Source: Acidilobaceae archaeon (GTDB lineage Archaea > Thermoproteota > Thermoprotei_A > Sulfolobales > Acidilobaceae). From it: a stretch of 64,000 nucleotides of DNA. The notes beneath the pieces were generated by a model that worked only from the letters and a program-made list of their open reading frames with translations, had not been told where the DNA came from and searched no databases. Of this stretch, positions 1 through 64,000 are shown in pieces. Where the stretch lies: assembly GCA_027037535.1 (NCBI GenBank), contig JALVZQ010000003.1, positions 124,001-188,000 of the forward strand. Direction: 5' to 3'. Each line of letters begins with the position of its first letter. Position 1 is the first letter of the stretch. A program made the position numbers and the translations under genes.

Positions 1-999
1 ATGATGCCATACAGGACACTCCCACTGGCACCGGCCACATCTTATGCATCTGAGATGATCCCTTAAGCCGGGATCGAGTAGTGCTCTTCTCCGGCCATTA
101 TCTATGAGTACAAGATGTAGCTCTCTGGGGCCATGAGCGCCATAGACGCGTTTATGCTCGATATCGGCAGTGTTGCTGGGGCCGCTTATCACGTTGAGAT
201 AAGTTGGCGGGAAGAGACCCGCGTAGGCTGCCTGGACTAGAGCATAGCTTATCGCGTCGTTCAGGGTAGGCACTATTTTCTCAATCCCAGTGACGGCAAT
301 GTGAATCGGCGGATACCCGGTCACAAGCCGTATATTGCCCTCGTTCTCGACAAGCACGATTGACCCTGTGTCTGCTGCGACGGCATTAGCCCCTGAGACC
401 CCTACATCGGCCCTGTAATATATTTCTCGGAGGAATCGGCGGACAGCAGAGACTATATCTTCTGGCTCAGGGCTACTCGGTAGCTCGACTCCTAGCTTTT
501 CTCTAACCAGTCTAGCAGCCTGCTCTATTGTTAGATGTACGGCGGGCGCAGTCGTATGCATGGGTCTACCGTGTTCCAATTGTATAAGGAGTTGTCCAAG
601 GTCAGTCTCCCACACACGGTTACCCAGGGACTCAAGGTGCTCGCGTAGTCCGAGCTCCTCGGCGACTATACTCTTACTAAACACTACTAGTTTTCCAGAG
701 CCGACAAGGTCTCCTAGGATCTTCTGTGCCTCGTCCCTGTCTCCCGCGATATGGAGCACGCCATGATTACGCTCGAGTGACCTAGCCAACTGATCTATGT
801 AATAGTCTATGTTCTCTAACGCCTTCTTCTTAGCCTCGAGAACCTGTAAGCGGAGCTCCTCGACATAGGGGTACATTTCTTTTACTCGGAGATGCTTGCC
901 CTCGGCATTAGAAACACTCCTAGATATCGCCTCCGAGAACTCCGGGTCCTCGAGCCCCCTATAGATGTCTTCGAGGACCTTTTCCAATACTATGCTCAA
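1..999 (-). CDS. LUD-domain iron-sulfur protein (LutB-like), partial at window edge
   Basis: I translated this open frame by hand because it runs off the left edge (333 codons visible). It starts with TTG overlapping the TGA of the upstream CCG-domain gene (TTGA), with GGGG just before it. The body shows LUD-domain features: a GVSGANAVAADTGSIVLVEN-type strand-turn typical of LutB/YkgF proteins, followed by HGPRELHLVLIDNG. The last visible residues contain CIRCGRCQWECP, the start of a 4Fe-4S ferredoxin motif that would continue outside. LutB-type proteins act in lactate oxidation. Position at the 3' end of a GlcD/GlcF-like operon supports a role in transferring electrons from a 2-hydroxyacid. 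Family assignment is firm, substrate is inferred. Confidence 0.85.
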   Translation of the reverse strand, partial: MSIVLEKVLEDIYRGLEDPEFSEAISRSVSNAEGKHLRVKEMYPYVEELRLQVLEAKKKALENIDYYIDQLARSLERNHGVLHIAGDRDEAQKILGDLVGSGKLVVFSKSIVAEELGLREHLESLGNRVWETDLGQLLIQLEHGRPMHTTAPAVHLTIEQAARLVREKLGVELPSSPEPEDIVSAVRRFLREIYYRADVGVSGANAVAADTGSIVLVENEGNIRLVTGYPPIHIAVTGIEKIVPTLNDAISYALVQAAYAGLFPPTYLNVISGPSNTADIEHKRVYGAHGPRELHLVLIDNGRRRALLDPGLRDHLRCIRCGRCQWECPVWHH

Positions 1000-1973
1000 G
1001 GCCCCAGCCTCCTATACAATAATATGCTGAGATCCTGTATATCCCGTTCAATGCCCAGGCCCCGGTAAGCCCTCCGCAAATTAGAGTAACATATCGGGCA
1101 TAGCGTAACGATAGTCCCGCCACCAGCCTCATCCAGTTCTCTGGCACGAGTCTCAGCGATCCTCCGTGAAAGTCTGGGAGCAATGCTCTCGACTGGGCCG
1201 CCGCAGCAATAAGTCATTCGACCGCTCCTACGTGGCTCCACCACGGTATAGCCCGCTCTTCTCAGTAATTGTCTAGGCTCATCTATTATGTTCTCGTAGC
1301 GTGCATAGAAGCAGGGATCATGGATGACTACGCGTCCGGCGTCTCCTTGCTTAAACTGAAGTTTATCAATGTTCTCGGCGAGCACCTCTATATAGGACTT
1401 CACTATAGGAGCGAATCCCTCCACATACTGCGGGAATACCTTGCGGAGCACATGGGTTGTATGAGGATCAACTGTCACAATAGTCTCGGCCCCGACAGAC
1501 TCTAGTTTCTGCGCGACTCTCCTGGCGTGCTCCACGAATACCGTGTCTAGTCCCATATCGTAGAGCAAGACTCCACTATACGAGTCTACGCCCCCAGGAT
1601 AAGCTATCTCTACTCCCGCACGCCTTAGAAGCTCCACGATAGAGACAAGAACCTGCCTAGAATACTCGAGTTTCTCCCGTGAAGGGCGGACAACGATCTT
1701 TGAGAGGTTGGCAAGCCTCCCTAGTCTGCCCGCTGCTTTTAGGAGTAGTCCACCAGCCTTACCGCCCTCGAGCTTCTCGAGGTACTCTGCGAACTCCTCG
1801 ATATAGGGCAGTAACTGGTAGAGTCCACCAGTGTATAGTATTGTGTCTCCCTTCTCTGATAGACCCAGGCCAGTGCTCCAAGATGTGAGAAGGCCTTGGT
1901 CTCCTGGCACTGGTAGGCCTGTCCGCTTGATATTATCGGCTAGGATGCGGAGGATACTACGTACGTCTAGCAA
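996..1973 (-). CDS. CCG-domain (heterodisulfide reductase/GlcF-type) iron-sulfur subunit
   Basis: The 325-residue product carries two cysteine-rich CCG domains: one around HDPCFYARY..GRMTYCCGGP and a C-terminal TLCPICYSNL. It corresponds to the C-terminal two thirds of GlcF/LutA-like proteins, which pass electrons from a flavoprotein oxidase to the quinone pool or another acceptor. The N-terminal ferredoxin part is a separate gene upstream (1957-2307), overlapping by 17 bases in another frame. The ATG at 1973 begins MLDVRSILRILADN, a plausible N-terminus. The stop overlaps the TTG of the LUD gene, so the genes are translationally coupled. Function within the hydroxyacid oxidation complex is inferred from family and neighbours. 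Confidence 0.85.
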   Translation of the reverse strand: MLDVRSILRILADNIKRTGLPVPGDQGLLTSWSTGLGLSEKGDTILYTGGLYQLLPYIEEFAEYLEKLEGGKAGGLLLKAAGRLGRLANLSKIVVRPSREKLEYSRQVLVSIVELLRRAGVEIAYPGGVDSYSGVLLYDMGLDTVFVEHARRVAQKLESVGAETIVTVDPHTTHVLRKVFPQYVEGFAPIVKSYIEVLAENIDKLQFKQGDAGRVVIHDPCFYARYENIIDEPRQLLRRAGYTVVEPRRSGRMTYCCGGPVESIAPRLSRRIAETRARELDEAGGGTIVTLCPICYSNLRRAYRGLGIERDIQDLSILLYRRLGP

Positions 1974-2307
1974 ACACCTGCACCCTATTTATGCTGTGAG
2001 TCCTTGAGGCTTTTAAACCCGGCTCGGCGACGAGGCCCCGTGCATTCCTAATTATCTCTGCTATAGGCAGAGCTATCGGGCATTTTAGCTCGCATGCACG
2101 GCAGAGCAGGCAACTATACAGGCTCTCTACTACATGGTTAGACGCCTCGACGTCTCCCTTCGCAAGCATATATGCTATGTTCACTCTCCCCCGGGGACCA
2201 TAGCCTCTATGTGGTCCAAGGGGCCTCGTCGGGCAGAGAGCCTCGCAGAAACCACAGTAAAGGCATTTTCCAGCCGTCTCGATTATCCTGGCTCTGGGAT
2301 CATTCAA
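1957..2307 (-). CDS. Ferredoxin-domain subunit (GlcF N-terminal half)
   Basis: The 116-residue protein has two 4Fe-4S motifs, CLYCGFCEALCP near residue 16 and CLLCRACELKCP near residue 66. This spacing is found in the N-terminal domain of GlcF and other succinate/heterodisulfide-reductase-like iron-sulfur subunits. It lies 2 bases after the GlcD-like gene and overlaps the CCG-domain gene by 17 bases. Together the two genes equal one full GlcF, so the subunit is either naturally split or a frameshifted ancestor. The neat N-terminus of the downstream gene favours a natural split. It probably relays electrons from the FAD subunit to the CCG subunit. Confidence 0.85.
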   Translation of the reverse strand: MNDPRARIIETAGKCLYCGFCEALCPTRPLGPHRGYGPRGRVNIAYMLAKGDVEASNHVVESLYSCLLCRACELKCPIALPIAEIIRNARGLVAEPGLKASRTHSINRVQVFARRT

Positions 2308-2309
2308 GG

Positions 2310-3749
2310 CTACAGCACCTTGCCCGGGTTGAGTAGTCCCTTCGGGTCGAATGCTTTCTTAATCTCCTTCATGAGCTGGAGCGCTTTGAGACTATTCTTG
2401 TATTCGAGCTCCATTCTTAGGCCCTGCTTCTTTAATAGCCCGATGCCGTGCTCTGCGCTAATACTTCCTCCCAGCTTTAGGGCTATCTCCATGACCTCAT
2501 GGAACCACTGCTCGACCCGCTTTCTCTCCTCTTCATCCTCTGCATTGAAGCCGACCGCCGGGTGTAGGTTACCGTCGCCTATGTGGCCGCCGATAAAAAC
2601 AGTGAAGCCATATTTCTCGCCGAGGCCCCGTATCAGTGTTACGGCCTCCGGCACCTTGCTAGGAGGCACTACTATGTCCTCTATCATGACCATTATACGG
2701 CCACTGGAGCCTTCCTTTTCTAGAGTATATCGTGCTTGCCCAGTGAACAGGTTCTTTCTCACAGCGAATAGCTTCTTATCATGTGCCTCCTTGTCGCCAT
2801 GCGCTGTGATTATAGTATGTGCACCGTGGCTTTCTAGTAGGCTTGTAAGCGTGTCGAGTATTCTCTGATTGGATTCTGGACTAGTCTCTATCCCTACGAG
2901 GAACAAGTTTCCTTTGGGCTCATAGGGGAGATCGAGGCTCTTGCTCGCATAATCTACAGTTGCAGAATCCATGAATTCTAGCATGAAGGGATTCAGCCTG
3001 CTCCTTCTTATCTCTATGAATGCCTCCATTAGATCCTCTAAGCTATCGAAGAATGATAACGCGTAAACTGTGTCCTCTGGCAGAGGAGTTATCCGGAGGA
3101 CAGCTCGTGTAACAATGCCGAGGGTGCCCTCGCTCCCCACTATGAGGCGTGCGAGATCATAGCCAGATCTACACTTAACAGTATAACATCCAAGGTTTAG
3201 GATAGATCCCTCCTCATCGGCTATACCTAGCCTAACTGCCAGGAGCCAGTCACGCATAGTACCATACTTGGCTCCACGGAGTCCTCCCGCCCCATTATTT
3301 ATTGCTCCGCCAATAGTAGCAACACTACTGCTAGCAGGATCCACGGGAAACATGTATCTATACTTTGCAAGCTCGGCATTGAGATCCTCCATCCTCACAC
3401 CAGGCTCCACAACTACATAATTGTCTACAATGTTAATCTCGAGAACCCTGTTCATCCGCTCCATGCTGACAACAATTCCCGGCTCCAGCGGAACACTGTT
3501 GCCGGAGAGACTCGTACTAGAACCCTGCGGGTAAATCGGCACATTATACTTGTACGCGGTTTTCAGGATCAAGGAGACGTCTTTTTCCTCTTCTGGGAAA
3601 ACCACTGCTTTTACATGGCTCCCCCTTATACCGCTGGGCTCCCTGGTGTAGAGTATTGCTATTGCTGGATCATCTATAACCTTGGCTTTTCCCAATCGGC
3701 GTCTAAGCTCTTTTATCGCGTTGTCTATGTTGGACGACAGTTCTGGCAC
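2310..3749 (-). CDS. FAD-linked 2-hydroxyacid oxidase/dehydrogenase (GlcD / D-lactate dehydrogenase family)
   Basis: The product is 479 residues, the usual length of GlcD-type VAO-family flavoproteins. Residues ~45-180 form the PP-loop FAD-binding domain (PQGSSTSLSGNSVPLEPG, then GGAINNGAGGLRGAKYG). The C-terminal half is the FAD-oxidase_C domain with the metal/substrate histidine region GGHIGDGNLHPAV and SAEHGIGLLKK. The family oxidises D-lactate, glycolate or similar 2-hydroxyacids; the exact substrate cannot be read from sequence. It starts at GTG (3749) and is the first gene of the minus-strand operon with the two iron-sulfur genes and the LUD gene. A TATA-like TGTATATAG sits roughly 30-40 bases upstream of the start. 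Confidence 0.9.
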   Translation of the reverse strand: MPELSSNIDNAIKELRRRLGKAKVIDDPAIAILYTREPSGIRGSHVKAVVFPEEEKDVSLILKTAYKYNVPIYPQGSSTSLSGNSVPLEPGIVVSMERMNRVLEINIVDNYVVVEPGVRMEDLNAELAKYRYMFPVDPASSSVATIGGAINNGAGGLRGAKYGTMRDWLLAVRLGIADEEGSILNLGCYTVKCRSGYDLARLIVGSEGTLGIVTRAVLRITPLPEDTVYALSFFDSLEDLMEAFIEIRRSRLNPFMLEFMDSATVDYASKSLDLPYEPKGNLFLVGIETSPESNQRILDTLTSLLESHGAHTIITAHGDKEAHDKKLFAVRKNLFTGQARYTLEKEGSSGRIMVMIEDIVVPPSKVPEAVTLIRGLGEKYGFTVFIGGHIGDGNLHPAVGFNAEDEEERKRVEQWFHEVMEIALKLGGSISAEHGIGLLKKQGLRMELEYKNSLKALQLMKEIKKAFDPKGLLNPGKVL

Positions 3750-4294
3750 CCATATATTCTAGTAGCTATGATAACCCTATATACACAGGTGATTGAGATA
3801 AATCCTTATAGCCGATTATTTTTATCTAATGTTATTCTAATAAGAGTTTAAGGATGCTAGGAATATTCTGGGGAGCGGGGTCATATAAGGGGATGTATCG
3901 TTTGTCTTTCTAGATTTATTTTTGCCGGATAAGATTAGTTAGCGGGTAATGTTTAATTAATAAGGGTATTCCATAAGAGTGTAGAACCTATTGTAGTATT
4001 TTCTATTATAAAAATTTTAAATAATTTAATTTTTTATTATTGTTAGGATATCTATACTTGCATAATTTAAGTGTATAATTTGTCTTTGTGATTGAGAATG
4101 AAGGTGTAGAAGGTTTGTTATGGTGGATATTTAATTCGTTCTGTGGATATATAATTCTAAATATTTTATATAATAGTAAATAATGAGCGTCATTAATTAG
4201 TTGATTTAAGATATAGTATTTATCAATAGAAAAATTAATATACCTAGTAGTTGATCATACATGTTATGCAGTAATATGTAAAAGGTGTAGAAAA
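3750..4294. other. AT-rich divergent intergenic region
   Basis: About 545 bases separate the divergent GlcD-like gene and the roadblock gene. No convincing ORF or structured RNA is visible. It must hold both promoters. The left edge contains TATA-like GTGTATATAGG for the minus-strand operon. The right edge contains ATTAATATA near 4232 and an AGGTG ribosome site just before ATG 4295. A pair of near-identical 15-nt direct repeats is listed separately. Confidence 0.6.
4123..4157. repeat. Two 15-nt direct repeats with 20-bp period (possible operator)
   Basis: GTGGATATTTAATTC at 4123 and GTGGATATATAATTC at 4143 differ at one base and start exactly 20 bp apart, two helical turns. They lie about 140-170 bases upstream of the roadblock operon in an otherwise featureless AT-rich region. 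Such spacing is typical of protein sites bound on one DNA face; the role is inference only. Confidence 0.35.
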
Positions 4295-4660
4295 ATGTCG
4301 GTAGCAGTAGGAAGAGTATTAACCGATATTATGAGAGTTCCCGGAGTATCGGCTGTGTTTGTTGTAAGCAAAGAAGGATTCATCGTAGAGAAAGCTATTG
4401 GCGGAGGACTAGACATCGACGAAGACGCAGCAGCTGCAATGATAACAACAGTCTACGGATCAACTTCGCAGCTTGGCGATGAGCTCAAACTCGGTACGCC
4501 TGATACAGTAACACTCGAATATCCAGGACACTACGTGCTTCTCCACGATCTCGGTGGAGACCATATGGTTGTTGTTATTGCAGAGAAAGCAAAAGCCATA
4601 CTCGGAAGACTCAGGTACGAGATAAAGAAGCAGGCTCCGAGAATAAAGCAGTCGTTGTAA
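4295..4660 (+). CDS. Roadblock/LC7 domain protein
   Basis: The 121-residue protein is a single roadblock/LC7 (MglB/longin-like) domain: a helix (VLTDIMRVPGVSAVFVVSKEG), the central strand pair ending in VTLEYPGHYVLLHDL, and a closing HMVVVIAEKAKAILGRLR helix. Roadblock proteins form dimers that regulate small GTPases or scaffold motility/polarity complexes. No GTPase gene is visible nearby. ATG at 4295 is preceded by AGGTG about 8 bases upstream. It is the first gene of a compact plus-strand unit, followed 24 bases later by an unknown gene and then by a protein with a similar N-terminal fold fused to zinc ribbons. Cellular role unknown. Confidence 0.85.
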   Translation: MSVAVGRVLTDIMRVPGVSAVFVVSKEGFIVEKAIGGGLDIDEDAAAAMITTVYGSTSQLGDELKLGTPDTVTLEYPGHYVLLHDLGGDHMVVVIAEKAKAILGRLRYEIKKQAPRIKQSL

Positions 4661-4684
4661 CCCCTGTAGGAGGGATAAAGACGT

Positions 4685-5200
4685 ATGGGAGAGGAGTTAA
4701 CATTGAGTGAAAAAATCACTATACCGAGCGGCTTGATAAACGCAGTAATAGCCGGATACCAGATAGCCCTAAACAAAACTCTAGGAAAAGGAGCGGCTGC
4801 TATGACCCAGCTGTTAATACGGGATATAGGAGAAGTCTTAGAACAGCTCCTGGAAGACTCCGGATTCGAGCTCCATGAAATAACTGACCTGCAAAGCGAT
4901 ATAAAAAAGGCGTTCAGTATGTTGGGAATAAGCGATGATGTAGAAGTCGAAGTACCAAACAATGGAACATCACAAGGAGACAAATACATAATAAAAATCT
5001 ATGACAGCGTCTTTAAACCCGTGGCAAGGACGCTGTATAAGAAAGGTATAAACTATACACTGAGCCCAGAATCATTCATAGCCGCTGCAATAGTAAGAAT
5101 GGCGATCCGTAAAATCAAGCCTGACGCCCAGATAAGAGTCAAGGTTCTCCCACAAAAAACTCCGGACGAGCCTTTAGTAGTAGAGGTAATCATACGATAA
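4685..5200 (+). CDS. Conserved hypothetical protein of the roadblock gene cluster
   Basis: I do not recognise this 171-residue protein. It has no transmembrane segment or cysteine cluster. The first half is helical (INAVIAGYQIALNKTLGKGAAAMTQLLI), followed by an alternating strand/helix C-terminal half (QIRVKVLPQKTPDEPLVVEV). Its architecture vaguely recalls V4R/heme-NO-binding-like folds, but I see no zinc ligands and do not claim that. AGGAGGGATA lies just before the ATG. Its position between a roadblock protein and a roadblock-like/zinc-ribbon membrane protein suggests the three work together. Confidence 0.75.
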   Translation: MGEELTLSEKITIPSGLINAVIAGYQIALNKTLGKGAAAMTQLLIRDIGEVLEQLLEDSGFELHEITDLQSDIKKAFSMLGISDDVEVEVPNNGTSQGDKYIIKIYDSVFKPVARTLYKKGINYTLSPESFIAAAIVRMAIRKIKPDAQIRVKVLPQKTPDEPLVVEVIIR

Positions 5201-5250
5201 TTTTTTCTTCTCAACCCTCACACTGTTCAGCGCGGAGGAGGAAATTTTAA

Positions 5251-6078
5251 ATGCAAGAGAAAAGACCCAGTCAAACCTCTGACCTCGAGGACCTTTCAAG
5301 AATTAAAGAGTTTACCTCAAAGCTAACAGGCTTAGAATATCTTGTAATATCAATCGATGGTCTACCAGCCGCATATATGAATACATCATCTGGAAAGGCA
5401 GAAGCAATTGCTGCACTAAGCGTAGATATCGTAGAGTCATCGTATAAAACTATAAAAGAAATTATCGGGAAACAAAAAGGAACAATATATATAGACACCG
5501 GCGAGGGAAAGGCTCTTGCCCTAACTAAAAGCCGCGAATTACTGGTAACCCTATATGGCGATTTCAATACTGTGCAGGGCGCCCTCTATCCTATATCATT
5601 ATATCTCGAAGGTAAGAAGATTACTTGTAAATCATGTAATGCTGATCTAACACTAGCCACCTATAAATGTCCACATTGTGGTTCTATAGTTCCCTTTGCA
5701 TCAAATGAATGTCCGGTTTGTAGAAGAGACATTACGGTAAAGAAGTGCCCTTCATGCGGGTCATATATTACTTCTATGGGAGAACCTGCAACAAATGTAG
5801 ATGAAGCTAATGTTGAAACGTCCACTGATACTACCATGCAAGATTTCAAAAAAGTGAAACGTATAAATAGGAAAACTTTTCTAATACTCTCTGCGAGCTC
5901 GTCTATAATAGGTATTATGACCGGTTATCTAAGTAGTCTGGCATGGGGAATTATCGAAGGCCTTATAATTGGTGTCGGGATAGGCGGCTTAATCGGCCTT
6001 CTAGGCGGGATGTCTGAGCTACAGGTTCTAGAGAAAAGTTATAGACGGAACCTCGAGAAGAAATCATTAGAGTCATGA
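5251..6078 (+). CDS. Roadblock-like domain protein with zinc ribbons and C-terminal membrane hairpin
   Basis: The 275-residue protein has three parts. Residues ~15-120 resemble a roadblock/LC7-like sensor (FTSKLTGLEYLVISIDGLPA). Residues ~125-175 contain four CxxC pairs (CKSC, CPHC, CPVC, CPSC), a double zinc ribbon. Residues ~208-255 form a pair of hydrophobic segments rich in glycine (IIEGLIIGVGIGGLIGLLGG), probably a membrane hairpin. The arrangement suggests a membrane-anchored adaptor facing the cytoplasm. GGAGGA lies before ATG 5251. Its 3' end overlaps the convergent gene 6039-6812 by 40 bases. Partner and function are unknown. Confidence 0.75.
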   Translation: MQEKRPSQTSDLEDLSRIKEFTSKLTGLEYLVISIDGLPAAYMNTSSGKAEAIAALSVDIVESSYKTIKEIIGKQKGTIYIDTGEGKALALTKSRELLVTLYGDFNTVQGALYPISLYLEGKKITCKSCNADLTLATYKCPHCGSIVPFASNECPVCRRDITVKKCPSCGSYITSMGEPATNVDEANVETSTDTTMQDFKKVKRINRKTFLILSASSSIIGIMTGYLSSLAWGIIEGLIIGVGIGGLIGLLGGMSELQVLEKSYRRNLEKKSLES

Positions 6079-6812
6079 TAGCATTCTGTATCTATAATTT
6101 TTTCGTCCTGCAGAATAATCATAGAATATCTACAATTATCTTCTATGTTCTCGGTGCTTGTTAAACAATAGACTAGGCCATTGCCGTTCTTATAATATCC
6201 CATTCCGTCGAGAATAGTGTTCAATAATAGCTCCGTGAGGTCTATAGAAGGATTCTTTTCCTTCATATATCTTACACATTCTCTCAGTATATTGTTGGAT
6301 ATTCCTTCTATCTTGTTATACTTTTCATTAGTTTCTGGTTGTTGACTGAGTAGATTAAGCCTATCATTATAACCGAATAGGGCTAGTAGATTTGTAAACA
6401 CAGTCTCAATATCATTACTATAGATTATTATTGCTTTTAATGAGGTTGCCCTAGTAATTTCAATATCTATCATATCGTCTGAAACGGTAAAGATCTCATA
6501 TAATACGCCATAAATACTTTTCCTGTCGAAGCTTTCATCAAGGTTCGTTATTATTACATAATTATCCGGATTCTTTCTTAGCAATCTTATTTCATAATAG
6601 TCCGATAAATTATTTGAGTCTGCTTCAAACATGATCCTAATAGTGCATTTTTCACCTAACTCATTACATAATTCGTCGAAGTCGCTCAACGTCTCGTATA
6701 TTAATTTTCTTAGCTCTCCATGCTCCTCGACTCTTTCGTAGCCAGTTTTTATTATCTCTCTGAACTGTATTGGTTGAAGTTCTATAGCTCTTGACTCAGC
6801 ATATTTATACAT
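6039..6812 (-). CDS. Hypothetical protein, convergent to the roadblock operon
   Basis: This 257-residue product is unrecognised. It is rich in D, E, N and I with no cysteine motif, no signal peptide and no membrane segment, and reads as a soluble alpha/beta protein (IEITRATSLKAIIIYSNDIETVF). The codon pattern and absence of stops across 774 bases support a real gene. Its ATG at 6812 opens into the large AT-rich gap. The gene is noticeably AT-richer than the housekeeping genes around it, a possible sign of transfer. The C-terminal coding end overlaps the zinc-ribbon gene by 40 bases. Confidence 0.6.
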   Translation of the reverse strand: MYKYAESRAIELQPIQFREIIKTGYERVEEHGELRKLIYETLSDFDELCNELGEKCTIRIMFEADSNNLSDYYEIRLLRKNPDNYVIITNLDESFDRKSIYGVLYEIFTVSDDMIDIEITRATSLKAIIIYSNDIETVFTNLLALFGYNDRLNLLSQQPETNEKYNKIEGISNNILRECVRYMKEKNPSIDLTELLLNTILDGMGYYKNGNGLVYCLTSTENIEDNCRYSMIILQDEKIIDTECYHDSNDFFSRFRL

Positions 6813-7563
6813 GGCTAGTTTCCCTCCCCTCTTTCCATTATTTAGGCTAGTGGGGGTTGAAAAGTCTACTCATATTATTGTTATTTATTAAGACAACTTG
6901 TCTCAGTGTAAATACAATGTAGTATTACACAGAGAATGTTTGTAGAATATTACGTAAGTTCTTATTATAGTTATATTTAAAATACATTGTTTTATTCTAA
7001 CTGATAGTAGATAGGTCTAGTATAAATATTATTAAATATTTATAATATTAAAATATTCGGGGAATTGTGAGAAATTGTATTGGTTAATAAGCGCCCTAAT
7101 ATGGGGACTCTAGAGAATTGTATAATTCTATAGATCGTGAACAATCGTAAGTTTCAATAGTTTCAATAGGAAAGTATTCATATACTAGAAGCATTAGGTT
7201 TTTGATATATAATATGCCATGTCTCCTATTCTTAGTTGATATTATTAAATTAACTAAATATATTAACTTAATAAAATAATTAGTAGATGTAATTTAGTAG
7301 AACCCACTTATAATCATTAACACAAAAACCTTGTCTTCAATAAACGACGATTCCGCAAACAGTAAACTGTCAAAGATGAAAACATCTAGAAAAGATAAAT
7401 CATAGATAGAGATTCCCACATGCATAGATTATATATGGTAGAGAAATCATAGGGAAAAGGCCGCTATGATTATATGCCTGAATACCTCGAATGCTAATGC
7501 TGACTACAGACCCGGGGAAATTCAACGAGACGAAACTAACTTAAGAAAAGGTGTGTCTATACA
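6813..7563. other. AT-rich 751-base divergent gap without recognised gene
   Basis: Between divergent genes (6812 minus, 7564 plus). Very AT-rich in the middle (7000-7290) with short runs such as tandem TTTCAATAG at ~7153. I checked for tRNA, C/D-box and CRISPR signals and found nothing convincing. The last 30 bases carry AAGGTGTG, a likely ribosome site for the ATPase gene. Otherwise no supported feature. Confidence 0.5.
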
Positions 7564-9237
7564 ATGAAGAGAATCACAGCAGATGACCTTGAGAATATCC
7601 TACACGGGCTTGATAAATCTTCTTACAAACAATACCGTGCACTCGAGAAATATACCTGGCACAGGGAGAAAGTAACCTATAAGTTCCTGAAGATTCAAGG
7701 AGACCCATTCGCTCCCCCCAGCATCCTGGAAGCTAAAGGAGTACTTCCGCGTGACAACTTAGAAGAGTGTAAAGGAGCAGAAACCGCTCTTGCAGATAAA
7801 TTATCGAGGATCTTAGTTGATGAGAGTTCTCGGACACGATATATAAAGATGGGAGAAGGCAATAGTGGACGCGTATTGTTCTACAAGCCTGGCCCAGTAA
7901 TGATACCGCGTGCCTCGACACGGGTAATCTATAGTAGGGATGGGACCAGGTACAGGATCCTCATTAGACTAGGATTACCGTCACGGAGGAGAAGAATACT
8001 TGCAGATGAGGCGGCGAGACTACTCTTAGAAAAGGTTCCTGCAATAATCGAGAATGGTACAAAGAGGATCTTGAGGAGTGAAAAGGAGACTTTGGAATGG
8101 TGCCGGCTATACAGGGATCAGGAACTCATACGAGGCATGCTAGAGGAGAAGGGGCTTGTATCATTCATAGCGGATGGAAGCATACTTCCTCGGAGATGCG
8201 GAGGCTGTAGCGAGCCCCTCGAAGATGCGGTACCCTTCGAGTCTCCTCCCAGTCTACGCGTAGAAATAGAGACGGAATACCATGGTACAATAACTGGGAT
8301 GGGTATACGTCGGGGGCTAACAGTTATTGCTGGCCCCGCTTTTCACGGCAAGACCACGCTCCTCGAAGCGATACGATCAGGTGTATGGAACCATATCCCA
8401 GGTGATGGGAGAGAACTCGTAGTCACCGGGCGGGACGCGGTCTATGTTAAGAGCGAGAATGGGAGAAGAGTATCATGCGTGGACTTGAGGAACTGGCTCC
8501 GTGGACTGCCTGGTGGAAGAAGCATAGACTGCTTCACGACCAGCGACGCGAGCGGTGCAACCAGCGCCGCGGCATCTATAGAGGAATACGTGTCTATGGG
8601 CAGCCGCCTTATCCTGGTCGATGAGGATGAGATAGCAACTAACCTCCTCCATAGAGATAAGTGGACCGAGGACTATACCGGGAAGAAGACTCTTGTGACG
8701 TTGACAGAGATGGCTGGATCAATGAAGGAGAATGGCATAAGTCTAGTAGTAGTAGCGAGTGGAACATTGCCGTTGCTCGCCGCAGCAGACACCATAATAG
8801 TGATGGACGAGTATAGGCCGAGGGACGCCTCCAAGTACAGGGAAGAAGCCAAGAGACTAGTAGAGGTCGCAGGCCTGTACTCAATGGAGGAATACAGGCG
8901 GCCACGGCCCAGATCATACCGTCTAGTGAGGAGGCCTAGGAAGTGGAAGGTCACAGGTCTCCTATACCAGGACCGGGAGAGGAATCTGGCTAGGCTAGAT
9001 GCATTTAGCTACTTGGAGGATCCAGGCCAGTTATATAGCGCAGTCAAGCTGGCTTATAGTATCCTAGATAGTCGCCCGAGACGCTTATCATCGAGGGACG
9101 CAGAGGAGAGGGTTATCCGGGTCCTCGATCGGTCAGGGGACCCCGACCTCGTCTATGTTAGGGGTTTCGAGGTTCTCGGTGCCGCGGAGCGACTCCCGGG
9201 ATTCGAGTCCCGGAACAGAGTGAGCCGCTCCCAATAG
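7564..9237 (+). CDS. ABC-class ATPase of the COG3044 type
   Basis: The 557-residue protein matches the pattern of predicted ABC-class ATPases (COG3044 family). It has a long N-terminal domain beginning ITADDLENILHGLDKSSYKQYRALE, typical for the family. A Walker A appears as GPAFHGKTTLLEAI near residue 256, then a Walker B region RLILVDEDEIATNLLHRD. There is no membrane segment, so it is not a transporter subunit. The biochemical role of the family is not established as far as I know. It sits 73 bases upstream of top6B on the same strand; a functional link is only positional. ATG 7564 follows AAGGTGTG. Confidence 0.85.
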   Translation: MKRITADDLENILHGLDKSSYKQYRALEKYTWHREKVTYKFLKIQGDPFAPPSILEAKGVLPRDNLEECKGAETALADKLSRILVDESSRTRYIKMGEGNSGRVLFYKPGPVMIPRASTRVIYSRDGTRYRILIRLGLPSRRRRILADEAARLLLEKVPAIIENGTKRILRSEKETLEWCRLYRDQELIRGMLEEKGLVSFIADGSILPRRCGGCSEPLEDAVPFESPPSLRVEIETEYHGTITGMGIRRGLTVIAGPAFHGKTTLLEAIRSGVWNHIPGDGRELVVTGRDAVYVKSENGRRVSCVDLRNWLRGLPGGRSIDCFTTSDASGATSAAASIEEYVSMGSRLILVDEDEIATNLLHRDKWTEDYTGKKTLVTLTEMAGSMKENGISLVVVASGTLPLLAAADTIIVMDEYRPRDASKYREEAKRLVEVAGLYSMEEYRRPRPRSYRLVRRPRKWKVTGLLYQDRERNLARLDAFSYLEDPGQLYSAVKLAYSILDSRPRRLSSRDAEERVIRVLDRSGDPDLVYVRGFEVLGAAERLPGFESRNRVSRSQ

Positions 9238-9280
9238 CTATTATTCCTAGTATCATTGTAGAGGGCTTCCTAACGCCCAT

Positions 9281-9290
9281 CTATATTATA
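9281..9290 (+). promoter_or_regulatory. TATA box of leaderless top6B promoter
   Basis: CTATATTATA lies with its centre about 26 bases before GTG 9311, and no Shine-Dalgarno sequence precedes that GTG. This is the spacing expected for a leaderless archaeal transcript and is the reason for choosing the 9311 start. Confidence 0.5.
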
Positions 9291-9310
9291 GGCGTAGCGG
9301 GACAAAAAAG

Positions 9311-11041
9311 GTGTGGGGGCATAGGGATTTGCCTAGAAGACACAGAGAAACGGCAACGGCAAAAGCAGTGGTCGCCGAGGCTCAGCAACGAGGCCGACGG
9401 CAACGAAGCAAGGAGACCTATCGTGAGATAAGCGTAGCCGAGTTCTTCGCAAAGAACCGTGAGCTAGCAGGATTCTCTAACCCCACCAGGGCACTCTATC
9501 AGACGGTGCGAGAACTAGTAGAAAACGCGCTCGACGCAACCGACACCCACAGCATACTCCCAGTCATCTCTATCCGTATAGCCTATGACGATGAGCTCGA
9601 GGCAAAATACGGTAATCCTAGGAAATGGTTCAGGATAACAGTCGAGGACAACGGTATAGGGGTACCTCCAACAGTCATAGCGAACGCGTTCGGCCGGGTA
9701 CTCTTCTCGAGCAAATACGTGATACGGCAGACCCGTGGAATGTATGGTCTAGGAGTAAAAGCAGCCGTACTATACGGCCAGATGACGGCGGGTAGGCCTG
9801 TTGAAGTAGTCTCCAGCATGCAGGAAAGCGACTATGTATACCTCCGCAGACTCTATATAGACGTCTCCAAGAATGAGCCCAAGATAGTTGAGAAGGGTCA
9901 GTGGAGGAAGAAGGGCCGATGGCACGGTACAAGGGTCACCATTACGCTTGAAGGAGACTGGCCCCGCGCCCGGTCGCGTATAATCGAGTACATTAAGAGG
10001 ACAGCCGTCATAGCTCCCTATGCTGAGATATACTTTGAGACTCCCGACGGCGAGATCTACGTCTTTCCAAGGCTCACGAGCAAGATGCCTGCCCCGCCCA
10101 AAGAGGCAAAGCCCCATCCTCACGGAATAGACCTTGACCAGATGAAGATGCTGATCAAGCGGAGCAATGCCAGAACACTCCTCCAACTGTTATCCAACGA
10201 GCTCCAAAGCGTAGGTACGATAATGGCCCGGAAATTCCTCGAGGAAATAGGACTAGACCCTAATATGAACCCCAAGAAGCTCGATAACGACTCGCTCGTC
10301 AAGCTAGTGGATTCTATGAAGAGCTATAGGTTCAGGGCTCCGAAAAGCGATCACCTCAGCCCTATAGGTGAAGAGCTAATCAAGATTGGTCTAAAAAGAA
10401 TGTTTAAGCCCGAATGGGTAGATGCCTTGACAAGGCCTCCGAGGGCCTACCAGGGCCATAGCTTCATAGTAGAGGTAGGGATCGCTTATGGGGGCGGGAT
10501 AGAGGCGCGTAACGAGCCCCTCTTATTGCGTTATGCCAACAAGATACCCCTCCTCTACGAGGAGCGCGAAGACGTAACCTACAAGGTTGTAAGCGGTATA
10601 AACTGGAAGATCTACAGGGTCGATTTCCCTGCTCCACTCGTAGTCCTAGTACACATTGCCAGCACGAAGATCCCCTACAAGGGAGTAGGAAAAGAAAGCA
10701 TAAGCGAGGTACCCGAGATAGAGTCCGAGATAAGGATCGCTGTACAGCACGTCGCGAGAAAGCTCAGAGTATACCTTGGGAAGAAAGCGCGGGAAGCCGA
10801 GGCCCGTAGGAAGATAATCACGATATCAAAATATATACCGGAGATCGCTAGGAGCCTAGCAATCCTAAGTAAGCCGCCGACGAAATGGAACCAGCCAAGC
10901 GAGAAGGATGAGAAAATACTAGTCGACGCCCTTATAAGACTAGTATCGAGGAACGTCGAGGTACCAAAGGTACCTGGCCTAGAACAGAGTGACCCGGAGA
11001 AGATAGTGAGGAGCGTCATAGAGAACATCAAGCTAGAGTAA
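9311..11041 (+). CDS. top6B: DNA topoisomerase VI subunit B
   Basis: The 576-residue protein is the ATPase subunit of the type IIB topoisomerase. GHKL motifs are clear: [13 protein letters not shown] (N box), [10 protein letters not shown] (G1) and [15 protein letters not shown] (G2). A central H2TH-like region and the transducer domain with the [11 protein letters not shown] stretch follow. Subunit B dimerises on ATP and drives DNA strand passage by the A subunit. The start is GTG 9311, behind a TATA box at leaderless spacing. The first ~35 residues are a basic extension, and a later GTG (9368) is possible. The stop is 23 bases before top6A, consistent with an operon. Confidence 0.97.
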
Positions 11042-11064
11042 GAGCAGACGAGTGGTGAGGAGGG

Positions 11065-12225
11065 ATGGCGGCGCCAGTAGACAAGGTAGACCTCCAGGCC
11101 CGCAAGAGAGCGGCTAAGATAATACACGAGAAGTTCAAAGGAGTATTAAAAGACGTCCTCAGCGGGAAACCTCCGAGGCTAATCATACCTAAGAGGACCC
11201 TCGCGAACACACGGTTCGATCCAGAGAAAGGAATACTCGTCATGGGAGAAGACGTCATAGAGCGAGAGCTCCTCAACATGGGAGAAGCCAGGCGATTCAT
11301 GCAGACCCTCCTAATGGCCAGCATAATCTACCAGGCACTCATAGAGAACGAGTATCCTACGATAAGAGACCTCTACTACAGGGGCAAGCACACCATAGTA
11401 TACAGGGATCTCAGGGGCAGGCTACGCGAGGAGAACACCTGGGACGAGCAGAGCGAGAGCGACGCAGTAATAAGAGACGTCGAGGTCTTCACAGGCCTAC
11501 TAAGAGAAGACATGCTCATCCTCTCCAAGGAGAAGGGCAAAGTAGTAGGCAGAATGAAGATAAGGAGCGGCGGCGACGTCATCGATCTAAGCAAGATGGG
11601 CCACGGAGCCTACGCGATAGAGTCGACCCCCGACCTAATAGAGTTCCTCGAGGTCGACGCAGAGTTCGTACTAGTAGTAGAGAAAGACGCCGTATTCCAA
11701 CAGCTCCACAGAGCCAAGTTCTGGGACAAGTACAAGGCAATCCTCGTAACAGGAGCAGGCCAGCCAGACAGGGCCACAAGGAGATTCGTAAGAAGACTAA
11801 ACGAGGAGCTAGGACTCCCCATCTATATATTGACGGACAGCGACCCCTACGGATGGTACATCTACAGCGTGTTCAAAGTAGGAAGCATACAGCTCAGCTA
11901 CGAGAGCGAGCGCCTCGCCACGCCAAAGGCAAGGTTCCTAGGAGTAAGCATGACAGACATATTCGGCTACAGGAGCAAGAAACCCTACCTCAGCGAGAGG
12001 GAGAGACGAAACTTCATAATCAAGGCCAAAGACGTCGACATAAGACGAGCAAGAGAACTCATGAAGTACAGCTGGTTCCAGACCCCCAAGTGGCGCCGCG
12101 AGCTAAGAATATTCCTACAGAGAAAAGCCAAGCTCGAGATAGAGGCCCTCGCAAGCAAAGGACTCCGCTTCCTCGCCGAAAAATACATCCCCGAAAAGAT
12201 AGAGACAGGAGACTGGACAGAGTAA
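11065..12225 (+). CDS. top6A: DNA topoisomerase VI subunit A (Spo11-like)
   Basis: The 386-residue protein is the DNA-cleaving subunit. The catalytic tyrosine region TIRDLYYRGKH lies at residues ~99-109, inside the CAP-like winged-helix domain. The Toprim domain follows with the acidic VVEKDAVF and TDSDPYGWY motifs that bind magnesium. Length is normal for the family. GGTGAGGAGGG precedes the ATG. The coding strand is unusually rich in A and C with few T, a skew shared with several other genes here. It works with Top6B to relax or decatenate DNA. Confidence 0.97.
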   Translation: MAAPVDKVDLQARKRAAKIIHEKFKGVLKDVLSGKPPRLIIPKRTLANTRFDPEKGILVMGEDVIERELLNMGEARRFMQTLLMASIIYQALIENEYPTIRDLYYRGKHTIVYRDLRGRLREENTWDEQSESDAVIRDVEVFTGLLREDMLILSKEKGKVVGRMKIRSGGDVIDLSKMGHGAYAIESTPDLIEFLEVDAEFVLVVEKDAVFQQLHRAKFWDKYKAILVTGAGQPDRATRRFVRRLNEELGLPIYILTDSDPYGWYIYSVFKVGSIQLSYESERLATPKARFLGVSMTDIFGYRSKKPYLSERERRNFIIKAKDVDIRRARELMKYSWFQTPKWRRELRIFLQRKAKLEIEALASKGLRFLAEKYIPEKIETGDWTE

Positions 12226-12371
12226 ATGTAAAATCCAATTATTACTATACCATTCCTCAATACTCATAATTGGGTCTTTCAAAGATTCCGGCGAGAAAAC
12301 AGTATCCAGCATATAGGATTTACTAGACTATATCAGTTCTCGACGATAACAATAATTAAATAGGGTAAGAA

Positions 12372-12860
12372 TTGTATTCCCCCTATTATGCTAGAAAAGC
12401 GATATCGCCGATTGTAGCAGAAGTGATAATAGTAGCCGTAGCCATAGCCATAAGCATTGCGGTGGCAGGCTGGCTAATGGGAGTATGGAGCACTAGCACT
12501 AGCCGAGAACTATACTTCCCCGCACACTTAATGCTCAACTCTCCCAGCGACGAGCCGTATTATCCTGTCCCCGGCTACTTCAAGCTAGAAGCCTACAGCA
12601 CAAGCACCACAGGGAACCAGTACCAGGTATGCGTAAAGGTAACAGCACTGAAACCACTTGAGAGAGTAGATATAACCGCCACGATAAAAGCCAATGACGG
12701 TCAGCCACCAGATTATGTGGGAGCACAGTATGCTGAGATAACATGGACCGACACAAACCTAGACACGGGATGGTATACTATGAGGTGCTGGTCACCCGTA
12801 CAGCAAGACGAATACCCCATAACGATACAACTACACATCTACGCATGGGAAGCAAAGTAG
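12372..12860 (+). CDS. Type IV pilin/archaellin-like protein with class III signal
   Basis: The 162-residue protein begins with a short basic N-terminus followed by RKAISPIVAEVIIVAVAIA, the classic archaeal pilin-type (class III) signal with the hydrophobic helix directly after the likely cleavage site. The remainder is a beta-rich, secreted domain with two cysteines (VCVKV, MRCWSP). Such proteins are processed by a prepilin peptidase; an A24-type peptidase gene lies at 50681 in this window. It starts with TTG 12372 behind AGGGTAAG. No pilus ATPase or membrane platform gene adjoins it, so it may be an orphan pilin or an anchored surface protein. Confidence 0.75.
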   Translation: MYSPYYARKAISPIVAEVIIVAVAIAISIAVAGWLMGVWSTSTSRELYFPAHLMLNSPSDEPYYPVPGYFKLEAYSTSTTGNQYQVCVKVTALKPLERVDITATIKANDGQPPDYVGAQYAEITWTDTNLDTGWYTMRCWSPVQQDEYPITIQLHIYAWEAK

Positions 12861-12937
12861 GCTATGTTCAGGGTTCTAATCTAATTTGTGAGTAGCTATA
12901 TCACTACTATTTACCATGCCAAAAATAATATTCTTGT

Positions 12938-13837
12938 ATGGTGTTGGTTTTGCGCTGTGTACTGGTAGGAGGAATAGGTTACCTAGGGGTCAATTTACTG
13001 AAGCATGCAAGAGAGTATGGTGTCGAGACTGTTGTTGTCTCCAGGGTTAGAAGTGCTGAGAGGAGACCGTGGCTCTATGATATTGTCAGGGATCTGGCTG
13101 GGAACATTATATTTGTGAAGGATCATATCACATGGGATTCTGTAGCGGAGGCCAATGGGGACTGCGTGGTTCACCTAACAGGGAAGCCCAGGGGCCCTAG
13201 GCAATTACAGTACGAGGCGCATGTAAGACTCGCGGAGGAATCTATGAAAGGGGCCAGAGAGAATGGGGCCTTCTTCATATATATTAGTAGTATCGCTGTG
13301 ACGGCGGACGCGTCTAGGGCTCCTTATTGGTCACGCGTCGTAGAGGAGGAGCCGCATCTCTCGGGAGACCACAATAGTGTGGTTTGGCAGACGTATCATA
13401 GTGAGACAAAGGCTCTCGGAGAAGAGAAAGTGGCGGGATACAAGTACAACTGGCTTACCCTACGGCCAGGCCTAATAGTCGGCGACTATGCTTACCACAT
13501 GGAGTGGAAGCTCCTCAGAGCCGTGTCAAGACTCAGGATCTACCCATATACAAGGGCACCGGTGTCCCCAATGGGGATCCTATCAAGGCTCATATATGGG
13601 TTAGAGCAGCACGGGCTCAAGGATACTTGGATAAATGCTGTCGAGCCAGGCAAAACCCTCAGGGACTATATGGAGAAGATATGCGGATCCAATTGTAGAC
13701 CTATAGATACTACGACCCTTATGGGTATTGGGTCACTGATGCCGAGGACGAGTAAGCTAAGGCTTGCTTGGTCCATACTAAGGAAAAACTACACGTACGA
13801 TACCAAGTACAGGGATGCATTCATCGAGGAACCCTAG
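12938..13837 (+). CDS. NAD(P)-binding extended SDR protein, probably catalytically altered
   Basis: The 299-residue protein has the Rossmann dinucleotide motif GGIGYLG near the N-terminus and the general layout of NDUFA9/epimerase-like SDRs (FIYISSIAV, then the active helix, then LRPGLIVGD). In the active-site helix the sequence reads TYHSETKALGE. If the lysine is aligned with the usual YxxxK, the tyrosine position is a histidine and the tyrosine sits one residue earlier. It may be non-catalytic or use shifted residues. The first codons (ATG GTG TTG GTT TTG) leave the exact start open. Substrate unknown; neighbours give no hint. Confidence 0.75.
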   Translation: MVLVLRCVLVGGIGYLGVNLLKHAREYGVETVVVSRVRSAERRPWLYDIVRDLAGNIIFVKDHITWDSVAEANGDCVVHLTGKPRGPRQLQYEAHVRLAEESMKGARENGAFFIYISSIAVTADASRAPYWSRVVEEEPHLSGDHNSVVWQTYHSETKALGEEKVAGYKYNWLTLRPGLIVGDYAYHMEWKLLRAVSRLRIYPYTRAPVSPMGILSRLIYGLEQHGLKDTWINAVEPGKTLRDYMEKICGSNCRPIDTTTLMGIGSLMPRTSKLRLAWSILRKNYTYDTKYRDAFIEEP

Positions 13838-13976
13838 CCTAGGGAACACGTTTATTGGACTAGCCAGCTATACACGGGAAACCCAGCATTTGATAACAAG
13901 TAAGGGAAAATATATCACTATAAAACTACAATTATCTTAACCAGACTGGTTCCAACAGTATTGTCTAAAATACTCG

Positions 13977-15251
13977 GTGTCTGGGGTTTACGAGTTGTCG
14001 GAAAAGCTCCCGGAGCCCGGTTTTCGCCCTGTATGGGACGCGGTCGCGTGCCAGTATAGGGATACTAGTCCTCCCGGGACTCCGTGGCTCACATATTTTC
14101 TCATCATCGTTAATGTATTGTTGTTCCTTCCAATGATGATTGTTAGCTGGAATCTCCTGGTCGGCGGTAGCGGGGCTCTAATGGCCACCTTTGACCTGTT
14201 GAAAACGCTTCCAAAGACGGCGTGTGTCGCTAACCTCGGGTGTCTGGGAGAGTTATTGTTCGCATTGTTTATCCACATAGGATTCCCGCATCTCTTGGGG
14301 AACATATTGTTCCTCTACCTGGTCGGTGACAATATAGAGCTCACGTTGGGAAGGCTCAGGTTCCTAGCCTTATACTTTGCATCGGGCATAGTAGGCGGCT
14401 TGGTCCAGGCCACTATATCCCTGGGGATTGATGGGCCAGCGGCCCCCTTCATGATTGCGGGGGCCTCGGCGGCGATAAGCGGGCTTATAGGAAGCTATCT
14501 AGTCCTCTACCCTGGCTCCACAATGTGTGCCTGTTTTGGGAGGGGACTGCTATACTATTGTGTCCCTGTAAGGGCCTCGATACTCCTAGTCTCATGGATA
14601 GGTCTCCAGTTTGTCTATATGCTCATAGCGTCGTCTATCGCCGTGTACGCTCATCTAGCAGGATTATTCACAGGTATGGCCCTCACAGGAGTCCTAGCAG
14701 ACCCCAGAACCGTGGAGAGGACCAGGAACCTGGTTAGAAGAGGCATTATTAGGGGTCATCCCGCAAGCTACTACGAGCTAATAGTCCCCTCGCTCAGCAA
14801 GATATGTAAGATTGTGATTGTCGCCGCGGCTATTGTATTGGCGGCGTTGTCGGGCTATGCGTATCCGGGTCTCAGCGAGATGGACGGCAAATACTATATA
14901 ATATACGTGGAGTACACCTACACCAGTACCAGGACCAACTATTATAGTGTCATCCTCTCCTTTAATGGAATCACAAGGATCTGGGCCGAGATAAACGATA
15001 CCGCTCCAAACCAAGTACTAGAAAATTTCCCGCGAAGCATCGAGATATACTACAAGGAGTACACCGGTCAGACCATATACGAGGCCCCCATATACTATGT
15101 AAAGCTCGACCATGTAAGAGAGGCAGGACTCCTAAGCCTACTCATAGTAGTAGCATCCATAATATTCTCCTTCAGAGCCCTAAGCATGCCGGAGAGATAC
15201 GAGATAACCTACATCCCAGAACTAGCAGAGAACAACACAACGAAACGGTAG
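13977..15251 (+). CDS. Rhomboid-family intramembrane serine protease
   Basis: The 424-residue membrane protein has the rhomboid signature. A helix carries HLLGN (His105, Asn109), then GASAAISG with the nucleophile serine at residue 164, and the catalytic HLAGLFTGM histidine at residue 226. These make the Ser-His dyad. Seven or so hydrophobic segments are visible, including two outside the core, and a C-terminal extracytoplasmic beta-rich insert (~290-370) precedes a final transmembrane helix. It starts with GTG 13977. TATA-like AAATATATCACTATAAAA lies about 50-70 bases upstream. Substrates unknown. The stop lies 7 bases before the next gene, suggesting cotranscription. Confidence 0.92.
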   Translation: MSGVYELSEKLPEPGFRPVWDAVACQYRDTSPPGTPWLTYFLIIVNVLLFLPMMIVSWNLLVGGSGALMATFDLLKTLPKTACVANLGCLGELLFALFIHIGFPHLLGNILFLYLVGDNIELTLGRLRFLALYFASGIVGGLVQATISLGIDGPAAPFMIAGASAAISGLIGSYLVLYPGSTMCACFGRGLLYYCVPVRASILLVSWIGLQFVYMLIASSIAVYAHLAGLFTGMALTGVLADPRTVERTRNLVRRGIIRGHPASYYELIVPSLSKICKIVIVAAAIVLAALSGYAYPGLSEMDGKYYIIYVEYTYTSTRTNYYSVILSFNGITRIWAEINDTAPNQVLENFPRSIEIYYKEYTGQTIYEAPIYYVKLDHVREAGLLSLLIVVASIIFSFRALSMPERYEITYIPELAENNTTKR

Positions 15252-15258
15252 AGTAGGA

Positions 15259-16176
15259 ATGGACCCGGTAATCCAGCAATGGATAAATACTCTAACCCAT
15301 GGAGACACGCCAATACATCTATGGCCAATACACGTCTCTCCAACTAAAAAGATACTATCCCTAGAACAAGACAGTCGAGAAACACTACTCGTATACTCCA
15401 AGGACAACGCATACGACCGATACAAGACATATTCGTCCTGTACCAGGCTAGTTCCACGACCCTACACAATACTACTAAACAAAGAAACATTCCTACTCGA
15501 GAAAATCCCAGGCAGGCTCATAGGAGACCAGGTCTACGAAAAACTCCACCAAGACGACCAACACGGACTAACAAGACTAATAGCTAAGACAGCCCGATAC
15601 ACGGCGCTCCTACACAACGACCTAAAACACTGCCCCCACCTACCTAGACCAGCCTCATGGAGAGAAGTCCTAGAAGAAAGATGCAGCCTCGCCCTAGAAC
15701 ACGCAAATAGTGAAACAAGAGAAAAAATAACCAGGATATGCGATACGCTCCTCCAAGCAGACGCGGCCACTACTACTCCCAACTACACGGGGCACGGAGA
15801 CCTCCACCTCTACCAAATAATCGACAACGGAAAATGCCTATACTTCCTGGACCCAGGCGGAGAACCAGACACCAAGAAGAAGCCAGGACCAGAATATGAT
15901 CTGGCAGCACTAATACGAAGCATAGAATACGTGTATGAGACAATAAGCCAGCTCCACAGGCCCCGGATCCCATTACGCCATGGTATCCAAACTCTGCTCG
16001 CGTTATACACGGAAATCCAAAGATATAACCTCAGTAGTCTAGCGATAGGATACATTGCCCGGCTACTATACGAGTACTACTACGAGAAACACTATGAAAC
16101 AGGCCTAGAATGGATACCTGAAAAACACCTATATTATGTTGCCCGAGACCAGCATCTATGGCTAGGCTTCTATTGA
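15259..16176 (+). CDS. APH/maltokinase-like phosphotransferase
   Basis: The 305-residue protein has the protein-kinase-like fold of aminoglycoside/choline/maltokinase phosphotransferases. The catalytic loop is GHGDLHLYQI, followed by the metal-binding FLDPGGEPD; an upstream strand ends in LLEKIPG. Residue count fits a minimal kinase. The substrate (sugar, amino alcohol or other small molecule) cannot be told from sequence. It starts with ATG 7 bases after the rhomboid stop. Its 3' end overlaps the convergent cas6 gene by 15 bases, so it borders the CRISPR locus but is probably unrelated to it. The coding strand is strongly A/C-rich. Confidence 0.8.
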   Translation: MDPVIQQWINTLTHGDTPIHLWPIHVSPTKKILSLEQDSRETLLVYSKDNAYDRYKTYSSCTRLVPRPYTILLNKETFLLEKIPGRLIGDQVYEKLHQDDQHGLTRLIAKTARYTALLHNDLKHCPHLPRPASWREVLEERCSLALEHANSETREKITRICDTLLQADAATTTPNYTGHGDLHLYQIIDNGKCLYFLDPGGEPDTKKKPGPEYDLAALIRSIEYVYETISQLHRPRIPLRHGIQTLLALYTEIQRYNLSSLAIGYIARLLYEYYYEKHYETGLEWIPEKHLYYVARDQHLWLGFY

Positions 16177-16977
16177 GACATCGACCTGTCCGAATCCATT
16201 CAACCTGCTTTTACCTGTTCCAGAGTAAAGGAGCATCCTAGAAGCTATGCCTAGGATCTCCATTATCTTGGTCGGCGCATTGTGCCCTACTACGATCCTC
16301 GCCCAGCCAGTTATGCTCCACGAGTTCGTCTTCTTCTTATCGAACATAACGGTAACGGGTCTCCAGGCTCCGTCAATGATCCCTGTATAGTAGTCTATGT
16401 TCTTTGCAATCTCCACGTATTCTGTCCTGTTTGTAAAGAGATACTGGAGAGGCGGTTTCAATATACGGGACACTGTTGGGACTGAGAGGTAAACGCTTCT
16501 CCCCCAGAACGGCCTGTACGCGTATTGGGCCGGTGTACGGAGCCTTATGAGTACTTGTCCTACTGGCTGATCGGTGGCACGCTCTACGATTATCTCTTCT
16601 ATCCTTACGCTCCCGAGTTTGCTTCTCTTCATGCATTCTATGAGTTGGAAAGCCTTGTGTTTTGCCTGGTCTCCGACCCATCCAATGTATGCGGTGTAGT
16701 CTCCGTAGAGCTCGTATCTTGGAGGAGTCATCCTTGTCGTCTGCCATCCCTTTACGTAGGGGAATAGATACTTGCCGTTTGAGTCTATTAGTGGCGATAT
16801 TGAGAGTAGGCCTGAGCCCGGGGGGAGCGTTCTAGGAGTATCTGGGCATGTCTCCGCGATCATGGTTTTTATCAGTTTATACGAGGCGCCTTGGATTACG
16901 AAGGGATGTTCCAGTATTATCCTTATCTTTATCCTTCCCTGAATTATTTCTCTTATTTTATCTTCTCCCCCGCTCAT
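16162..16977 (-). CDS. cas6: CRISPR RNA endonuclease Cas6
   Basis: The product from ATG 16977 is 271 residues. It shows the RAMP/Cas6 layout: an N-terminal ferredoxin-like strand (IKIRIILEHPFVIQGASYKLI) and a glycine-rich C-terminal loop SGTGKSRLNGFGQVDV that matches the Cas6 C-terminal domain. Cas6 cuts pre-crRNA inside each repeat, leaving an 8-nt 5' handle (here expected ATAGAAAG). The track ORF extends 47 codons further upstream, but that extension overlaps the CARF gene and reads like shadow sequence. MSGGEDKIRE is the better start. It is the last gene of the minus-strand cas operon. Confidence 0.8.
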   Translation of the reverse strand: MSGGEDKIREIIQGRIKIRIILEHPFVIQGASYKLIKTMIAETCPDTPRTLPPGSGLLSISPLIDSNGKYLFPYVKGWQTTRMTPPRYELYGDYTAYIGWVGDQAKHKAFQLIECMKRSKLGSVRIEEIIVERATDQPVGQVLIRLRTPAQYAYRPFWGRSVYLSVPTVSRILKPPLQYLFTNRTEYVEIAKNIDYYTGIIDGAWRPVTVMFDKKKTNSWSITGWARIVVGHNAPTKIMEILGIASRMLLYSGTGKSRLNGFGQVDVSIEA

Positions 16978-17003
16978 TGATACGCGTGTTATCTGGCTTG
17001 AGA

Positions 17004-17912
17004 TTATTTCTCGGCTTGAACTATCATTCTCGCGAGGTCTACGTCTAGTAGAATTGTGTCTTTTCCTATCCGGGCTAGGCCTAATGGTTCTATGGCGGCG
17101 GCGAAGTAGTGTAGCCATTTTGTATAGTTATCTAGTTCGTTGACTGGTACTTTTATCATCCTCTCCGGGGACTGGAGACGTTTTCTTAGAAGGTTCCTAG
17201 CCTCTAGGATAAAACTATCGCTTACTATAACCGGTATCGGGGTCGGTTTCCTATGTATTTCGTGTATGTAGTAGGCAACTGCCTTGGCTTGGGGTCTTCT
17301 CGCAACTTCCAGAAGAGCTATTGCCCCCTCGGGTTTGAGGCCCCCGGTTAGATTGAGCATTACGATCTCGTCCTCGCCGCGGGCGATCGTTTTTCTAACA
17401 TCGCTCCCTATAGCCATCGCCAGGCTTCTAAGAGCCTGCCATAGGTTTTCCCTCATCCCCTGTATGGTTCTATACTTTATTGATGCGTGTGGTAGTTTTT
17501 CCTCGAGGTACCTCTTCAATACTTTTCCTGCGAGTATCCCTGAGCCGGTCTCGGTCACGTAGAGATATACTCCTGCCACATAGTCCGGGTCCCGGGAATG
17601 GGCGTATTCTATCCATGGATTCATCGCGTTGAGCTCGGCGCTCATCCTCTTATGATCCCATCTAAGCGAGTCCAAAATATGGTCCTGGAGACTACCCCAC
17701 CCGCCTAGACTATTGATGCATTCGATCTCCGAAGGACTGCCGGGAGGGATGGATAAGCACTTCATGAGGATCTGTAGGTGTTCTACTATTTCTCTATGTT
17801 CTATTTTGATAGGGCATTCTTCGGGGAAATCGTGGCATTTTCCGAGTAGAGAGCTGAAATTCCTCGGGATGCTTGTTCCGACCGTTATAAAATGGACTAG
17901 TCTATAATTCAT
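17004..17912 (-). CDS. CARF-domain protein, APE2256 family (possible ring nuclease)
   Basis: The 302-residue protein has a CARF (Rossmann-like) ligand domain. It opens with VHFITVGTSIPRNF and carries the diagnostic VMLNLTGGLKPEGAIALLE motif found in APE2256-type CRISPR CARF proteins. The C-terminal ~80 residues look like a small helical/winged-helix part; I see no HEPN R-x4-H motif. Crn1-type ring nucleases, which degrade cyclic oligoadenylate, have a similar two-part build. Given Cas10 with GGDD and Csx1 nearby, a role in ending or sensing cOA signalling is the best inference. It lies 61 bases after cas4 and 26 before cas6 on the same strand. Confidence 0.8.
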   Translation of the reverse strand: MNYRLVHFITVGTSIPRNFSSLLGKCHDFPEECPIKIEHREIVEHLQILMKCLSIPPGSPSEIECINSLGGWGSLQDHILDSLRWDHKRMSAELNAMNPWIEYAHSRDPDYVAGVYLYVTETGSGILAGKVLKRYLEEKLPHASIKYRTIQGMRENLWQALRSLAMAIGSDVRKTIARGEDEIVMLNLTGGLKPEGAIALLEVARRPQAKAVAYYIHEIHRKPTPIPVIVSDSFILEARNLLRKRLQSPERMIKVPVNELDNYTKWLHYFAAAIEPLGLARIGKDTILLDVDLARMIVQAEK

Positions 17913-17973
17913 ATCTTATGCACCGTCCAGAACCTGGATATTCTCCAAGTATGATTATTTGTCTCGGAGGATT

Positions 17974-18564
17974 TTAACTATAGGGACAAACTCTCCTATA
18001 AATACATGTTCTACACGTAATACTTGGCCGCTTTGGGGGCGGGGGACTATTCATGCTGAGTGTTTTGTGCGTCTCTCTTATCTCTTTGAGAGCGGTTATA
18101 ATCCATGTATTATTTACTTTAACGATATTCTCTGGACTGGCAATATATGCTTCGACGCCTCGATAATCGTTGTGTTCGGCGAGGATCATGTAGACCCCTG
18201 CCTGGACGTATGCTGGGTCGTCTCTTCTTGGGTGGCGTAGCTTCGCCTCTATAATGATGTTTTTATCTCTACACGTTACTAGGGCGTCTATGCTTCCAGA
18301 TACTCTTAGGGCGCTGCTCCACAGTCTTTTCTCCCGGTATATCCCGGTTATCTCGCAGTCCTGGGCTAGCTTCTCCACGGCGTCTCGGAGTATTGATCCT
18401 ATGAGGTCATCGTATCCTATCAGCCTCGCGTGCTCGGCTGTGAAGTGAGGCGGGCTCCACGCTATTCCAGGGCCGTGCACCTTGAGCCAGGCAAGGGCCG
18501 GGCACCAGTAGTGGTTTGATACGAGCTTAGCCGTTATTCTCCCCTTATAGCTCGACAACTCCAT
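17974..18564 (-). CDS. cas4: Cas4 nuclease (RecB-like, 4Fe-4S)
   Basis: The 196-residue protein is a Cas4: an N-terminal cysteine (NHYWCPAL, Cys21) and a C-terminal CRTCIYRRVCPYS supply the four iron-sulfur ligands. The nuclease core shows GSIDALV (acidic metal ligand), IIIEAKLRH (ExK) and YVQAGVYM (QxxxY). Cas4 trims prespacers and sets their length and orientation before integration. ATG 18564 overlaps the cas2 end by 20 bases, indicating translational coupling. A second Cas4-related gene (csa1) leads the same operon, as in crenarchaeal adaptation modules. Confidence 0.93.
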   Translation of the reverse strand: MELSSYKGRITAKLVSNHYWCPALAWLKVHGPGIAWSPPHFTAEHARLIGYDDLIGSILRDAVEKLAQDCEITGIYREKRLWSSALRVSGSIDALVTCRDKNIIIEAKLRHPRRDDPAYVQAGVYMILAEHNDYRGVEAYIASPENIVKVNNTWIITALKEIRETHKTLSMNSPPPPKRPSITCRTCIYRRVCPYS

Positions 18565-18823
18565 CCCTCTTATACGATAAGCCTATGACAAGCGCGTTCT
18601 CCAGGCTCCACTCGGGGACGGTCATTATAAGCACGGTGTCGGTTCTTGGATCTATGCGTCTCGCTGCGACCTCCGCTACCCTGTTCCTGAGCCCCCTGTA
18701 GGATCCTCTATAGACGTAGACGCTCCTCTGTATCCTTGAAAACCCCATCCTGAGTAGGTCGTTCGCGAGCTTTACCCTATTAGTATCGTCGCTCACGTCA
18801 TAAGCAACTAATAATACACCCAA
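18545..18823 (-). CDS. cas2: Cas2 endoribonuclease-like integration subunit
   Basis: With TTG 18823 as start the protein has 92 residues, the usual Cas2 size. It begins VLGVLLVAYDVSDDTNR; the first-strand aspartate (AYDVSDD) and the RIQRSVYVYRG strand are typical. The track start at 18871 would add 16 residues from inside cas1 and is less likely. GGATGGTG lies upstream of the TTG. Cas2 bridges two Cas1 dimers in the spacer integration complex. It sits directly between cas1 and cas4. Confidence 0.92.
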   Translation of the reverse strand: MGVLLVAYDVSDDTNRVKLANDLLRMGFSRIQRSVYVYRGSYRGLRNRVAEVAARRIDPRTDTVLIMTVPEWSLENALVIGLSYKRDGVVEL

Positions 18824-18830
18824 TACCCGT

Positions 18831-19796
18831 TCACCATCCCTCCGGGGGCAACGCGGACCAGTCTCCTCCATCTACAAGGGCAGAAGCAAGCCTCCAAGCG
18901 TCCCTGACTATGACGCCTCTAACATCGTAGCGTGACCCAGGATACCTCGACTCCTCCATCTTGAACCACGCCTTGAGGAGACCGCTCCGAGTCTCCCTCG
19001 ACAAGGACCCGTCGGGCTCCAAGACTACATCCTTCCTAGCCGCGTACTTCAATACAGTCCACTCCGCCAGCCATCTATAAGGCTCCATAAAGTCAAGGGT
19101 GAGACTCGGCCTCCCACTCTTCTCCACATGCATAAACCCCATATACGGGTAGAGCCCCGCCAGCCACAGGCTCCTATGACATACGCCCCTGAGGAGACCA
19201 TAAGCATAGTCCAAAGCAGTATTCCACTCGTCCCCGCCCCTAGGTATCCGGGCCCTAAACCCTTTCTCCCCGAGAACCGTGTACTCTACGATACTAGCCC
19301 AGTACCTCCTCCCAGCCTCCGCCTCCAACAACCTCAACTCATCGATAGAAGAAGCCTCCACCACCCTAGCATAATACGCCTCCAGCCCCCACGCTGTATC
19401 CCTCAACTCCAAGCCATAACCCCTACTCAGCCTCTTCAAGAGCCAAACCCTGCCACGGATCTTCCCCTTAACAAACCACTTCGCAGCCCTCAGCCTAAGA
19501 CCAGGATTCAGCCTCCACTCGGCCTGAGCAATATACTTGTCAGCGGTCCTAGTAGGAGTCCCCGGGAGAACCACCGAGACCAGGTCCCCGCGGGGACCAG
19601 CGAAATACAAGGGAACACCAGACCTACCCGCCTCATACAAGAGCCTCGCACTAACACTAGCAGAACTAGACGATACAACAATAACGTCGACCTCCGATAA
19701 AGGAACACGCTCAACCAGCTCCCTCCCACGCCTAACCTCAACCTGGCCCCTCCTGAGCCCTAGGCTCAGCCCGGGCCCCACCACTACGAGCCTCAC
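18831..19796 (-). CDS. cas1: Cas1 integrase
   Basis: From GTG 19796 (MRLVVVGPGLSLGLRRG, behind GGGGTGG) the protein has 321 residues. Catalytic metal ligands fit the family: Glu in LRLLEAEAGRRYW, His in GFMHVEKSGRPSL and Asp in LTLDFMEPYRW. Cas1 integrates new spacers at the leader end. The longer track ORF (to 19967) overlaps csa1 and is unlikely; even the chosen start overlaps csa1 by 59 bases. The coding strand is remarkably rich in G and T, as are csa1 and the leader, giving a GTG/GGG/CTG-heavy codon pattern unlike cas2 and cas4. Confidence 0.94.
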   Translation of the reverse strand: MRLVVVGPGLSLGLRRGQVEVRRGRELVERVPLSEVDVIVVSSSSASVSARLLYEAGRSGVPLYFAGPRGDLVSVVLPGTPTRTADKYIAQAEWRLNPGLRLRAAKWFVKGKIRGRVWLLKRLSRGYGLELRDTAWGLEAYYARVVEASSIDELRLLEAEAGRRYWASIVEYTVLGEKGFRARIPRGGDEWNTALDYAYGLLRGVCHRSLWLAGLYPYMGFMHVEKSGRPSLTLDFMEPYRWLAEWTVLKYAARKDVVLEPDGSLSRETRSGLLKAWFKMEESRYPGSRYDVRGVIVRDAWRLASALVDGGDWSALPPEGW

Positions 19797-20502
19797 GCCT
19801 ACCACCCCAACACACGCTCCTAAAAGGACAACCCTCCGGGCACTCCCCCGGAGACAAGGGTATACCCGGATCCTCCTCCAACACGCCCTCAATATACTCA
19901 ACCATATCCAACAGCCTCGCCCTAAGCCCGTCATCCACACAAACCCGCTCCACCCTCCCACTCCCAAGACTCACCAAGAACCCCACGTCAACCGGGCTCC
20001 CCCAAGCATGCTCCAGCAACAAGGCATACGCGGCGACCACAAGCCTCTTCCTCCCCCAAGTCACACTACCAGGAGGAGAACTCACCAACTCCACAGGATA
20101 AGGCCCCAACACCAGGTCCGGCACACCCTCCCTAAACCCTGCCCAGCCCGGCAGCCTAGGCTCAACCCTGACAGGGACAATATCACGATACCCCAACCAC
20201 CTAACAACACTCGACAAAGCCCACAACCCCGCCACACTCCTCACACCCCTAGCAGCCTCCAACAAGCCCTCCCACCCCCTCTCAACCCCAGACCTCCAAA
20301 CACCCAAAGCCTCCTCATGCATATCCAACCCAGCCCTCATAGCCCGAGTAACACCCCTAACACCAGCCCTCCGCCTCAAAAACACACCCCTACCCGTAGG
20401 ACACATCACCACAAGATCACTAGGCAAAACAACACCAGCACCACGAACGCTCCAAGCCCTCAAGCGAGGCTCCACACAAAAATCATCCCTCCAACTCCAC
20501 AA
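19738..20502 (-). CDS. csa1: Cas4-family protein Csa1 (adaptation module)
   Basis: The C-terminal ~250 residues of a long GT-rich open frame encode Csa1. Key signs are WSWRDD near the start, DLVVMCPTGRGVFLRRR (cysteine plus arginine-rich strand), GVPDLV and PYPVELVSS (acidic nuclease ligands), and the C-terminal iron-sulfur cluster CPEGCPFRSVC. The start is uncertain: TTG 20502 keeps the WSW residues that I recall as typical of the family, while GTG 20475 has GGAGGG upstream. The remaining N-terminus of the 399-residue track ORF is translated leader DNA and is excluded. Csa1 is the first gene of the cas operon, reading away from the array. Confidence 0.85.
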   Translation of the reverse strand: MWSWRDDFCVEPRLRAWSVRGAGVVLPSDLVVMCPTGRGVFLRRRAGVRGVTRAMRAGLDMHEEALGVWRSGVERGWEGLLEAARGVRSVAGLWALSSVVRWLGYRDIVPVRVEPRLPGWAGFREGVPDLVLGPYPVELVSSPPGSVTWGRKRLVVAAYALLLEHAWGSPVDVGFLVSLGSGRVERVCVDDGLRARLLDMVEYIEGVLEEDPGIPLSPGECPEGCPFRSVCWGGRREARSGGARAEPRAQEGPG

Positions 20503-20863
20503 GCCAAGAATCCAACCAATAAGATTGAAACTCCCACTAATAACACACCACCAAAAATAAAAGAACACAACCACAAATAATAAACCCACACCCACCACAC
20601 AACACCATAACAGACACCCACAAACCCATCCGAAACAAACCCACACAAACAACAACACCAAACCCCCAACAAAAACACAAACAACAAAAAGAACAACACC
20701 AACCCATCCGAAACACAACCACAAAACCCCCGCACAAAACAACAAAAAACCAAAAATTCGAAACCAAAACCAAAAAACATAAAACCCCAAAAACCCAAAC
20801 AAAAACAACAGAATAGAAAACACAACCAACACAAAAACAATACCGAGCCAGAAACAACCACTG
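20503..20863 (+). promoter_or_regulatory. CRISPR leader, A/C-only, shared with divergent cas promoter
   Basis: The 360 bases between csa1 and the first repeat consist almost only of A and C on the plus strand. The array repeats end in ATAGAAAG on this strand, so this is the leader side where transcription and spacer insertion start. A 14-base direct repeat AACCCATCCGAAAC occurs at 20623 and 20701, 78 bp apart, followed both times by similar sequence. No classical TATA box stands out on the plus strand. On the minus strand TTCTTTTATTTTTGG (~20550) could be the csa1 promoter. Long minus-strand ORFs here are composition artefacts. Confidence 0.8.
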
Positions 20864-21397
20864 GAATACTCAAAAGAGAATAGAAAGTGCGTAGTTTTTT
20901 GAGTGTTTTTGCTAGGTAGAGTCTTCTGAATACTCAAAAGAGAATAGAAAGAACCATATAATCATCAAGAGCAAGCATATTGAAGCTCTTTGGAATACTC
21001 AAAAGAGAATAGAAAGGTCATATCAGCTATCTGTTTCTCCGGTGGAAGTAGTCGAATACTCAAAAGAGAATAGAAAGAGCCATAACCCTCTCAGCACGCC
21101 TAACAACACTAGCAGAATACTCAAAAGAGAATAGAAAGTCTATCCAATCATATTCAAAGTCTTCGATCTTTACTGGAAGGAATACTCAAAAGAGAATAGA
21201 AAGGGAGTGTGGGCCACTAGCCACAAGATAGACATACCCGTTACTGAATACTCAAAAGAGAATAGAAAGAGAATCGTACGCCAATCCACATCTCTACACC
21301 TCATCCATGAATACTCAAAAGAGAATAGAAAGATGTAAGCATTGTTGCTTAGCCTGACGATGGCAGTGTCGTCGAATACTCAAAAGAGAATAGAAAG

Positions 21398-21502
21398 ATT
21401 CTCCCCGGTGCATTTTACACTTACACAACCCCTGGTGGGAATACTTGCGTGGTTTATAGTTTATTGGTCTTATGCATACTTTACTTACACAACCCCTGGT
21501 GG
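21398..21502 (+). repeat. Anomalous double unit in the array (eroded repeat, duplicated spacer end)
   Basis: Between intact repeats at 21374 and 21503 lie 105 bases instead of about 40. At 21439 the seven bases GAATACT remain of a repeat, then unrelated sequence follows. The two flanking spacers share TGCAT, five variable bases, and then ACTTACACAACCCCTGGTGG directly before the repeat start. Cas6 should not recognise the damaged copy, so one long crRNA is expected. Confidence 0.85.
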
Positions 21503-23484
21503 GAATACTCAAAAGAGAATAGAAAGTTTAGCCTAGCGTTCTCTTCGAGGGCTCTGATATAGTCGTGGAATACTCAAAAGAGAATAGAAAGGTGGCGACA
21601 GTGAGGAGCCGGGAGAAGAGGAAGCGCCTAGGAATACTCAAAAGAGAATAGAAAGATCTTATGCGCAGGAGCCTAGCCGAGCTACTAGTCCCACTGAATA
21701 CTCAAAAGAGAATAGAAAGGTTTTGGATGTATGAACCTGAATGTATATCCTTCTGTTTTGTGAATACTCAAAAGAGAATAGAAAGCCTCTATTACATAGT
21801 GAGAACACAAATACGCCTATCTCAGAATACTCAAAAGAGAATAGAAAGATTTTCTTTTAAGCGAGTTTCATATCGAGCTCGAATACGGAATACTCAAAAG
21901 AGAATAGAAAGGGCGGTCTACCGCTCTTCATAGCCTCATACAATGCTTGAATACTCAAAAGAGAATAGAAAGATATCTATCATTCAACCTATTATAATAT
22001 TTGTAAATTGACTTGAATACTCAAAAGAGAATAGAAAGTCCTACCAGTCTTAGCCGGGGGCTGTATGTTTAGTGCTCTAGAATACTCAAAAGAGAATAGA
22101 AAGTGTCTATGTCTCGAATGATCATGGCTACCATCCCCCGGGGGAATACTCAAAAGAGAATAGAAAGTTCTTGTGTTCTGGGATCGTTGCATGGTAGTAT
22201 TACGTTTATGAATACTCAAAAGAGAATAGAAAGTACCCGCCAGCACCATCTGCCGACAACCAAGCCCAACCATAGAATACTCAAAAGAGAATAGAAAGAG
22301 TTCGTATAGAAATTCCTCAAGCCTATCCCAATCGTTCGAATACTCAAAAGAGAATAGAAAGTCACACCTGTTACGTCGAGGAAACAGCAAGGCTTCCCAT
22401 GGAATACTCAAAAGAGAATAGAAAGTCTAACACATTCTTTAGGTATTCTCTAGCTTTCATTTGAATACTCAAAAGAGAATAGAAAGCTACAACTAATAAG
22501 TCTCTCACGATCATTTGCTGATTCGGAATACTCAAAAGAGAATAGAAAGCATACTTCATCTATAAGAACATAGGTAGCTTTATCGTTGGAATACTCAAAA
22601 GAGAATAGAAAGAATTATAAGAATTTAGTTTAGAGATTTTTATCACCTGTGCAGAATACTCAAAAGAGAATAGAAAGATAAGGTTGGGCGAGCCACAATG
22701 CAGGGCGTAATCGTAGAATACTCAAAAGAGAATAGAAAGTATAACAGGCATCCGTTTCTTAACTAATGCTACTACGCCCGAATACTCAAAAGAGAATAGA
22801 AAGCTCTAATTCCATGATTTGTTCCTCGCCCCATTCAGCGGGGAATACTCAAAAGAGAATAGAAAGCACCACTCCCGGGTGGTTTTTGTTTTACGTTTCC
22901 TTCTTTCCCGAATACTCAAAAGAGAATAGAAAGTAGTCTAAATAATAAAATATTATTCCTGCGTCTGCTAATGTGAATACTCAAAAGAGAATAGAAAGTC
23001 GGGGAGTGCTAGCTCCCTTGGAATAGCCTTCTCTGGCTTGAATACTCAAAAGAGAATAGAAAGCTCATGTGGTTTAAGAGGACCCGGGTCGTGTCCTGGA
23101 GCGAATACTCAAAAGAGAATAGAAAGATGGGAAGTCCACGACTACTTTATACAGTTTAATGTAAAGAGGGAATACTCAAAAGAGAATAGAAAGACGCTTT
23201 ATGGATTTTTGCCTTGTGCCCTGTTTTATTATTATGGAATACTCAAAAGAGAATAGAAAGCCAAGATACACTGTCCCGTTCTCGTCTATAGCCGCCACAA
23301 GAATACTCAAAAGAGAATAGAAAGCCGCCGCCATGATAATGGCGGGGCTAACAGCTACGGGATGAATACTCAAAAGAGAATAGAAAGTACTCTGTCTTCT
23401 ATTGGCTTACCCTTATACTTGTGGCTTACGAATACTCAAAAGAGAATAGAAAGCCATAAGAGATGATTCCTATACTTACTGCTT

Positions 23485-23513
23485 CCAATACTCCGAATAC
23501 TCTAAAGTATTGG
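23485..23513 (+). terminator. Inverted repeat at the array trailer end
   Basis: CCAATACT (23485) and AGTATTGG (23506) form a perfect 8-bp stem with a 13-base loop that contains the start of the degenerate last repeat. It may end array transcription or block Cas6 cleavage; no clear T-run follows directly, so termination is only a possibility. Confidence 0.35.
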
Positions 23514-23608
23514 GATTGGAGAACCAATTGTGTTTTTGCATTCAGTGTGATTAGGATTGTAGCTGATGCTTCTAGTATTTATAAGAAATAGAATGTATAG
23601 AGAAGACG

Positions 23609-23620
23609 TATATTTTTATA
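23609..23620 (+). promoter_or_regulatory. Candidate promoter of the cmr operon
   Basis: TATATTTTTATA lies between the array end and the cmr genes, about 60-70 bases before the GGAGGAGGTG ribosome site. It would give a short leader of roughly 40 bases. A second A/T stretch (TTATTTATGTATATA, ~23655) is closer but would place the start site inside the ribosome site. Confidence 0.35.
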
Positions 23621-23675
23621 GTAATTCAACATAAATAAAATACGGGGAGAACATTATTTATGTATATAACTATAT

Positions 23676-24653
23676 TTGTGGAGGAGGTGTATCATACTGT
23701 CATCTAGTAAAAAACCAGATTCATTACTCGTATTCGCAGTTTCTTTAACCAAACTTCATCCAGGAGCTGGCCGTAGTCCAGGGATTGTAGATCTCCCAGT
23801 AATCAGGGATCCTCTAGGGTATCCATTTATTCCAGGTACAATGTTCAAGGGTAGCCTCAAGACAAATTTAATCAAGAAATATTCTTCTGAAAAAGAAAAG
23901 ATTAGATGCCTACTGGGTCCAGAGCCCGAGGAACCGGAAAAATATACTGGGGCACTTACCATAAGTGACTTGTATCCCTTATTCCTTCCAGCACCAAGCA
24001 CATACCGGGGCCTAGTATATGTTACGAGTAGAGTATTGTTATCCCGCGCATACGAGATAGCGAGGACATTCGGTAATCACAATGCTCTAGTTCAAGCACT
24101 AGGATCCCTATTGGATAATTCGGAAGAAAACAAGATTGTGATAATAGGAGAAGAGGGTCAAGAAAAAACAAGAATAGGAGCATACACGATGGAGGCAGAT
24201 TTCAAAAACTTAGCTGGAGACAACCAAGATAACCCGCTCAAGAGTATGGAAGATATTCTAGACGATCTATACGTGTTGTATCATAGGATACCTCTAAGTA
24301 ACAGGATAGTCATACTACCAGAGGAATACGCTGTACCTGTGATTGAGAGCGTGTTAATAAGGATATCGAGAGTGAGACTAGACAGAGAAACTAAAACAGT
24401 TGAGCAGGGAGGTCTATGGACGGAAGAATATATTCCTTGGGGAACAATCTTCATGGGAGCAATAATCGATAATGGATTCAAGCATAATAATTGTAAAGAA
24501 AAAATCGGAGACGATCCGACAAAAACACTACTACAACTGACCAGCAACATATTCACCCTAGCCATAGGCGGTAAAGAAACCGTAGGAGGAGGAATAACAA
24601 AGATCCTACTATTAAAGGGTGGAAGCAATGAGCAGACAACTGGACATGGTTGA
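23676..24653 (+). CDS. cmr4: Type III-B RAMP protein Cmr4 (Cas7 backbone)
   Basis: The product is Cmr4, the repeated backbone subunit that cuts target RNA every 6 nt. Signs are LTKLHPGAGRSPGIVDLPVIRD, with the catalytic aspartate in VDLP, then PFIPGTMFKGSLKTN, the thumb region, and the late GGKETVGGGITKI glycine-rich loop. The track start TTG 23676 lies upstream of a perfect GGAGGAGGTG ribosome site (23680-23689). Behind that site the only in-frame candidates at good spacing are ATA 23694 and CTG 23697. The true N-terminus is therefore probably about seven residues shorter and uses a rare start codon. It heads the cmr operon. Confidence 0.9.
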   Translation: MWRRCIILSSSKKPDSLLVFAVSLTKLHPGAGRSPGIVDLPVIRDPLGYPFIPGTMFKGSLKTNLIKKYSSEKEKIRCLLGPEPEEPEKYTGALTISDLYPLFLPAPSTYRGLVYVTSRVLLSRAYEIARTFGNHNALVQALGSLLDNSEENKIVIIGEEGQEKTRIGAYTMEADFKNLAGDNQDNPLKSMEDILDDLYVLYHRIPLSNRIVILPEEYAVPVIESVLIRISRVRLDRETKTVEQGGLWTEEYIPWGTIFMGAIIDNGFKHNNCKEKIGDDPTKTLLQLTSNIFTLAIGGKETVGGGITKILLLKGGSNEQTTGHG

Positions 24654-25104
24654 GCTCGCGATGAAACATGCGCTAAGACTAAACCAGCTAGTATCAACAA
24701 CCGAAAAGGGAAAGGACTTAGCGAAAAAACTGAGGAGTAGAGCACGGGAACTACCCTCTCTAATAATGGACAACGGCCTCGTAGTGACACTCCTATTTTA
24801 TCTATCAAAAGCCGAGAACCCAAAGATCGTAGAGAACTCAGTAAAAATCATGCTAAACAATGAGAGAATAAAAGATTCAATATTGAACCCCGGCAAATAC
24901 GCTTATGCCCTTATAGCTGCATCCGTGCTTACAGCACTGAAAGAAACAGGTATAATCAAGATAGAGTCCGATGCAAGTGTCGAAGATATAGTAAAGATAT
25001 TGATAGAGAAGAGAGAGAGCCAAGAAGTAATGATTACCGGCATAATAGAAGAATATGTCGTGAACCTAAAGAGAGCAGCCGAATTCCTCTGGGAGGAAGA
25101 ATAA
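24628..25104 (+). CDS. cmr5: Type III-B small subunit Cmr5 (Cas11)
   Basis: The 158-residue helical protein (MSRQLDMVELAMKHALRL, then a series of amphipathic helices) is the size and place of Cmr5, which lines the inner filament of the Cmr complex and contacts target RNA. ATG 24628 follows GGGTGG at good spacing and overlaps the cmr4 end by 26 bases; the track's GTG 24619 adds three residues. Sequence conservation in this family is weak, so the call rests on size, helicity and operon position between cmr4 and cmr1. Confidence 0.85.
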   Translation: MSRQLDMVELAMKHALRLNQLVSTTEKGKDLAKKLRSRARELPSLIMDNGLVVTLLFYLSKAENPKIVENSVKIMLNNERIKDSILNPGKYAYALIAASVLTALKETGIIKIESDASVEDIVKILIEKRESQEVMITGIIEEYVVNLKRAAEFLWEEE

Positions 25105-25120
25105 GAGGAGGGCCCACACT

Positions 25121-26875
25121 ATGACTATTACATTCAACATTAATGGAAGAGACACAATCATAGACCTAAAAACCCTAGTGGAACACGCCGCCAAACTACT
25201 AGAAAAGAACCTTATAATAGAAGCAGACTACAAACCCATATCACCGCTACTCATAGGAGACTTCACAGGCGAATCCTATAAACTCGTAAAAGAACCGACA
25301 AGCGGAAAAATCATAGGAGCCTACCTCACAGGAATACCAACCGCACAACAAATAATAGGAAAAGCAAGATGGCTAATGAGAGTAGCAATAGCAACAACAG
25401 GCATAGCAAGTACCCATAAAGAAGCAGAGCAAACACCAATAGTAGCAACAATCAAAGACAGTAGCGGAAAACAAGTAAGCCTGGGACCAGTAGAACTAGC
25501 ATTCGGAAACGCAAAAAAGAAATGGAAAGGACTCCTACAAATCGACATAAACATCACAAAAAGACTTTTTATAGAGAGTAGCCTGGCTAGAGGCGATGAT
25601 ATAGTAAATGCTATTATAAGTGCGAGGAATCATTTTATTGACAAAATATTCTTCGGAGAACGAGAAACTACTGGAAAGTTCGATAATAGGAAAAAATATG
25701 ACATAGTAAAGTATAAATGGTTATGGCGCCAGAATCGGTATAAAACGTTATTAGCTAGAAAAACCGATAGGTTGAATCATAATATTATAGTAGTTTCCAA
25801 AGAAAATGAAAACAAAAGAATATATCTAAAAGAACCGGTAAGCAGTTCCAAGATAGGATCTCCTGAGTTCAAAATGAAAGTTCTCATAGATGAGAAACGA
25901 CTTAAAAAGATTCTATCAATAAACAAGGAAAAGCAAGGATTAGTAAATACGGCATTAATACTAGCAATACTAAGCATAATATCGTCACCTTTATTGTTGG
26001 GATTAGGAACAGGTACTAATAGAGGATTCGGTAGATTTAAGCCGGTTAATATTAGATTAAACGATTATGGCCAGTATTTATTTGAGAAATATACTGAGTA
26101 TAATCTCGATGAATTAACTGAACCCATCAATATTCTAGAGCAACTCTATAAATTAGCAAATTCTCTAGCGGCAGAAAGTAAGCTAGAATTAAATAAAAAT
26201 GGTAGTTTTACAGGTTCTATGTATAACAACCTAGTACCCATACTACCAGTTAAAGTTAATACAGAGGATTTACGAGTCTTCAGGCATGAATTAGAATTAG
26301 AAACTGATATGGACGTATATGTAGCCTTAGGTGCTATTGGTGCAGCTGCAATTAAAAATAATTGGATAACTATTTACAAGCGTTTAAAGAATAAAGATAA
26401 AAACAGACAATATAGCAAGATAAGCGATCAATTAAGCGATAAAGGAAAAATGCTAGCGAGAAAAATCGAAAGAAAACATTTTCACACGTGGCCTTTAGGT
26501 TTGCCGAGAAGCGTGGTTACGAAAAAAAGTAGAACCGGCTATTTTATACTAGACTCTCAAAATAGATTGACGCAAGGACGTAGACAGAGCTTTATTTCAG
26601 CATTCTATTTAAATAATAAGATATATGTCATAGGATACCCATCGGGAGATTTTGTAAATAAGCTATTAGATAAAATAGTTTATGTTACAAACAGCAAGAG
26701 ACTTTCCACAAACAAAATAGAAGATATATTAGAGAATGTGGCTGATATTAGAAATGGTCAAATACTGAACTTCTCCGACCTTAACCAGGATCCTACTTCT
26801 TATAAAGAATTTCTAAAAGTCACTTTTGGTAATTATATGTGTGTATTAAGAGGGCTTCTTGGGGTGAATGAATAA
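25121..26875 (+). CDS. cmr1: Type III-B RAMP protein Cmr1 (Cas7-like)
   Basis: The 584-residue protein fits Cmr1, which caps the 3' end of the crRNA in the complex. It contains two RAMP domains: the first with IEADYKPISPLLIGD and TGIPTAQQIIGKARWLMRV, then the glycine-rich loop LGLGTGTNRGFGRFKP near residue 300. The second domain is more divergent (HFHTWPLGLPRSVV). GGAGG lies 9 bases before the ATG. The first ~440 bases are A/C-skewed with few T, whereas from about 25,560 the gene becomes typical AT-rich sequence. The switch is abrupt and may mark recombination. The stop overlaps the track start of cmr6 by 8 bases. Confidence 0.85.
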   Translation: MTITFNINGRDTIIDLKTLVEHAAKLLEKNLIIEADYKPISPLLIGDFTGESYKLVKEPTSGKIIGAYLTGIPTAQQIIGKARWLMRVAIATTGIASTHKEAEQTPIVATIKDSSGKQVSLGPVELAFGNAKKKWKGLLQIDINITKRLFIESSLARGDDIVNAIISARNHFIDKIFFGERETTGKFDNRKKYDIVKYKWLWRQNRYKTLLARKTDRLNHNIIVVSKENENKRIYLKEPVSSSKIGSPEFKMKVLIDEKRLKKILSINKEKQGLVNTALILAILSIISSPLLLGLGTGTNRGFGRFKPVNIRLNDYGQYLFEKYTEYNLDELTEPINILEQLYKLANSLAAESKLELNKNGSFTGSMYNNLVPILPVKVNTEDLRVFRHELELETDMDVYVALGAIGAAAIKNNWITIYKRLKNKDKNRQYSKISDQLSDKGKMLARKIERKHFHTWPLGLPRSVVTKKSRTGYFILDSQNRLTQGRRQSFISAFYLNNKIYVIGYPSGDFVNKLLDKIVYVTNSKRLSTNKIEDILENVADIRNGQILNFSDLNQDPTSYKEFLKVTFGNYMCVLRGLLGVNE

Positions 26876-28007
26876 TATGTTAAATAGGGTTCTTGCTGGG
26901 GGTTATCTTCTCGAAAATATTATAGATAACTACCTGGAAGTCTTCAAGGACCGTGGAGATAAAGAGGATTTGTCTAATGCCAAAAAGAGGGCTAAAAGGA
27001 ATCTTCTATCTGCTATTGTTGGTTGTAGTGGTTCCGAAAAATGTTGGAGGAATCATCTAAGGGATAGTTTATTGTTATCCGGGGAACTAATGGAAGAACT
27101 CTATAGAGGGCTCGTAAATGGTTTTCATTCGTTTGATTCTATTATTAGTTTGTCTCTAGTGTTAAGGAGTCTAGGGCTTGTTGGTTCTGGGGGAGGACTA
27201 CTCAGGAACATATTTGAGGTGGGCCTTAATATAGACTGGGTATTGGGCCTGCCATATTATCCTGGGAGCTCTATCAAGGGGGCTGTGCGTGCTACAGCAG
27301 AGGAATTCTTAAAAGAAGAAACTGTTAAAAGAATTTTTGGAAGAGAAGGAGAAGAAGGCTCAATTAGTTCCTTAGTATTCTATGATTCCTACCCTATTGG
27401 ATGCGAAGGCAATGGATCTCATCCCTGCCTAATAATTACTGGCGGGGTTGTAACACCACACTATTATTCCAACGGCGAGACTGTTGAGGCGGAAAGCGAT
27501 GCTACTCCGACACCAATACAACACATCGTAATTGCCCCAGGAACAGTATTTAGAGTAATTGTCGGGGTACGATGCCCGACGTATAGAGCAGAGAATGGAA
27601 AAACAAGCATAGACACCGGAGCTATGAAGGAGGTTATATCCCGTATTCTAGGAGAAGATCATGCTAGAGTATGCGACACATCCCCTAATGATAAAAATAC
27701 CAGGTGTCCCTGTATACAAGAATATACAACAGCCCTCGCAGTACTAATAACAACTACTCTCTCTAAGGGCTTCGCAGCGAGAAGCGCTAAAGGATATAAT
27801 ATCCTAGACCTCTATACAGGCGAAATCACTCGAGATGTTAAAAGCCTCGCACTCTACATCCCATCACCGACCAGACAGGATTCTAGACCCAAAGAATCAC
27901 ATTCCACTAAACCATATAGAGATCACAGGATGCATAAGGACAGAAAGAGACGTCATCCTGCTGGTCCAGATAAGAATTATTCTAGTAGAGGAAGAAAGCG
28001 GAGGTGA
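26868..28007 (+). CDS. cmr6: Type III-B RAMP protein Cmr6, C-terminus probably frameshifted
   Basis: The main part is Cmr6: GLNIDWVLGLPYYPGSSIKG, then the strand GGVVTPHYYSNG and SKGFAARSAKGYNILD as glycine-rich loop. Cmr6 binds near the 3' end of the crRNA filament next to Cmr1. GGGGTG sits 10 bases before ATG 26877, which may be the true start. After about 27,865 the frame becomes arginine/lysine/histidine-rich and unstructured, while the +1 frame (listed to 28041) gives well-formed strands such as IEITGCIRTERDVILLVQI. This suggests a one-base frameshift, by mutation, sequencing error or programmed slip, in the last ~50 codons. Confidence 0.85.
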   Translation: MNNMLNRVLAGGYLLENIIDNYLEVFKDRGDKEDLSNAKKRAKRNLLSAIVGCSGSEKCWRNHLRDSLLLSGELMEELYRGLVNGFHSFDSIISLSLVLRSLGLVGSGGGLLRNIFEVGLNIDWVLGLPYYPGSSIKGAVRATAEEFLKEETVKRIFGREGEEGSISSLVFYDSYPIGCEGNGSHPCLIITGGVVTPHYYSNGETVEAESDATPTPIQHIVIAPGTVFRVIVGVRCPTYRAENGKTSIDTGAMKEVISRILGEDHARVCDTSPNDKNTRCPCIQEYTTALAVLITTTLSKGFAARSAKGYNILDLYTGEITRDVKSLALYIPSPTRQDSRPKESHSTKPYRDHRMHKDRKRRHPAGPDKNYSSRGRKRR

Positions 28008-28015
28008 GAGCTACT

Positions 28016-31000
28016 ATGAGCAGGGATTTGTTAGTAGCTAGTCTAGCAGCATTATACCACGATCCTCCATGGAAGCCATGGATCATAACAGGACCTTCAA
28101 GAATAAGGGACGAAGACCTAGTATCTGGCTTAGAAGAATTTGAAGGCTTACGCGAGATAAGACACCGTTATAAGAAGATTATAGAACCGGTCAAAAAGAA
28201 GTTGGGGGGACATGAGAGACAGGCAGTTCTCGTACCATTGGCAATCGCTTTAAAACTAGAGAGAAAGAATCGGGACGATCTAGCTAGTATCTATTATGAA
28301 GCGATTAACGTATTAACTGGTGAAAATAAAAGGCTGTACGATGGTATGAAAAAAGCCGACATATATGCTAGTGCAATAGATAGATACGGACTATTTAACA
28401 AAATTCAAAAGTACTCAAAAGAAGAAGACAAGCTGGAACGAAGAATATACACTAGAACATTAAAATACGTTAATCCGTTCACCCTAGAAACCCTCAAAAT
28501 ACCTGATACAATAGACCATAAGCTTATTGTATCATTCATAGAGGGTTACTCAGAGATCGTAAGTGAGGCCCTAGTAAACACCTGTTCCTCGATGGGAGAA
28601 GAACATATCGTAAAATGCTTACCTATTATGCTAACAGTAGGATTCCTGCTATTAGAACCCTCATGGTACTATTATACAGGTTCACAGCCTGAGCATGAAG
28701 AAGTCTATGTCCCGCTGGCAGACACACGGATCCTTACTCATACAATATTCGATCATATAGATGCTGTTTTATCGACGCTAATTATAACATGGAATTATGG
28801 GGTTGGACCCGGCTGTATTAGTGTAATAGATCTAGCAGGAGTACAATCATGGATACAGGAATCCCGAAGACTACGAGATCTATGGGCGTCGAGCTGGCTG
28901 GCCAGTTTCCTCGGCTGGAAGGCTATTGAGCCTCTCGTTCAAAGTTATGGTCCTGGAATAATGATTAGCCCCTCAGCTAGGCTAAACTCGTTTGTAGCGT
29001 CGAGGATACTCGGGGAATGGCTCGAAAAACTAGGAAACAAGCATGAATGGATATGGATAGCACTAGGTATAGATAAAGAGGCGAAGTGGCCTATTCATCC
29101 AATCCTTCCAGGCAGGTTGCTAGTAGCAATACCATCTATTGAATGCTCTACACTAGAAGAGAGAGTCTCAGGATCAATATCTAGCTCGTGGAGGTATTTA
29201 TTGAAAGAAGCCCTAGAACAGGTAACTCCAATATGCGGAGAAGACGAAGACCAGGAGACTTGTGTATTGAACGACGAAGAGTTGGGAGCACTAGTAAGAG
29301 AACTAGAACCTCCCCTCGCGGTAAGGATATACACGGTTAAACCCAGCCTGTCGAGCCAGAATATGCAATCCGACATGCTATACACGTGGTACGACGAGGC
29401 ATTGCAGGAGTTGAATAAGCTAGAAAATATTAAGATCTCGGCTCCTGGACGTAGAACTGGATCAACATACCAGCTACTAGCAGAAAAAATCTATGAAAAG
29501 GGAAGACCAGCAAACTGTACAGTCTGTGGGAAAAGTATAGCAGTAATAGATGCCAGGAATATAAAAGGAAAAACAATTCATAGCCATAGTAAGGTAATTG
29601 TAGAATTAGGAGGAGACAGACTCTGCCCTTATTGTTTAGTTAAAAGAATGCTTAGATACCTAATTAGTTACAAGGAGAACTTTGCAAAACAACTGGTAGG
29701 TATCAGGACAAGTAAAGTCTTCAAGACTATTAGGTGGAACAGTGTTTGGGACCACTCCTCTAGGATGCAGGTTATAAGAGGAGTTCTTGAGCAAGATATC
29801 CCAGTAGAGTTAAGTAACATACTAGACAAATATAATTATGAAATATACCCTGAGGCCATATACAAACTATACATAATGCTAGGTAAACCACCTAGTCAAC
29901 AACGCTTACCCAGAAAGCTAGAGAATATTCTACTCTCCAGATTACAGGATGTGGACGATGCAGAGAAAGAATATTATTCAAAACTCCTATGGTCTATTAT
30001 ATCCGCGGCGTTAGATAATCCGCAAATCCTGGAAAAAACTGAAGAAACAACTCAAGAAATAGAACAGCTAGTTGATTTAGTCAATAAAATGACTAGAGCT
30101 ATAGGAAAACTATTCGGCAACATACCTCGACGATACGCTATAATCGCTGCGGACGGAGACTACATGGGCAAAGGGCTGCTAAGCGGAAAGATACCGCGCG
30201 GATGGATTATAAAAAAGAAAAGAGAAGACATTCTAGAAAGCGAGAACCCGCTAAAACCTGCCTCGCCCAAGGAATACTTTAAAGAAGACGTCACACTCGC
30301 AGCGGTCGGGTCAGCCTCTGAAGTTGCGGATAGGATTAGAAAAGCTTACGAGGATCTATCCAGTGATATAGAGAAAATCGTAGAGAAGCAACACGAGGAA
30401 TACTTACAAAGCTGTGCAACAATCAGAGAAAACGACCCAGTATCCAGGAGCCCTAAGACATTGATAGTGACTCCAAGTTTTCACGCAACAATTAGTAGAA
30501 GCCTAGCAGTTGTTATAGCTCTAGATGCAATCCTAAGCACAATGCATGGAGCCGAAATAATCTATCTAGGCGGAGACGACGCACTACTCGTAGCACCCCC
30601 GATGACCCTAGTACCGGATAAGAGACAAGGAGGTGAACTCAGTTACGTAGTCAGGCTTCCTGCACTAGACATTATCCGTGTTCTTAGAGGAAACTGGAGA
30701 GGGACAGGATCACAATATAATAGAAGCAAAGTTATAGGATTCAATTTCATAACATATAGTGAACAAGGCCAGTTAAGAGTCTTACACGTTGCTCCAGCTC
30801 CAGGGGCTTACGGTAGAACAATCACCGTACACCTAAGTGACGCTAAGAAACCCATGTGGTTATCCATAGCCGCCTCCAGACGATTAGAAGAAGCGAAAGA
30901 TAACTCAACGATCCTAGTCAATAACAAAGAGATATTTAGAAAGGATATCTTGATAATGTCCAGCGATACACGCGGAGCATTCATAGCTCCCTTATCGTTA

Positions 31001-31576
31001 TGGCCAGGAAATTATAACTCGGCCTGGCCTCAAACCACGGCAAAGGAGATCCTATGTTTATCAGTATTATCGCCTCCAACAAGGAGACCATTATCTGCGA
31101 GAATAATACATGATCTACCACTACTTACCGGTAGGTTCCTCTCATACAGAGGAGAGGCATCCCGTGACTTACAAATAATGAAAGGAATAATAGCATCAAC
31201 AATATCTAATGCAATCAATAAAGATAACCTAATAACAGCACTAAATATGAAGGGAATAACTAGAAATATACAATCAAAAGAACTCGCACTAAAACTTATC
31301 GATAGGTTTTTAGAGCAATTCTATGACTCAAACAGTTTACTCACACCGAATAAATCCAACTATAAGAATAATGTAGTATGGACTAGAGTATCTGTAGATA
31401 ACCTAATTGTGAACGGAGTAGATTATAGTAGTAACAGATATCTAGACACGTTCAAAAAAGATAATAATATCATTGTTCCAACGATCCTTTCACCCTTTGG
31501 CCTAGCCTACATTTATGAATCAGCAGTTTCCCTCCCCGAAGGTATCAATATAAAATGTCCTGGGGTGAGCATCTAA
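28016..31576 (+). CDS. cas10: Cas10/Cmr2, large subunit and cOA synthetase of type III-B
   Basis: From ATG 28016 (behind GGAGGTGAG) the protein has 1186 residues. An N-terminal HD motif appears as LYHDPPWKPW (His15-Asp16), suggesting single-stranded DNase activity. A zinc site follows with CTVCGKS and GDRLCPYCLVKR. The first Palm domain begins near AIIAADGDYMGKGLL and the second carries the intact catalytic GGDD (residues ~852-855, IIYLGGDDALLVAPP). Intact GGDD means cyclic oligoadenylate can be made on target binding. The stop overlaps cmr3 by one base (TAATG). Length is at the large end for Cmr2. Confidence 0.95.
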   Translation: MSRDLLVASLAALYHDPPWKPWIITGPSRIRDEDLVSGLEEFEGLREIRHRYKKIIEPVKKKLGGHERQAVLVPLAIALKLERKNRDDLASIYYEAINVLTGENKRLYDGMKKADIYASAIDRYGLFNKIQKYSKEEDKLERRIYTRTLKYVNPFTLETLKIPDTIDHKLIVSFIEGYSEIVSEALVNTCSSMGEEHIVKCLPIMLTVGFLLLEPSWYYYTGSQPEHEEVYVPLADTRILTHTIFDHIDAVLSTLIITWNYGVGPGCISVIDLAGVQSWIQESRRLRDLWASSWLASFLGWKAIEPLVQSYGPGIMISPSARLNSFVASRILGEWLEKLGNKHEWIWIALGIDKEAKWPIHPILPGRLLVAIPSIECSTLEERVSGSISSSWRYLLKEALEQVTPICGEDEDQETCVLNDEELGALVRELEPPLAVRIYTVKPSLSSQNMQSDMLYTWYDEALQELNKLENIKISAPGRRTGSTYQLLAEKIYEKGRPANCTVCGKSIAVIDARNIKGKTIHSHSKVIVELGGDRLCPYCLVKRMLRYLISYKENFAKQLVGIRTSKVFKTIRWNSVWDHSSRMQVIRGVLEQDIPVELSNILDKYNYEIYPEAIYKLYIMLGKPPSQQRLPRKLENILLSRLQDVDDAEKEYYSKLLWSIISAALDNPQILEKTEETTQEIEQLVDLVNKMTRAIGKLFGNIPRRYAIIAADGDYMGKGLLSGKIPRGWIIKKKREDILESENPLKPASPKEYFKEDVTLAAVGSASEVADRIRKAYEDLSSDIEKIVEKQHEEYLQSCATIRENDPVSRSPKTLIVTPSFHATISRSLAVVIALDAILSTMHGAEIIYLGGDDALLVAPPMTLVPDKRQGGELSYVVRLPALDIIRVLRGNWRGTGSQYNRSKVIGFNFITYSEQGQLRVLHVAPAPGAYGRTITVHLSDAKKPMWLSIAASRRLEEAKDNSTILVNNKEIFRKDILIMSSDTRGAFIAPLSLWPGNYNSAWPQTTAKEILCLSVLSPPTRRPLSARIIHDLPLLTGRFLSYRGEASRDLQIMKGIIASTISNAINKDNLITALNMKGITRNIQSKELALKLIDRFLEQFYDSNSLLTPNKSNYKNNVVWTRVSVDNLIVNGVDYSSNRYLDTFKKDNNIIVPTILSPFGLAYIYESAVSLPEGINIKCPGVSI

Positions 31577-32685
31577 TGAACAAATCGTTAATCGATATTA
31601 AGATCTTGCCTCTCGGAGGACTAACGTTTAAACCTCCAACACCCTTTGCCGCAGGAGTACACGGACCTGGTAGTTATGGTACTAGTCTATCTTATCCTCC
31701 GCCCTCCACTATATCCGGCATGTTATCCGGAATAGCCTATAACAGGCATAAGTGCGCTGATTTAGATACTATTACAGATTTACATGTATCGGAGCCATTC
31801 GCAGATACAATATTATGCTTGAAGAATCTCCTAGGCGAACGCTTCAAACTATATACGGGGTTCCTCTCTAAAGACGATGACATTTATGCCTATATAAACA
31901 AGGACGTGTTTCCCAGGCTTGATACCATATGCCCCGGCAAAAATATCTTGAAGACTGATAACATGATAAAAGCGGTAAAGCATAGACTTACAGGCATAAG
32001 CCTTGATAGGAGATCCAAAAACGTAAATGAGTCAATGCTATATAGTATTGAACGTGTCTCCTACACGCCGCAATCACATATAACAATTATAGCAGAAACA
32101 GAAGACCACGGTATCATGGTAAAAGATAGTTCAAATAGTATTGTAAAACTTGGCTCTAAAACGGGAATTGGAAAAATAGAAGTAACACAGGATAAGGGAG
32201 TTGATTATAGAATAATAGAGCCTGGAGATTATTGCGGTGTACTAGTCTCTCCTGCTATAATAGAAGAAAACCCGTTTAATACAGGGACTGTAATAGTGTC
32301 CAATAAAAAGGTGGCTGAAAAACTGATGCAAAGCCTAATTAAGGATTCAGAGATTAAAGGAAGTGGCTATATAGTAGAAGTTCCCAAGGGAGAATACGAG
32401 TTCTCCGTATACAATGTCGGATGGAGCCTTAAATTTAACAAGCCTAGACCACCAAAGCTAATAATACCACCGGGTACAAGATTCTACATTAATATTGAAC
32501 ATGAAACAGAACTATTATTTATCAACAAATATAGCAGGTACCTCGCAGGCCTAGGGGCCTGGAATAGGCTAGGATGGGGAACAACTATACTATGCAAAGT
32601 AGAAAAAGGTGAAGACTGTGAAAATCCCCGTTGTTGTATATTAAATAAATTGGATCGTAATTTGGATTCCTCTATTATTTTCTAG
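31576..32685 (+). CDS. cmr3: Type III-B RAMP protein Cmr3 (Cas5-like)
   Basis: From ATG 31576, overlapping the cas10 stop and behind GGGGTGAG, the protein has 369 residues. It shows the Cas5/Cmr3 pattern: LPLGGLTFKPPTPFAAG, then YPPPSTISGMLSGIAY (helix after the first strand), and the late glycine-rich AGLGAWNRLGWGTT. Cmr3 binds the 5' handle of the crRNA and contacts Cas10. It is the last gene of the cmr operon. A T-rich 143-base region separates its stop from convergent csx1 and probably holds terminators of both. Confidence 0.9.
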   Translation: MNKSLIDIKILPLGGLTFKPPTPFAAGVHGPGSYGTSLSYPPPSTISGMLSGIAYNRHKCADLDTITDLHVSEPFADTILCLKNLLGERFKLYTGFLSKDDDIYAYINKDVFPRLDTICPGKNILKTDNMIKAVKHRLTGISLDRRSKNVNESMLYSIERVSYTPQSHITIIAETEDHGIMVKDSSNSIVKLGSKTGIGKIEVTQDKGVDYRIIEPGDYCGVLVSPAIIEENPFNTGTVIVSNKKVAEKLMQSLIKDSEIKGSGYIVEVPKGEYEFSVYNVGWSLKFNKPRPPKLIIPPGTRFYINIEHETELLFINKYSRYLAGLGAWNRLGWGTTILCKVEKGEDCENPRCCILNKLDRNLDSSIIF

Positions 32686-32828
32686 ATATTTACATTTTTC
32701 AGATGTTTTGAACATAGTATATTATTGGTTAATTTAGTGATTTTATAGGAATTCTTTGTAGAGTGTCTTTGCGATAATATGATATAATTATTTAGTAAAC
32801 TAGATAAAAATAATAAGAACCTATATTT

Positions 32829-34304
32829 TTACATTTTATATTCGATAAGAGACCAAAGATCAATATTCTTATTACTATCATGTATACAAACATCTTCTGC
32901 ATGGATTATTATTCTACATTTTTCCCAATCCGATTTTTCCGGGCAGTCAATATATATAATATCGGTGTGCCATCCGCCATGGGCTATAAGATCTCGAACA
33001 AACTTATTGCAGTTATCTTTAGAGCCTGATCCTATAGAGTAGAGTAGGCTTAGCTTTGTTTTACTCAGGGATTGAGACATAGAACTATCTATCTTTTTAT
33101 TTAGCTTCTCGATTTCACGATTCTGAATCGTCCCAAACAATAAGACTCCCTTATATATTCTATCGGATATGATGCGAATAGACGAGATTGAAGGTAATGA
33201 ATATTCCTCCTGGTCTCTTTTGAGTACGTCCATAACCCTTTCCAGGAGAATTTGTGCGTAGATCAATATTCTAAATCCTTCGTCGAATCTGAGTCTTCTC
33301 CTAATTTCTTTTTCTTCCCGTAGTACTCTTATCTCGTTTTTCCAGAAGGATACAGCTTTATCTACTATGTCTTGTATGGTTCTTAGAGTTTCTTCTCCTC
33401 TTGTAGCGGTATAATATGCTAGTTCGGGTACGAGCCCATATCGTACTAGTTTTATTGTTATTTTTGCATGTTGAAGGGCCTCCATTGCCTCTTTATGAAA
33501 CGATTTTATCTTTTCTTTGAGCTCATCGTTAGGCTTGCCCACAGGGGATACGATTTTATTAGCGGAGTTGGAGAGCAAGAGATTTTCTAAATAGGGGATT
33601 AGGCTTGCATAGTTTATGGCCTCTTTTAGGATGTTTTGTACGGTTCCCTTGTATAGAGACTGTTTACAATGGTCAAGGTCATTAGGAGAGCATGGATTGT
33701 TTTTGTTTCTTGAGCAAGCGATGCCTTGTTCTTTATTGAAGCTGACAGGGTCGCTATTGTATACCTCGAGCTTAGCGTCATCATTGCCTGTAGGGGGTCC
33801 TACAAGGGATAGTGCTTCTTTAACAGCCTGGTATGCTAGTGTAGGCATATAGTTTACTCCGTGAGTGGTGTCGAGTAGTACTCTTTTACGGGGATGTTTT
33901 TTCAAGAGATTAGTCATAGTGTAGAGCATCATATAGTAGAAGTCCCGTGGCTTTCCGACCACGCGGCCGTCTATCTTGCTTATTGTACCAGGCAAGACGT
34001 GGATATCTGCTTCTAATCCACACATGTATTCTCTGACTTTCTTTTTTATTGTGTCGATAGTCTCATCGTAGGAGTCTAGTATCCCGTATACATTGTGGTT
34101 TACTGCGAGTGTGTCTGAGACAACAACTATAACATCGTCCGAGGAATACTCTTCTCCCAGCCTGCCTACTAGCAGGCTAAGACTAGTAAAACTCTCAACA
34201 CTCTTTTTGCCGTCATCGTCTAGGTACTCCATATATTTCCAAGAGGCCGGATCGCCCCAAGTAGCTACGATTAATCTACTATGATTATTACTCAAACATA
34301 TCAC
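32829..34304 (-). CDS. csx1: Csx1-family CARF-HEPN ribonuclease
   Basis: The 491-residue protein has an N-terminal CARF domain (LIVATWGDPASW, then VLLDTTHGVNYMPTLAYQA, the typical Csx1 ligand motif). A helical linker and a HEPN domain with the R-x4-H motif RDLIAHGGWH (Arg437, His442) follow. Csx1 dimers are switched on by cyclic oligoadenylate from Cas10 and then cut RNA unspecifically. Residues needed for both steps are present. The gene faces the cmr operon tail to tail and has its own promoter; TATA-like CATATTATAGTA lies about 30 bases before the GTG start. Confidence 0.92.
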   Translation of the reverse strand: MICLSNNHSRLIVATWGDPASWKYMEYLDDDGKKSVESFTSLSLLVGRLGEEYSSDDVIVVVSDTLAVNHNVYGILDSYDETIDTIKKKVREYMCGLEADIHVLPGTISKIDGRVVGKPRDFYYMMLYTMTNLLKKHPRKRVLLDTTHGVNYMPTLAYQAVKEALSLVGPPTGNDDAKLEVYNSDPVSFNKEQGIACSRNKNNPCSPNDLDHCKQSLYKGTVQNILKEAINYASLIPYLENLLLSNSANKIVSPVGKPNDELKEKIKSFHKEAMEALQHAKITIKLVRYGLVPELAYYTATRGEETLRTIQDIVDKAVSFWKNEIRVLREEKEIRRRLRFDEGFRILIYAQILLERVMDVLKRDQEEYSLPSISSIRIISDRIYKGVLLFGTIQNREIEKLNKKIDSSMSQSLSKTKLSLLYSIGSGSKDNCNKFVRDLIAHGGWHTDIIYIDCPEKSDWEKCRIIIHAEDVCIHDSNKNIDLWSLIEYKM

Positions 34305-34391
34305 CGAAGAACAATTTACTATAATATGAGAACAACTCCGTTAAATATCTGTATCGTGGAGGCAAAAAGTGAATATCGAGTTTAGAATAAT

Positions 34392-35075
34392 TTATGGATA
34401 ACTATATGTTTCTCCTGGTTGTAGTATGATTACTTTTGTTTCTGGGGTTTTTTCTTCGACTAGTTTCTTGAATTCTTCTGGTTTTCCGTAGAGTACGGGG
34501 AAGGTGCCCCAGTGCATTGGTATTGCTACTTTTGGCTTTATGAGCTCTACTGCTTTCGCTGCCTCTACGGGGTCCATTGTGAAGTGTCCGCCTATTGGTA
34601 GGAGTGCTATGTCGGGCTTGTAGAGCTCTCCTATGAGCTTCATGTCCATTGTGACGCCCGTGTCTCCTGCGTGGTATATGGTGGCTTCTTTTCCTATGAT
34701 TACTACTCCTGTTGGTGCTCCATAGGGGCTGCTGTGGGTTGCTGGTGTTAGGGCGATTTTGAGATCGTCTACAAGCATGGGGCCTCCAATGTTTCCGCCT
34801 ATTGCTCGGCTTGGGTCGCCTATTTGTTCTCCTACATAGTTTGCTAGCTCGTAGATCGCTACTATCTTGGCGTTCTTGTTGTTCTTGAGTATTGTTATAG
34901 CATCTCCTAGGTGGTCTCCGTGGCCGTGGGTTAGTACTACTAGGTCAACGTCCTTTACATCCTCTGGCTTGACCGGGCTGAGGGGATTCGATAGATAGGG
35001 GTCTATGAGTATCTTCTTGCCGTCGAGCTCTACGAGGAACGCGCTGTGCCCATAGAATGTTATCTTGGCCATCAT
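34392..35075 (-). CDS. UPF0173 metal-dependent hydrolase (metallo-beta-lactamase fold)
   Basis: The 227-residue protein matches the UPF0173 family: ITFYGHSAFLVELDGKKILI at the N-terminus, the HxHxDH-type metal motif THGHGDHLGD, HAGDTG and the C-terminal IPMHWGTFP. These histidines bind two metal ions. The substrate of the family is not known to me. GGAGGTGA lies seven bases before ATG ATG. It is a single gene, with csx1 upstream of its 3' end and the map promoter region behind its 5' end. Confidence 0.93.
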   Translation of the reverse strand: MMAKITFYGHSAFLVELDGKKILIDPYLSNPLSPVKPEDVKDVDLVVLTHGHGDHLGDAITILKNNKNAKIVAIYELANYVGEQIGDPSRAIGGNIGGPMLVDDLKIALTPATHSSPYGAPTGVVIIGKEATIYHAGDTGVTMDMKLIGELYKPDIALLPIGGHFTMDPVEAAKAVELIKPKVAIPMHWGTFPVLYGKPEEFKKLVEEKTPETKVIILQPGETYSYP

Positions 35076-35199
35076 ACTTCACCTCCATGTAATCCTGTCT
35101 CGATATTATTATAGTGGGCGTTAAGGGGATAAAACTATACTAATACATCTACGCGGAACCACGGGCATGGTAAAGAGATAAGAGGCATGCCTATAAATT

Positions 35200-35233
35200 C
35201 CATGGGCCCCAGCAAAAGCATACAGGGCCATGG
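35200..35233. repeat. Inverted repeat upstream of map
   Basis: CCATGGGCCC and GGGCCATGG form a 9-bp stem with one bulged G and a 15-base loop. It lies just after TATA-like CTATAAATTC (35191), roughly where transcription of map would start. It could be an operator or part of the leader. Single copy, so weak evidence. Confidence 0.3.
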
Positions 35234-35297
35234 GCTTATCCATATAGAGGATACAATAGCTATGACAGCCACACTATGACTCGGGGAGGATGAAGAA

Positions 35298-36218
35298 TTG
35301 TTCATCGAGGAGACAATGGTCGAGAAACTAGTTGAGGCCGGCCGAATAGCCATAGGCGCCCGGGAACACGGAGCAAGCCTTGTCAAGCCCGGGGCCAGTG
35401 CCCGCGAGGTCTGCGAGGAGGTAGAGGACTGGATAAGGAGAAAAGGCGGGGAACCAGCGTTCCCATGCAATTTTAGCGTGGACGAGGTCGCGGCCCACTA
35501 TACGCCTGGGGTCAAGGACGATATACGTCTCCGCGGCGATGAAGTAGTCAAGATAGACGTCGGCGTCCACGTAGAAGGCTACATAGCGGATACAGCGGTT
35601 ACAGTAGACCTCTCCGGGAAATATAATCGGCTCCTTGAAGCCGCCAGTAAAGCATTGGAGGCTGTCGTGGAGATAATGAAGCCCGGGATACGGATATACG
35701 ATATCGGGAAGACAGTAGAGAACACCATTAAAAGATACGGGTACAAGCCAGTACGGAACCTCACAGGCCACACAATAGGCCACTACCTCATACACGCCGG
35801 GACAACCATACCAAACTACGCGGATAGAACAACATTCTACAAGAGGCTCCGCCCCGGAACACTGGTAGCGGTCGAGCCATTCGCCACGAATGGCAAGGGC
35901 CTCGTGAAAGAGGGGAAGATAACCAATATCTATAGCCTGACCGGTAAGAGGCCACGGGCGAAGCTGAACGAGGCCGAGTCCACAGCGTTATCTATTATAG
36001 TGGAGAAGTACAAGACGTTGCCCTTCACTCCAAGATGGCTCATAGGCGAGCTAGGAGAAGACAAGGCTGAGGCTGCTGTACGAGGACTCTACATGAAGGG
36101 CGTATTGCATGGTTACCCGATCCTCGTGGAGTCCGGTAAGGGACGGGTCTCACAGTTCGAGCACACGTTCCTAATATTGAAGGATAGGGTTATAGTGACG
36201 ACGTTGAAGCGGGACTAG
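35298..36218 (+). CDS. map: Methionine aminopeptidase, type II
   Basis: The 306-residue protein removes the initiator methionine. It has the archaeal type II pattern: FPCNFSVDEVAAHYTPG, the metal ligands VKIDVGVHVEGYIADTAVT (two aspartates), GHTIGHYLIHAG (histidine) and later TLVAVEPFATNG (glutamate), plus the winged insert typical of type II (TPRWLIGELGEDKAEAAVRGL). The closing QFEHTFLIL supplies the last glutamate ligand. The start TTG 35298 follows GGGGAGG at eight bases, better than the internal ATG 35316. Confidence 0.95.
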   Translation: MFIEETMVEKLVEAGRIAIGAREHGASLVKPGASAREVCEEVEDWIRRKGGEPAFPCNFSVDEVAAHYTPGVKDDIRLRGDEVVKIDVGVHVEGYIADTAVTVDLSGKYNRLLEAASKALEAVVEIMKPGIRIYDIGKTVENTIKRYGYKPVRNLTGHTIGHYLIHAGTTIPNYADRTTFYKRLRPGTLVAVEPFATNGKGLVKEGKITNIYSLTGKRPRAKLNEAESTALSIIVEKYKTLPFTPRWLIGELGEDKAEAAVRGLYMKGVLHGYPILVESGKGRVSQFEHTFLILKDRVIVTTLKRD

Positions 36219-36236
36219 TAACGATGGCTCCGCCTG

Positions 36237-36258
36237 GTGTTAACCGGGGAGTTAACAC
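36237..36258. repeat. 22-bp palindromic element, copy 1
   Basis: Perfect 8-bp arms GTGTTAAC and GTTAACAC flank CGGGGA. It lies between map and the DUF1512 gene, about 83 bases before the latter's ATG. Two near-identical copies occur at 39898 and 40593. The match in arms and core across three places is far beyond chance and suggests a protein-binding site or small mobile/structural element. Confidence 0.7.
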
Positions 36259-36340
36259 AAGATTTGTGTGCTGTGTTTAATAAGGCCTCTTATATTCCCA
36301 AATATACCAGGATATATCCAACGGCGGGTGCAGAATACAG

Positions 36341-37576
36341 ATGACCGACTGGGCAGCATGGATAAGCGCAATAAGCCAACTACTATTCCTAGTAATATTC
36401 CTAGCACTCTTCATGGGAGCCAACCAAAGACTACAACTATACGTCTGGACCAAGGACATACGGGCAAAACTCCTCCTACTAGAAGACCTAAAGAAACGAG
36501 CAGAGAAACAAACCCTCGACTACATGCTCGACAAGAAAGCAAAGAACCCCTCAAAAATATTGGAGAGAGTCAAGAACTTCTTCGTGATAAGCCCCGTAGA
36601 CATAGAGCCAACCGACATCATACGGAGACTCGAACACCTCATAGTAACACGAACAACGAAATACAAGGAGCTCTTCAAGACAGCAATGCCGGAAGCAAAC
36701 GAGGTAGACCGCACCAAGGCAGAGACAGCAGCGGAGATAACCGCGGTACTAGACTTCATCCACCGCTACGTTAGGCACTTGCTCCTCACAGGAGAGAAGA
36801 CAAAGAACTGGGTACTCATAATGCAGCTACAACTAGTAATGCCAATGATAGTACAACTAGCAGAAACCTACAGCAAGGCGCTAAACGATTTCCTCGTGGG
36901 GGCACCAATAGGAGACAGTGCAGGCCCAATAGTAGCAGTTAGACTAGCCGGCTACGAGGCCGAGTGGAAGACGGTAGACGAGGACACAGTCTATACTGAG
37001 GCAGAGCTAGAAGGCAGGAAACTAGTACTAGTAAAGGCGAAGGGCCCCGGATCAAACGTTGGAAGACCAGGATACGCCACCTACCAGATCATAAAGGAGA
37101 TGGTCGAGAAAGGAGAGAAACCAGCACTAATGATAACAGTAGACGCCGCGCTCAAAATGGAAGGAGAAGAAACGGGAACAGTCGCGGAAGGAGTAGGAGC
37201 CGCTATAGGAGATATAGGCCCAGAGAAGATAAGGTTCGAGAGGATCGCGGCCGAGTACAAGATACCGTTACGAGCAGTCATAATAAAGATGGGCATGGAG
37301 GAAGCAATACTAACAATGAAGAAAAAGATAAGCGACAACCTCGACAAAGCAGTAGAAACAGTCAAAAACATAATACTAGAAGAGACAAAGCCCGGCGACA
37401 TCGTGGTAGTAATAGGAGTAGGAAACAGTATAGGAGTAGGACAAAAACTAGAAGGAACAAATAAGGAACAAGAAACAAGCGTAGAGGAGCAAGCCAATGA
37501 ACAAGTATTGGAGAAACCAGCCAATAAACAACCAGAACCTAGAGAGAAAGGAGAAGAGAAGGAGGCAGAGGAATAA
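36341..37576 (+). CDS. DUF1512-family archaeal membrane-anchored protein
   Basis: The 411-residue protein has one N-terminal transmembrane segment (ISQLLFLVIFLALFMGA), a basic helical linker and a long soluble domain with a repeated glycine-rich pattern (LVLVKAKGPGSNVGRPG, GVGAAIGDIGPEKIRFE, VVVIGVGNSIGVGQ). I recognise this as the archaeal DUF1512 family, of unknown function. The last ~40 residues are a charged E/K/Q tail. It overlaps the next gene by one base (TAATG), so the two probably form a complex or at least an operon. The palindromic element copy 1 lies upstream. Coding strand is strongly A/C-skewed. Confidence 0.85.
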   Translation: MTDWAAWISAISQLLFLVIFLALFMGANQRLQLYVWTKDIRAKLLLLEDLKKRAEKQTLDYMLDKKAKNPSKILERVKNFFVISPVDIEPTDIIRRLEHLIVTRTTKYKELFKTAMPEANEVDRTKAETAAEITAVLDFIHRYVRHLLLTGEKTKNWVLIMQLQLVMPMIVQLAETYSKALNDFLVGAPIGDSAGPIVAVRLAGYEAEWKTVDEDTVYTEAELEGRKLVLVKAKGPGSNVGRPGYATYQIIKEMVEKGEKPALMITVDAALKMEGEETGTVAEGVGAAIGDIGPEKIRFERIAAEYKIPLRAVIIKMGMEEAILTMKKKISDNLDKAVETVKNIILEETKPGDIVVVIGVGNSIGVGQKLEGTNKEQETSVEEQANEQVLEKPANKQPEPREKGEEKEAEE

Positions 37577-37875
37577 TGCCCGAAACACTATATCCAGACT
37601 GGCTCCAGAGCATCATAGTCTTCATACTCCTAGGAGTAGTAATCTACATGCTCATGAGGCAAGCCAGAGAACTACGCGAAATGCAGGAACGCCTCCAGAG
37701 AAAAGTCAAACGCTACACAATAATCGACTGCAACGGAAAAGACTACAGGAGAGAATACAAGGAAGGAGACTACGTAGGAGCACAAGCCGAATGCCCAGAA
37801 AACCAGAAAGGATACATAAAAACAATCTACGCAGAGGAGCCAGAAGATAAAAACAAGAAGAAAAAGAAACAGTAA
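37576..37875 (+). CDS. Small membrane protein coupled to DUF1512 gene
   Basis: The 99-residue protein has one transmembrane helix (IIVFILLGVVIYMLM, residues ~13-28) followed by a charged helix and a small domain with two cysteines (IIDCNGKDYRREY, AECPENQKGY), and ends in a lysine-rich tail. Its ATG overlaps the stop of the DUF1512 gene. I do not recognise a named family; the coupling and similar topology point to a shared role. Confidence 0.8.
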   Translation: MPETLYPDWLQSIIVFILLGVVIYMLMRQARELREMQERLQRKVKRYTIIDCNGKDYRREYKEGDYVGAQAECPENQKGYIKTIYAEEPEDKNKKKKKQ

Positions 37876-38043
37876 ACTAGAACAGGGTACAATCCTTCAA
37901 AAACATCTATTATTAATGAAATATTCTATGGTTGAACTACTAAATCATAGGTTAGGATTACTATCTAATAAGCAAATGTTAAAGTATCATAGCCTCCGAA
38001 AAGAATATGGAGTATTCGTTTATACCTATAGAGATCATAATGG

Positions 38044-38232
38044 CTAAACCTTATCCAGATACCTCTTAAGTTCTGCTTCACTAGACTCTCCCAGTATGCA
38101 TATAAGATCCTTTAGTTTTCTCCTGATAGGTTTATTTATCCATACCTCGACTTCTTCTCCTTCCCTCAACTGTAACGGTTCCAAGGGCTTAAGAAATCCT
38201 TTTTCGTATCGTGCTCTGATTGTTTTCGACAA
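38044..38232 (-). CDS. DUF104-type antitoxin-like protein, orphan
   Basis: The 62-residue protein (MSKTIRARYEKGFLKPLEPL then LREGEEVEVWI) matches the short AF2212/DUF104 family of VapB-like antitoxins with an AbrB-like barrel. Such antitoxins usually precede a PIN-domain toxin. Here no PIN ORF follows: the next 168 bases hold only short frames. It lies 49 bases after metG on the same strand. It is either an orphan, a solo regulator or the remnant of a lost pair. Confidence 0.8.
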   Translation of the reverse strand: MSKTIRARYEKGFLKPLEPLQLREGEEVEVWINKPIRRKLKDLICILGESSEAELKRYLDKV

Positions 38233-38281
38233 GTCCTATCCCTAGTATTCAAATATGTCTAGCGGAGAAAATTAGGTTGGC

Positions 38282-39772
38282 TTAAACAATCTTCTTGAAT
38301 AGTATTGGTGCTTCGTTTACAGTGTATTCTCTTCCTTTTACTGGCTGGGCATCGTCTAGCCTTTCTATCGTGTAGCCGAATGCCTCGGCTAACCTCGTTG
38401 ACGCCCGCGGGGTTACAGGGTATAGCATTATGCTCGCGGCCCTGACTGTTTCTAGGAGACTGTATAGGTCTCTGGAGGGATCGTTTTTCTCCCATGGTTT
38501 CTCTCTGTTAATGTAGGCGTTGGCGACGCGTAGCATCTCCATTACTGCTTCTATTGCAGGAGATACCTCGTAGCTGTCTAGGCTCTCCTGGTACTTCTCG
38601 TAGGCCTTGTGGATTGCTTGCTCGAGCTCGGCGTCTATGGTTTCAGATGAGGCTCTCCCGCCTAGTTTCTTCTTGACTAGTACTCCTACTCTCCTGACGA
38701 GGTTGCCGTAGGTGTCCGCTAGCTCGCTGTTATAGATGCTGTCGAATAGTTCCTGCGTGTAGTCGACGTCCTTTGATGGGTTGAATAGCCTCATGAGGAC
38801 GTATCTTATCCCGTCGCTTCCCCTGTATCTCTCGACTAGATAGTCTATTGGTACCACGTTTCCCGCGCTCTTCCCTATCTTGAGGCCCCTGTTTATGAGG
38901 AATGCGTGGACTATCACCTTCCTAGGCGGATCAATATCTAGGGCTCTTAGCATGCTGAACCAGATCGCTGTATGGAACCATAGGATGTCTTTTCCTATGA
39001 CGTGGTGTGCCACAGGCCAGTACTTGTTGAATGTCTCTGGGTCCTCACGGTACTTTATCCCGGTTAGGTAGTTTAGGAGGGCGTCGAACCATACGTATAT
39101 CGTGTAGTCTGGGTCGAAGGGGAGCGGTATGCCCCACCATACTCTCTCCTTTGGCCTAGCAATGGATACGTCTTTCAGGCCCTCCTTCTCGATCTTGCGC
39201 AGTACCTCGTGGGCATAGCTCCGGGGATAGACGTGGTCCTCTAATACCTTCTTGAGATAGTCCTCGAACTCGCTGAGCTTGAAGTAGTAGGTTTCCTCCT
39301 CTAGCCACTCCAGGGGCTTCCTATGGATGGGGCAATAGGGTTTACCGTCTATCTCGAGGTATTCGCCTGGACTATAGAATTTCTCGCAGTCGACGCAGTA
39401 GTGGCCAGCGTAGCTTGCCTTATAGATGAGTCCCTTCCTGTAGATACGTGTAACAGCCTCTTTGACTAGCTCCTCGTGGTCTGGATCGGTTGTACGGATA
39501 AACCTGTCGTAGCTGATATCCATTAGGCTCCAATAATACTTGTATTTCTCAGCCATCTCGTCTACAAGCTCCTTCGGGTGTATGCCCCGTTTCTCGGCCG
39601 CGCGCTGGAGCTTCTGACCGTGCTCGTCTGTCCCGGTTAGGAAGAACGTGTCGTCTCCCTTCAAGCGATGGTATCTTGCTAGAGTATCGGCGTATATGGT
39701 TGTATAGGCGTGCCCGATATGTGGCTCCGCGTTCGGATAGTATATGGGTGTCGTTATGTAGAACCTCTCCAT
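38282..39772 (-). CDS. metG: Methionyl-tRNA synthetase
   Basis: The 496-residue enzyme charges tRNA-Met. HIGH motif: PHIGHAY (residues 17-23); the KMSKS loop reads KIGKS (RGLKIGKSAGN). A zinc knuckle appears as CVDCEKFY with a second half CPIH. The anticodon-binding domain shows the usual AYINREKPW. There is no C-terminal EMAP/Arc1p-like tRNA-binding domain, so the protein is the short form. GGAGGTGA lies eight bases before ATG 39772. TATA-like TTTATTTTT sits about 80 bases upstream, giving a leader of roughly 50 bases. Palindromic element copy 2 lies just beyond. Confidence 0.97.
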   Translation of the reverse strand: MERFYITTPIYYPNAEPHIGHAYTTIYADTLARYHRLKGDDTFFLTGTDEHGQKLQRAAEKRGIHPKELVDEMAEKYKYYWSLMDISYDRFIRTTDPDHEELVKEAVTRIYRKGLIYKASYAGHYCVDCEKFYSPGEYLEIDGKPYCPIHRKPLEWLEEETYYFKLSEFEDYLKKVLEDHVYPRSYAHEVLRKIEKEGLKDVSIARPKERVWWGIPLPFDPDYTIYVWFDALLNYLTGIKYREDPETFNKYWPVAHHVIGKDILWFHTAIWFSMLRALDIDPPRKVIVHAFLINRGLKIGKSAGNVVPIDYLVERYRGSDGIRYVLMRLFNPSKDVDYTQELFDSIYNSELADTYGNLVRRVGVLVKKKLGGRASSETIDAELEQAIHKAYEKYQESLDSYEVSPAIEAVMEMLRVANAYINREKPWEKNDPSRDLYSLLETVRAASIMLYPVTPRASTRLAEAFGYTIERLDDAQPVKGREYTVNEAPILFKKIV

Positions 39773-39897
39773 ATCGTCGTCACCTCCAATCGTGCCCCTG
39801 CAGTGGCCTAGACCTTGTTTAACTAGGTTATAGCAGTCGGGGAACGAGAAAAATAAAGATTGATCCCCGGGTGGGCCCCCCGGGTAGTTTTATGAGG

Positions 39898-39919
39898 GTG
39901 TTAACCGGGGGGTAAACAC
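39898..39919. repeat. 22-bp palindromic element, copy 2
   Basis: Arms GTGTTAAC and GTAAACAC flank CGGGGG, one arm mismatch from the perfect copy at 36237. It lies about 125 bases upstream of metG and directly beside a GC-rich hairpin. Confidence 0.7.
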
Positions 39920-39960
39920 CAATAATCAAATACATAAACACCCGATGGAAGAGGGCCGCC

Positions 39961-40140
39961 TCAGACAACCCAGTGCTCCACATACACCACGAATCGATCC
40001 CGTAGAGGGAGACTATTCAGAGAGCGCCTGTCTTCAACGGCGGCCCCAGGATCCAATAATATTATCTCGTCCCTAATCACAATATCTATAACAATACTCG
40101 GTTCACAATATGGACTAACGAGAATACACGGAGCGCACAA
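39961..40140 (-). CDS. Possible small protein, 59 residues
   Basis: From TTG 40140 the frame reads a hydrophobic strand-rich product (IVLCAPCILVSPY, IVIDIVIRDEIILLDPGA, RFVVYVEHWVV) that looks more protein-like than a shadow. There is no good ribosome site and no family match. The track's longer version (from 40242) runs into the neighbouring gene and is unlikely. Kept only as a possibility. Confidence 0.25.
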   Translation of the reverse strand: MCAPCILVSPYCEPSIVIDIVIRDEIILLDPGAAVEDRRSLNSLPLRDRFVVYVEHWVV

Positions 40141-40191
40141 TACTATACATCTATCATGGCGGTGCCAGAGAGATAAGAAGGGTGTATAGGC

Positions 40192-40611
40192 ATGGAGGAG
40201 ACAGGTATTCCTGGACACGCATCGAAGAATCCAAGCATGCATAGGCTACAAAGGCTCCTAGGCGAGCTGGGATTGAACTATGAGGCAGAGGGAGACGTTG
40301 TACGCATACATTATGAGGGGGTCGTGATCGAACTCAGTGATTATGGCGACGAGATACAGGTACAGGTCGAGCTGGTCCCAGAGCACAGTGATATTGTAGA
40401 CAGGGATGCATTGATGTTCTATGTCTTCGGCCTGGCATCGAGTATGCTGGGAGTCGAGGAATATGGGGTCGATTCTGTGGCAGGCTATAGCATGCTGTGG
40501 GCCTCGAAGAGATATAGTAGCTTGGAGAAGGCTGTAGGGGAGTTAGAGGAGCTTGTCAGGTTCCTTGTAGAGGCTGTGGGGAGGACTAGGAAGTGTTTAC
40601 TCCCCGGTTAA
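40192..40611 (+). CDS. Hypothetical protein
   Basis: The 139-residue protein is unrecognised. It is acidic, with strand-rich first half (VVRIHYEGVVIELSDYGDEIQVQVEL) and a helical second half, and has no membrane segment or cysteine motif. The first residues are glycine/proline-rich, and ATG 40237 (MHRLQRLLGELGLNY) may be the real start. Its last codons run into palindromic element copy 3, so the element encodes part of the C-terminus. It is convergent to the glycerate kinase gene with 7 bases between. Confidence 0.65.
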   Translation: MEETGIPGHASKNPSMHRLQRLLGELGLNYEAEGDVVRIHYEGVVIELSDYGDEIQVQVELVPEHSDIVDRDALMFYVFGLASSMLGVEEYGVDSVAGYSMLWASKRYSSLEKAVGELEELVRFLVEAVGRTRKCLLPG

Positions 40612-40614
40612 CAC
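40593..40614. repeat. 22-bp palindromic element, copy 3
   Basis: Arms GTGTTTAC and GTTAACAC flank TCCCCG. This is the reverse complement of the consensus seen at 36237 and 39898, so the element is inverted here. It spans the last codons and stop of the 139-residue gene, between convergent genes. Confidence 0.7.
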
Positions 40615-40618
40615 CCGC

Positions 40619-41932
40619 CTACTCCCCCGGAACACCCACCAAGACAACAGACACACTATTCAAGTTACTCCCAGTAGGCCCAGTCTTAACAAGAACCCCT
40701 AGCTCCCCGGCAAGCCTATAACTATCATTGGATCCTAGCAATCCGTCATAGTCGATTCCTAGCTTTCTCGCCCTCCGGAGGAGACCATTATACGCGATTG
40801 CCCCCGCGGCATCTGTTACTCCATCTATACCATCAGTATCCAAGGAGACGATACCGATTACTCCATCTTCTAGTTCGTCGCCCATCCAATAATCAATTTC
40901 CCGGGCAAACCATAGTGCGAGCTCCATGTTTCGGCCTCCTCTCCCGCTTCCCCTCACAGTCACGCTCGTCTCTCCACCGATTATGATCGCGGCTGGACCA
41001 GGTATAGGAACCCCTCGCATATAGGATTCGAGCGCTATCGATGCAAGCACCTTTGCGACGTCCCTGCTCTCGCCGGAGACACGGCTAGTCAATACCAGGG
41101 TATTGTATCCTCTCCTCCTCAAGCTATCCTCGAGGCGTTTTAGGACATCGATATTTGCGGCTGTTAGCTTGTTGACCACGTTCTCGAAAATCTTGTCTCC
41201 TGGCTTGGGAGTCTCCGGCAGTTCTCCCCTGGCCCCCTTCTCGAGGACCTCTAGGATTCCCCGTGGTAGCTGGTTTTCTACATTGTATGTTTTGATTATT
41301 GAGACGGCATCATGATAGGTTGAGGGGTCGGGAACGGTTGGACCAGACGCTATCAGGTCTAGTCGGTCGCCTGGGACATCGCTAGCGTATAATCCATAGG
41401 TTCTAGCCGGATAAAGGGCTTCCGCGAGCCTGCCGCCCTTTATCCGTGAGAGGTGTTTTCTAACAGTGTTGATCTCGAGTATGCTCATCCCGCTATTCAA
41501 CAGGATCCTGTTAGCCTCTATGATGTCTTCCAGCGACAATCCTTCTAATGGAGACTCTACGAGCGCGCTCCCTCCCCCGCTGACAAGTACCAGGACGTTA
41601 TCATCTCTTCCCAGACTATCAGCGTATTCTAGGACTGCTTCCCCGGCCTTAAGACTTTTCTCGCTTGGCAGTGGATGCGTCGACTTCAAGGTTTCGAGGC
41701 CGTCTACTCTTCCCTCCATGTATTCTGGAACTATTACGAGCCCTCCCTCGACCCGGCTAAGGGCCTCTAATGCTCCCCGGGCCATGCTTATGGCTCCTTT
41801 ACCGAACGCTATGATATGGGCGTTCCTTACCTCGAGAGCCTCGACTGCTCTCCTCGTAGAGTCCTCTAGCCTGGAGTATTCTACTATCTCCTCTACCACT
41901 TCATTGAGTATGTTTATTAGATTGCCCGCCAT
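40619..41932 (-). CDS. Glycerate 2-kinase (MOFRL family)
   Basis: The 437-residue protein matches the archaeal glycerate 2-kinase family: AFGKGAISMARGAL and STHPLPSEKS at the N-terminus, VLVSGGGSALVESP as the glycine-rich nucleotide region, and the C-terminal MOFRL domain (GGETSVTVRGSGRGGRNMEL, SLDTDGIDGVTDAAGA). It phosphorylates glycerate to 2-phosphoglycerate, the entry into lower glycolysis in non-phosphorylating sugar degradation. GGAGGGGACG precedes the ATG. The gene diverges from porG. Confidence 0.93.
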   Translation of the reverse strand: MAGNLINILNEVVEEIVEYSRLEDSTRRAVEALEVRNAHIIAFGKGAISMARGALEALSRVEGGLVIVPEYMEGRVDGLETLKSTHPLPSEKSLKAGEAVLEYADSLGRDDNVLVLVSGGGSALVESPLEGLSLEDIIEANRILLNSGMSILEINTVRKHLSRIKGGRLAEALYPARTYGLYASDVPGDRLDLIASGPTVPDPSTYHDAVSIIKTYNVENQLPRGILEVLEKGARGELPETPKPGDKIFENVVNKLTAANIDVLKRLEDSLRRRGYNTLVLTSRVSGESRDVAKVLASIALESYMRGVPIPGPAAIIIGGETSVTVRGSGRGGRNMELALWFAREIDYWMGDELEDGVIGIVSLDTDGIDGVTDAAGAIAYNGLLRRARKLGIDYDGLLGSNDSYRLAGELGVLVKTGPTGSNLNSVSVVLVGVPGE

Positions 41933-42088
41933 GGTATCGTCCCCTCCACTATTGTTATTCTTAAGGGTAGGAGAATATGTAGTGGCTCTCTACTCGTCAG
42001 AGCCTATGTTTGCTGTACATGGAAATCTAGATACATATATGCTTATTAGTTTTTATTGTGGATCAAGTCCTTGAATAATATATGATAT

Positions 42089-42700
42089 ATGGCTCTGCTT
42101 AAAGATGCCACAAGTGTGGGGCGCATAGCGTTGAGATACGAGATAAGATGGCATGGTAGAGGAGGACAAGGAGCCGTAACAGCATCGATGGTCCTTGCAA
42201 TGGCCGCGATCTACGAGGGAAAATATGCCCAGGCGTTCCCCGAGTTCGGTGCTGAGAGGCGAGGAGCCCCGGTAAAAGCATATACTAGGATAGGAGATGA
42301 ACCTATACTCACGAGGGCACCTATCCTCAACCCCGACATCGTCGTAGTATTAGATCCTAGCCTGCCCAAGGAGCTATACCTCGCGGGAGTAAAGGACTCG
42401 ACGATATTCCTCATAAACACTAAGAAGAGCCCAAGAGAAATAGCCGAGGACCTAGGAGTACCAGTCGAGAGAGTATATACTGTGGACGCGACCAAGATAG
42501 CCCTAGAAGTACTGAAGGTTCCCATAGTAAACACCGCGATGGTAGGGGCCCTAGTACACGTCGTGCCACTCGTGAAGCTAGAGAACGTGAAGAAGGCAGT
42601 ACTAGAAACCTTCCCAGGTAGGCTGGGAGAGGTAAACGTTCTCGCAGTCGAGAAGGCATACGAGGAGGTAGCAGGCAAGCTAGTCGAGGTGAACCCGTGA
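42089..42700 (+). CDS. porG: Pyruvate:ferredoxin oxidoreductase gamma subunit
   Basis: The 203-residue protein has the gamma-subunit hallmark RWHGRGGQGAVTAS, followed by FPEFGAERRGAPVKAY. It belongs to the 2-oxoacid:ferredoxin oxidoreductase family that cleaves pyruvate with CoA and reduces ferredoxin. The track start (ATG 42089) gives a 17-residue extension; TTG near 42131 (LRYEIRWHGRGG) behind GGGG would give the more common N-terminus. First gene of porG-porD-porA-porB, in the usual archaeal order. Confidence 0.93.
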   Translation: MALLKDATSVGRIALRYEIRWHGRGGQGAVTASMVLAMAAIYEGKYAQAFPEFGAERRGAPVKAYTRIGDEPILTRAPILNPDIVVVLDPSLPKELYLAGVKDSTIFLINTKKSPREIAEDLGVPVERVYTVDATKIALEVLKVPIVNTAMVGALVHVVPLVKLENVKKAVLETFPGRLGEVNVLAVEKAYEEVAGKLVEVNP

Positions 42701-43023
42701 TGGCGGAGGAGAAGTTACCCGCGTGGAACGAGCTCCCTCCAGGAGCAGTCATCCTCGAGCCAGGAAGCAGCGAGAAGAGGTATACAGGCGACTGGCGTAT
42801 ATTCAGGCCAGTGCTGAACCAGGACAAGTGTATAAGATGTCTTCTCTGCTGGGTGTACTGTCCAGACGACGCGTTCTACTTCGAGGACGAGCCCTACGTG
42901 ACTAGTAAGGGACGCAAGTACAAGTTCAGCCTCAAGATAAACTATGATCATTGTAAGGGATGCGGTATTTGTGTAGAGGAATGCCCTGTTAACGCGATAG
43001 ACTTCGTGGAGGAGGTGAAGTAA
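42700..43023 (+). CDS. porD: Pyruvate:ferredoxin oxidoreductase delta (ferredoxin) subunit
   Basis: The 107-residue protein carries two 4Fe-4S motifs, CIRCLLCWVYCP and CKGCGICVEECP, and transfers electrons from the TPP site to external ferredoxin. ATG 42700 overlaps the porG stop (ATGA junction GTGATGG) and has GAGGTG eight bases upstream; the track GTG 42697 adds one residue. Confidence 0.95.
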   Translation: MAEEKLPAWNELPPGAVILEPGSSEKRYTGDWRIFRPVLNQDKCIRCLLCWVYCPDDAFYFEDEPYVTSKGRKYKFSLKINYDHCKGCGICVEECPVNAIDFVEEVK

Positions 43024-43025
43024 TA

Positions 43026-44246
43026 GTGGCGGTAGAGACAAAAGAGGTAAAGTGGAAGCGTCTCCCTCTGAGTAGCAACTATGCGATTGCATACGCCGTG
43101 AAGGATGTTGATGTTGATGTAGTTTCAGCTTATCCGATAACTCCCCAGACTACAGTGGTAGAGAAGATCTCCGAGTTCATCGCTAACGGAGAGCTGGACG
43201 CGGAAATGATACACGTGGAGAGCGAGCACAGCGCCCTCAGCGCGGCTGTAGGGGCCAGCGCTACGGGTGCAAGAGCGTTCACAGCGACAGCCAGCCAGGG
43301 ACTCGAGCTAATGCACGAGATACTACATATAGCATCCGGCCTGAGGATGCCCGTGGTTATGAGTGTCGCGACGAGAGCCCTGAGTGCGCCGATAAGTATA
43401 TGGAACGATTACAGTGATCTCATGAATGCGAGGGACGCTAGCTGGGTCACGCTCATAGCTGGAAGCGCCCAGGAAGCCTATGACTCGATAATCCAGGCCT
43501 ATAGGATAGCGGAGAGCCCTGAAGTAATGCTCCCCGTAATCGTAGCCTACGACGGGTACATTATGAGCCACACCTATGAGCCAGTACTAGTCCCCGAAGA
43601 CAATACTGTTGTTAGAGAATTCGCTCCTAAGAACTTTAACAGGTTCAGGCTAGACGTTGACAGGCCCATGACGTTTGGAACCATCGCGGATCCAAAATGG
43701 TACTATGAGTTCAAGTACCAGCAAGTAGTAGCTATGCGGAACGCCTACAAGAAAGTAAAGGAAGTAGACGAGGAATACAGAGAGGTCTTCGGAAGAGGAT
43801 ACGGTGTAATAGAGACATGCTGTCTAGAAGACGCAGACATAGTCCTCCTAACCTATGGAGGAATCTACGGTACATTCAAGGAAGCAATAGAGAAGCTACG
43901 GGAAAACGGTAAGAAGGTGGGAGTCGCCAGGCTCAGGCTATGGCGCCCATTCCCAGCCGAGGACATCGTCAAAACCCTTGGAGGAGCCAAGCTAGTAGTA
44001 GTCGCCGACAGAGCAATAAGCTATGGTGCAAGGATAAGCGGCCCTGTAGCGCTAGAAGTCATGTCAACATTCTACGGCGACCCAGACGCTCCAATGATAA
44101 TGAGCGTCATAGTAGGAATAGGCCAGAGAACAGTGACAGAGAACACAGTAGCTGAAATAGTAGACTACTCTTTCCGAGTCCTAGAGAGAGGAAAAGCCCC
44201 TAGAGAAACACTATACTGGGGCGTAAGGGGTGTAAGCTATGAGTAG
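43026..44246 (+). CDS. porA: Pyruvate:ferredoxin oxidoreductase alpha subunit
   Basis: The 406-residue protein has the Pyr-domain pattern YAVKDVDVDVVSAYPITPQTT, then VESEHSALSAAVGASATGARA, the conserved TASQGLELMHEIL and the domain II/III boundary near FGTIADPKWYYEFK. It starts with GTG 43026, two bases after the porD stop, behind GGAGGTGAAG. It overlaps porB by 8 bases. Substrate could in principle be another 2-oxoacid, but the gene order and lengths fit POR. Confidence 0.95.
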   Translation: MAVETKEVKWKRLPLSSNYAIAYAVKDVDVDVVSAYPITPQTTVVEKISEFIANGELDAEMIHVESEHSALSAAVGASATGARAFTATASQGLELMHEILHIASGLRMPVVMSVATRALSAPISIWNDYSDLMNARDASWVTLIAGSAQEAYDSIIQAYRIAESPEVMLPVIVAYDGYIMSHTYEPVLVPEDNTVVREFAPKNFNRFRLDVDRPMTFGTIADPKWYYEFKYQQVVAMRNAYKKVKEVDEEYREVFGRGYGVIETCCLEDADIVLLTYGGIYGTFKEAIEKLRENGKKVGVARLRLWRPFPAEDIVKTLGGAKLVVVADRAISYGARISGPVALEVMSTFYGDPDAPMIMSVIVGIGQRTVTENTVAEIVDYSFRVLERGKAPRETLYWGVRGVSYE

Positions 44247-45210
44247 CGCACAGGTAAAGAAGAAGCCCAAGTACTTCAAGACACTCCCTCAGATACCCAG
44301 AACCGAGCTATTCGCCCCCGGCCACGGACTCTGCGCCGGGTGCACCGCTGGAACCATAGTAAGACACCTGCTCAAGGCAGCAGGACCAAACACGATACTG
44401 GTCGAGGCAACAGGATGCGTCGAGGTCTCAACAACCCTATACCCGTACACTAGCTGGAGAATACCATGGCTACACCTAGCATTCGAGAACGCGTCAGCAG
44501 CTGCGAGCGGAGTAGAGGCGGCGATAAAAGTACTCAAGAGAAAAGGCTACATCGACCCGGACAAGCCAATAAACATAGTAGTACTCGGAGGAGACGGAGG
44601 AACATATGATATAGGATTCCAGAGCCTCAGCGGAATGCTCGAGAGAGGACACAAGGTAATGTACGTTCTCTACGACAACGAGGCATACATGAACACCGGT
44701 ATACAGAGGAGCGGTAGCACGCCAAAATACGCCTGGACAACAACGACGCCGGCAGGAAAAGTATGGCCAGGAAACCTAAGGAACAAGAAACCAATAGCCG
44801 AAATAGTAGCAGCCCACAGAATACCCTACGTGGCGACCGCGAATCCCGCATATCCACTAGACATGCTGAACAAGTTCAAACGCGGCCTCGAAGTCGAAGG
44901 GCCAAGCTTCATACACGTAATACAGCCATGCCCTACAGGATGGAGATTCGATCCAAGATATGGAATAAAAATAGCACGCCTCGCGACTGAGACCGGTATG
45001 TGGATAAACTGGGAGCTAGACCACGACGAATTCGATGTAACAGTCCCAGTAAAGAGGAGGAAGCCTGTTAGAGAATACCTAAAGATGCAGGGAAGATTCA
45101 AGCACCTCACCGAAGAACAAATACAGGAAATCCAGAGAATGGTAGACGAGGAGGTAGCCAGAATAAACAAGCTAGTAGGACGAGAAGTAATAGGTCCTGT
45201 AGAGGAATAA
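44239..45210 (+). CDS. porB: Pyruvate:ferredoxin oxidoreductase beta (TPP) subunit
   Basis: The 323-residue protein binds thiamine diphosphate: GHGLCAGCTAGTIVRHLL with cluster cysteines, ATGCVEVST, and the TPP/Mg motif GGDGGTYDIGFQSLSGMLERG with the following YDNEAYMNTGIQRSG. A further cysteine in VIQPCPTGWRF completes the proximal cluster. Last gene of the por operon. A ~160-base spacer follows before the racemase gene. Confidence 0.96.
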   Translation: MSSAQVKKKPKYFKTLPQIPRTELFAPGHGLCAGCTAGTIVRHLLKAAGPNTILVEATGCVEVSTTLYPYTSWRIPWLHLAFENASAAASGVEAAIKVLKRKGYIDPDKPINIVVLGGDGGTYDIGFQSLSGMLERGHKVMYVLYDNEAYMNTGIQRSGSTPKYAWTTTTPAGKVWPGNLRNKKPIAEIVAAHRIPYVATANPAYPLDMLNKFKRGLEVEGPSFIHVIQPCPTGWRFDPRYGIKIARLATETGMWINWELDHDEFDVTVPVKRRKPVREYLKMQGRFKHLTEEQIQEIQRMVDEEVARINKLVGREVIGPVEE

Positions 45211-45372
45211 CCCCTAGACCAAACACTATGTACTATCCTCCTACTCCCTATCACTATTTTCTCAAACAGGCTATTAGATAGCCGTAAGATTCTACCACGG
45301 GATCCTATTGTAATGGCTTAATACATGCTATATACTCCATCATTACCCAGGTACTGGGGGTGCTCCTAGAGA

Positions 45373-46059
45373 TTGGCTAAAAGACTAGGAATAATAGGCG
45401 GCCTGAGCCCTTACTCAACGATAATATACTACAAGGCGATAAACGAGGCATACAAGCAGAAAACAGGCTCATATCCAGAGCTTGTTATAGATAGCGTGTC
45501 GATATCCAAGGTCTGTCCACTTGTAAAAGAGGGAAGGCTTAATGATCTAGCGGGATATCTAGCTGAGAGTGCGAGGAGACTAGAGCAGGCGGGCGCCGAG
45601 CTATTCATTATCGCCGCCAATACACCACATATCGTAGCAGAGAAAGTAGCCTCAGCCACCGGCATGGAGTTTATACATATACTGGACGCAGTCTACAAGG
45701 ACATCGAGAGGCTAGGGATAAAGCGGATTGGGCTCCTAGCAACATCCGGTACAGTTAGGCATAGGCTGTACCAGGATTACCTGGAGGAAAAAGGAGTCAA
45801 GGTAATTGTGCCGTCGGGCCAGGCCCAGAAGAAGCTGGACGAGATTATCGATAGAATCGTGGACGGCTATATGTCTGAGAGCATGAGTCTAATAGCCTCA
45901 AGTATTGCTAGTGGCTTGATCTCTAAAGGCGCCCAGGCTCTAGTTCTAGGCTGTACAGAGCTACCTCTAGTTTTCCAGCGGATAAAGACTCGTATACCTG
46001 TTATAGATAGTGTAAGGAGCCATGTCGGCTATATAGTGGAAAAAATGGTGATGGACTAG
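45373..46059 (+). CDS. Aspartate/glutamate racemase family protein
   Basis: The 228-residue protein opens with KRLGIIGGLSPYSTIIYY, typical of the Asp/Glu racemase superfamily. The second catalytic cysteine is present (VLGCTELPL), but the first site reads IIAANTPHI, alanine where two-cysteine racemases have PCNTxH. This resembles the YgeA-like branch with one cysteine, so it may be a broad amino-acid racemase or a related isomerase. Start TTG 45373 with GGGGGTG upstream. Stands alone between porB and a convergent membrane gene. Confidence 0.85.
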   Translation: MAKRLGIIGGLSPYSTIIYYKAINEAYKQKTGSYPELVIDSVSISKVCPLVKEGRLNDLAGYLAESARRLEQAGAELFIIAANTPHIVAEKVASATGMEFIHILDAVYKDIERLGIKRIGLLATSGTVRHRLYQDYLEEKGVKVIVPSGQAQKKLDEIIDRIVDGYMSESMSLIASSIASGLISKGAQALVLGCTELPLVFQRIKTRIPVIDSVRSHVGYIVEKMVMD

Positions 46060-46089
46060 ATATCATGTAGATATCTTTTTAGTACGGGA

Positions 46090-46947
46090 TCATTTCTCTC
46101 GGGTCATCTTCTTTACTAGTTTGAAGACCAGTGGTATGAGCATTATTGCAAACGCTATTGCTACTCCCCATGCAAGCCTCGACAATACAGCTATGCTTCC
46201 TGGATAGGCCTGGAATATTGCGGAGAGCCCTACCATTATGAATATCACGTAGAGTAGGAACTTGCCGTATCCGATATAGTCCTTGAAGCTCTCGTAGTTC
46301 TCCAATGTCTCGAAGAGGGTATTTGTTATGACTGCTCCCAGCGCTATTATCACGAAGCCTAGTATGAGAGTGTATATTAGGTCTCCACCTATCATCATCA
46401 TGTTAAGGGCTATGGTCACCACTACCGCTATCATGCCTATCAAGACAGTGTTCTTCAGGAGCTCGCTGATACTCTTGTACTCCTCGCTTAAGCTAGTCTC
46501 GACACTGGCACCTATGAAGCTGGCGAGTAGATTAGATAGCAGTAAACCATAGAATAATACTACTATTCCGCCAAGTAGCTTTGGTAGATAATAGACGATG
46601 CTTGACAATACAGCATATGCCTGGCCGGTAAAGTTCATGTATGGAAGCGCTATTATTAGAGCTACTAGGAACACATAGGCCTTTACTACGCCGCCCGTAA
46701 AGTCGGATAGGTCGAATCCATATTCCTTGTATTTTTTGCCTATCTCTGTCTTCGATAATGGTTTCTCAACTAGCTTGTCGACTATCTTGCTCACAGCATT
46801 TCCAAGTATGGTTCCTATCAGGTAGCCCGCGAGGAGTATAATTAATATAGCGATAACGTTTGGGAGAGCGGAGACGATATCGTTGGCCGCCATCTTGAGG
46901 GACTCTCTGAGACTAACAGTCTGCAATACCATGATGATACCGTTCAC
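46090..46947 (-). CDS. Membrane protein with conserved TM-helix repeats (MscS-like)
   Basis: The 285-residue protein has about seven hydrophobic helices. The first is ALPNVIAILIILLAGYLIGTILGNAVSKIVDKL, the form seen in the conserved TM-helix family related to small mechanosensitive channels. No MscS beta domain is present, so channel function is uncertain. Similar helix blocks recur further on (YLPKLLGGIVVLFYGLLLS), indicating internal repeats. GTG 46947 follows AGGGTGA at eight bases. Confidence 0.8.
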   Translation of the reverse strand: MNGIIMVLQTVSLRESLKMAANDIVSALPNVIAILIILLAGYLIGTILGNAVSKIVDKLVEKPLSKTEIGKKYKEYGFDLSDFTGGVVKAYVFLVALIIALPYMNFTGQAYAVLSSIVYYLPKLLGGIVVLFYGLLLSNLLASFIGASVETSLSEEYKSISELLKNTVLIGMIAVVVTIALNMMMIGGDLIYTLILGFVIIALGAVITNTLFETLENYESFKDYIGYGKFLLYVIFIMVGLSAIFQAYPGSIAVLSRLAWGVAIAFAIMLIPLVFKLVKKMTREK

Positions 46948-47116
46948 GGCTATTTCACCCTTTCAGATGTGCCTACCACTTCTCCTCGAAGGGATGAATT
47001 CGTATTCTCCCTATGGAGAGAGCGAGTATCTCTACGTTCTAGAGATTCTCGTTTATTATATAGAGGTAGATTATTGTATTAAATACTAAAAGGTACATTG
47101 CCGATATATTAGATGC

Positions 47117-48025
47117 ATGGATGATGAGCTCGGCGTACCGGACAGGATCCCATACCGGGGAAAGGGATCCAAGTGGATGAAGAGGGTCTTGAGTGCTGAC
47201 ACCTCTTATCGACCTAGTATAGTACTGGGGGAATATGTGGAATTGGATAGGACTAGTCTCTGCGGTGTAACCTTCAAGATCACTAGGATTACCCAGTTTA
47301 ATGAATTGCTTCAGACGCTGGCAAGTAATAGCAATACCGGGTATAGAATATACACTGTTAACATGGAGTTCTTGTACTGGGCCAGGCGTGACAGGAGATT
47401 CCTTGAGGCACTTAACAGGGGGGATACAACTGTTGATAGTGCTTGGGTGAGGAGACTAATAGCCCTAAAATATGGCTGGGCTCCTGACCAGATAGCAGGG
47501 AGCAGGTTTACTCCACTAGTCGTTGAATATGCATGTAGGAATAATCTCAAGATACTCTTTGTAGGTGGTTCTAGGGAATTGCATGTTGCTCTCCGAAGAC
47601 GTATTCTATCGATGGAAAAAGGGTGGGGATGTAGTCTCCGTGCAAAGTATCTTGATCCTGGAAAAGTAAGTCTGTATCCGGAAAGAGGAGATCCCGAGGT
47701 TGATAGGATTCTTGAGGCTGTGAAGGATTATCGGCCTAGCATTGTTTTGGTTGCGTTGGGCCCTCCTAAGCAGGAGATATTGATTGATCTCTTATGGGAG
47801 GATATGAAGAGAAATGGAGTGGTATTAGTGGCTGGTGTCGGTGGTTCTTTGAAGATGCTTGCTGGACTGGAGAAGCCTGCTCCGGAGTGGGTAAGTAAGC
47901 TGATGCTTGAATGGTTCTATAGGTTGTTGCAGGATCCTAAACGTAGGCTTGTTAAGGTTTATAGAAGCGTTGTTGCGTTAGGTTGTGCTTTATGGGAGGC
48001 TATTGGATATAGGGTCCGCGGCTAG
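47117..48025 (+). CDS. WecG/TagA/CpsF-family glycosyltransferase
   Basis: The 302-residue protein has the family core: VNMEFLYWARRDRRFLEALNRG, DSAWVRRLIALKYG, LFVGGSRELHVALRR, LGPPKQEILID and the C-terminal GVGGSLKMLAG..PAPEWVSKLMLEWFYRLLQDPKR. These proteins transfer ManNAc(A)-type sugars to lipid-linked intermediates. A role in archaeal surface glycan or N-glycan assembly is inferred. About 60 extra N-terminal residues precede the core. Codon use here is richer in T/G than in most neighbours. Confidence 0.9.
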   Translation: MDDELGVPDRIPYRGKGSKWMKRVLSADTSYRPSIVLGEYVELDRTSLCGVTFKITRITQFNELLQTLASNSNTGYRIYTVNMEFLYWARRDRRFLEALNRGDTTVDSAWVRRLIALKYGWAPDQIAGSRFTPLVVEYACRNNLKILFVGGSRELHVALRRRILSMEKGWGCSLRAKYLDPGKVSLYPERGDPEVDRILEAVKDYRPSIVLVALGPPKQEILIDLLWEDMKRNGVVLVAGVGGSLKMLAGLEKPAPEWVSKLMLEWFYRLLQDPKRRLVKVYRSVVALGCALWEAIGYRVRG

Positions 48026-48138
48026 CATTATATTTATAGCTGTACGTTGATCATGGTAACTGTATTTGCGTATGTGTGTTGTTTATAAAGCATTGATTTA
48101 TATAGGAAACGGATATTTTTTAGTTAGGTGTTCCTATC

Positions 48139-48735
48139 GTGGGACGCACTAAGAATTTTATGAGGACAATTCTCCTAGTGGCAATACTTGTTTTCCCCGT
48201 GTTCTCGTACTCTGCGTTGGCCTTTAGTAGCGGAGACACGTACTGGCATCCTTATCCAAGCGATGTCCGCCCGGGAGACATCGTGATAGGTCATAGCAGC
48301 GGGTTCTTTGACTGGATCATACCAGGATTCTGGACTCACACCGGGATGATAGCATACTATGACTCAAGCATTGGAGACTGGATCGTAGTAGAAAGCGATT
48401 CGCAGGGAGTACACCTAAGCACATTGACAGAGTTCTTGTCAAGATACGATACGGTAGCGGTTCTCAGAGTAGCTACAACCGACACCGTCAGGCTCAACGC
48501 AGTATCGTTCGCGCTTGCACAGCTGGGTAAGCCGTATGATATCTTCTGGTTCTCAAAACAGGTATATGGTAGCAGCTACTACTGCAGTGAGCTTGTCTGG
48601 GCGAGTTATATGGCTGTAGGTGGGCCAGATATCGACGATAATCCTGGGTGGAGCTGGACCTACGCCTATGGAGTGGCGCCACAAGAGGTATATGATGACG
48701 GGGACACGTACGTGATATATTATCACTCTGCTTGA
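48139..48735 (+). CDS. Secreted permuted papain-like amidase (YiiX/YaeF type)
   Basis: The 198-residue protein has a signal peptide (NFMRTILLVAILVFPVFSYSALA) and a mature domain of the YaeF/YiiX permuted NlpC/P60 fold. The signs are RPGDIVIGHSSG, the histidine in WTHTGMI (His67) with VVESDSQGV, and the C-terminal nucleophile in YYCSELVW (Cys149). Such enzymes act on amide or lipid-linked bonds; archaea lack murein, so the substrate is unclear. Start is GTG 48139. It follows the glycosyltransferase gene by 113 bases and may act outside the cell. Confidence 0.85.
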   Translation: MGRTKNFMRTILLVAILVFPVFSYSALAFSSGDTYWHPYPSDVRPGDIVIGHSSGFFDWIIPGFWTHTGMIAYYDSSIGDWIVVESDSQGVHLSTLTEFLSRYDTVAVLRVATTDTVRLNAVSFALAQLGKPYDIFWFSKQVYGSSYYCSELVWASYMAVGGPDIDDNPGWSWTYAYGVAPQEVYDDGDTYVIYYHSA

Positions 48736-48820
48736 ATCTCATAATATTTTTCCTGTGGTTTTTCTTCCTCGCATAATTAATACCTTAAATACGTGGCCTA
48801 TTCACAAATTGTACATTACC

Positions 48821-48828
48821 TATATAAG
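48821..48828 (+). promoter_or_regulatory. TATA box of leaderless promoter
   Basis: TATATAAG lies with its centre 25 bases before ATG 48850, with no ribosome site between. This fits a leaderless transcript and supports the small gene downstream. Confidence 0.5.
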
Positions 48829-48849
48829 CTTAAATGAATATATAATTAT

Positions 48850-49128
48850 ATGAAAAAGAAAATCTCAGAGGTGTTCCTAGTAATGTACGTGGAAGAATCT
48901 CAAGGTATAAGCATCCGAGACATCCTATCTAGGCGAGATCCACATGGATACTATGTAATCCCGATTAAGACAGAAGCAGTAAACACATCTATGAATATAC
49001 TAAGAAAGCCGGGGATAATACTTATCGAATACGGCGACCTAGCACTTGTCAAGACTCGGTCAAGGAGCATGGCCGAAAAGCTTGCTAGGTACTTTGCGAG
49101 GAGAAGTCTTCTAGCAGAAGAATTATGA
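48850..49128 (+). CDS. Hypothetical small protein
   Basis: The 92-residue protein is unrecognised. It is basic, with strand/helix alternation (VFLVMYVEESQGISIRDIL, PGIILIEYGDLALVKTRS) and no membrane segment. A TATA box at leaderless spacing before the ATG makes the gene likely real. No partner gene is apparent; a 217-base spacer with no visible feature follows. Confidence 0.6.
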   Translation: MKKKISEVFLVMYVEESQGISIRDILSRRDPHGYYVIPIKTEAVNTSMNILRKPGIILIEYGDLALVKTRSRSMAEKLARYFARRSLLAEEL

Positions 49129-49345
49129 TGGTTTTAACTATACTGCTACTCCTTTGACAATCCAATATAATTCTATTCCTCCTGGTAGTAGCCTTACCTA
49201 CGCGCAGTCATTTTTCCGTGACCAGGTAAAACACCGGCTCTCACTCGTCAATTCAACAATAACAACTCTAAAACACGAAGAACAACTCCGATAACTATGA
49301 TATTTTAACACGACAGCATAGTAGATGACAATGGTGTAACAGAAA

Positions 49346-50227
49346 TTGAAACACACAGGTATAATTGTCCCATTAATTACTCCATTCAAGAACAATAAAA
49401 TCGATTACAACTCTTTGGAACACTTTGTCAAGCTCCTAGCCCGGGAAGGGATAAGTGGTCTATTCACGGTTTCAACAACCGGAGAAGGACCCCTATTAAA
49501 CAGGCAGGAAAAACAGGAGATTACAAGACGAGTTCTTGAAATAAAGGGAACAATTAAAGTATATGCAGGAACAGCCTCGGCATCTATAAATGAGACAGTA
49601 GATCTTGCTAGAGAATATATTGATATAGGGGTAGACACGGTAATTGTTGTAGAACCCTATTATTATCCTCTCGACCAAGAATCGCTCTATTATTATTTCG
49701 ACGAGGTACTGTCAAATATCGATAATGAAGTCATACTATATACCATTCCAAGCCATACGGGTAATCCGCTACAGCCAACAATGCTAACAAGACTAGCAGA
49801 AGAACACTCCAATCTAGTAGGAGTAAAGGTAACAACAAGCGATATAAAGAGAATCCAACAGTTCATACAAGCAGCAGGGGAAGCCACAAGGAGTATAGAC
49901 GTCTTAGTAGGTAGCCACGACCTACTCCTCCAGTCACTACAGCTTGGAGCCGCAGGAGGTATACTTGGAATAGCAAACATCATGCCGCGACCAGCAATAG
50001 ACCTTTACAACGCATACATAGACAATCAAGTTTCTCAAGCATTAGAGAAACAAGGAATACTACTACATGCGAGCCCAAGCCTCTATAAGGGATTCACATG
50101 CGTGCTGAAGCAAGTCCTCTCCATGAAACAAATAATAATATCGCCAGAGACAAGACTATATTGCCCATATACAGCGACTACCATGGCTGAAAGACTACTG
50201 GAGACGCATAGACAACACATAATCTAG
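49346..50227 (+). CDS. DapA/KDG-aldolase superfamily lyase
   Basis: The 293-residue TIM-barrel protein belongs to the dihydrodipicolinate synthase/N-acetylneuraminate lyase superfamily. The pyruvate-binding loop is STTGEGPLL (residues 43-51), the catalytic tyrosine lies in ILYTIPSHTG (Tyr132) and the Schiff-base lysine in LVGVKVTTSD (Lys161). The class could be DapA or an archaeal 2-keto-3-deoxy-sugar aldolase. The glycerate kinase in the window would fit the latter, but this is only suggestive. Start TTG near 49346 with no strong ribosome site. Confidence 0.9.
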   Translation: MKHTGIIVPLITPFKNNKIDYNSLEHFVKLLAREGISGLFTVSTTGEGPLLNRQEKQEITRRVLEIKGTIKVYAGTASASINETVDLAREYIDIGVDTVIVVEPYYYPLDQESLYYYFDEVLSNIDNEVILYTIPSHTGNPLQPTMLTRLAEEHSNLVGVKVTTSDIKRIQQFIQAAGEATRSIDVLVGSHDLLLQSLQLGAAGGILGIANIMPRPAIDLYNAYIDNQVSQALEKQGILLHASPSLYKGFTCVLKQVLSMKQIIISPETRLYCPYTATTMAERLLETHRQHII

Positions 50228-50274
50228 ACACGTGCTAGAACCACGTAGCCCTGGATTAGAGAAGGGATATACCA

Positions 50275-50667
50275 ATGATAGCATCTATAGGTATGCTTGC
50301 TGGAAGTATACTATTATTAAGAGGAAGAAGATACGAAAAACTATCTGCGCTAATACTAATACTATCACAAAGGGGTACGATAGGCTACCAGTTGTTCCAG
50401 AATCATTGGGGAACGGCTACCAGCGTGTTATCATTAATAATTTTCACAGCGTTATCAATTACAGCGTCATGGCTAGCGATATCACTTGTAACATCCTATG
50501 TGATAATAACCAATATGTATGGCTTGACGCTTCCATGGCATGAGCTAGTAGCCCTATGGATACTGTTAACCATATATAATTACATGTATACTAGGACGAT
50601 CCCCCACCAGTACCTTAGAGTAGAGGCGGCTATCATGGCGGGCTATGCGTTATCCCTGTATCATTAG
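50275..50667 (+). CDS. Small integral membrane protein
   Basis: The 130-residue protein has about four transmembrane helices (MIASIGMLAGSILLL, VLSLIIFTALSITASWLAI, ELVALWILLTIYNYM, AAIMAGYALSLY) and no soluble domain. GAAGGGAT precedes the ATG. It ends 13 bases before the start of the prepilin peptidase gene, whose ribosome site overlaps this stop, so the two are likely cotranscribed. Function unknown. Confidence 0.7.
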   Translation: MIASIGMLAGSILLLRGRRYEKLSALILILSQRGTIGYQLFQNHWGTATSVLSLIIFTALSITASWLAISLVTSYVIITNMYGLTLPWHELVALWILLTIYNYMYTRTIPHQYLRVEAAIMAGYALSLYH

Positions 50668-50680
50668 GAGGGTAGCCTCT

Positions 50681-51328
50681 ATGGAGTCTGCCGTGTTGTT
50701 AGCCGTTGTATATACGGGCATTGTGCTTGGTGTATTGGGATATCTAGACTACAGGTATAGAGAGATTGATCCAGAGATCTGGTATCCCCTGATCATTATC
50801 GGTGCAGGTATAGGATTCTATTATAGTAGCTTGCTGTATGATGCCAAATTATATATGGCTGGGATAGTTGTAGCTATCGCTATAACTGGTATCTTTACCG
50901 TCTCATACCTGTTAGGTCTAATGGGGGGAGCAGACATCTATGCCGTCACATTCCTCTCATTAACACTCCCCACCCCGCTTCATGGCACAGGACTACCGCC
51001 AGTGCTATCAGTTATTCTTTACTCGTCTATTCTAGCCGCTATCTATAGAGCAATATCGATTGGTTACGCGCTAGGGCCTAGGCACATTCTCAAATCATCG
51101 ATTAAAATAGAGAAACGTAGACTGCTTGAAGATGTAAGGCTCAAATGGTGGTTACCTAAGGGGATAGACATTGAAGAGGATCTAGCAGAGGAACTATATA
51201 AGGCTCCAGGAGAAATCCTGCAGGCCTCGCCAGGAATTCCCCTGATAACCATGATGTTCATAGGGTTCCTGGCATACTTGGTGCTGGGAGACTTACTCTA
51301 CAAGCTTGCATCGACGATCTTAGGATAA
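50681..51328 (+). CDS. A24-family prepilin/preflagellin peptidase-like aspartic protease
   Basis: From ATG 50681, seven bases behind AGGAGGGT, the protein has 215 residues and six or more membrane helices. The two catalytic aspartates of A24 proteases are visible: GYLDYRYREID (Asp23) and the GxGD-like GLMGGADIYAV (Asp85; GGAD instead of GxGD). It would cleave class III signal peptides of pilin-like proteins such as the one at 12372. A ~100-residue cytoplasmic insert with a charged stretch lies before the last helix. Confidence 0.85.
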   Translation: MESAVLLAVVYTGIVLGVLGYLDYRYREIDPEIWYPLIIIGAGIGFYYSSLLYDAKLYMAGIVVAIAITGIFTVSYLLGLMGGADIYAVTFLSLTLPTPLHGTGLPPVLSVILYSSILAAIYRAISIGYALGPRHILKSSIKIEKRRLLEDVRLKWWLPKGIDIEEDLAEELYKAPGEILQASPGIPLITMMFIGFLAYLVLGDLLYKLASTILG

Positions 51329-51400
51329 TATCCTTATGCTGGAGTCAATACTACGGTTATATTCTTCTACCGGGATATCGTCCAATACTGGTGTAGGTGT

Positions 51401-51949
51401 TTGGACAAGGAACAAGAGAAACACGTGGGCTTGGGCTATGATATACTATGGGCTCCATGGAGGATGAAATATATAGAAAGCCATGGTAAGAGGAGGGGCT
51501 GCGTGTTCTGTGAGGCGCCATTAGCCGAGGACCCTAAGCAGGCACTAGTACTCTATAAGGGGAAGAAGGCATATATCATCCTCAACAAGTATCCTTACAA
51601 TACAGCTCATACAATGGTAGTCCCCTACAGACATGTTTCTAGTATACTGTTACTTGATAAGGACGAGTTATTTGAGATGAGCCTCATGGTCAAAGCAGTA
51701 GTAAAGGCTATCACAGAGGTATACAAACCACACGGGTTCAATATAGGAATAAACATGGGTGAATCCGCGGGTGCGGGGATCGCAGAACACATCCATATCC
51801 ACGTAGTTCCACGATGGTGTGGAGATACAAACTATACTCTCATCATAGGAGGTGTAAAAGTACTTCCTGAAACCCTAGACCAGACATATGAAAAACTCAA
51901 ACCAGCAGTCGAGAAGGCATGCAAAGAGATATGCGGGGAGAACGAATGA
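51401..51949 (+). CDS. HIT-family nucleotide hydrolase/transferase
   Basis: The 182-residue protein has the histidine triad HIHIHVVPRW (His130, 132, 134), an N-terminal zinc-like CVFCEAP and the LNKYPYNTAHTMVVPYRH core. The family hydrolyses or transfers nucleoside-phosphate groups (Ap4A phosphorylase-like). Start TTG 51401. It overlaps the DHH gene start by four bases (ATGA), so they are coupled. Confidence 0.93.
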   Translation: MDKEQEKHVGLGYDILWAPWRMKYIESHGKRRGCVFCEAPLAEDPKQALVLYKGKKAYIILNKYPYNTAHTMVVPYRHVSSILLLDKDELFEMSLMVKAVVKAITEVYKPHGFNIGINMGESAGAGIAEHIHIHVVPRWCGDTNYTLIIGGVKVLPETLDQTYEKLKPAVEKACKEICGENE

Positions 51950-52947
51950 CGATAAACCACCTCTATATAGTCACCCACACAGACCTCGACGGCGTAGGAT
52001 CGGCTACGGGAGCACTACTTGTAACAGGAAGATCGCCGAGGGATGCAACGATCGTATACGCGGAGCCATACAATATACATGAAAAACTACGCGATATCAA
52101 GGAATATATCTCGCAGGGAGACCTACTCATAATCTCGGACCTTGGACCAAACAAAGAAAGCTTTGGAGAGACAGTCAAGATCCTAGAAGAACTCAATAAT
52201 AAAGGAGTAAAGATAGAATGGTACGACCACCATGTATGGCCCCGTGAACTAGTCGAAAAAGCAAAGGCCACTGGCGCCAATATTATCATAGATACCTCGA
52301 CCTGCGCCACAGGAGTAGTATTGAGGCACGGCTCAAAGATCCACAACATGGAATTCTCAAAATACATGGAGGAGCTAGAAGCAGCTATATGCGCTGCAGA
52401 CTTATGGCGTTGGGATCATTATCTTGCTCCTAGGCTATTCAGGATAGCTGATACTAGGTATGAAGAAGGCAAAGAGGCATGGCGCAACAGGCTAGTCGAG
52501 AAATTTGTCTCAGGCACTCTCTGGGACGAGGAGCTGGAGGAAAAACTCCACGAATACGTTAACCTAGAATTGAAGAACTTTAACCAGACATACAGGAACA
52601 CCTATGTTACCCAAGCTCCGTGTAGAGTAGCTGCAACCGTTAAGCCTCAAGGTCCTCCGAGCAATAGCTTCATAGGAGCCAGCCTCCTCTCAAGGTACCA
52701 GGCGGATATAGCAGTGATAATCCGTGACAATGGAGGCATAAGTCTCAGGAGCAAAAATGTCGACGTCCAACAGATAGCGCTCAAACTGGGTGGAGGAGGT
52801 CACCCGAGGGCTGCGGGGGCAAAGATACGGATCCCTCTACTAGTTAACATAGGAAGAAGGCTCCTTGGGCCACGCGTACTATCATGGTACGCTGCACGCC
52901 TCGTGAGGAGGGTGGCCCTGGAAACAGGGTGTGTGCATGGACTATAG
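51946..52947 (+). CDS. DHH-family phosphoesterase
   Basis: From ATG 51946 the protein has 333 residues. Motifs are VTHTDLDGVGSA, LIISDLGPN, EWYDHHVWP (the DHH) and GGGGHPRAAGAKI (DHHA1 domain). The family includes RecJ-like exonucleases and NrnA-type oligoribonucleases; which one cannot be settled here. GGGGAG lies before the ATG. The track start at 51919 is inside the HIT gene and unlikely. Confidence 0.92.
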   Translation: MTINHLYIVTHTDLDGVGSATGALLVTGRSPRDATIVYAEPYNIHEKLRDIKEYISQGDLLIISDLGPNKESFGETVKILEELNNKGVKIEWYDHHVWPRELVEKAKATGANIIIDTSTCATGVVLRHGSKIHNMEFSKYMEELEAAICAADLWRWDHYLAPRLFRIADTRYEEGKEAWRNRLVEKFVSGTLWDEELEEKLHEYVNLELKNFNQTYRNTYVTQAPCRVAATVKPQGPPSNSFIGASLLSRYQADIAVIIRDNGGISLRSKNVDVQQIALKLGGGGHPRAAGAKIRIPLLVNIGRRLLGPRVLSWYAARLVRRVALETGCVHGL

Positions 52948-53042
52948 AGATATATGTTGTGTTTTTATACTGGTATTAGAATGGGAGAAGAACACTGTCA
53001 CAACATAGAACTATAGCGGGTTTTACGCTTATAACACTGGTT

Positions 53043-54737
53043 TTGATAGGCTTAGTCGTACCCATTGCATATTCCCAAGTAGATGTTCCAAGGCATCCTC
53101 CCCAGCTACTTGAAGCACAATTAGACATAGACTATGTCTATGTTTTAGACCAGAAGAGCGCTGTGATATTCACAAAGCTACTTGCACTAACTTACCTGTT
53201 AGAATCAAAATACTATCTCGACGAGGTCTCCTACACGATATATGGCGTCTCCTTATCGGAAGGAGTAAGGGTCTCCTTGAAAGCCTACAACTTATCATAT
53301 GCGGATCCCGTTATAACAGGAGATCTAGAGCTACAGATGGTTCCAGGGACCCCCACTAATTATCATGTGACTGATAATCTCACAATTAGAGAAAACATCA
53401 CAAGGATTAACCTGGTAACGAATCTAGCTAGATTCATGCTTCTCCTATCACAGTTTATAGATATACTCATAGCAGGAAACGCTCAAGATATCAATAACTA
53501 TATTAGTAACACTATTAGACCCTTCGTAGGCTCCTTGGATGAGCAGACTCTCTCCATAGCAATGCAGTCTAAGATATCTATAACCGGTCTACTAACAACG
53601 TGTAACTTGAGCGATGATATAGCTAGCAGGACAACGTACGGTACACTAAACGATGCAAGTGCGAAGGCATTAATACTATACCCTACAATCTATACGTCGG
53701 CGCCGGTTATCCTTAACTACTGTACAGGGAACCAGACAGGAGCAATATACTCGAACACCCTACTAGAGAATCTCCTAATGTTTTCTGGGGGAGAAACCAT
53801 ATCCATAACATATACTACGACTCAAACACAGGACACAGCCAACCAGACCAACACGACGGGTAACGAGACAACACTTATAACAGTAAACGAGCTATACATG
53901 GTCTTCCCACATATAACACTGTTATCAGACCTTCCACTCAACTATCTCTTAACAATACTGGCTCAGTCCCAGAACACGACTCTACCTGGAGGACAAGAGC
54001 TCAGCCTAGCAGAGATAGTCCAGTTGATCCAATCTGGAAACGAGACCGTGGCACTCGACGCGCTACAGCAAGCTAAGAAACTCCTGGAGAAGGGCCAAAT
54101 AACGCAGACACAGTACATGGATCTACTAGAGATGTATAAGGATCTCTATGGAGAAGTACCTGCTGATCTCGCCCTAGAAAATAATAACAATGCGGATAGC
54201 GTGGTGATAGACCTCGATAAGATCCTTTCACAGATCAATGATGTAAAAGAAGGTATTCCAGCCGGGGGAGCGAATGAAACTATTCAAACAAAGAATAACA
54301 TCGCAGACAAGCTACTAGGCATAGCACCATACATTATAGTATTCCTAGGGATAGCTAGTGCAGTCATGTACGGGTCATTACTCTACAAGAGAAGAGAGCT
54401 AGACGAGGTATTGTTCCTCCCAAGGATACTCCTCGGTAAGCCCCCATATGAGGATCTAGCCGATAATATCAAGTGGTGCTACTATGCATTCATATACGTC
54501 CTATCACTTAGGGGTCTCCCCAAATATGAATGGGAGACGCCAAGAGAATACCTGCACCGTGTAAAAGATCTCCTATCCGACGAGTACAAGATCCTTTTGG
54601 AAGATCTAACGAGGGAATACGAACTATTGAAATACGGCGAAAAACATGATCCGGGTCTCGCCGAATACGTAGTAGAGGACTGTATAAAGGAGATTAGGAG
54701 GGCGTTGTTCTCATGGCACTTAAGAAGAGATGGCTAA
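53043..54737 (+). CDS. DUF4129-type membrane protein, first gene of MoxR operon
   Basis: The track frame has 564 residues: a large extracytoplasmic part with many N-x-T/S sites, a transmembrane helix (~residues 423-445, IAPYIIVFLGIASAVMYGSLL) and a cytoplasmic DUF4129-like tail (YEWETPREYLHRVKDLL). Upstream in the same frame the DNA encodes GRRTLSQHRTIAGFTLITLV, which with LIGLVVPIAYS makes a full signal peptide. So translation probably begins near 52990 although no ATG/GTG/TTG is there (CTG 52995 is the best candidate). TATA-like TTTTTATAC lies at about 52962. The family accompanies MoxR/DUF58 genes. Confidence 0.75.
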   Translation: MIGLVVPIAYSQVDVPRHPPQLLEAQLDIDYVYVLDQKSAVIFTKLLALTYLLESKYYLDEVSYTIYGVSLSEGVRVSLKAYNLSYADPVITGDLELQMVPGTPTNYHVTDNLTIRENITRINLVTNLARFMLLLSQFIDILIAGNAQDINNYISNTIRPFVGSLDEQTLSIAMQSKISITGLLTTCNLSDDIASRTTYGTLNDASAKALILYPTIYTSAPVILNYCTGNQTGAIYSNTLLENLLMFSGGETISITYTTTQTQDTANQTNTTGNETTLITVNELYMVFPHITLLSDLPLNYLLTILAQSQNTTLPGGQELSLAEIVQLIQSGNETVALDALQQAKKLLEKGQITQTQYMDLLEMYKDLYGEVPADLALENNNNADSVVIDLDKILSQINDVKEGIPAGGANETIQTKNNIADKLLGIAPYIIVFLGIASAVMYGSLLYKRRELDEVLFLPRILLGKPPYEDLADNIKWCYYAFIYVLSLRGLPKYEWETPREYLHRVKDLLSDEYKILLEDLTREYELLKYGEKHDPGLAEYVVEDCIKEIRRALFSWHLRRDG

Positions 54738-56113
54738 TACTCGCACTACTAGTAATAGGGCTATTAGCCAGCCTGCAAGCGGTGCCCAGAGAGATAGTAT
54801 TAAAATTCACCCTCCCGGGCAACGCTTCGTTTATAGAAAATGAAGGCCCATACGGTACAAGTTTATTGGCGGAATACCTTCAGAAAAAAGGACTAGAAAT
54901 AGTAACTGTTCCGTCTATCGACGCTATGAACAATCTAGACCTAGACAATTACCAAGACATAATCTACCTAGTAATCTCTCCAGTCAATTTCACATCAGAA
55001 TACGCTATGAAAAACGTCTACACACAGCTAACAGACCTGACAGTATCAAAGCGAGTTCACCTAGTTATATTCGACGAGTATCCGACAAAGGGAGAAGTCC
55101 TTCTTGCAGAAAACTTCGAAAAAGACATTTGCGGAGATAGATATTTCATTATATCAGACGAGGTTGTACCTATAAACGAGTATGCTACAGCTATCTTCTA
55201 CGATGGACTCCAGCTACCCACAGGCTATACAAGCTTCATATCTAGTCCCGACTTCAAGGATAGACCCCTAATCTCCACCCCGGGCGCAGTAGACTTCACA
55301 AAGCTAAGTATTCTCACCTACCCAGTTAACCCACTTGGACTAGTATGGCCAGGCCCAGAAGGCGGTACAAGCTGGAATCTCATGGCGGCCTCGTGCAAGG
55401 GCTATAAGGGCGGAGTAGTATTAGTAGCGGATTCTACTATCGCGATAAACATGGCCGCCCAAAACAATACAAACTATCTAGAAGCGTCATATGATCTAAT
55501 AACAGCGACGCTCCCCTACAATAACAATAATACACTCGTAGTCGTTGATGAATACATCTATAGTAGCAATCCCCAATCCCTCGTAGTCAAGCTACATCCA
55601 TCATTTCTCCTAATATACCTGGCACAAATATACGATAAGATAGAAGGATACGCGCTAGACAGGCTATCACAAGCAAACCTAGCAGGACTCATAGCGGCAC
55701 TCCTAGGACTACTAATCCTCTTAGCCAGCTGGCTCTCAACCACATATGCTTCTAGAATAAAACGGGAAAAAGACAGGTTGCTGAAGAGTATAACCAGGCG
55801 GAAGAAAACAAGGAAGCGGCTTCTGACAATGCCTGGATTTGTCGGATCATATCATGAGCTCCAATCAGTGTGTGAGAGAGCGAGAAAAGAGCTGAAAGCC
55901 ATGCGGATAGACGACCTCATCAGGGCTCAGGATAATAGTGATCTCCGGAGGCTTGTGGAGACACTCTATGAGGAAGTCGAAGGTTCATGTAGGGGAAGAG
56001 TTAATCCTATTCTTGTTTTTCTCCCCCTCTGGGGAGGGCGAATACGAAGAATACGTGAGTCGGTAGATTTGCTGGCTAGTCTTCTTAGGATTAGGCCAGC
56101 AGAGACTACCTAG
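54713..56113 (+). CDS. DUF4350-like membrane protein
   Basis: The 466-residue protein has an N-terminal signal/anchor ([18 protein letters not shown]), a long extracytoplasmic domain beginning with a [21 protein letters not shown] sugar-isomerase-like pattern seen in DUF4350 proteins, a second transmembrane helix (~residues 324-343, [19 protein letters not shown]) and a basic cytoplasmic tail. ATG 54713 overlaps the previous gene by 25 bases. It belongs to the MoxR/DUF58/DUF4129 cluster, which probably builds one membrane complex. Confidence 0.8.
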
Positions 56114-56130
56114 TAGTAGAGGTGTATAGG

Positions 56131-57126
56131 ATGGAACAAGCATCGAAGACGAATGTGGAAGAGGTTCGGCTTGACCCGGTATTCGCTAAAACCGTGGCTG
56201 AGAGGGTCCTTAGCGAGGTCGGGAAAGTAATAGTGGGTAAGAGAAGAGAGTTAAAGGTGGTTCTTGCAAGTATGATCGCGCAAGGACACGTATTATTAGA
56301 GGGAGTACCAGGAGTAAGCAAGACAACGATGGCTAAGGCGCTCGCCAGCGCCCTAAACCTTAGCTTCAGGAGGATCCAGTTCACCCCTGATCTCCTACCG
56401 GCCGACGTCCTTGGAACCTTTATATTCGACCAGCGTACAGGCGAGTTCAGGTTCAGGCCTGGGCCAATATTTGCAAATATTATATTAGCCGACGAGATCA
56501 ATAGAGCAAGTCCGAGGACGCAGAGCGCTTTCCTCGAAGCGATGCAGGAGAGGCAAGTAACGATCGAAGGACAAACCTTCAAGCTACCAGAGCCTTTCAT
56601 AGTAATAGCAACTATGAACCCTATAGAATTCGAGGGAGTTTATCCCCTGCCCGAGGCACAGATAGACAGATTCCTCATAAAGATCCTCATAGATTATCCA
56701 TCGTTCGAAGAAGAAGAAGAGATCCTCAAGCGTATAAATATAATTGAGGAGTGGCCGGTAAAGCCTGTGGCGGAAGGCGAAGATATTCTTCGCATGTCGA
56801 AGATGGTTAAGAAAATCCATGTCGCCGAGTCTATAATAGAGTATATTGTAAAGATCGTACAGGCCACCCGTAAGCATCCGCATGTAAGGCTAGGGGCGAG
56901 TCCCAGAGCGGCTATAGCCCTCCTAAAGCTGAGCAGTAGCCTTGCATTACTAAGCGGTAGAAGCTATGTGTTGCCGGACGATGTCAAGGAAGCCGCGAAG
57001 CCAGTTCTGAGGCATAGAATCATCCTTAAGCCAGGTCTGGATATTGAGTCCCAGACGACTGTGGAGGGAATAATTGACTCGATCCTAGAATCGATCCCGA
57101 CGCCCTCGCCTCCCTATGAGGAGTAG
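56131..57126 (+). CDS. MoxR-family AAA+ ATPase
   Basis: From ATG 56131 (AGAGGTG upstream) the protein has 331 residues. Walker [15 protein letters not shown]; Walker [22 protein letters not shown]; sensor 1: [20 protein letters not shown]; sensor 2/arginine region: [14 protein letters not shown]. MoxR proteins act as chaperones that insert metals or assemble complexes with VWA/DUF58 partners. It lies 9 bases or so after the DUF4350 gene and just before DUF58, the usual order. The track GTG 56122 would add three residues. Confidence 0.93.
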
Positions 57127-57131
57127 GAGCC

Positions 57132-58340
57132 TTGAGCCGCAAGATTGAGATAACACGAATAGAGCCTACAAGGCTATCCCACTACTTATCATTGCTAGGG
57201 GCTATAGTTCTAGGATTCTATATTCTCGGCTATGGCTCTGGTATTGTAGCCTTTATCGGCTCTACGCTCTTAGCCTTGCCCCTGGTATTATCACTCTATT
57301 TAAGGTATACGCTCGTATTGCTTAAAGACGAGATCCAGGTGAAGAGAAGCGTCATAGGGAAACCGGTGGAGGGATACTATACTCCTGTAAAGTTGACTGT
57401 CAGTAATGGTAGTAGATTAGGACTGTTCTATGCCACGATAAACGACTCGCCACCGGAAGGCCTAAGAGTGAAAGGTTTAAGTGGAGGAGGTGGAGTCCTC
57501 CCCCCACGCTCAGAGATAGATATACTCTACTATGTAATTCCAAGAATAGGGCTTAGAGAGTTCGGCGGGGCAAAAATAACTATATGGGATCCCCTAGGAC
57601 TAGTAACGGCCGAGGCAAGTATAACTCCGTCAGGTTCAAGATTCATTAGTGGATATCCCAGCAAGGCGATCGCATATGATATGCCCGAGTTGAAGCCAGT
57701 TGTAGACCCATATATTAGTCCTAGCTCAAGGCTTATCCGAGGCCCCGGAATAGAAATTTATACGATTAGAGAATTCGTCCAAGGAGACGAACCCAGACTA
57801 ATCGACTGGAAAGCCACTGCGAGACTCGGCAGGTTATTCGTTAAAGAGCTAAGGAGAGAAGCAGAAATACCATTAATGATTGCCGTGGCACTATCAAGTC
57901 AAAGCAATATAGGTGAACCCTACAAGACGCCATTCGAGATGTTATTGAGGGCCGCCTATATTCTTGGAGAACAATTAGTGTCGAGGGGGAGCAGTATAAC
58001 CTATATTGCTCTTACAGGAAGATCTCCTGTAAAAACACCGATGGGTAGAGGAAAAGAGGGTATTAGCCGGTTGCAGGACGCTATTGCAGTAACACCTCCA
58101 CCGAGAGAAAACGCTCCATACGGGTTGTTCGAGATAGTTAAGCACATTAAAGCAACTTTTCCAGGTAAAGGAATAGTACTCATATTAGTTGATGAAGAGT
58201 CAAAGAAGAGACTGCACGGTATTGTTAGCAGTATTCTAGAGATGAAGCATAGAGTCTACTATATGGAGATGGCTGAAGGAGCCATAAAGGTGTATCCAGT
58301 GAAGCTAGCTCCCCAAATTATATCAGGGAGGGGTGAGTAA
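57132..58340 (+). CDS. DUF58-domain protein
   Basis: The 402-residue protein has two N-terminal transmembrane helices, a beta-sandwich region and the DUF58 signature EFVQGDEPRLIDWKATARLGRLFVKE near residue 215-240, followed by a VWA-like half. This is the standard partner of MoxR ATPases. TTG 57132 follows AGGAG, five bases after moxR. Its precise role is unknown; coupling implies joint assembly or maturation of a surface or membrane structure. Confidence 0.9.
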   Translation: MSRKIEITRIEPTRLSHYLSLLGAIVLGFYILGYGSGIVAFIGSTLLALPLVLSLYLRYTLVLLKDEIQVKRSVIGKPVEGYYTPVKLTVSNGSRLGLFYATINDSPPEGLRVKGLSGGGGVLPPRSEIDILYYVIPRIGLREFGGAKITIWDPLGLVTAEASITPSGSRFISGYPSKAIAYDMPELKPVVDPYISPSSRLIRGPGIEIYTIREFVQGDEPRLIDWKATARLGRLFVKELRREAEIPLMIAVALSSQSNIGEPYKTPFEMLLRAAYILGEQLVSRGSSITYIALTGRSPVKTPMGRGKEGISRLQDAIAVTPPPRENAPYGLFEIVKHIKATFPGKGIVLILVDEESKKRLHGIVSSILEMKHRVYYMEMAEGAIKVYPVKLAPQIISGRGE

Positions 58341-58343
58341 TAC

Positions 58344-59483
58344 TTGAGAAAGTATAGTCTGGTCGCTCCAGCTTTTATTGGGGTTTCATTGTTTTATGCT
58401 ATGATGATTTCTGACGAAATCATAGGCGCGTTAATTGTCAAGTATGGTCTCGCAGAATTCGCTGGGCTCTTCAGTATCCTTATCCTAGGTATAGCCGTTC
58501 TCCAGCTTGTACATCCTATATATACGATTGTGCTCGCTGTTCTCTGGGTAATAACCAGCGTAGCCGCCCAACAAGTTAATCTACACCTCCTAGGACTCTT
58601 ACTAGTGATCATAGCTCTATCCAATATATATAGAGTGGGACGATTCAACCCTCCATATGCTACTAGAATAGATAATGTTAAGACAATACTTTACCCTCTT
58701 GGAGCAATAATTGGCGTAGCTATCCTATTAGGAGCGCCAGTTTATATTATCGTGACACGTCTTCCAGCACTGGTGACGAGTTGGGCATCAACTATTCCCG
58801 GAGACATAGGAGTATTTCTAAAATCAGTTGCGGGAACACTGCTGGCATCATTCGTAATAATCCTCTTGTCTCTATATATATTGTTTAAAGCATATGATTC
58901 GCTGACTAGCTTATTCCTAGCCATGAAGCCTGGATATCAGGCCCTTTCAGAATATGAGCTTAGAAGAGATTATGAGGATTGGAAGAAGAAGCTTGTATTG
59001 TTTGAGGGTAAGCAGGGCGGGGCACTGCGTGAAGGCCTAATAATAGTGTACTCGCTCTTGTTCTCGCCGGTCATATTTCCTGCAACTAGGACGCTGTTTG
59101 TCTCGCTAGCCGGTGAGGCTTCGACTAGCGTTACTGTTGCATACATGTTCACTGGTTACCTTATAGCATGGTTAATAACTAGGATATTGATAATATTCCT
59201 TTTCTCTCCTCCACCGATAAAGGATCTATATAAGCCTCTTCGACCGACATCATATCTCTCGGCAGGAATACTGTTCTCACTAGCAATAATCACGGTATAC
59301 TATATTATGGGCGGAGACCTATATAGTCTAGCCCAGGCATTCTTACTTGGAAGAAGCCCAGGCGTAGAAGACCCAATAGCTACTAATATTCAATTGGAGA
59401 ACCTTGGAGATAGAGTGGATCAGATGATAAAGCTCCTCGATGAGGGCCTTCAGACTCTAGTTCTCTTATTGTGGGGTGGCTAA
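58344..59483 (+). CDS. Multi-pass membrane protein, last gene of MoxR operon
   Basis: The 379-residue protein has around eight hydrophobic helices (for example FAGLFSILILGIAVLQLVH, LLASFVIILLSLYILF) and no family I recognise. TTG 58344 lies three bases after the DUF58 stop with GGAGGGGTGAG in front. It is likely the membrane platform of the complex formed with DUF58, DUF4129 and DUF4350 proteins. Confidence 0.75.
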   Translation: MRKYSLVAPAFIGVSLFYAMMISDEIIGALIVKYGLAEFAGLFSILILGIAVLQLVHPIYTIVLAVLWVITSVAAQQVNLHLLGLLLVIIALSNIYRVGRFNPPYATRIDNVKTILYPLGAIIGVAILLGAPVYIIVTRLPALVTSWASTIPGDIGVFLKSVAGTLLASFVIILLSLYILFKAYDSLTSLFLAMKPGYQALSEYELRRDYEDWKKKLVLFEGKQGGALREGLIIVYSLLFSPVIFPATRTLFVSLAGEASTSVTVAYMFTGYLIAWLITRILIIFLFSPPPIKDLYKPLRPTSYLSAGILFSLAIITVYYIMGGDLYSLAQAFLLGRSPGVEDPIATNIQLENLGDRVDQMIKLLDEGLQTLVLLLWGG

Positions 59484-59605
59484 AGGGATTTTTCCCTGTT
59501 TTATCAAGTATATTAATATCATTGGATGAAGAGTGACTCCAATACTGAGCGATAGACGCCGCTATGATGTCATCCACCCATACTGATATATTAAAGTACG
59601 AGTCT

Positions 59606-60478
59606 TTATAGTGATAGGAATTCAACTAGCTCTCTGTAGAGCAGGCTGAGACTATTCCTATCGGCCTCTAACGCTCCTTTCTCGGTTATCATACCGTCGA
59701 GATACTCTATAGGGGTCGAGTCGAATACCGGATAGCTTACACGGTAGCCGTCGAGACTAGTATATCGTATAAGTATAGGTATCTCGTGGCAGGTCTTGAA
59801 GGGATTAATCTTTGTAGCGTCGAACGCCGAGAAGAAGGGTGTTTCTGTATCCCTGCTCGCTAACGCTAGTAGGCGTGTGCCTAGTTTATTATAAAGGCAA
59901 CCGTCAAGTGTGACCGTGTCTGCTCCAACTATTGCTAGATCGGCTTGCTCTAGCTTGACGTGTATCATCATGTCTGGTATCGGATCTATTTGGAAGCCGG
60001 TTCTCGATAGGCTCTCGGCGAATACGAGTCCCTCGCCGCCAGGTAGGCTAATTGGAGCTATGACTTTCGGCCTCTTATCTGGTGGGAGTGATAATAGGGC
60101 TTGTTCTATTGTGCTGCTGTAGCTGAACGTAATAATGGCTTTTTTGCCTGTTAGGATGTTCTTTAGGTTCTCGTTTAGTAGTTCTCCGGCCTGTTTCCTG
60201 TATTCGAGTAGTGTTAGTAGTTTTTCCTTTATGTTTGAAGGCTCAGTTTCTTTCCTGCATGATTCTTCGATGATATATGCGATCCAGTGTAGAGGAGTCA
60301 TAGTTGGGTTGGCTTCTATTATTTTTTGTGGTAGATTATTGCACGAGCAGATATTGGCTCCTGTCTCGATTTCTTCAGTGATTCCTCTTATTATGTGTAG
60401 CATGCTCCAGCTTGCTCCACGTGTTTGTTCTTCTGACACTTCTTCGAGTACTGAGTTGATTCGGCGGCAGCTGTTCAT
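59606..60478 (-). CDS. eIF2B alpha/beta/delta-family protein
   Basis: The 290-residue protein has the eIF2B-like fold shared by aIF2B, methylthioribose-1-phosphate isomerase and ribose-1,5-bisphosphate isomerase. Typical segments are ITFSYSSTIEQALL, ADLAIVGADTVTLDGCLYNKLGT and PFFSAFDATKINPF. The C-terminus is short and the GDN-type isomerase motif is not clear, so a regulatory aIF2B-like role or a sugar-phosphate isomerase are both possible. A CSCNN motif near residue 43 is unusual. GGAGG lies 11 bases before ATG 60478, partly hidden in a hairpin of the structured leader. Confidence 0.85.
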   Translation of the reverse strand: MNSCRRINSVLEEVSEEQTRGASWSMLHIIRGITEEIETGANICSCNNLPQKIIEANPTMTPLHWIAYIIEESCRKETEPSNIKEKLLTLLEYRKQAGELLNENLKNILTGKKAIITFSYSSTIEQALLSLPPDKRPKVIAPISLPGGEGLVFAESLSRTGFQIDPIPDMMIHVKLEQADLAIVGADTVTLDGCLYNKLGTRLLALASRDTETPFFSAFDATKINPFKTCHEIPILIRYTSLDGYRVSYPVFDSTPIEYLDGMITEKGALEADRNSLSLLYRELVEFLSL

Positions 60479-60600
60479 TTTGTTCTTGCCTCCTTGTTTG
60501 CTAGGAGCTGGTTTGGGGGCCTACTTGGGGGTGAGCAAGCCGCGACACTTCCTCACCATGGGTAGCGCATTCGGCATATAGCCCGGCAGGCATCGGCCCC
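60479..60600 (-). promoter_or_regulatory. Structured 5' leader of the eIF2B-family gene (candidate RNA switch)
   Basis: Read on the minus strand, GGGGCC (60600-60595) pairs with GGCCCC (60521-60516), enclosing GGTGAG..CTCACC (60559-60532) with an inner AAG/CTT. Downstream, CTCCT (60508-60504) can pair with AGGAG of the ribosome site (60494-60490). The whole leader is a GC-rich island in an AT-rich gap. This is a layout like an aptamer plus a ribosome-site switch. No known riboswitch consensus was recognised. It could also be an unrelated small RNA or a gene fragment. Confidence 0.4.
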
Positions 60601-60737
60601 TATTGATAGTATTGTTTCTTGGTCCTTGTTATTATTATTGGCATTATATATGATTGTTCTCGATTTAGTGCATTAAAGAAAAACTATTCTCAAATATAAA
60701 TAATAATTATTTTAGATAACTAACACCGTTAATACAT

Positions 60738-62684
60738 ATGGAAAAGAACAAAAAGATAAGGAGGCCGACGAAAATGAAGCCCCAAAAACTCGTCCCTATA
60801 CTAATACTCATAATACTCCTCCAACCAATTACACCAATATCCCACGCACAACTCCCAGGACTAGAAACACAGAAAATAAGCTGCACAGTACACATAGCTG
60901 CAGTATCCTCAAGCGGAAAAGGAGTACTAGGAAACCTCACAGTCACAATAGAATACCCAGGAACAGGAAAGGTCTATATATCAACAAGTCCAGCAGCAGA
61001 GCTCGACACGCAGGGAAGCGCGAGAACAGCAGCATTCGTCGCAAGCCTCTACGCAGGAGTACCAATGTGGAACTATAACTTCTACTATGATATAGAGAGC
61101 CCCAGCGTCATAATAGGAGGCCCAAGCGCAGGCGCAGAAATGACGCTCGCAACCCTCCTCCTCCTCACCGGCCATAAATGCAATGACACAATAGTAGCGA
61201 CGGGAATGATACAGCCAGACGGATCGATAGGTCCCGTCGGAGGACTCAAGGAAAAACTAGAAGCGGTAGCAGAATCAGGAGCAAAAGTATTCGTTGTACC
61301 AGCAGGCCAAACCACATACACATACTACACAGAAAAAATACGCAGGGTAGGACCATTCGTATACGTTACTAGAGAGCCTGTAACAATAAACCTATACCAG
61401 TACGGGCAACAGCTAGGAGTAACAGTATACTCTGCCGCAACAATCATCGACCTCTACAATATAGCGGTAAACGGCCACCCCCCAACATACAATATAAACA
61501 CTCCCGTATGGAACGAATCAGAAAACACCATACAATACATTAAACAAGCCTACCAAAGCCTCAGAAACCAGCTCGAAACTGAGCTAGACCAGATACAAAA
61601 CACTCAACAACTAAGTCAACTCATACAAGCCGCAAATCAATACGCTGAGAACGCCCAAAACTACTATGATAGGGGAGACTACTATCGGGCGCTAACACTA
61701 CTAGGACAAGCACTCATAACAGGCTGGACGGCTAAAGACACAGATACAGCGCTTAGCAACAATCTTGATGTAACAAACACTGTCTCGTCGATAAACCAGT
61801 CCATAATGCAGGTCTACAACCAGATTCAAGAAATAGAACAACAAGGCATATCAAATACAAGCCAACTATACAAGACAATGCGTGCTTATGCACTCATGGG
61901 GTTGGCAGCCTACTACTTTACGAGTGCGCTACAACAGCTACAGCAGGAGCAGAGCCAATATTCTCTCCCATATAATATACTAACCGGAGTAAACATACGT
62001 CCTCTAATACTTCTTGAAAACGCCAGATGGTATGCGACTCTCTCAAGCATCTGGCTAAACGTGACAAGCGGGCCATCAGAGCCAATAAACGCCACACTAG
62101 TTGAGAAAAGCTCTATTCTTCTAGAAAGCAATGCAAAGACAATGCTGGCATACACCACGACCTTACTACAAGAGGTAGGAGTAAGCGACGACAACGTCTC
62201 TATTGCAGCATACCTACTGGATCAAGCGATGTCTACGGAGGACCCCGTAGAGAGGCTGGGATTATCAATATACTCCATCGTAGTACTTAATGCAGTCATA
62301 CAAGAAACATTCCCTATGCAGACACAACAGGTGGTATCCGAACTACTATATGCCCTATCAGATAGGCAGAAGCCAGCGACAGAGCTGGAAGCTATACTAT
62401 TAAGACAAGCAATGAACACTAGTGGAACCACTAGTTTAAGATATGCTTCAGAGCTAGTGCTTGTAGACTCAATGTTGAGAATGGTGTCATCCAACAATTC
62501 AGCTCCACTAATAATAGAGCCCGGGACAGCGCCAAGCCAGCAATATACTGAGCAGTCGACGCAAAACGAGATCTCGGAGAACACTACTAGTACCACGTAC
62601 TATGCTCAATTAATAGTTATAGCATTGACACTAGTAATATTACTATATACTATTAAGATAGCGTCGGCCCGTCCGAGCCCATAG
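60738..62684 (+). CDS. Secreted membrane-anchored Lon-like (S16) serine protease
   Basis: The 648-residue protein has a signal peptide (KLVPILILIILLQPITPISHAQ), an S16 proteolytic domain and a C-terminal membrane anchor (LIVIALTLVILLYTI). The Lon dyad is intact: Ser130 in GGPSAGAEMTLATLL and Lys171 in GPVGGLKEKLEAV. There is no AAA+ module. Between ~250 and 620 lies a long helical, Q/N-rich region, possibly coiled-coil. It matches the archaeal secreted serine protease group with Lon-type domains. Extracytoplasmic quality control is inferred. The coding strand is strongly A/C-rich in its first half. Confidence 0.9.
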   Translation: MEKNKKIRRPTKMKPQKLVPILILIILLQPITPISHAQLPGLETQKISCTVHIAAVSSSGKGVLGNLTVTIEYPGTGKVYISTSPAAELDTQGSARTAAFVASLYAGVPMWNYNFYYDIESPSVIIGGPSAGAEMTLATLLLLTGHKCNDTIVATGMIQPDGSIGPVGGLKEKLEAVAESGAKVFVVPAGQTTYTYYTEKIRRVGPFVYVTREPVTINLYQYGQQLGVTVYSAATIIDLYNIAVNGHPPTYNINTPVWNESENTIQYIKQAYQSLRNQLETELDQIQNTQQLSQLIQAANQYAENAQNYYDRGDYYRALTLLGQALITGWTAKDTDTALSNNLDVTNTVSSINQSIMQVYNQIQEIEQQGISNTSQLYKTMRAYALMGLAAYYFTSALQQLQQEQSQYSLPYNILTGVNIRPLILLENARWYATLSSIWLNVTSGPSEPINATLVEKSSILLESNAKTMLAYTTTLLQEVGVSDDNVSIAAYLLDQAMSTEDPVERLGLSIYSIVVLNAVIQETFPMQTQQVVSELLYALSDRQKPATELEAILLRQAMNTSGTTSLRYASELVLVDSMLRMVSSNNSAPLIIEPGTAPSQQYTEQSTQNEISENTTSTTYYAQLIVIALTLVILLYTIKIASARPSP

Positions 62685-62735
62685 GAATACAGACTTATAT
62701 TAGGATAATGAGGAAAAGAAAAGAAGACTAACTGC

Positions 62736-63851
62736 TTATTGTTTGTTTCTCAGGTACTCATCTATCTTCTTTGCAGCTTCCATACCGCTCTTTAGAGCGG
62801 GTCCTATTAGGCTTGGCCCGTGTCTCACGTCGCCTGCTGCGAATACTCCTTCCCTAGTGGTCATGAAGTCATCGTTAGTTATTATGACTCCGCTATCGTC
62901 TACCTTTATACCGCAACATCCGTCTTCAATCGGGGGCGTTGGTAGGACTCCTACTGCCTTTAATACGTAGTCGAACTCCTCAACGAACTCGCTGCCCTCT
63001 ATGGGGACGGGCTTCGGCCTCTTCTCAGCGCTCGTCCGTACTAGCCTCATGCGTACGAATTTGACTAGCTTCTTGCCGTTCTCCTCGTAGAACTCTACGG
63101 GCTGTGTCAGCTCCCAGTAGTGGGCTCCCGCCGTTATTAGGTGATCGATCTCTCTTGGACCCATGGGCGCGTATTCCTTGCTCCTCCTATAGCTTAGCAC
63201 TACTTCTTTAACCTTGCCCTTAAGCTGTTCATAGGTCAAGGGTACTAGGACGGCGTCTGCTGCTGTGAGTCCTCCTCCTATTACGAGGATTCTTCCCTCT
63301 AGTGGAGGCACTTGGTCCCAGCTCTTATAGCCGTAGACTGCGTGGTGTAGTGCCACTAGCCATTCGACTGCGGGGTATACCCATGGGAGGTCTTCTCCTG
63401 GTACCCTCATGTCCCTTGTCTTCCATGTACCAGTGGCTATTAGGACCGCGTCGCTCTCCTTAATGATATCTTCTAGGTGTATCTTTTGCTGTGCACCTAC
63501 TACATCGTCCATTAGACCATAGCTCTTGGTCATGTCTACTTTTGTCCTTAGAACGAATTTCACTCCAGCATCCATGAGCTCCTTGATACCTTTTCTCACA
63601 GGCCCTTTAGGAATCCTAGTGACAGGTATACCGAATAGTATCATTCCTCCGGGCTCAGGGTTCATATCGTATACAGTGACATCGTAACCCTTACAGACAA
63701 GTATACCTGCCGCTCCTAGTCCTGCAGGACCTGCACCGATTATGGAGACCTTTTTCCCGTTCTTTTCCGGGATCTCCTTACATCTCAAGAACTTCATTTC
63801 TATCCACGCTCCAGTATATTTCTTTAGTGTCCAGGATTCGAAAACATGCAA
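62736..63851 (-). CDS. GltD-like NAD(P)/FAD-dependent oxidoreductase
   Basis: The 371-residue protein has two dinucleotide motifs, SIIGAGPAGLGAAG near the N-terminus (FAD) and ILVIGGGLTAADA in the middle (NAD(P)H), and ends with GVFAAGDVRHGPSLIGPAL. It corresponds to the flavin half of glutamate synthase small subunit/NfnB-like enzymes, without their N-terminal iron-sulfur domain. It may deliver electrons from NADPH to a ferredoxin or partner outside the window. ATG 63851 without a ribosome site; an AT-rich promoter follows upstream to the window end. Confidence 0.9.
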   Translation of the reverse strand: MHVFESWTLKKYTGAWIEMKFLRCKEIPEKNGKKVSIIGAGPAGLGAAGILVCKGYDVTVYDMNPEPGGMILFGIPVTRIPKGPVRKGIKELMDAGVKFVLRTKVDMTKSYGLMDDVVGAQQKIHLEDIIKESDAVLIATGTWKTRDMRVPGEDLPWVYPAVEWLVALHHAVYGYKSWDQVPPLEGRILVIGGGLTAADAVLVPLTYEQLKGKVKEVVLSYRRSKEYAPMGPREIDHLITAGAHYWELTQPVEFYEENGKKLVKFVRMRLVRTSAEKRPKPVPIEGSEFVEEFDYVLKAVGVLPTPPIEDGCCGIKVDDSGVIITNDDFMTTREGVFAAGDVRHGPSLIGPALKSGMEAAKKIDEYLRNKQ

Positions 63852-64000
63852 ACTAGATATTAAGTGAATAACAATCCTTGAATATGTATAACTGCATATA
63901 CGAAATGAATACTTTATCCCCCTACAATGAGCTCGCCGAGGATCCCCCTAACCGTACAGTATTATGAAGTATACTTGTACGCAGAGTATTAACACGAGAA

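Follow-up and report, generated by a model that had tools for sequence, protein, structure and literature searches.

One internal repeat of an archaeal CRISPR array has been replaced rather than eroded, between two spacers that come from related targets and end in the same 20 nucleotides (nt), a description in which we place high confidence. The array lies in a window of 64,000 nt (G000:C3:124001-188000) from the draft genome (1.65 Mb in 8 contigs) of a hyperthermophilic archaeon, and its only internal fault is the unit at positions 21398-21502. Three schemes for the origin of this unit, namely, recombination with invader DNA, overwriting of a repeat between separately acquired spacers, and misplaced insertion by Cas1-Cas2, all fit its anatomy. 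Although the data do not decide among them, we prefer the first, that is, recombination or template switching between the first of the two spacers (spacer A) and related invader DNA, with a confidence that falls somewhat short of even.

The array (20864-23453, + strand) consists of 40 full copies of a 24-bp repeat, GAATACTCAAAAGAGAATAGAAAG, all identical, with no substitution in any of them, and of spacers 37-43 nt in length, the sole exception being the 105-nt unit. Apart from GAATACT at 21439, the only partial repeat copy in the array is the terminal repeat (23495-23518, + strand), which is degenerate on its 3' side and marks the trailer end. Because this degenerate copy stands at the right end, the leader most likely lies on the left, where an A/C-rich noncoding stretch that separates the first repeat from the divergently oriented adaptation genes represents the presumed leader (20521-20863, + strand; left edge approximate). 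The adaptation module (17974-20937, minus strand), divergent from the array, comprises genes for Cas4 (17974-18564), Cas2 (18545-18871), Cas1 (18831-19967), and a Cas4/Csa1-like protein (open reading frame 19738-20937, with the true start probably downstream), all of them PADLOC matches on the minus strand, and a gene for a CARF protein is located left of the array as well. To the right, the type III-B effector genes Cmr4, Cmr5, Cmr1, Cmr6, Cas10/Cmr2, and Cmr3 (23676-32685, + strand; PADLOC) are followed by a gene for a Csx1-like CARF-HEPN protein. With its identical repeats, similar-sized spacers, and adjacent cas1, cas2, and cas4, the locus is a CRISPR array with a crenarchaeal adaptation module, and the combination of Cas10/Cmr2 with Cmr1, 3, 4, 5, and 6 identifies it as type III-B. 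Arrays were located by repeat patterns, a procedure that would miss an array of another repeat type; no array with the same repeat is carried by any of the close relatives.

The anomalous unit is bounded by two perfect repeats (21374-21397 and 21503-21526) and reads, from left to right on the + strand, spacer A of 41 nt (21398-21438); the first 7 of the 24 repeat bases, GAATACT (21439-21445); a 17-nt filler, TGCGTGGTTTATAGTTT (21446-21462), that occupies the place of the remaining repeat bases; and a 40-nt stretch, B (21463-21502), the last 20 nt of which are those of spacer A (21419-21438 = 21483-21502). A preliminary description of this DNA had reported a 105-base unit with two identically ending spacers, a middle repeat reduced to GAATACT, and perfect repeats on both sides, all of which we confirm; it also had listed five differing bases after TGCAT, of which four indeed differ, whereas the fifth matches. 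The shared end belongs to a longer direct repeat of 37 nt (21409-21445 and 21473-21509; 33/37 identical) that takes in GAATACT. Together, the filler and B form a 57-nt segment (21446-21502) devoid of any repeat sequence, TGCGTGGTTTATAGTTTATTGGTCTTATGCATAC. The flanking perfect repeats are spaced 129 nt apart, that is, 65+64, the length of two normal units. Two simple rearrangements were considered and rejected. One deletion reaching from the repeat into a spacer of normal length would not leave 57 nt, the longest spacer of the array being 43 nt. Nor can the partial repeat be a relic of a terminal repeat at which two arrays were joined, since the "trailer" would then need an A-like sequence by chance.

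The filler shares with repeat bases 8-24 only 1 of 17 positions in register, and its alignment with the repeat is no better than that of shuffled sequences (P = 0.65). These two results refute erosion by point mutation, under which title the unit had been described, and equally reject a derivation of the filler from the repeat by mutation, shift, or reverse complementation: bases 8-24 are absent rather than mutated, so that instead of a recognizable mutated copy, as in a degenerate internal repeat, seven bases are left and the rest is unrelated. The preservation of the first seven bases and the similarly 3'-degenerate terminal repeat would suit erosion, which we nevertheless regard as extremely improbable, considering that the 40 other repeats are free of substitutions. 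The filler also was not copied from another host locus, because the host genome contains no second copy; all other matches carry 3 mismatches, and there are 12 of these, compared with 2 for a reversed-pattern control. From its 1/17 match to the repeat and the lack of another copy in the host genome, the filler is inserted DNA, probably foreign.

The relatedness of the two spacers is corroborated by spacers elsewhere in the genome. When all pairs among the ~125 spacers found in the genome were scored, with five shuffled spacer sets as the control, the scores were 42 for A-B, 39 for A-C, 32 for A-D, and 28 for B-C, against shuffled-set maxima of 24-32 and second-best values of 23-25; A-B and A-C are clearly above the shuffled sets, and A-D is borderline by score. 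Spacer C (L003, reverse, 8122-8153), from a second array with the repeat GTTAAAAACAAGCAAAACTAAGAG, matches A at 24 of 26 positions and was the only further match in a search of the whole genome, and spacer D (L047, 949-979), from a third array, begins at the same base as A and in the same orientation. All four sequences share one orientation and are distributed over three arrays of one genome. The earlier suggestion that A and B originate from related targets is thus supported, with similarity above chance for the pair and independent spacers of the same family in two other arrays. B itself has a mosaic composition. The upstream portion, CTTATGCAT, resembles spacer C (CTTATACAT) more closely than it does A (CCGGTGCAT), whereas the final 20 nt agree fully with A, from which C deviates in this region. 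Two more half-identical spacer pairs, both with a shared 5' start, occur in arrays with the other repeat (L046 5636-5677 and L046 14482-14514; L046 13900-13936 and L047 408-447). The shared 5' start conforms to what is reported for Sulfolobus, in which the PAM-side ends of spacers are fixed and the leader-distal ends are variable (PMC3468723). The presence of at least four related sequences from one target family in three arrays points to repeated encounters with diverging invaders.

On the minus strand, an ATG is found at the same place in A, B, C, and D and opens the frames MHRGE, MHKTN, MYK, and MRRGE; the codons after the ATG differ in a coding-like way, and the length differences lie upstream of it. 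Judging from these features, the four sequences may span the beginning of a minus-strand gene that varies among the invaders, and if this reading holds, the frame of B hits a stop in the filler. Such a gene start fits the four sequences better than a + strand peptide, (Y)TYTTPGG, conserved in A, B, and C, which was rejected after a degenerate search returned four unrelated viral matches and spacer D proved to break the frame.

The source of A, B, C, or D was not found in the collections searched, nor was a gene with this minus-strand start. No match to A, B, the filler, or the 20-base common end exceeded chance expectation in IMG/VR (with exact and degenerate patterns for A and B), in phage records, or in 214 genomes of the order and 398 of the phylum, and the GTDB contigs yielded one match, in Scalindua, about the number expected by chance; the search for protospacers of both halves that the preliminary description had proposed therefore retrieved no target from any of these sets. 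Targets of other spacers of the array are present in a congener. The spacer at 22362-22401 has a 40/40 protospacer in a virus-like contig of a congener, flanked by TCT, and that at 21592-21631 has a 36/40 protospacer in a small contig of a congener, flanked by TCA, whereas two weaker protospacer matches of the array lack a TCN flank. A TCN PAM is thus likely for this array, on the strength of two protospacers, and TCN is the PAM of loci A and B of Sulfolobus solfataricus (PMC5815122). As a separate observation, the congener contig with the exact protospacer (L060; G044:C205, 8873 bases) carries genes that appear virus-like by eye (ribbon-helix-helix-like and methylase-like) and may represent a virus of the genus.

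In the scheme that we prefer, related invader DNA with ~30 bp of homology to spacer A would have recombined or switched templates with the array. Copying would pass through A and seven bases of the next repeat, switch to the invader at a point upstream of the region of homology, and proceed along it until a return crossover inside the shared 20 bp led back to the original 3' end of A, followed by the intact repeat. The outcome would be a duplication of the 3' end of A together with GAATACT, with a truncated repeat left in between. The return crossover into A would explain why B is C-like upstream and A-identical downstream and why the two ends coincide exactly, and homology to A would explain why the segment adjoins A. 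Recombination is further favored by a filler that is neither repeat nor host sequence, by the relatedness of A, B, C, and D in one orientation across three arrays, and by the bases preceding ATTGGTC, the start of B, which are TTT, whereas a canonical protospacer with its natural flank would be expected to show TCN. All nine leader-side repeats are perfect (9/9), and the event thus was not copied forward by later insertions at the leader end.

Several observations run against this scheme. The contiguous foreign origin of the 57 nt is an assumption, the searches described above having retrieved no invader with this segment; the PAM argument is built on two protospacers; and the left junction offers no checkable microhomology. 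To our knowledge, reports of invaders recombining with array spacers are not common. In addition, the spacing of 64 (24+40) and the ATT at the start of B, as in A and D, suit a normally acquired spacer and would be coincidences under recombination, and the stop in the filler, if the gene-start reading is right, hints at a discontinuity between B and the filler.

The last two points are what would be expected if A (41 nt) and B (40 nt) had entered the array in separate acquisitions from related targets, with a full repeat between them, and a later local repair or template switch had overwritten the last 17 bases of this repeat with unrelated sequence of similar length, an origin that we consider rather unlikely. 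Consistent with such overwriting, the spacing of 129 (65+64) and the 40-nt length of B are typical, B has its ATT start, the reading frame possibly breaks at the B/filler boundary, and the 5' ends shared by the other half-identical pairs are those expected of PAM-anchored sampling of related viruses (PMC3468723). However, overwriting requires that 17 nt be swapped for 17 nt that the rest of the host genome lacks; the 3' ends of A and B coincide to the base, even though leader-distal ends are normally heterogeneous (PMC3468723); and the similarity of B to C upstream yet identity to A downstream is left unexplained.

The structure of the unit, A followed by GAATACT, 57 nt, and GAATACTCAAAAG..., can also be read, formally, as 57 inserted bp on whose two sides a 7-bp target site has been duplicated (GAATACT...GAATACT), all produced in one event. 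Accordingly, Cas1-Cas2 could have inserted an over-long 57-bp prespacer into the internal repeat beside A, with the second attack falling 7 bp in, rather than 24. Insertion of single spacers at internal repeats is seen in Sulfolobus locus E (PMC3468723), and the first 10 nt of the 57-mer (21446-21502) match those of the leader-proximal spacer (20888-20927) at 9 positions (TGCGTGGTTT and TGCGTAGTTT, respectively), hinting at GAATACT/TGCG as the start of a spacer; this is the best start-anchored match among all spacers (background of 5e-5 per comparison), although the observation was made post hoc. Misplaced insertion does not account for the 20 nt that the segment has in common with the 3' end of A, the 57 nt exceed the 37-43 nt range, and the nucleotide at +1 on the attacked strand is an A, whereas S. 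solfataricus Cas1 prefers C or G (PMC5815122). Had the insertion occurred at the leader end, all newer units would carry hybrid repeats, but those repeats are perfect. Thus, the unit, with its 57 nt and 7-bp duplication, departs from an ectopic Cas1-Cas2 insertion, which places a normal-length spacer and duplicates the full repeat, and we hold this origin to be distinctly unlikely. The broader alternatives of the preliminary description, a recombination or a failed integration, are nonetheless supported to the extent that an event of this general kind took place.

An assembly or sequencing artefact, such as a chimeric join inside the array, appears very unlikely. The assembly does falter at arrays elsewhere, with a draft contig ending inside one R2 array (C2 end/C8 start), a 10-N gap in another array, and a two-spacer block common to the arrays at the C2/C8 break, but misjoining of host pieces could not produce the unique filler, and the array is otherwise continuous, with every other repeat perfect.

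The other arrays display some irregularities of their own. The two-spacer block, present in the C3 array (L003, reverse, 8357-8452), at the end of C2 (L046, 14956-14989), and at the start of C8 (L047, 45-82), falls exactly at the C2/C8 contig break and reflects either copying of the block from one array to another or a fault of the assembly. The 10-N gap is in the C3 array that contains spacer C and lies beside that spacer. An isolated, perfect copy of the second repeat type (L064 1198-1221; G000:C3:204697-204720) is located ~1.1 kb past the end of its array and supplies the last codons of a small open frame (...YNPVKNKQN); open frames, one possibly encoding a PIN-type protein, lie between the array end and this repeat, and a degenerate copy follows further on, so that the array end looks interrupted by inserted genes.

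Whatever its origin, the lesion is expected to affect the guides made from the unit. Type III and I-A crRNAs are trimmed at the 3' end, so that a normal crRNA A with no crRNA B is more likely than the abnormally long crRNA anticipated in the preliminary description. With one processing site missing, a long precursor is to be expected: a transcript piece of ~129 nt would be shortened at the 3' side until a normal crRNA A bearing the tag ATAGAAAG is left, and no crRNA would start at B. Archaeal Cas6 cuts in the repeat and leaves an 8-nt 5' tag (PMC4390879), and the loss of the 3' end of the repeat would deprive B of both the processing site and the tag. Hence, A probably matures normally and B is probably silent as a guide, whereas an abnormally long crRNA itself is doubtful. 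The candidate processing enzyme of this genome is the only Cas6-like match, which is weak and below its cut-off.

Taken alone, the unit amounts to an isolated scar in one array. Should the 57 nt be contiguous invader DNA, it would illustrate how an array can be rewritten through homology with an invader, a seldom-considered route to altered immune memory. A version of this idea in which invader DNA entered the array by spacer homology without Cas1-Cas2, so that a partly matching memory served as the landing site and was rewritten by a related virus, we regard as unlikely.

Compared with known systems, the unit is an instance of known array damage with an informative duplicated end, a rare scar rather than a new system, and both related spacers and internal insertions are already known elsewhere. 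Damaged internal repeats that create apparent long spacers are handled by CRISPRDetect (PMC4869251). Those cases resemble ours in that a substantial stretch of a repeat, or of a repeat-spacer junction, has disappeared and a pair of spacers is taken for a single long one; they differ in that here other DNA occupies the gap and maintains the period, and in that both halves end in a common run of 20 bases. The internal insertion in locus E of S. solfataricus (PMC3468723) similarly involves a nonleader position in a crenarchaeal array with a Csa1/Cas4-Cas1-Cas2-Cas4 module, but the insertions reported there are of spacer-repeat units, whereas here 7 of the 24 repeat bases are duplicated. Finally, the family of A, B, C, and D resembles the overlapping, near-identical spacers described previously (PMC3468723), which stem from related or repeatedly sampled protospacers, with several spacers of one genome per site in one orientation, and the other half-identical pairs of this genome share their 5' (PAM-side) ends; by contrast, it is at the 3' side that A and B agree, and the repeat preceding B is not intact.

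Follow-up and report, generated by a model that had tools for sequence, protein, structure and literature searches.

A short palindrome of Acidilobaceae, predicted to bind protein, that borders replication origins and recurs at dispersed chromosomal sites and on conjugative plasmids

In bacteria, DnaA boxes stand at the replication origin and datA-type titration sites are dispersed. The palindrome described here resembles these initiator-related boxes in that it occurs at origins and again in dispersed copies, but it borders the origin recognition boxes (ORBs) rather than being an Orc1 box itself, and titration by its dispersed copies is a proposal made by analogy. In archaea, the ucm is a short motif found in several origins as well as at hundreds of dispersed, mainly intergenic sites, and it is bound by the host's nucleoid-associated protein UBP (PMC12141716). 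An origin site with many dispersed copies is thus, with ucm/UBP and the DnaA boxes, already a known kind of thing. The palindrome shares with the ucm the combination of an origin motif and dispersed chromosomal copies; however, the ucm belongs to the unwinding region enclosed by the ORBs, whereas the palindrome stands beyond the outer ORB in the same origins and a distinct GTTTGTATAATG-like block is found inside.

Three further systems are close in form. The C2 and C3 sequences of Sulfolobus oriC1 (PMC3718332, citing the 2004 origin work) are palindromic and part of oriC1, as is our element; no mention of their dispersal or of a plasmid load was found in the sections considered. SegB sites (PMC12284271) are likewise dispersed palindromes, with tens per chromosome, but they follow the consensus TCTAGASTCTAGA, which the palindrome does not match, are bound by a ribbon-helix-helix protein, are mostly intragenic and cluster near segAB. 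The ORF80/PlrA/Stf76 operator (PMC4027180) has TTAA arms, occurs on Sulfolobus plasmids and is bound by a small winged-helix protein; it reads TTAA-N7-TTAA, whereas the spacer of the palindrome is 8 (CTGGGGAG) with a nearly invariant GGGG core, and the operator forms a pair upstream of its own gene, whereas the palindrome is found 3' of plrA-type genes. Differing from all three of SegB site, ucm and ORF80/PlrA operator in consensus or position, the palindrome was not assigned to any of them.

The palindrome in the window and across genomes

Within the window, i.e., the whole 64-kb stretch of DNA analyzed here, a pattern search for GTGTTAACN6GTTAACAC with up to three mismatches returned exactly three matches, where 0.14 are expected by chance, and three matches were reached in only one of 100 shuffled windows. 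These are the palindromes that an earlier note, made from the letters alone, had placed at 36237, 39898 and (inverted) 40593, and the search upholds its observation that the window holds no further copy. Copy 1 (GTGTTAACCGGGGAGTTAACAC, 36237..36258, plus strand, 0 mismatches) lies between the stop of map (36218) and the start of a DUF1512 gene (36341); copy 2 (GTGTTAACCGGGGGGTAAACAC, 39898..39919, plus strand, 1 mismatch) lies 126 bp upstream of the metG start; and copy 3 (GTGTTAACCGGGGAGTAAACAC in minus-strand letters, 40593..40614, minus strand, 1 mismatch, inverse) lies between convergent gene ends. The flanking genes are as the note had described them: map (methionine aminopeptidase, 35298..36218, plus strand) and metG (methionyl-tRNA synthetase, 38282..39772, minus strand), both named from sequence reading only, and the DUF1512 gene (36341..37576, plus strand; Pfam PF07431 and PF23542), all three being merely neighbors, plus a 139-aa ORF (40192..40611, plus strand) with no Pfam match. 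Copy 3 overlaps the last codons and the stop of this ORF, so the element does reach into coding DNA, as the note had claimed. The position of copy 1 is also kept in a genome of the same genus (L097); since the entire stretch is 92% identical there, this retention alone is no sign of selection. A search of the window for an ORB and for the ucm-like block found neither, and its three copies are therefore of the dispersed kind. The link of the palindrome to replication origins is not visible inside the window.

The 22-mer, allowing two mismatches or fewer, occurs at 25 places in the 1.65-Mb genome G000, against 0 for the reversed control, and the oriented 18-mer GTTWACYGGGGRGTWAAC occurs there at 26 exact places, rising to 29 when one mismatch is allowed (control 0). 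None of the 29 copies departs from the GGGG core, which makes the palindrome directional, with the conserved unit KTWWAC-YGGGGR-GTWWAM. The exact 18-mer was found in 24 of the 48 family genomes, and its carriers appear to be Acidilobaceae and their relatives (Caldisphaera, Aeropyrum, Tiamatella, Hestiella and further MAGs). Caldisphaera-type genomes have a longer palindrome, ATTGTTAACYGGGGRGTTAACAAT, and Aeropyrum-type genomes the form GTATACCGGGGGGTTAAC. Exact matches are also listed in viral contigs. The chance-level, unconserved occurrence that the earlier note had named as speaking against the element was thus not obtained, and the dispersed and origin palindrome is a real element that recurs across Acidilobaceae.

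Finding many near-identical short palindromes in one genome could point to a miniature mobile element or the remnant of an insertion sequence, one of three natures that the earlier note had suggested. We rejected this reading, which is now extremely improbable, because there is no similarity past the palindrome: among G000 copies it ends at ~22 bp, at the palindrome edges, and the flanks beyond are near random in G000 and on plasmids alike. The spacing to ORBs, fixed over families, and plasmid arms that differ yet stay symmetric (both below) also speak against it.

Positions at two types of replication origin

Copies recur at the same small set of loci across genera. At one of them, next to tiaS/rpiA-like genes, an Orc1-box search located ORBs (in G017, G042, G023 and G000), and at this oriC1 18 Acidilobaceae genomes have a palindrome copy immediately beside the outermost ORB, usually with a gap of 1–2 bp. 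The palindrome adjoins the ORB (TCCANTGGAAAC...GGGG consensus) as a separate unit and is not part of it. An ORB-abutting copy was also present in four of four Sulfolobaceae oriC1 loci checked, including those of S. acidiphilus and of G116 (a genome likened to S. tokodaii), and the ucm-like block GTTTGTATAATG, wherever found, stands 99–130 bp (~115 bp) from the palindrome. At the same oriC1 place, four genomes of a third family retain the arms with the GGGG core absent. Family f7 has the arms around a new core (GTTTACC-TAGA-GGTAAAC), and family f4 and genome G011 have arm-only forms; in one f3 genome no palindrome was found at this place. The genomes of WhiP-free families yielded no recognizable ORB array, and the ORB-based comparison is empty there. 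As far as position can tell, the fixed spacing to the outermost ORB is the strongest evidence that the palindrome would be part of the origin.

The most constant of the shared loci is a gene of 241–260 aa flanked on either side by copies in most Acidilobaceae; it is bracketed in Aeropyrum-type genomes too, where copies number only a handful. Its product is modeled with two winged-helix domains (AlphaFold, mean pLDDT 84), and Foldseek returned only generic MarR-like winged helices for this model. Nearly every Acidilobaceae genome has a single full-length match, as do most sampled f3, f7 and f11 genomes and some of f4. In Sulfodiicoccus acidiphilus HS-1 (G156) the match starts at 1,016,626, and immediately before it ends the published oriC-2 (1,016,172–1,016,607), which lies upstream of whiP (PMC6647314); because of this coincidence we identify the bracketed gene as whiP. 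For oriC3, WhiP has been published as the initiator; in A. pernix the origins number exactly two, oriC1 and one that depends on WhiP (PMC10769869). The distance from the whiP stop to the downstream copy is 134–232 bp in 18 of 19 loci. The AT content of this interval exceeds that of the adjacent DNA by a slight to clear margin, and the interval contains conserved blocks (CTACTACTATA, TATTATTG, a GTTTGTATAATG-like block and TAGTAGTAG), the downstream copy sitting just outside the conserved region that holds the ucm-like block.

The whiP part of the pattern is not universal, because the palindrome was absent from the whiP neighborhood in f7, f4, f3, G011, G012 and some others. Ten Sulfolobaceae have the whiP-adjacent copy within the coding sequence of the NAD-kinase-like gene upstream, where it is written in the codons TTA/TTG-ACY-GGG-GAG-TTA; all 10 keep GGG, GAG and the second TTA, while the third positions of neighboring codons vary. 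The codon choice thus appears fixed beyond what the protein sequence (LTGEL) demands, a reading tempered by the common ancestry of the genera.

These positions bear on who binds the palindrome. It may be WhiP itself, in which case the origin copies would be initiator sites, the dispersed copies would titrate WhiP much as DnaA boxes titrate DnaA, and the plasmids would recruit the host's WhiP. In its favor, whiP is the initiator gene most consistently bracketed, which orc1-1 and orc1-2 are not, a single copy near orc1-1 in G008 aside; WhiP has the two winged-helix domains; and every family with an ORB-abutting palindrome has WhiP. However, the palindrome abuts the ORBs of an Orc1 origin, it does not accompany the WhiP-type origin wherever WhiP exists (it does in most Acidilobaceae, but not in f7, f4, f3 and a few Acidilobaceae), and the CTACTACTA/TAGTAGTAG repeats inside the WhiP-type origin offer alternative WhiP sites. 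We consider this reading possible but rather unlikely.

Alternatively, the palindrome, as KTWWACYGGGGRGTWWAM, could be an oriC1 site of the C2/C3 type, bound by a non-initiating Orc1-2 (or Orc1-3, where present) that would modulate origins and regulate elsewhere. Recognition of the palindromic C2 and C3 at oriC1 by Cdc6-1, -2 and -3, reported in PMC3718332, fits an element that is itself palindromic and at oriC1 in Sulfolobaceae, as do the two Orc1 genes over the cut-off in Acidilobaceae genomes. Against this, the same paper gives oriC3 as lacking C sequences, yet the WhiP-type origin is bracketed in Acidilobaceae, and Orc1 usually reads asymmetric sites as one monomer (PMC12141716, on Orc1-1). 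Such an identity seems unlikely to us. No palindrome was found beside the orc1-1 and orc1-2 genes, apart from one copy ~500 bp from orc1-1 in G008, and Orc1 genes as autoregulated partners were dismissed on the same observation.

Dispersed copies and conjugative plasmids

On the chromosomes, copies are enriched between genes, with 14 of 29 in G000 (vs ~14% background) and 24 of 30 in G008 (vs ~22%). The enrichment extends to convergent gene ends, and many other copies lie inside genes. Their places turn over, since G000 and the same-genus G004 have only three dispersed places in common, along with both origin loci. Neighboring genes of dispersed copies revealed no common function, and a simple regulon was set aside for want of a functional theme. 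Relative to genes, GGGG points either way in G000 and G008, and the C-A core ends, common in G000, would not pair; for these reasons an RNA hairpin or terminator is not supported. Clustering around origins is weak: in G008, seven dispersed copies fall within 50 kb of the two origins vs 3.2 expected (P about 0.03), and the median copy-to-origin distance gave no signal.

Sulfolobus conjugative plasmids carry 8–18 copies each (pBEU9E1 18, pNOB8 16, pYN01 12, pARN3 12, pMGB1 10 and pTC 8), vs nearly 0 in simulated sequence. Among cryptic plasmids pRN1 has one copy and pRN2 none, and a Thermococcus plasmid with a related conjugation gene had no copy in the 41 kb searched. In G116, an integrated conjugative element holds eight of the nine copies within ~40 kb. 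A TAAACTGGGGAGTTTA motif was reportedly noted when the pNOB8 sequence was first published. Plasmid arms vary (GTAAAC, GTTAAC, GTTTAC) yet stay symmetric: positions 3/16 are complementary in 78% of copies vs 54% expected and positions 4/15 in 95% vs 74%, counts that are not independent because the plasmids are mutually related. Such symmetric variation fits a homodimer that reads both arms. Neither the plasmids nor the integrated elements encode WhiP; a plasmid-encoded WhiP was therefore rejected as the partner, and a host protein is the economical binder.

Half of the annotated plasmid copies (23 of 46) are intergenic, vs 9 expected, and several stand 40–100 bp before gene starts, so a regulatory role on plasmids is possible. 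This placement, with the intergenic enrichment on chromosomes, is what an operator of a global transcription regulator would predict; but the neighbors have no common function and the places turn over, many copies are intragenic or sit between convergent gene ends, and those that stay in place are the origin ones. A plain transcription regulator, another of the natures proposed by the earlier note, therefore fits poorly, and we regard it as improbable.

Since the palindrome occurs at origins, dispersed on the chromosome and on low-copy plasmids, it could also be a centromere-like site (parS or SegB type) through which a segregation protein is paired with origins and plasmids. SegB sites show a similar dispersal, and ParB-type genes of pNOB8, two other plasmids and two integrated elements each contain a copy. 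However, the SegB consensus differs, the copies other than the fixed ones at origins cluster only weakly near them, pNOB8 aspA has no copy just upstream, and ParB-type genes were seen only on plasmids and integrated elements, with no chromosomal one among the examined neighbors. The probability of a centromere-like site is low; the AspA site of pNOB8 was rejected for lack of a copy just upstream of aspA.

Proposed binding and meaning for archaeal origins

With its positions, spacing, recurrence, conservation, dispersal and plasmid enrichment established at the sequence level, the palindrome is probably a protein-binding site whose ancestral fixed positions border chromosomal replication origins. 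A chromosome-level site of this kind is the nature suggested by the earlier note that fared best, in view of the copies that flank both replication origins and of those scattered on chromosome and plasmids. From position only, we infer an origin role for the palindrome itself; the weak clustering of dispersed copies is a counterpoint, and the fact that origin copies stay while dispersed copies turn over counts for the origins as the fixed places. The pattern suggests one host protein acting at origin, dispersed and plasmid copies alike. Such a protein would bind the two half sites (GTWWAC) as a homodimer and, at origins, may contact the neighboring Orc1 or WhiP complex and thereby set how strong an origin is, or its polarity. 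Copies on plasmids and at dispersed sites would titrate the binder, or anchor and organize DNA, rather than switch particular genes; the copies in the window belong to ~25 further dispersed sites per chromosome. As candidates for the binder, WhiP is the best placed at the whiP locus, and Orc1-2/-3, with the published C2/C3 palindromes, are the main alternative.

A literature search that stopped short of the main origin papers found nothing relevant for the exact letters of the element, nor, within the same scope, the palindrome, its ORB phasing, its sharing by two origin types or its load on conjugative plasmids. If C2/C3 were identical to the palindrome, the oriC1 part would already be known and the remainder would be new. 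Tentatively, and with less confidence than in the binding site as such, the palindrome may represent an undescribed class of archaeal origin element, a border box in phase with the outermost ORB that occurs at Orc1- and WhiP-type origins and whose candidate host binder would also sit on dozens of dispersed sites and on conjugative plasmids. It would link origin control, chromosome organization and plasmid maintenance and would support the idea that the WhiP origin was captured from a conjugative element of this kind. Which non-initiator factors shape archaeal origins is an open question, for which the palindrome offers a precise handle: in at least two families its place next to the outer ORB is fixed, a second type of origin shares it, and conjugative plasmids carry it in abundance. 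It has been proposed that archaea acquired their multiple origins by capturing extrachromosomal elements, and this idea thereby gains a testable common cis element.

Palindrome copies in mobile-element genes and beside ORB

In three plasmids, pNOB8 among them, and in two integrated elements, a copy of the palindrome falls within a ParB-type gene (L244:2660, L245:32890, L246:34204, L224:7577 and L235:2774); pNOB8 has two ParB-type genes, of which only one is adjoined by ParA. Further copies were found at the 3' ends of plrA/orf80-type genes (L247:762-779, L224:3016-3033 and L234:2814-2831), and likewise in the cryptic plasmid pRN1. In the archaeal family f7 (L258-L261), the palindrome that abuts ORB, the Orc1-binding box of oriC1, retains GTTTAC/GTTAAC-type arms around a core in which GGGG is replaced by TAGA, TATA or AGGT.

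A small reading frame near metG

Downstream of metG, a 62-aa ORF on the minus strand (window 38044-38232) was judged by eye to resemble small DUF104-type antitoxins.

Sequences flanking whiP

One constant neighbour of whiP in Acidilobaceae is a second winged-helix gene, encoding 202 aa with a PH0730-like N-terminal domain (L127:5209-5817 in the Acidilobaceae locus L127, with homologues next to whiP elsewhere). The interval 3' of whiP (L127:4931-5163, and the equivalent place in 18 other Acidilobaceae loci) contains conserved CTACTACTATA and TAGTAGTAG repeats flanking a GTTTGTATAATG block, which is similar to the short origin motif ucm; the repeats may be where WhiP binds at the second origin. 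Upstream of whiP in 10 Sulfolobaceae (L208-L220), the codons TTA/TTG-ACY-GGG-GAG-TTA of an NAD-kinase-like gene are fixed, 355-391 bp from the aligned whiP start, which points to selection at the DNA level within this coding sequence.
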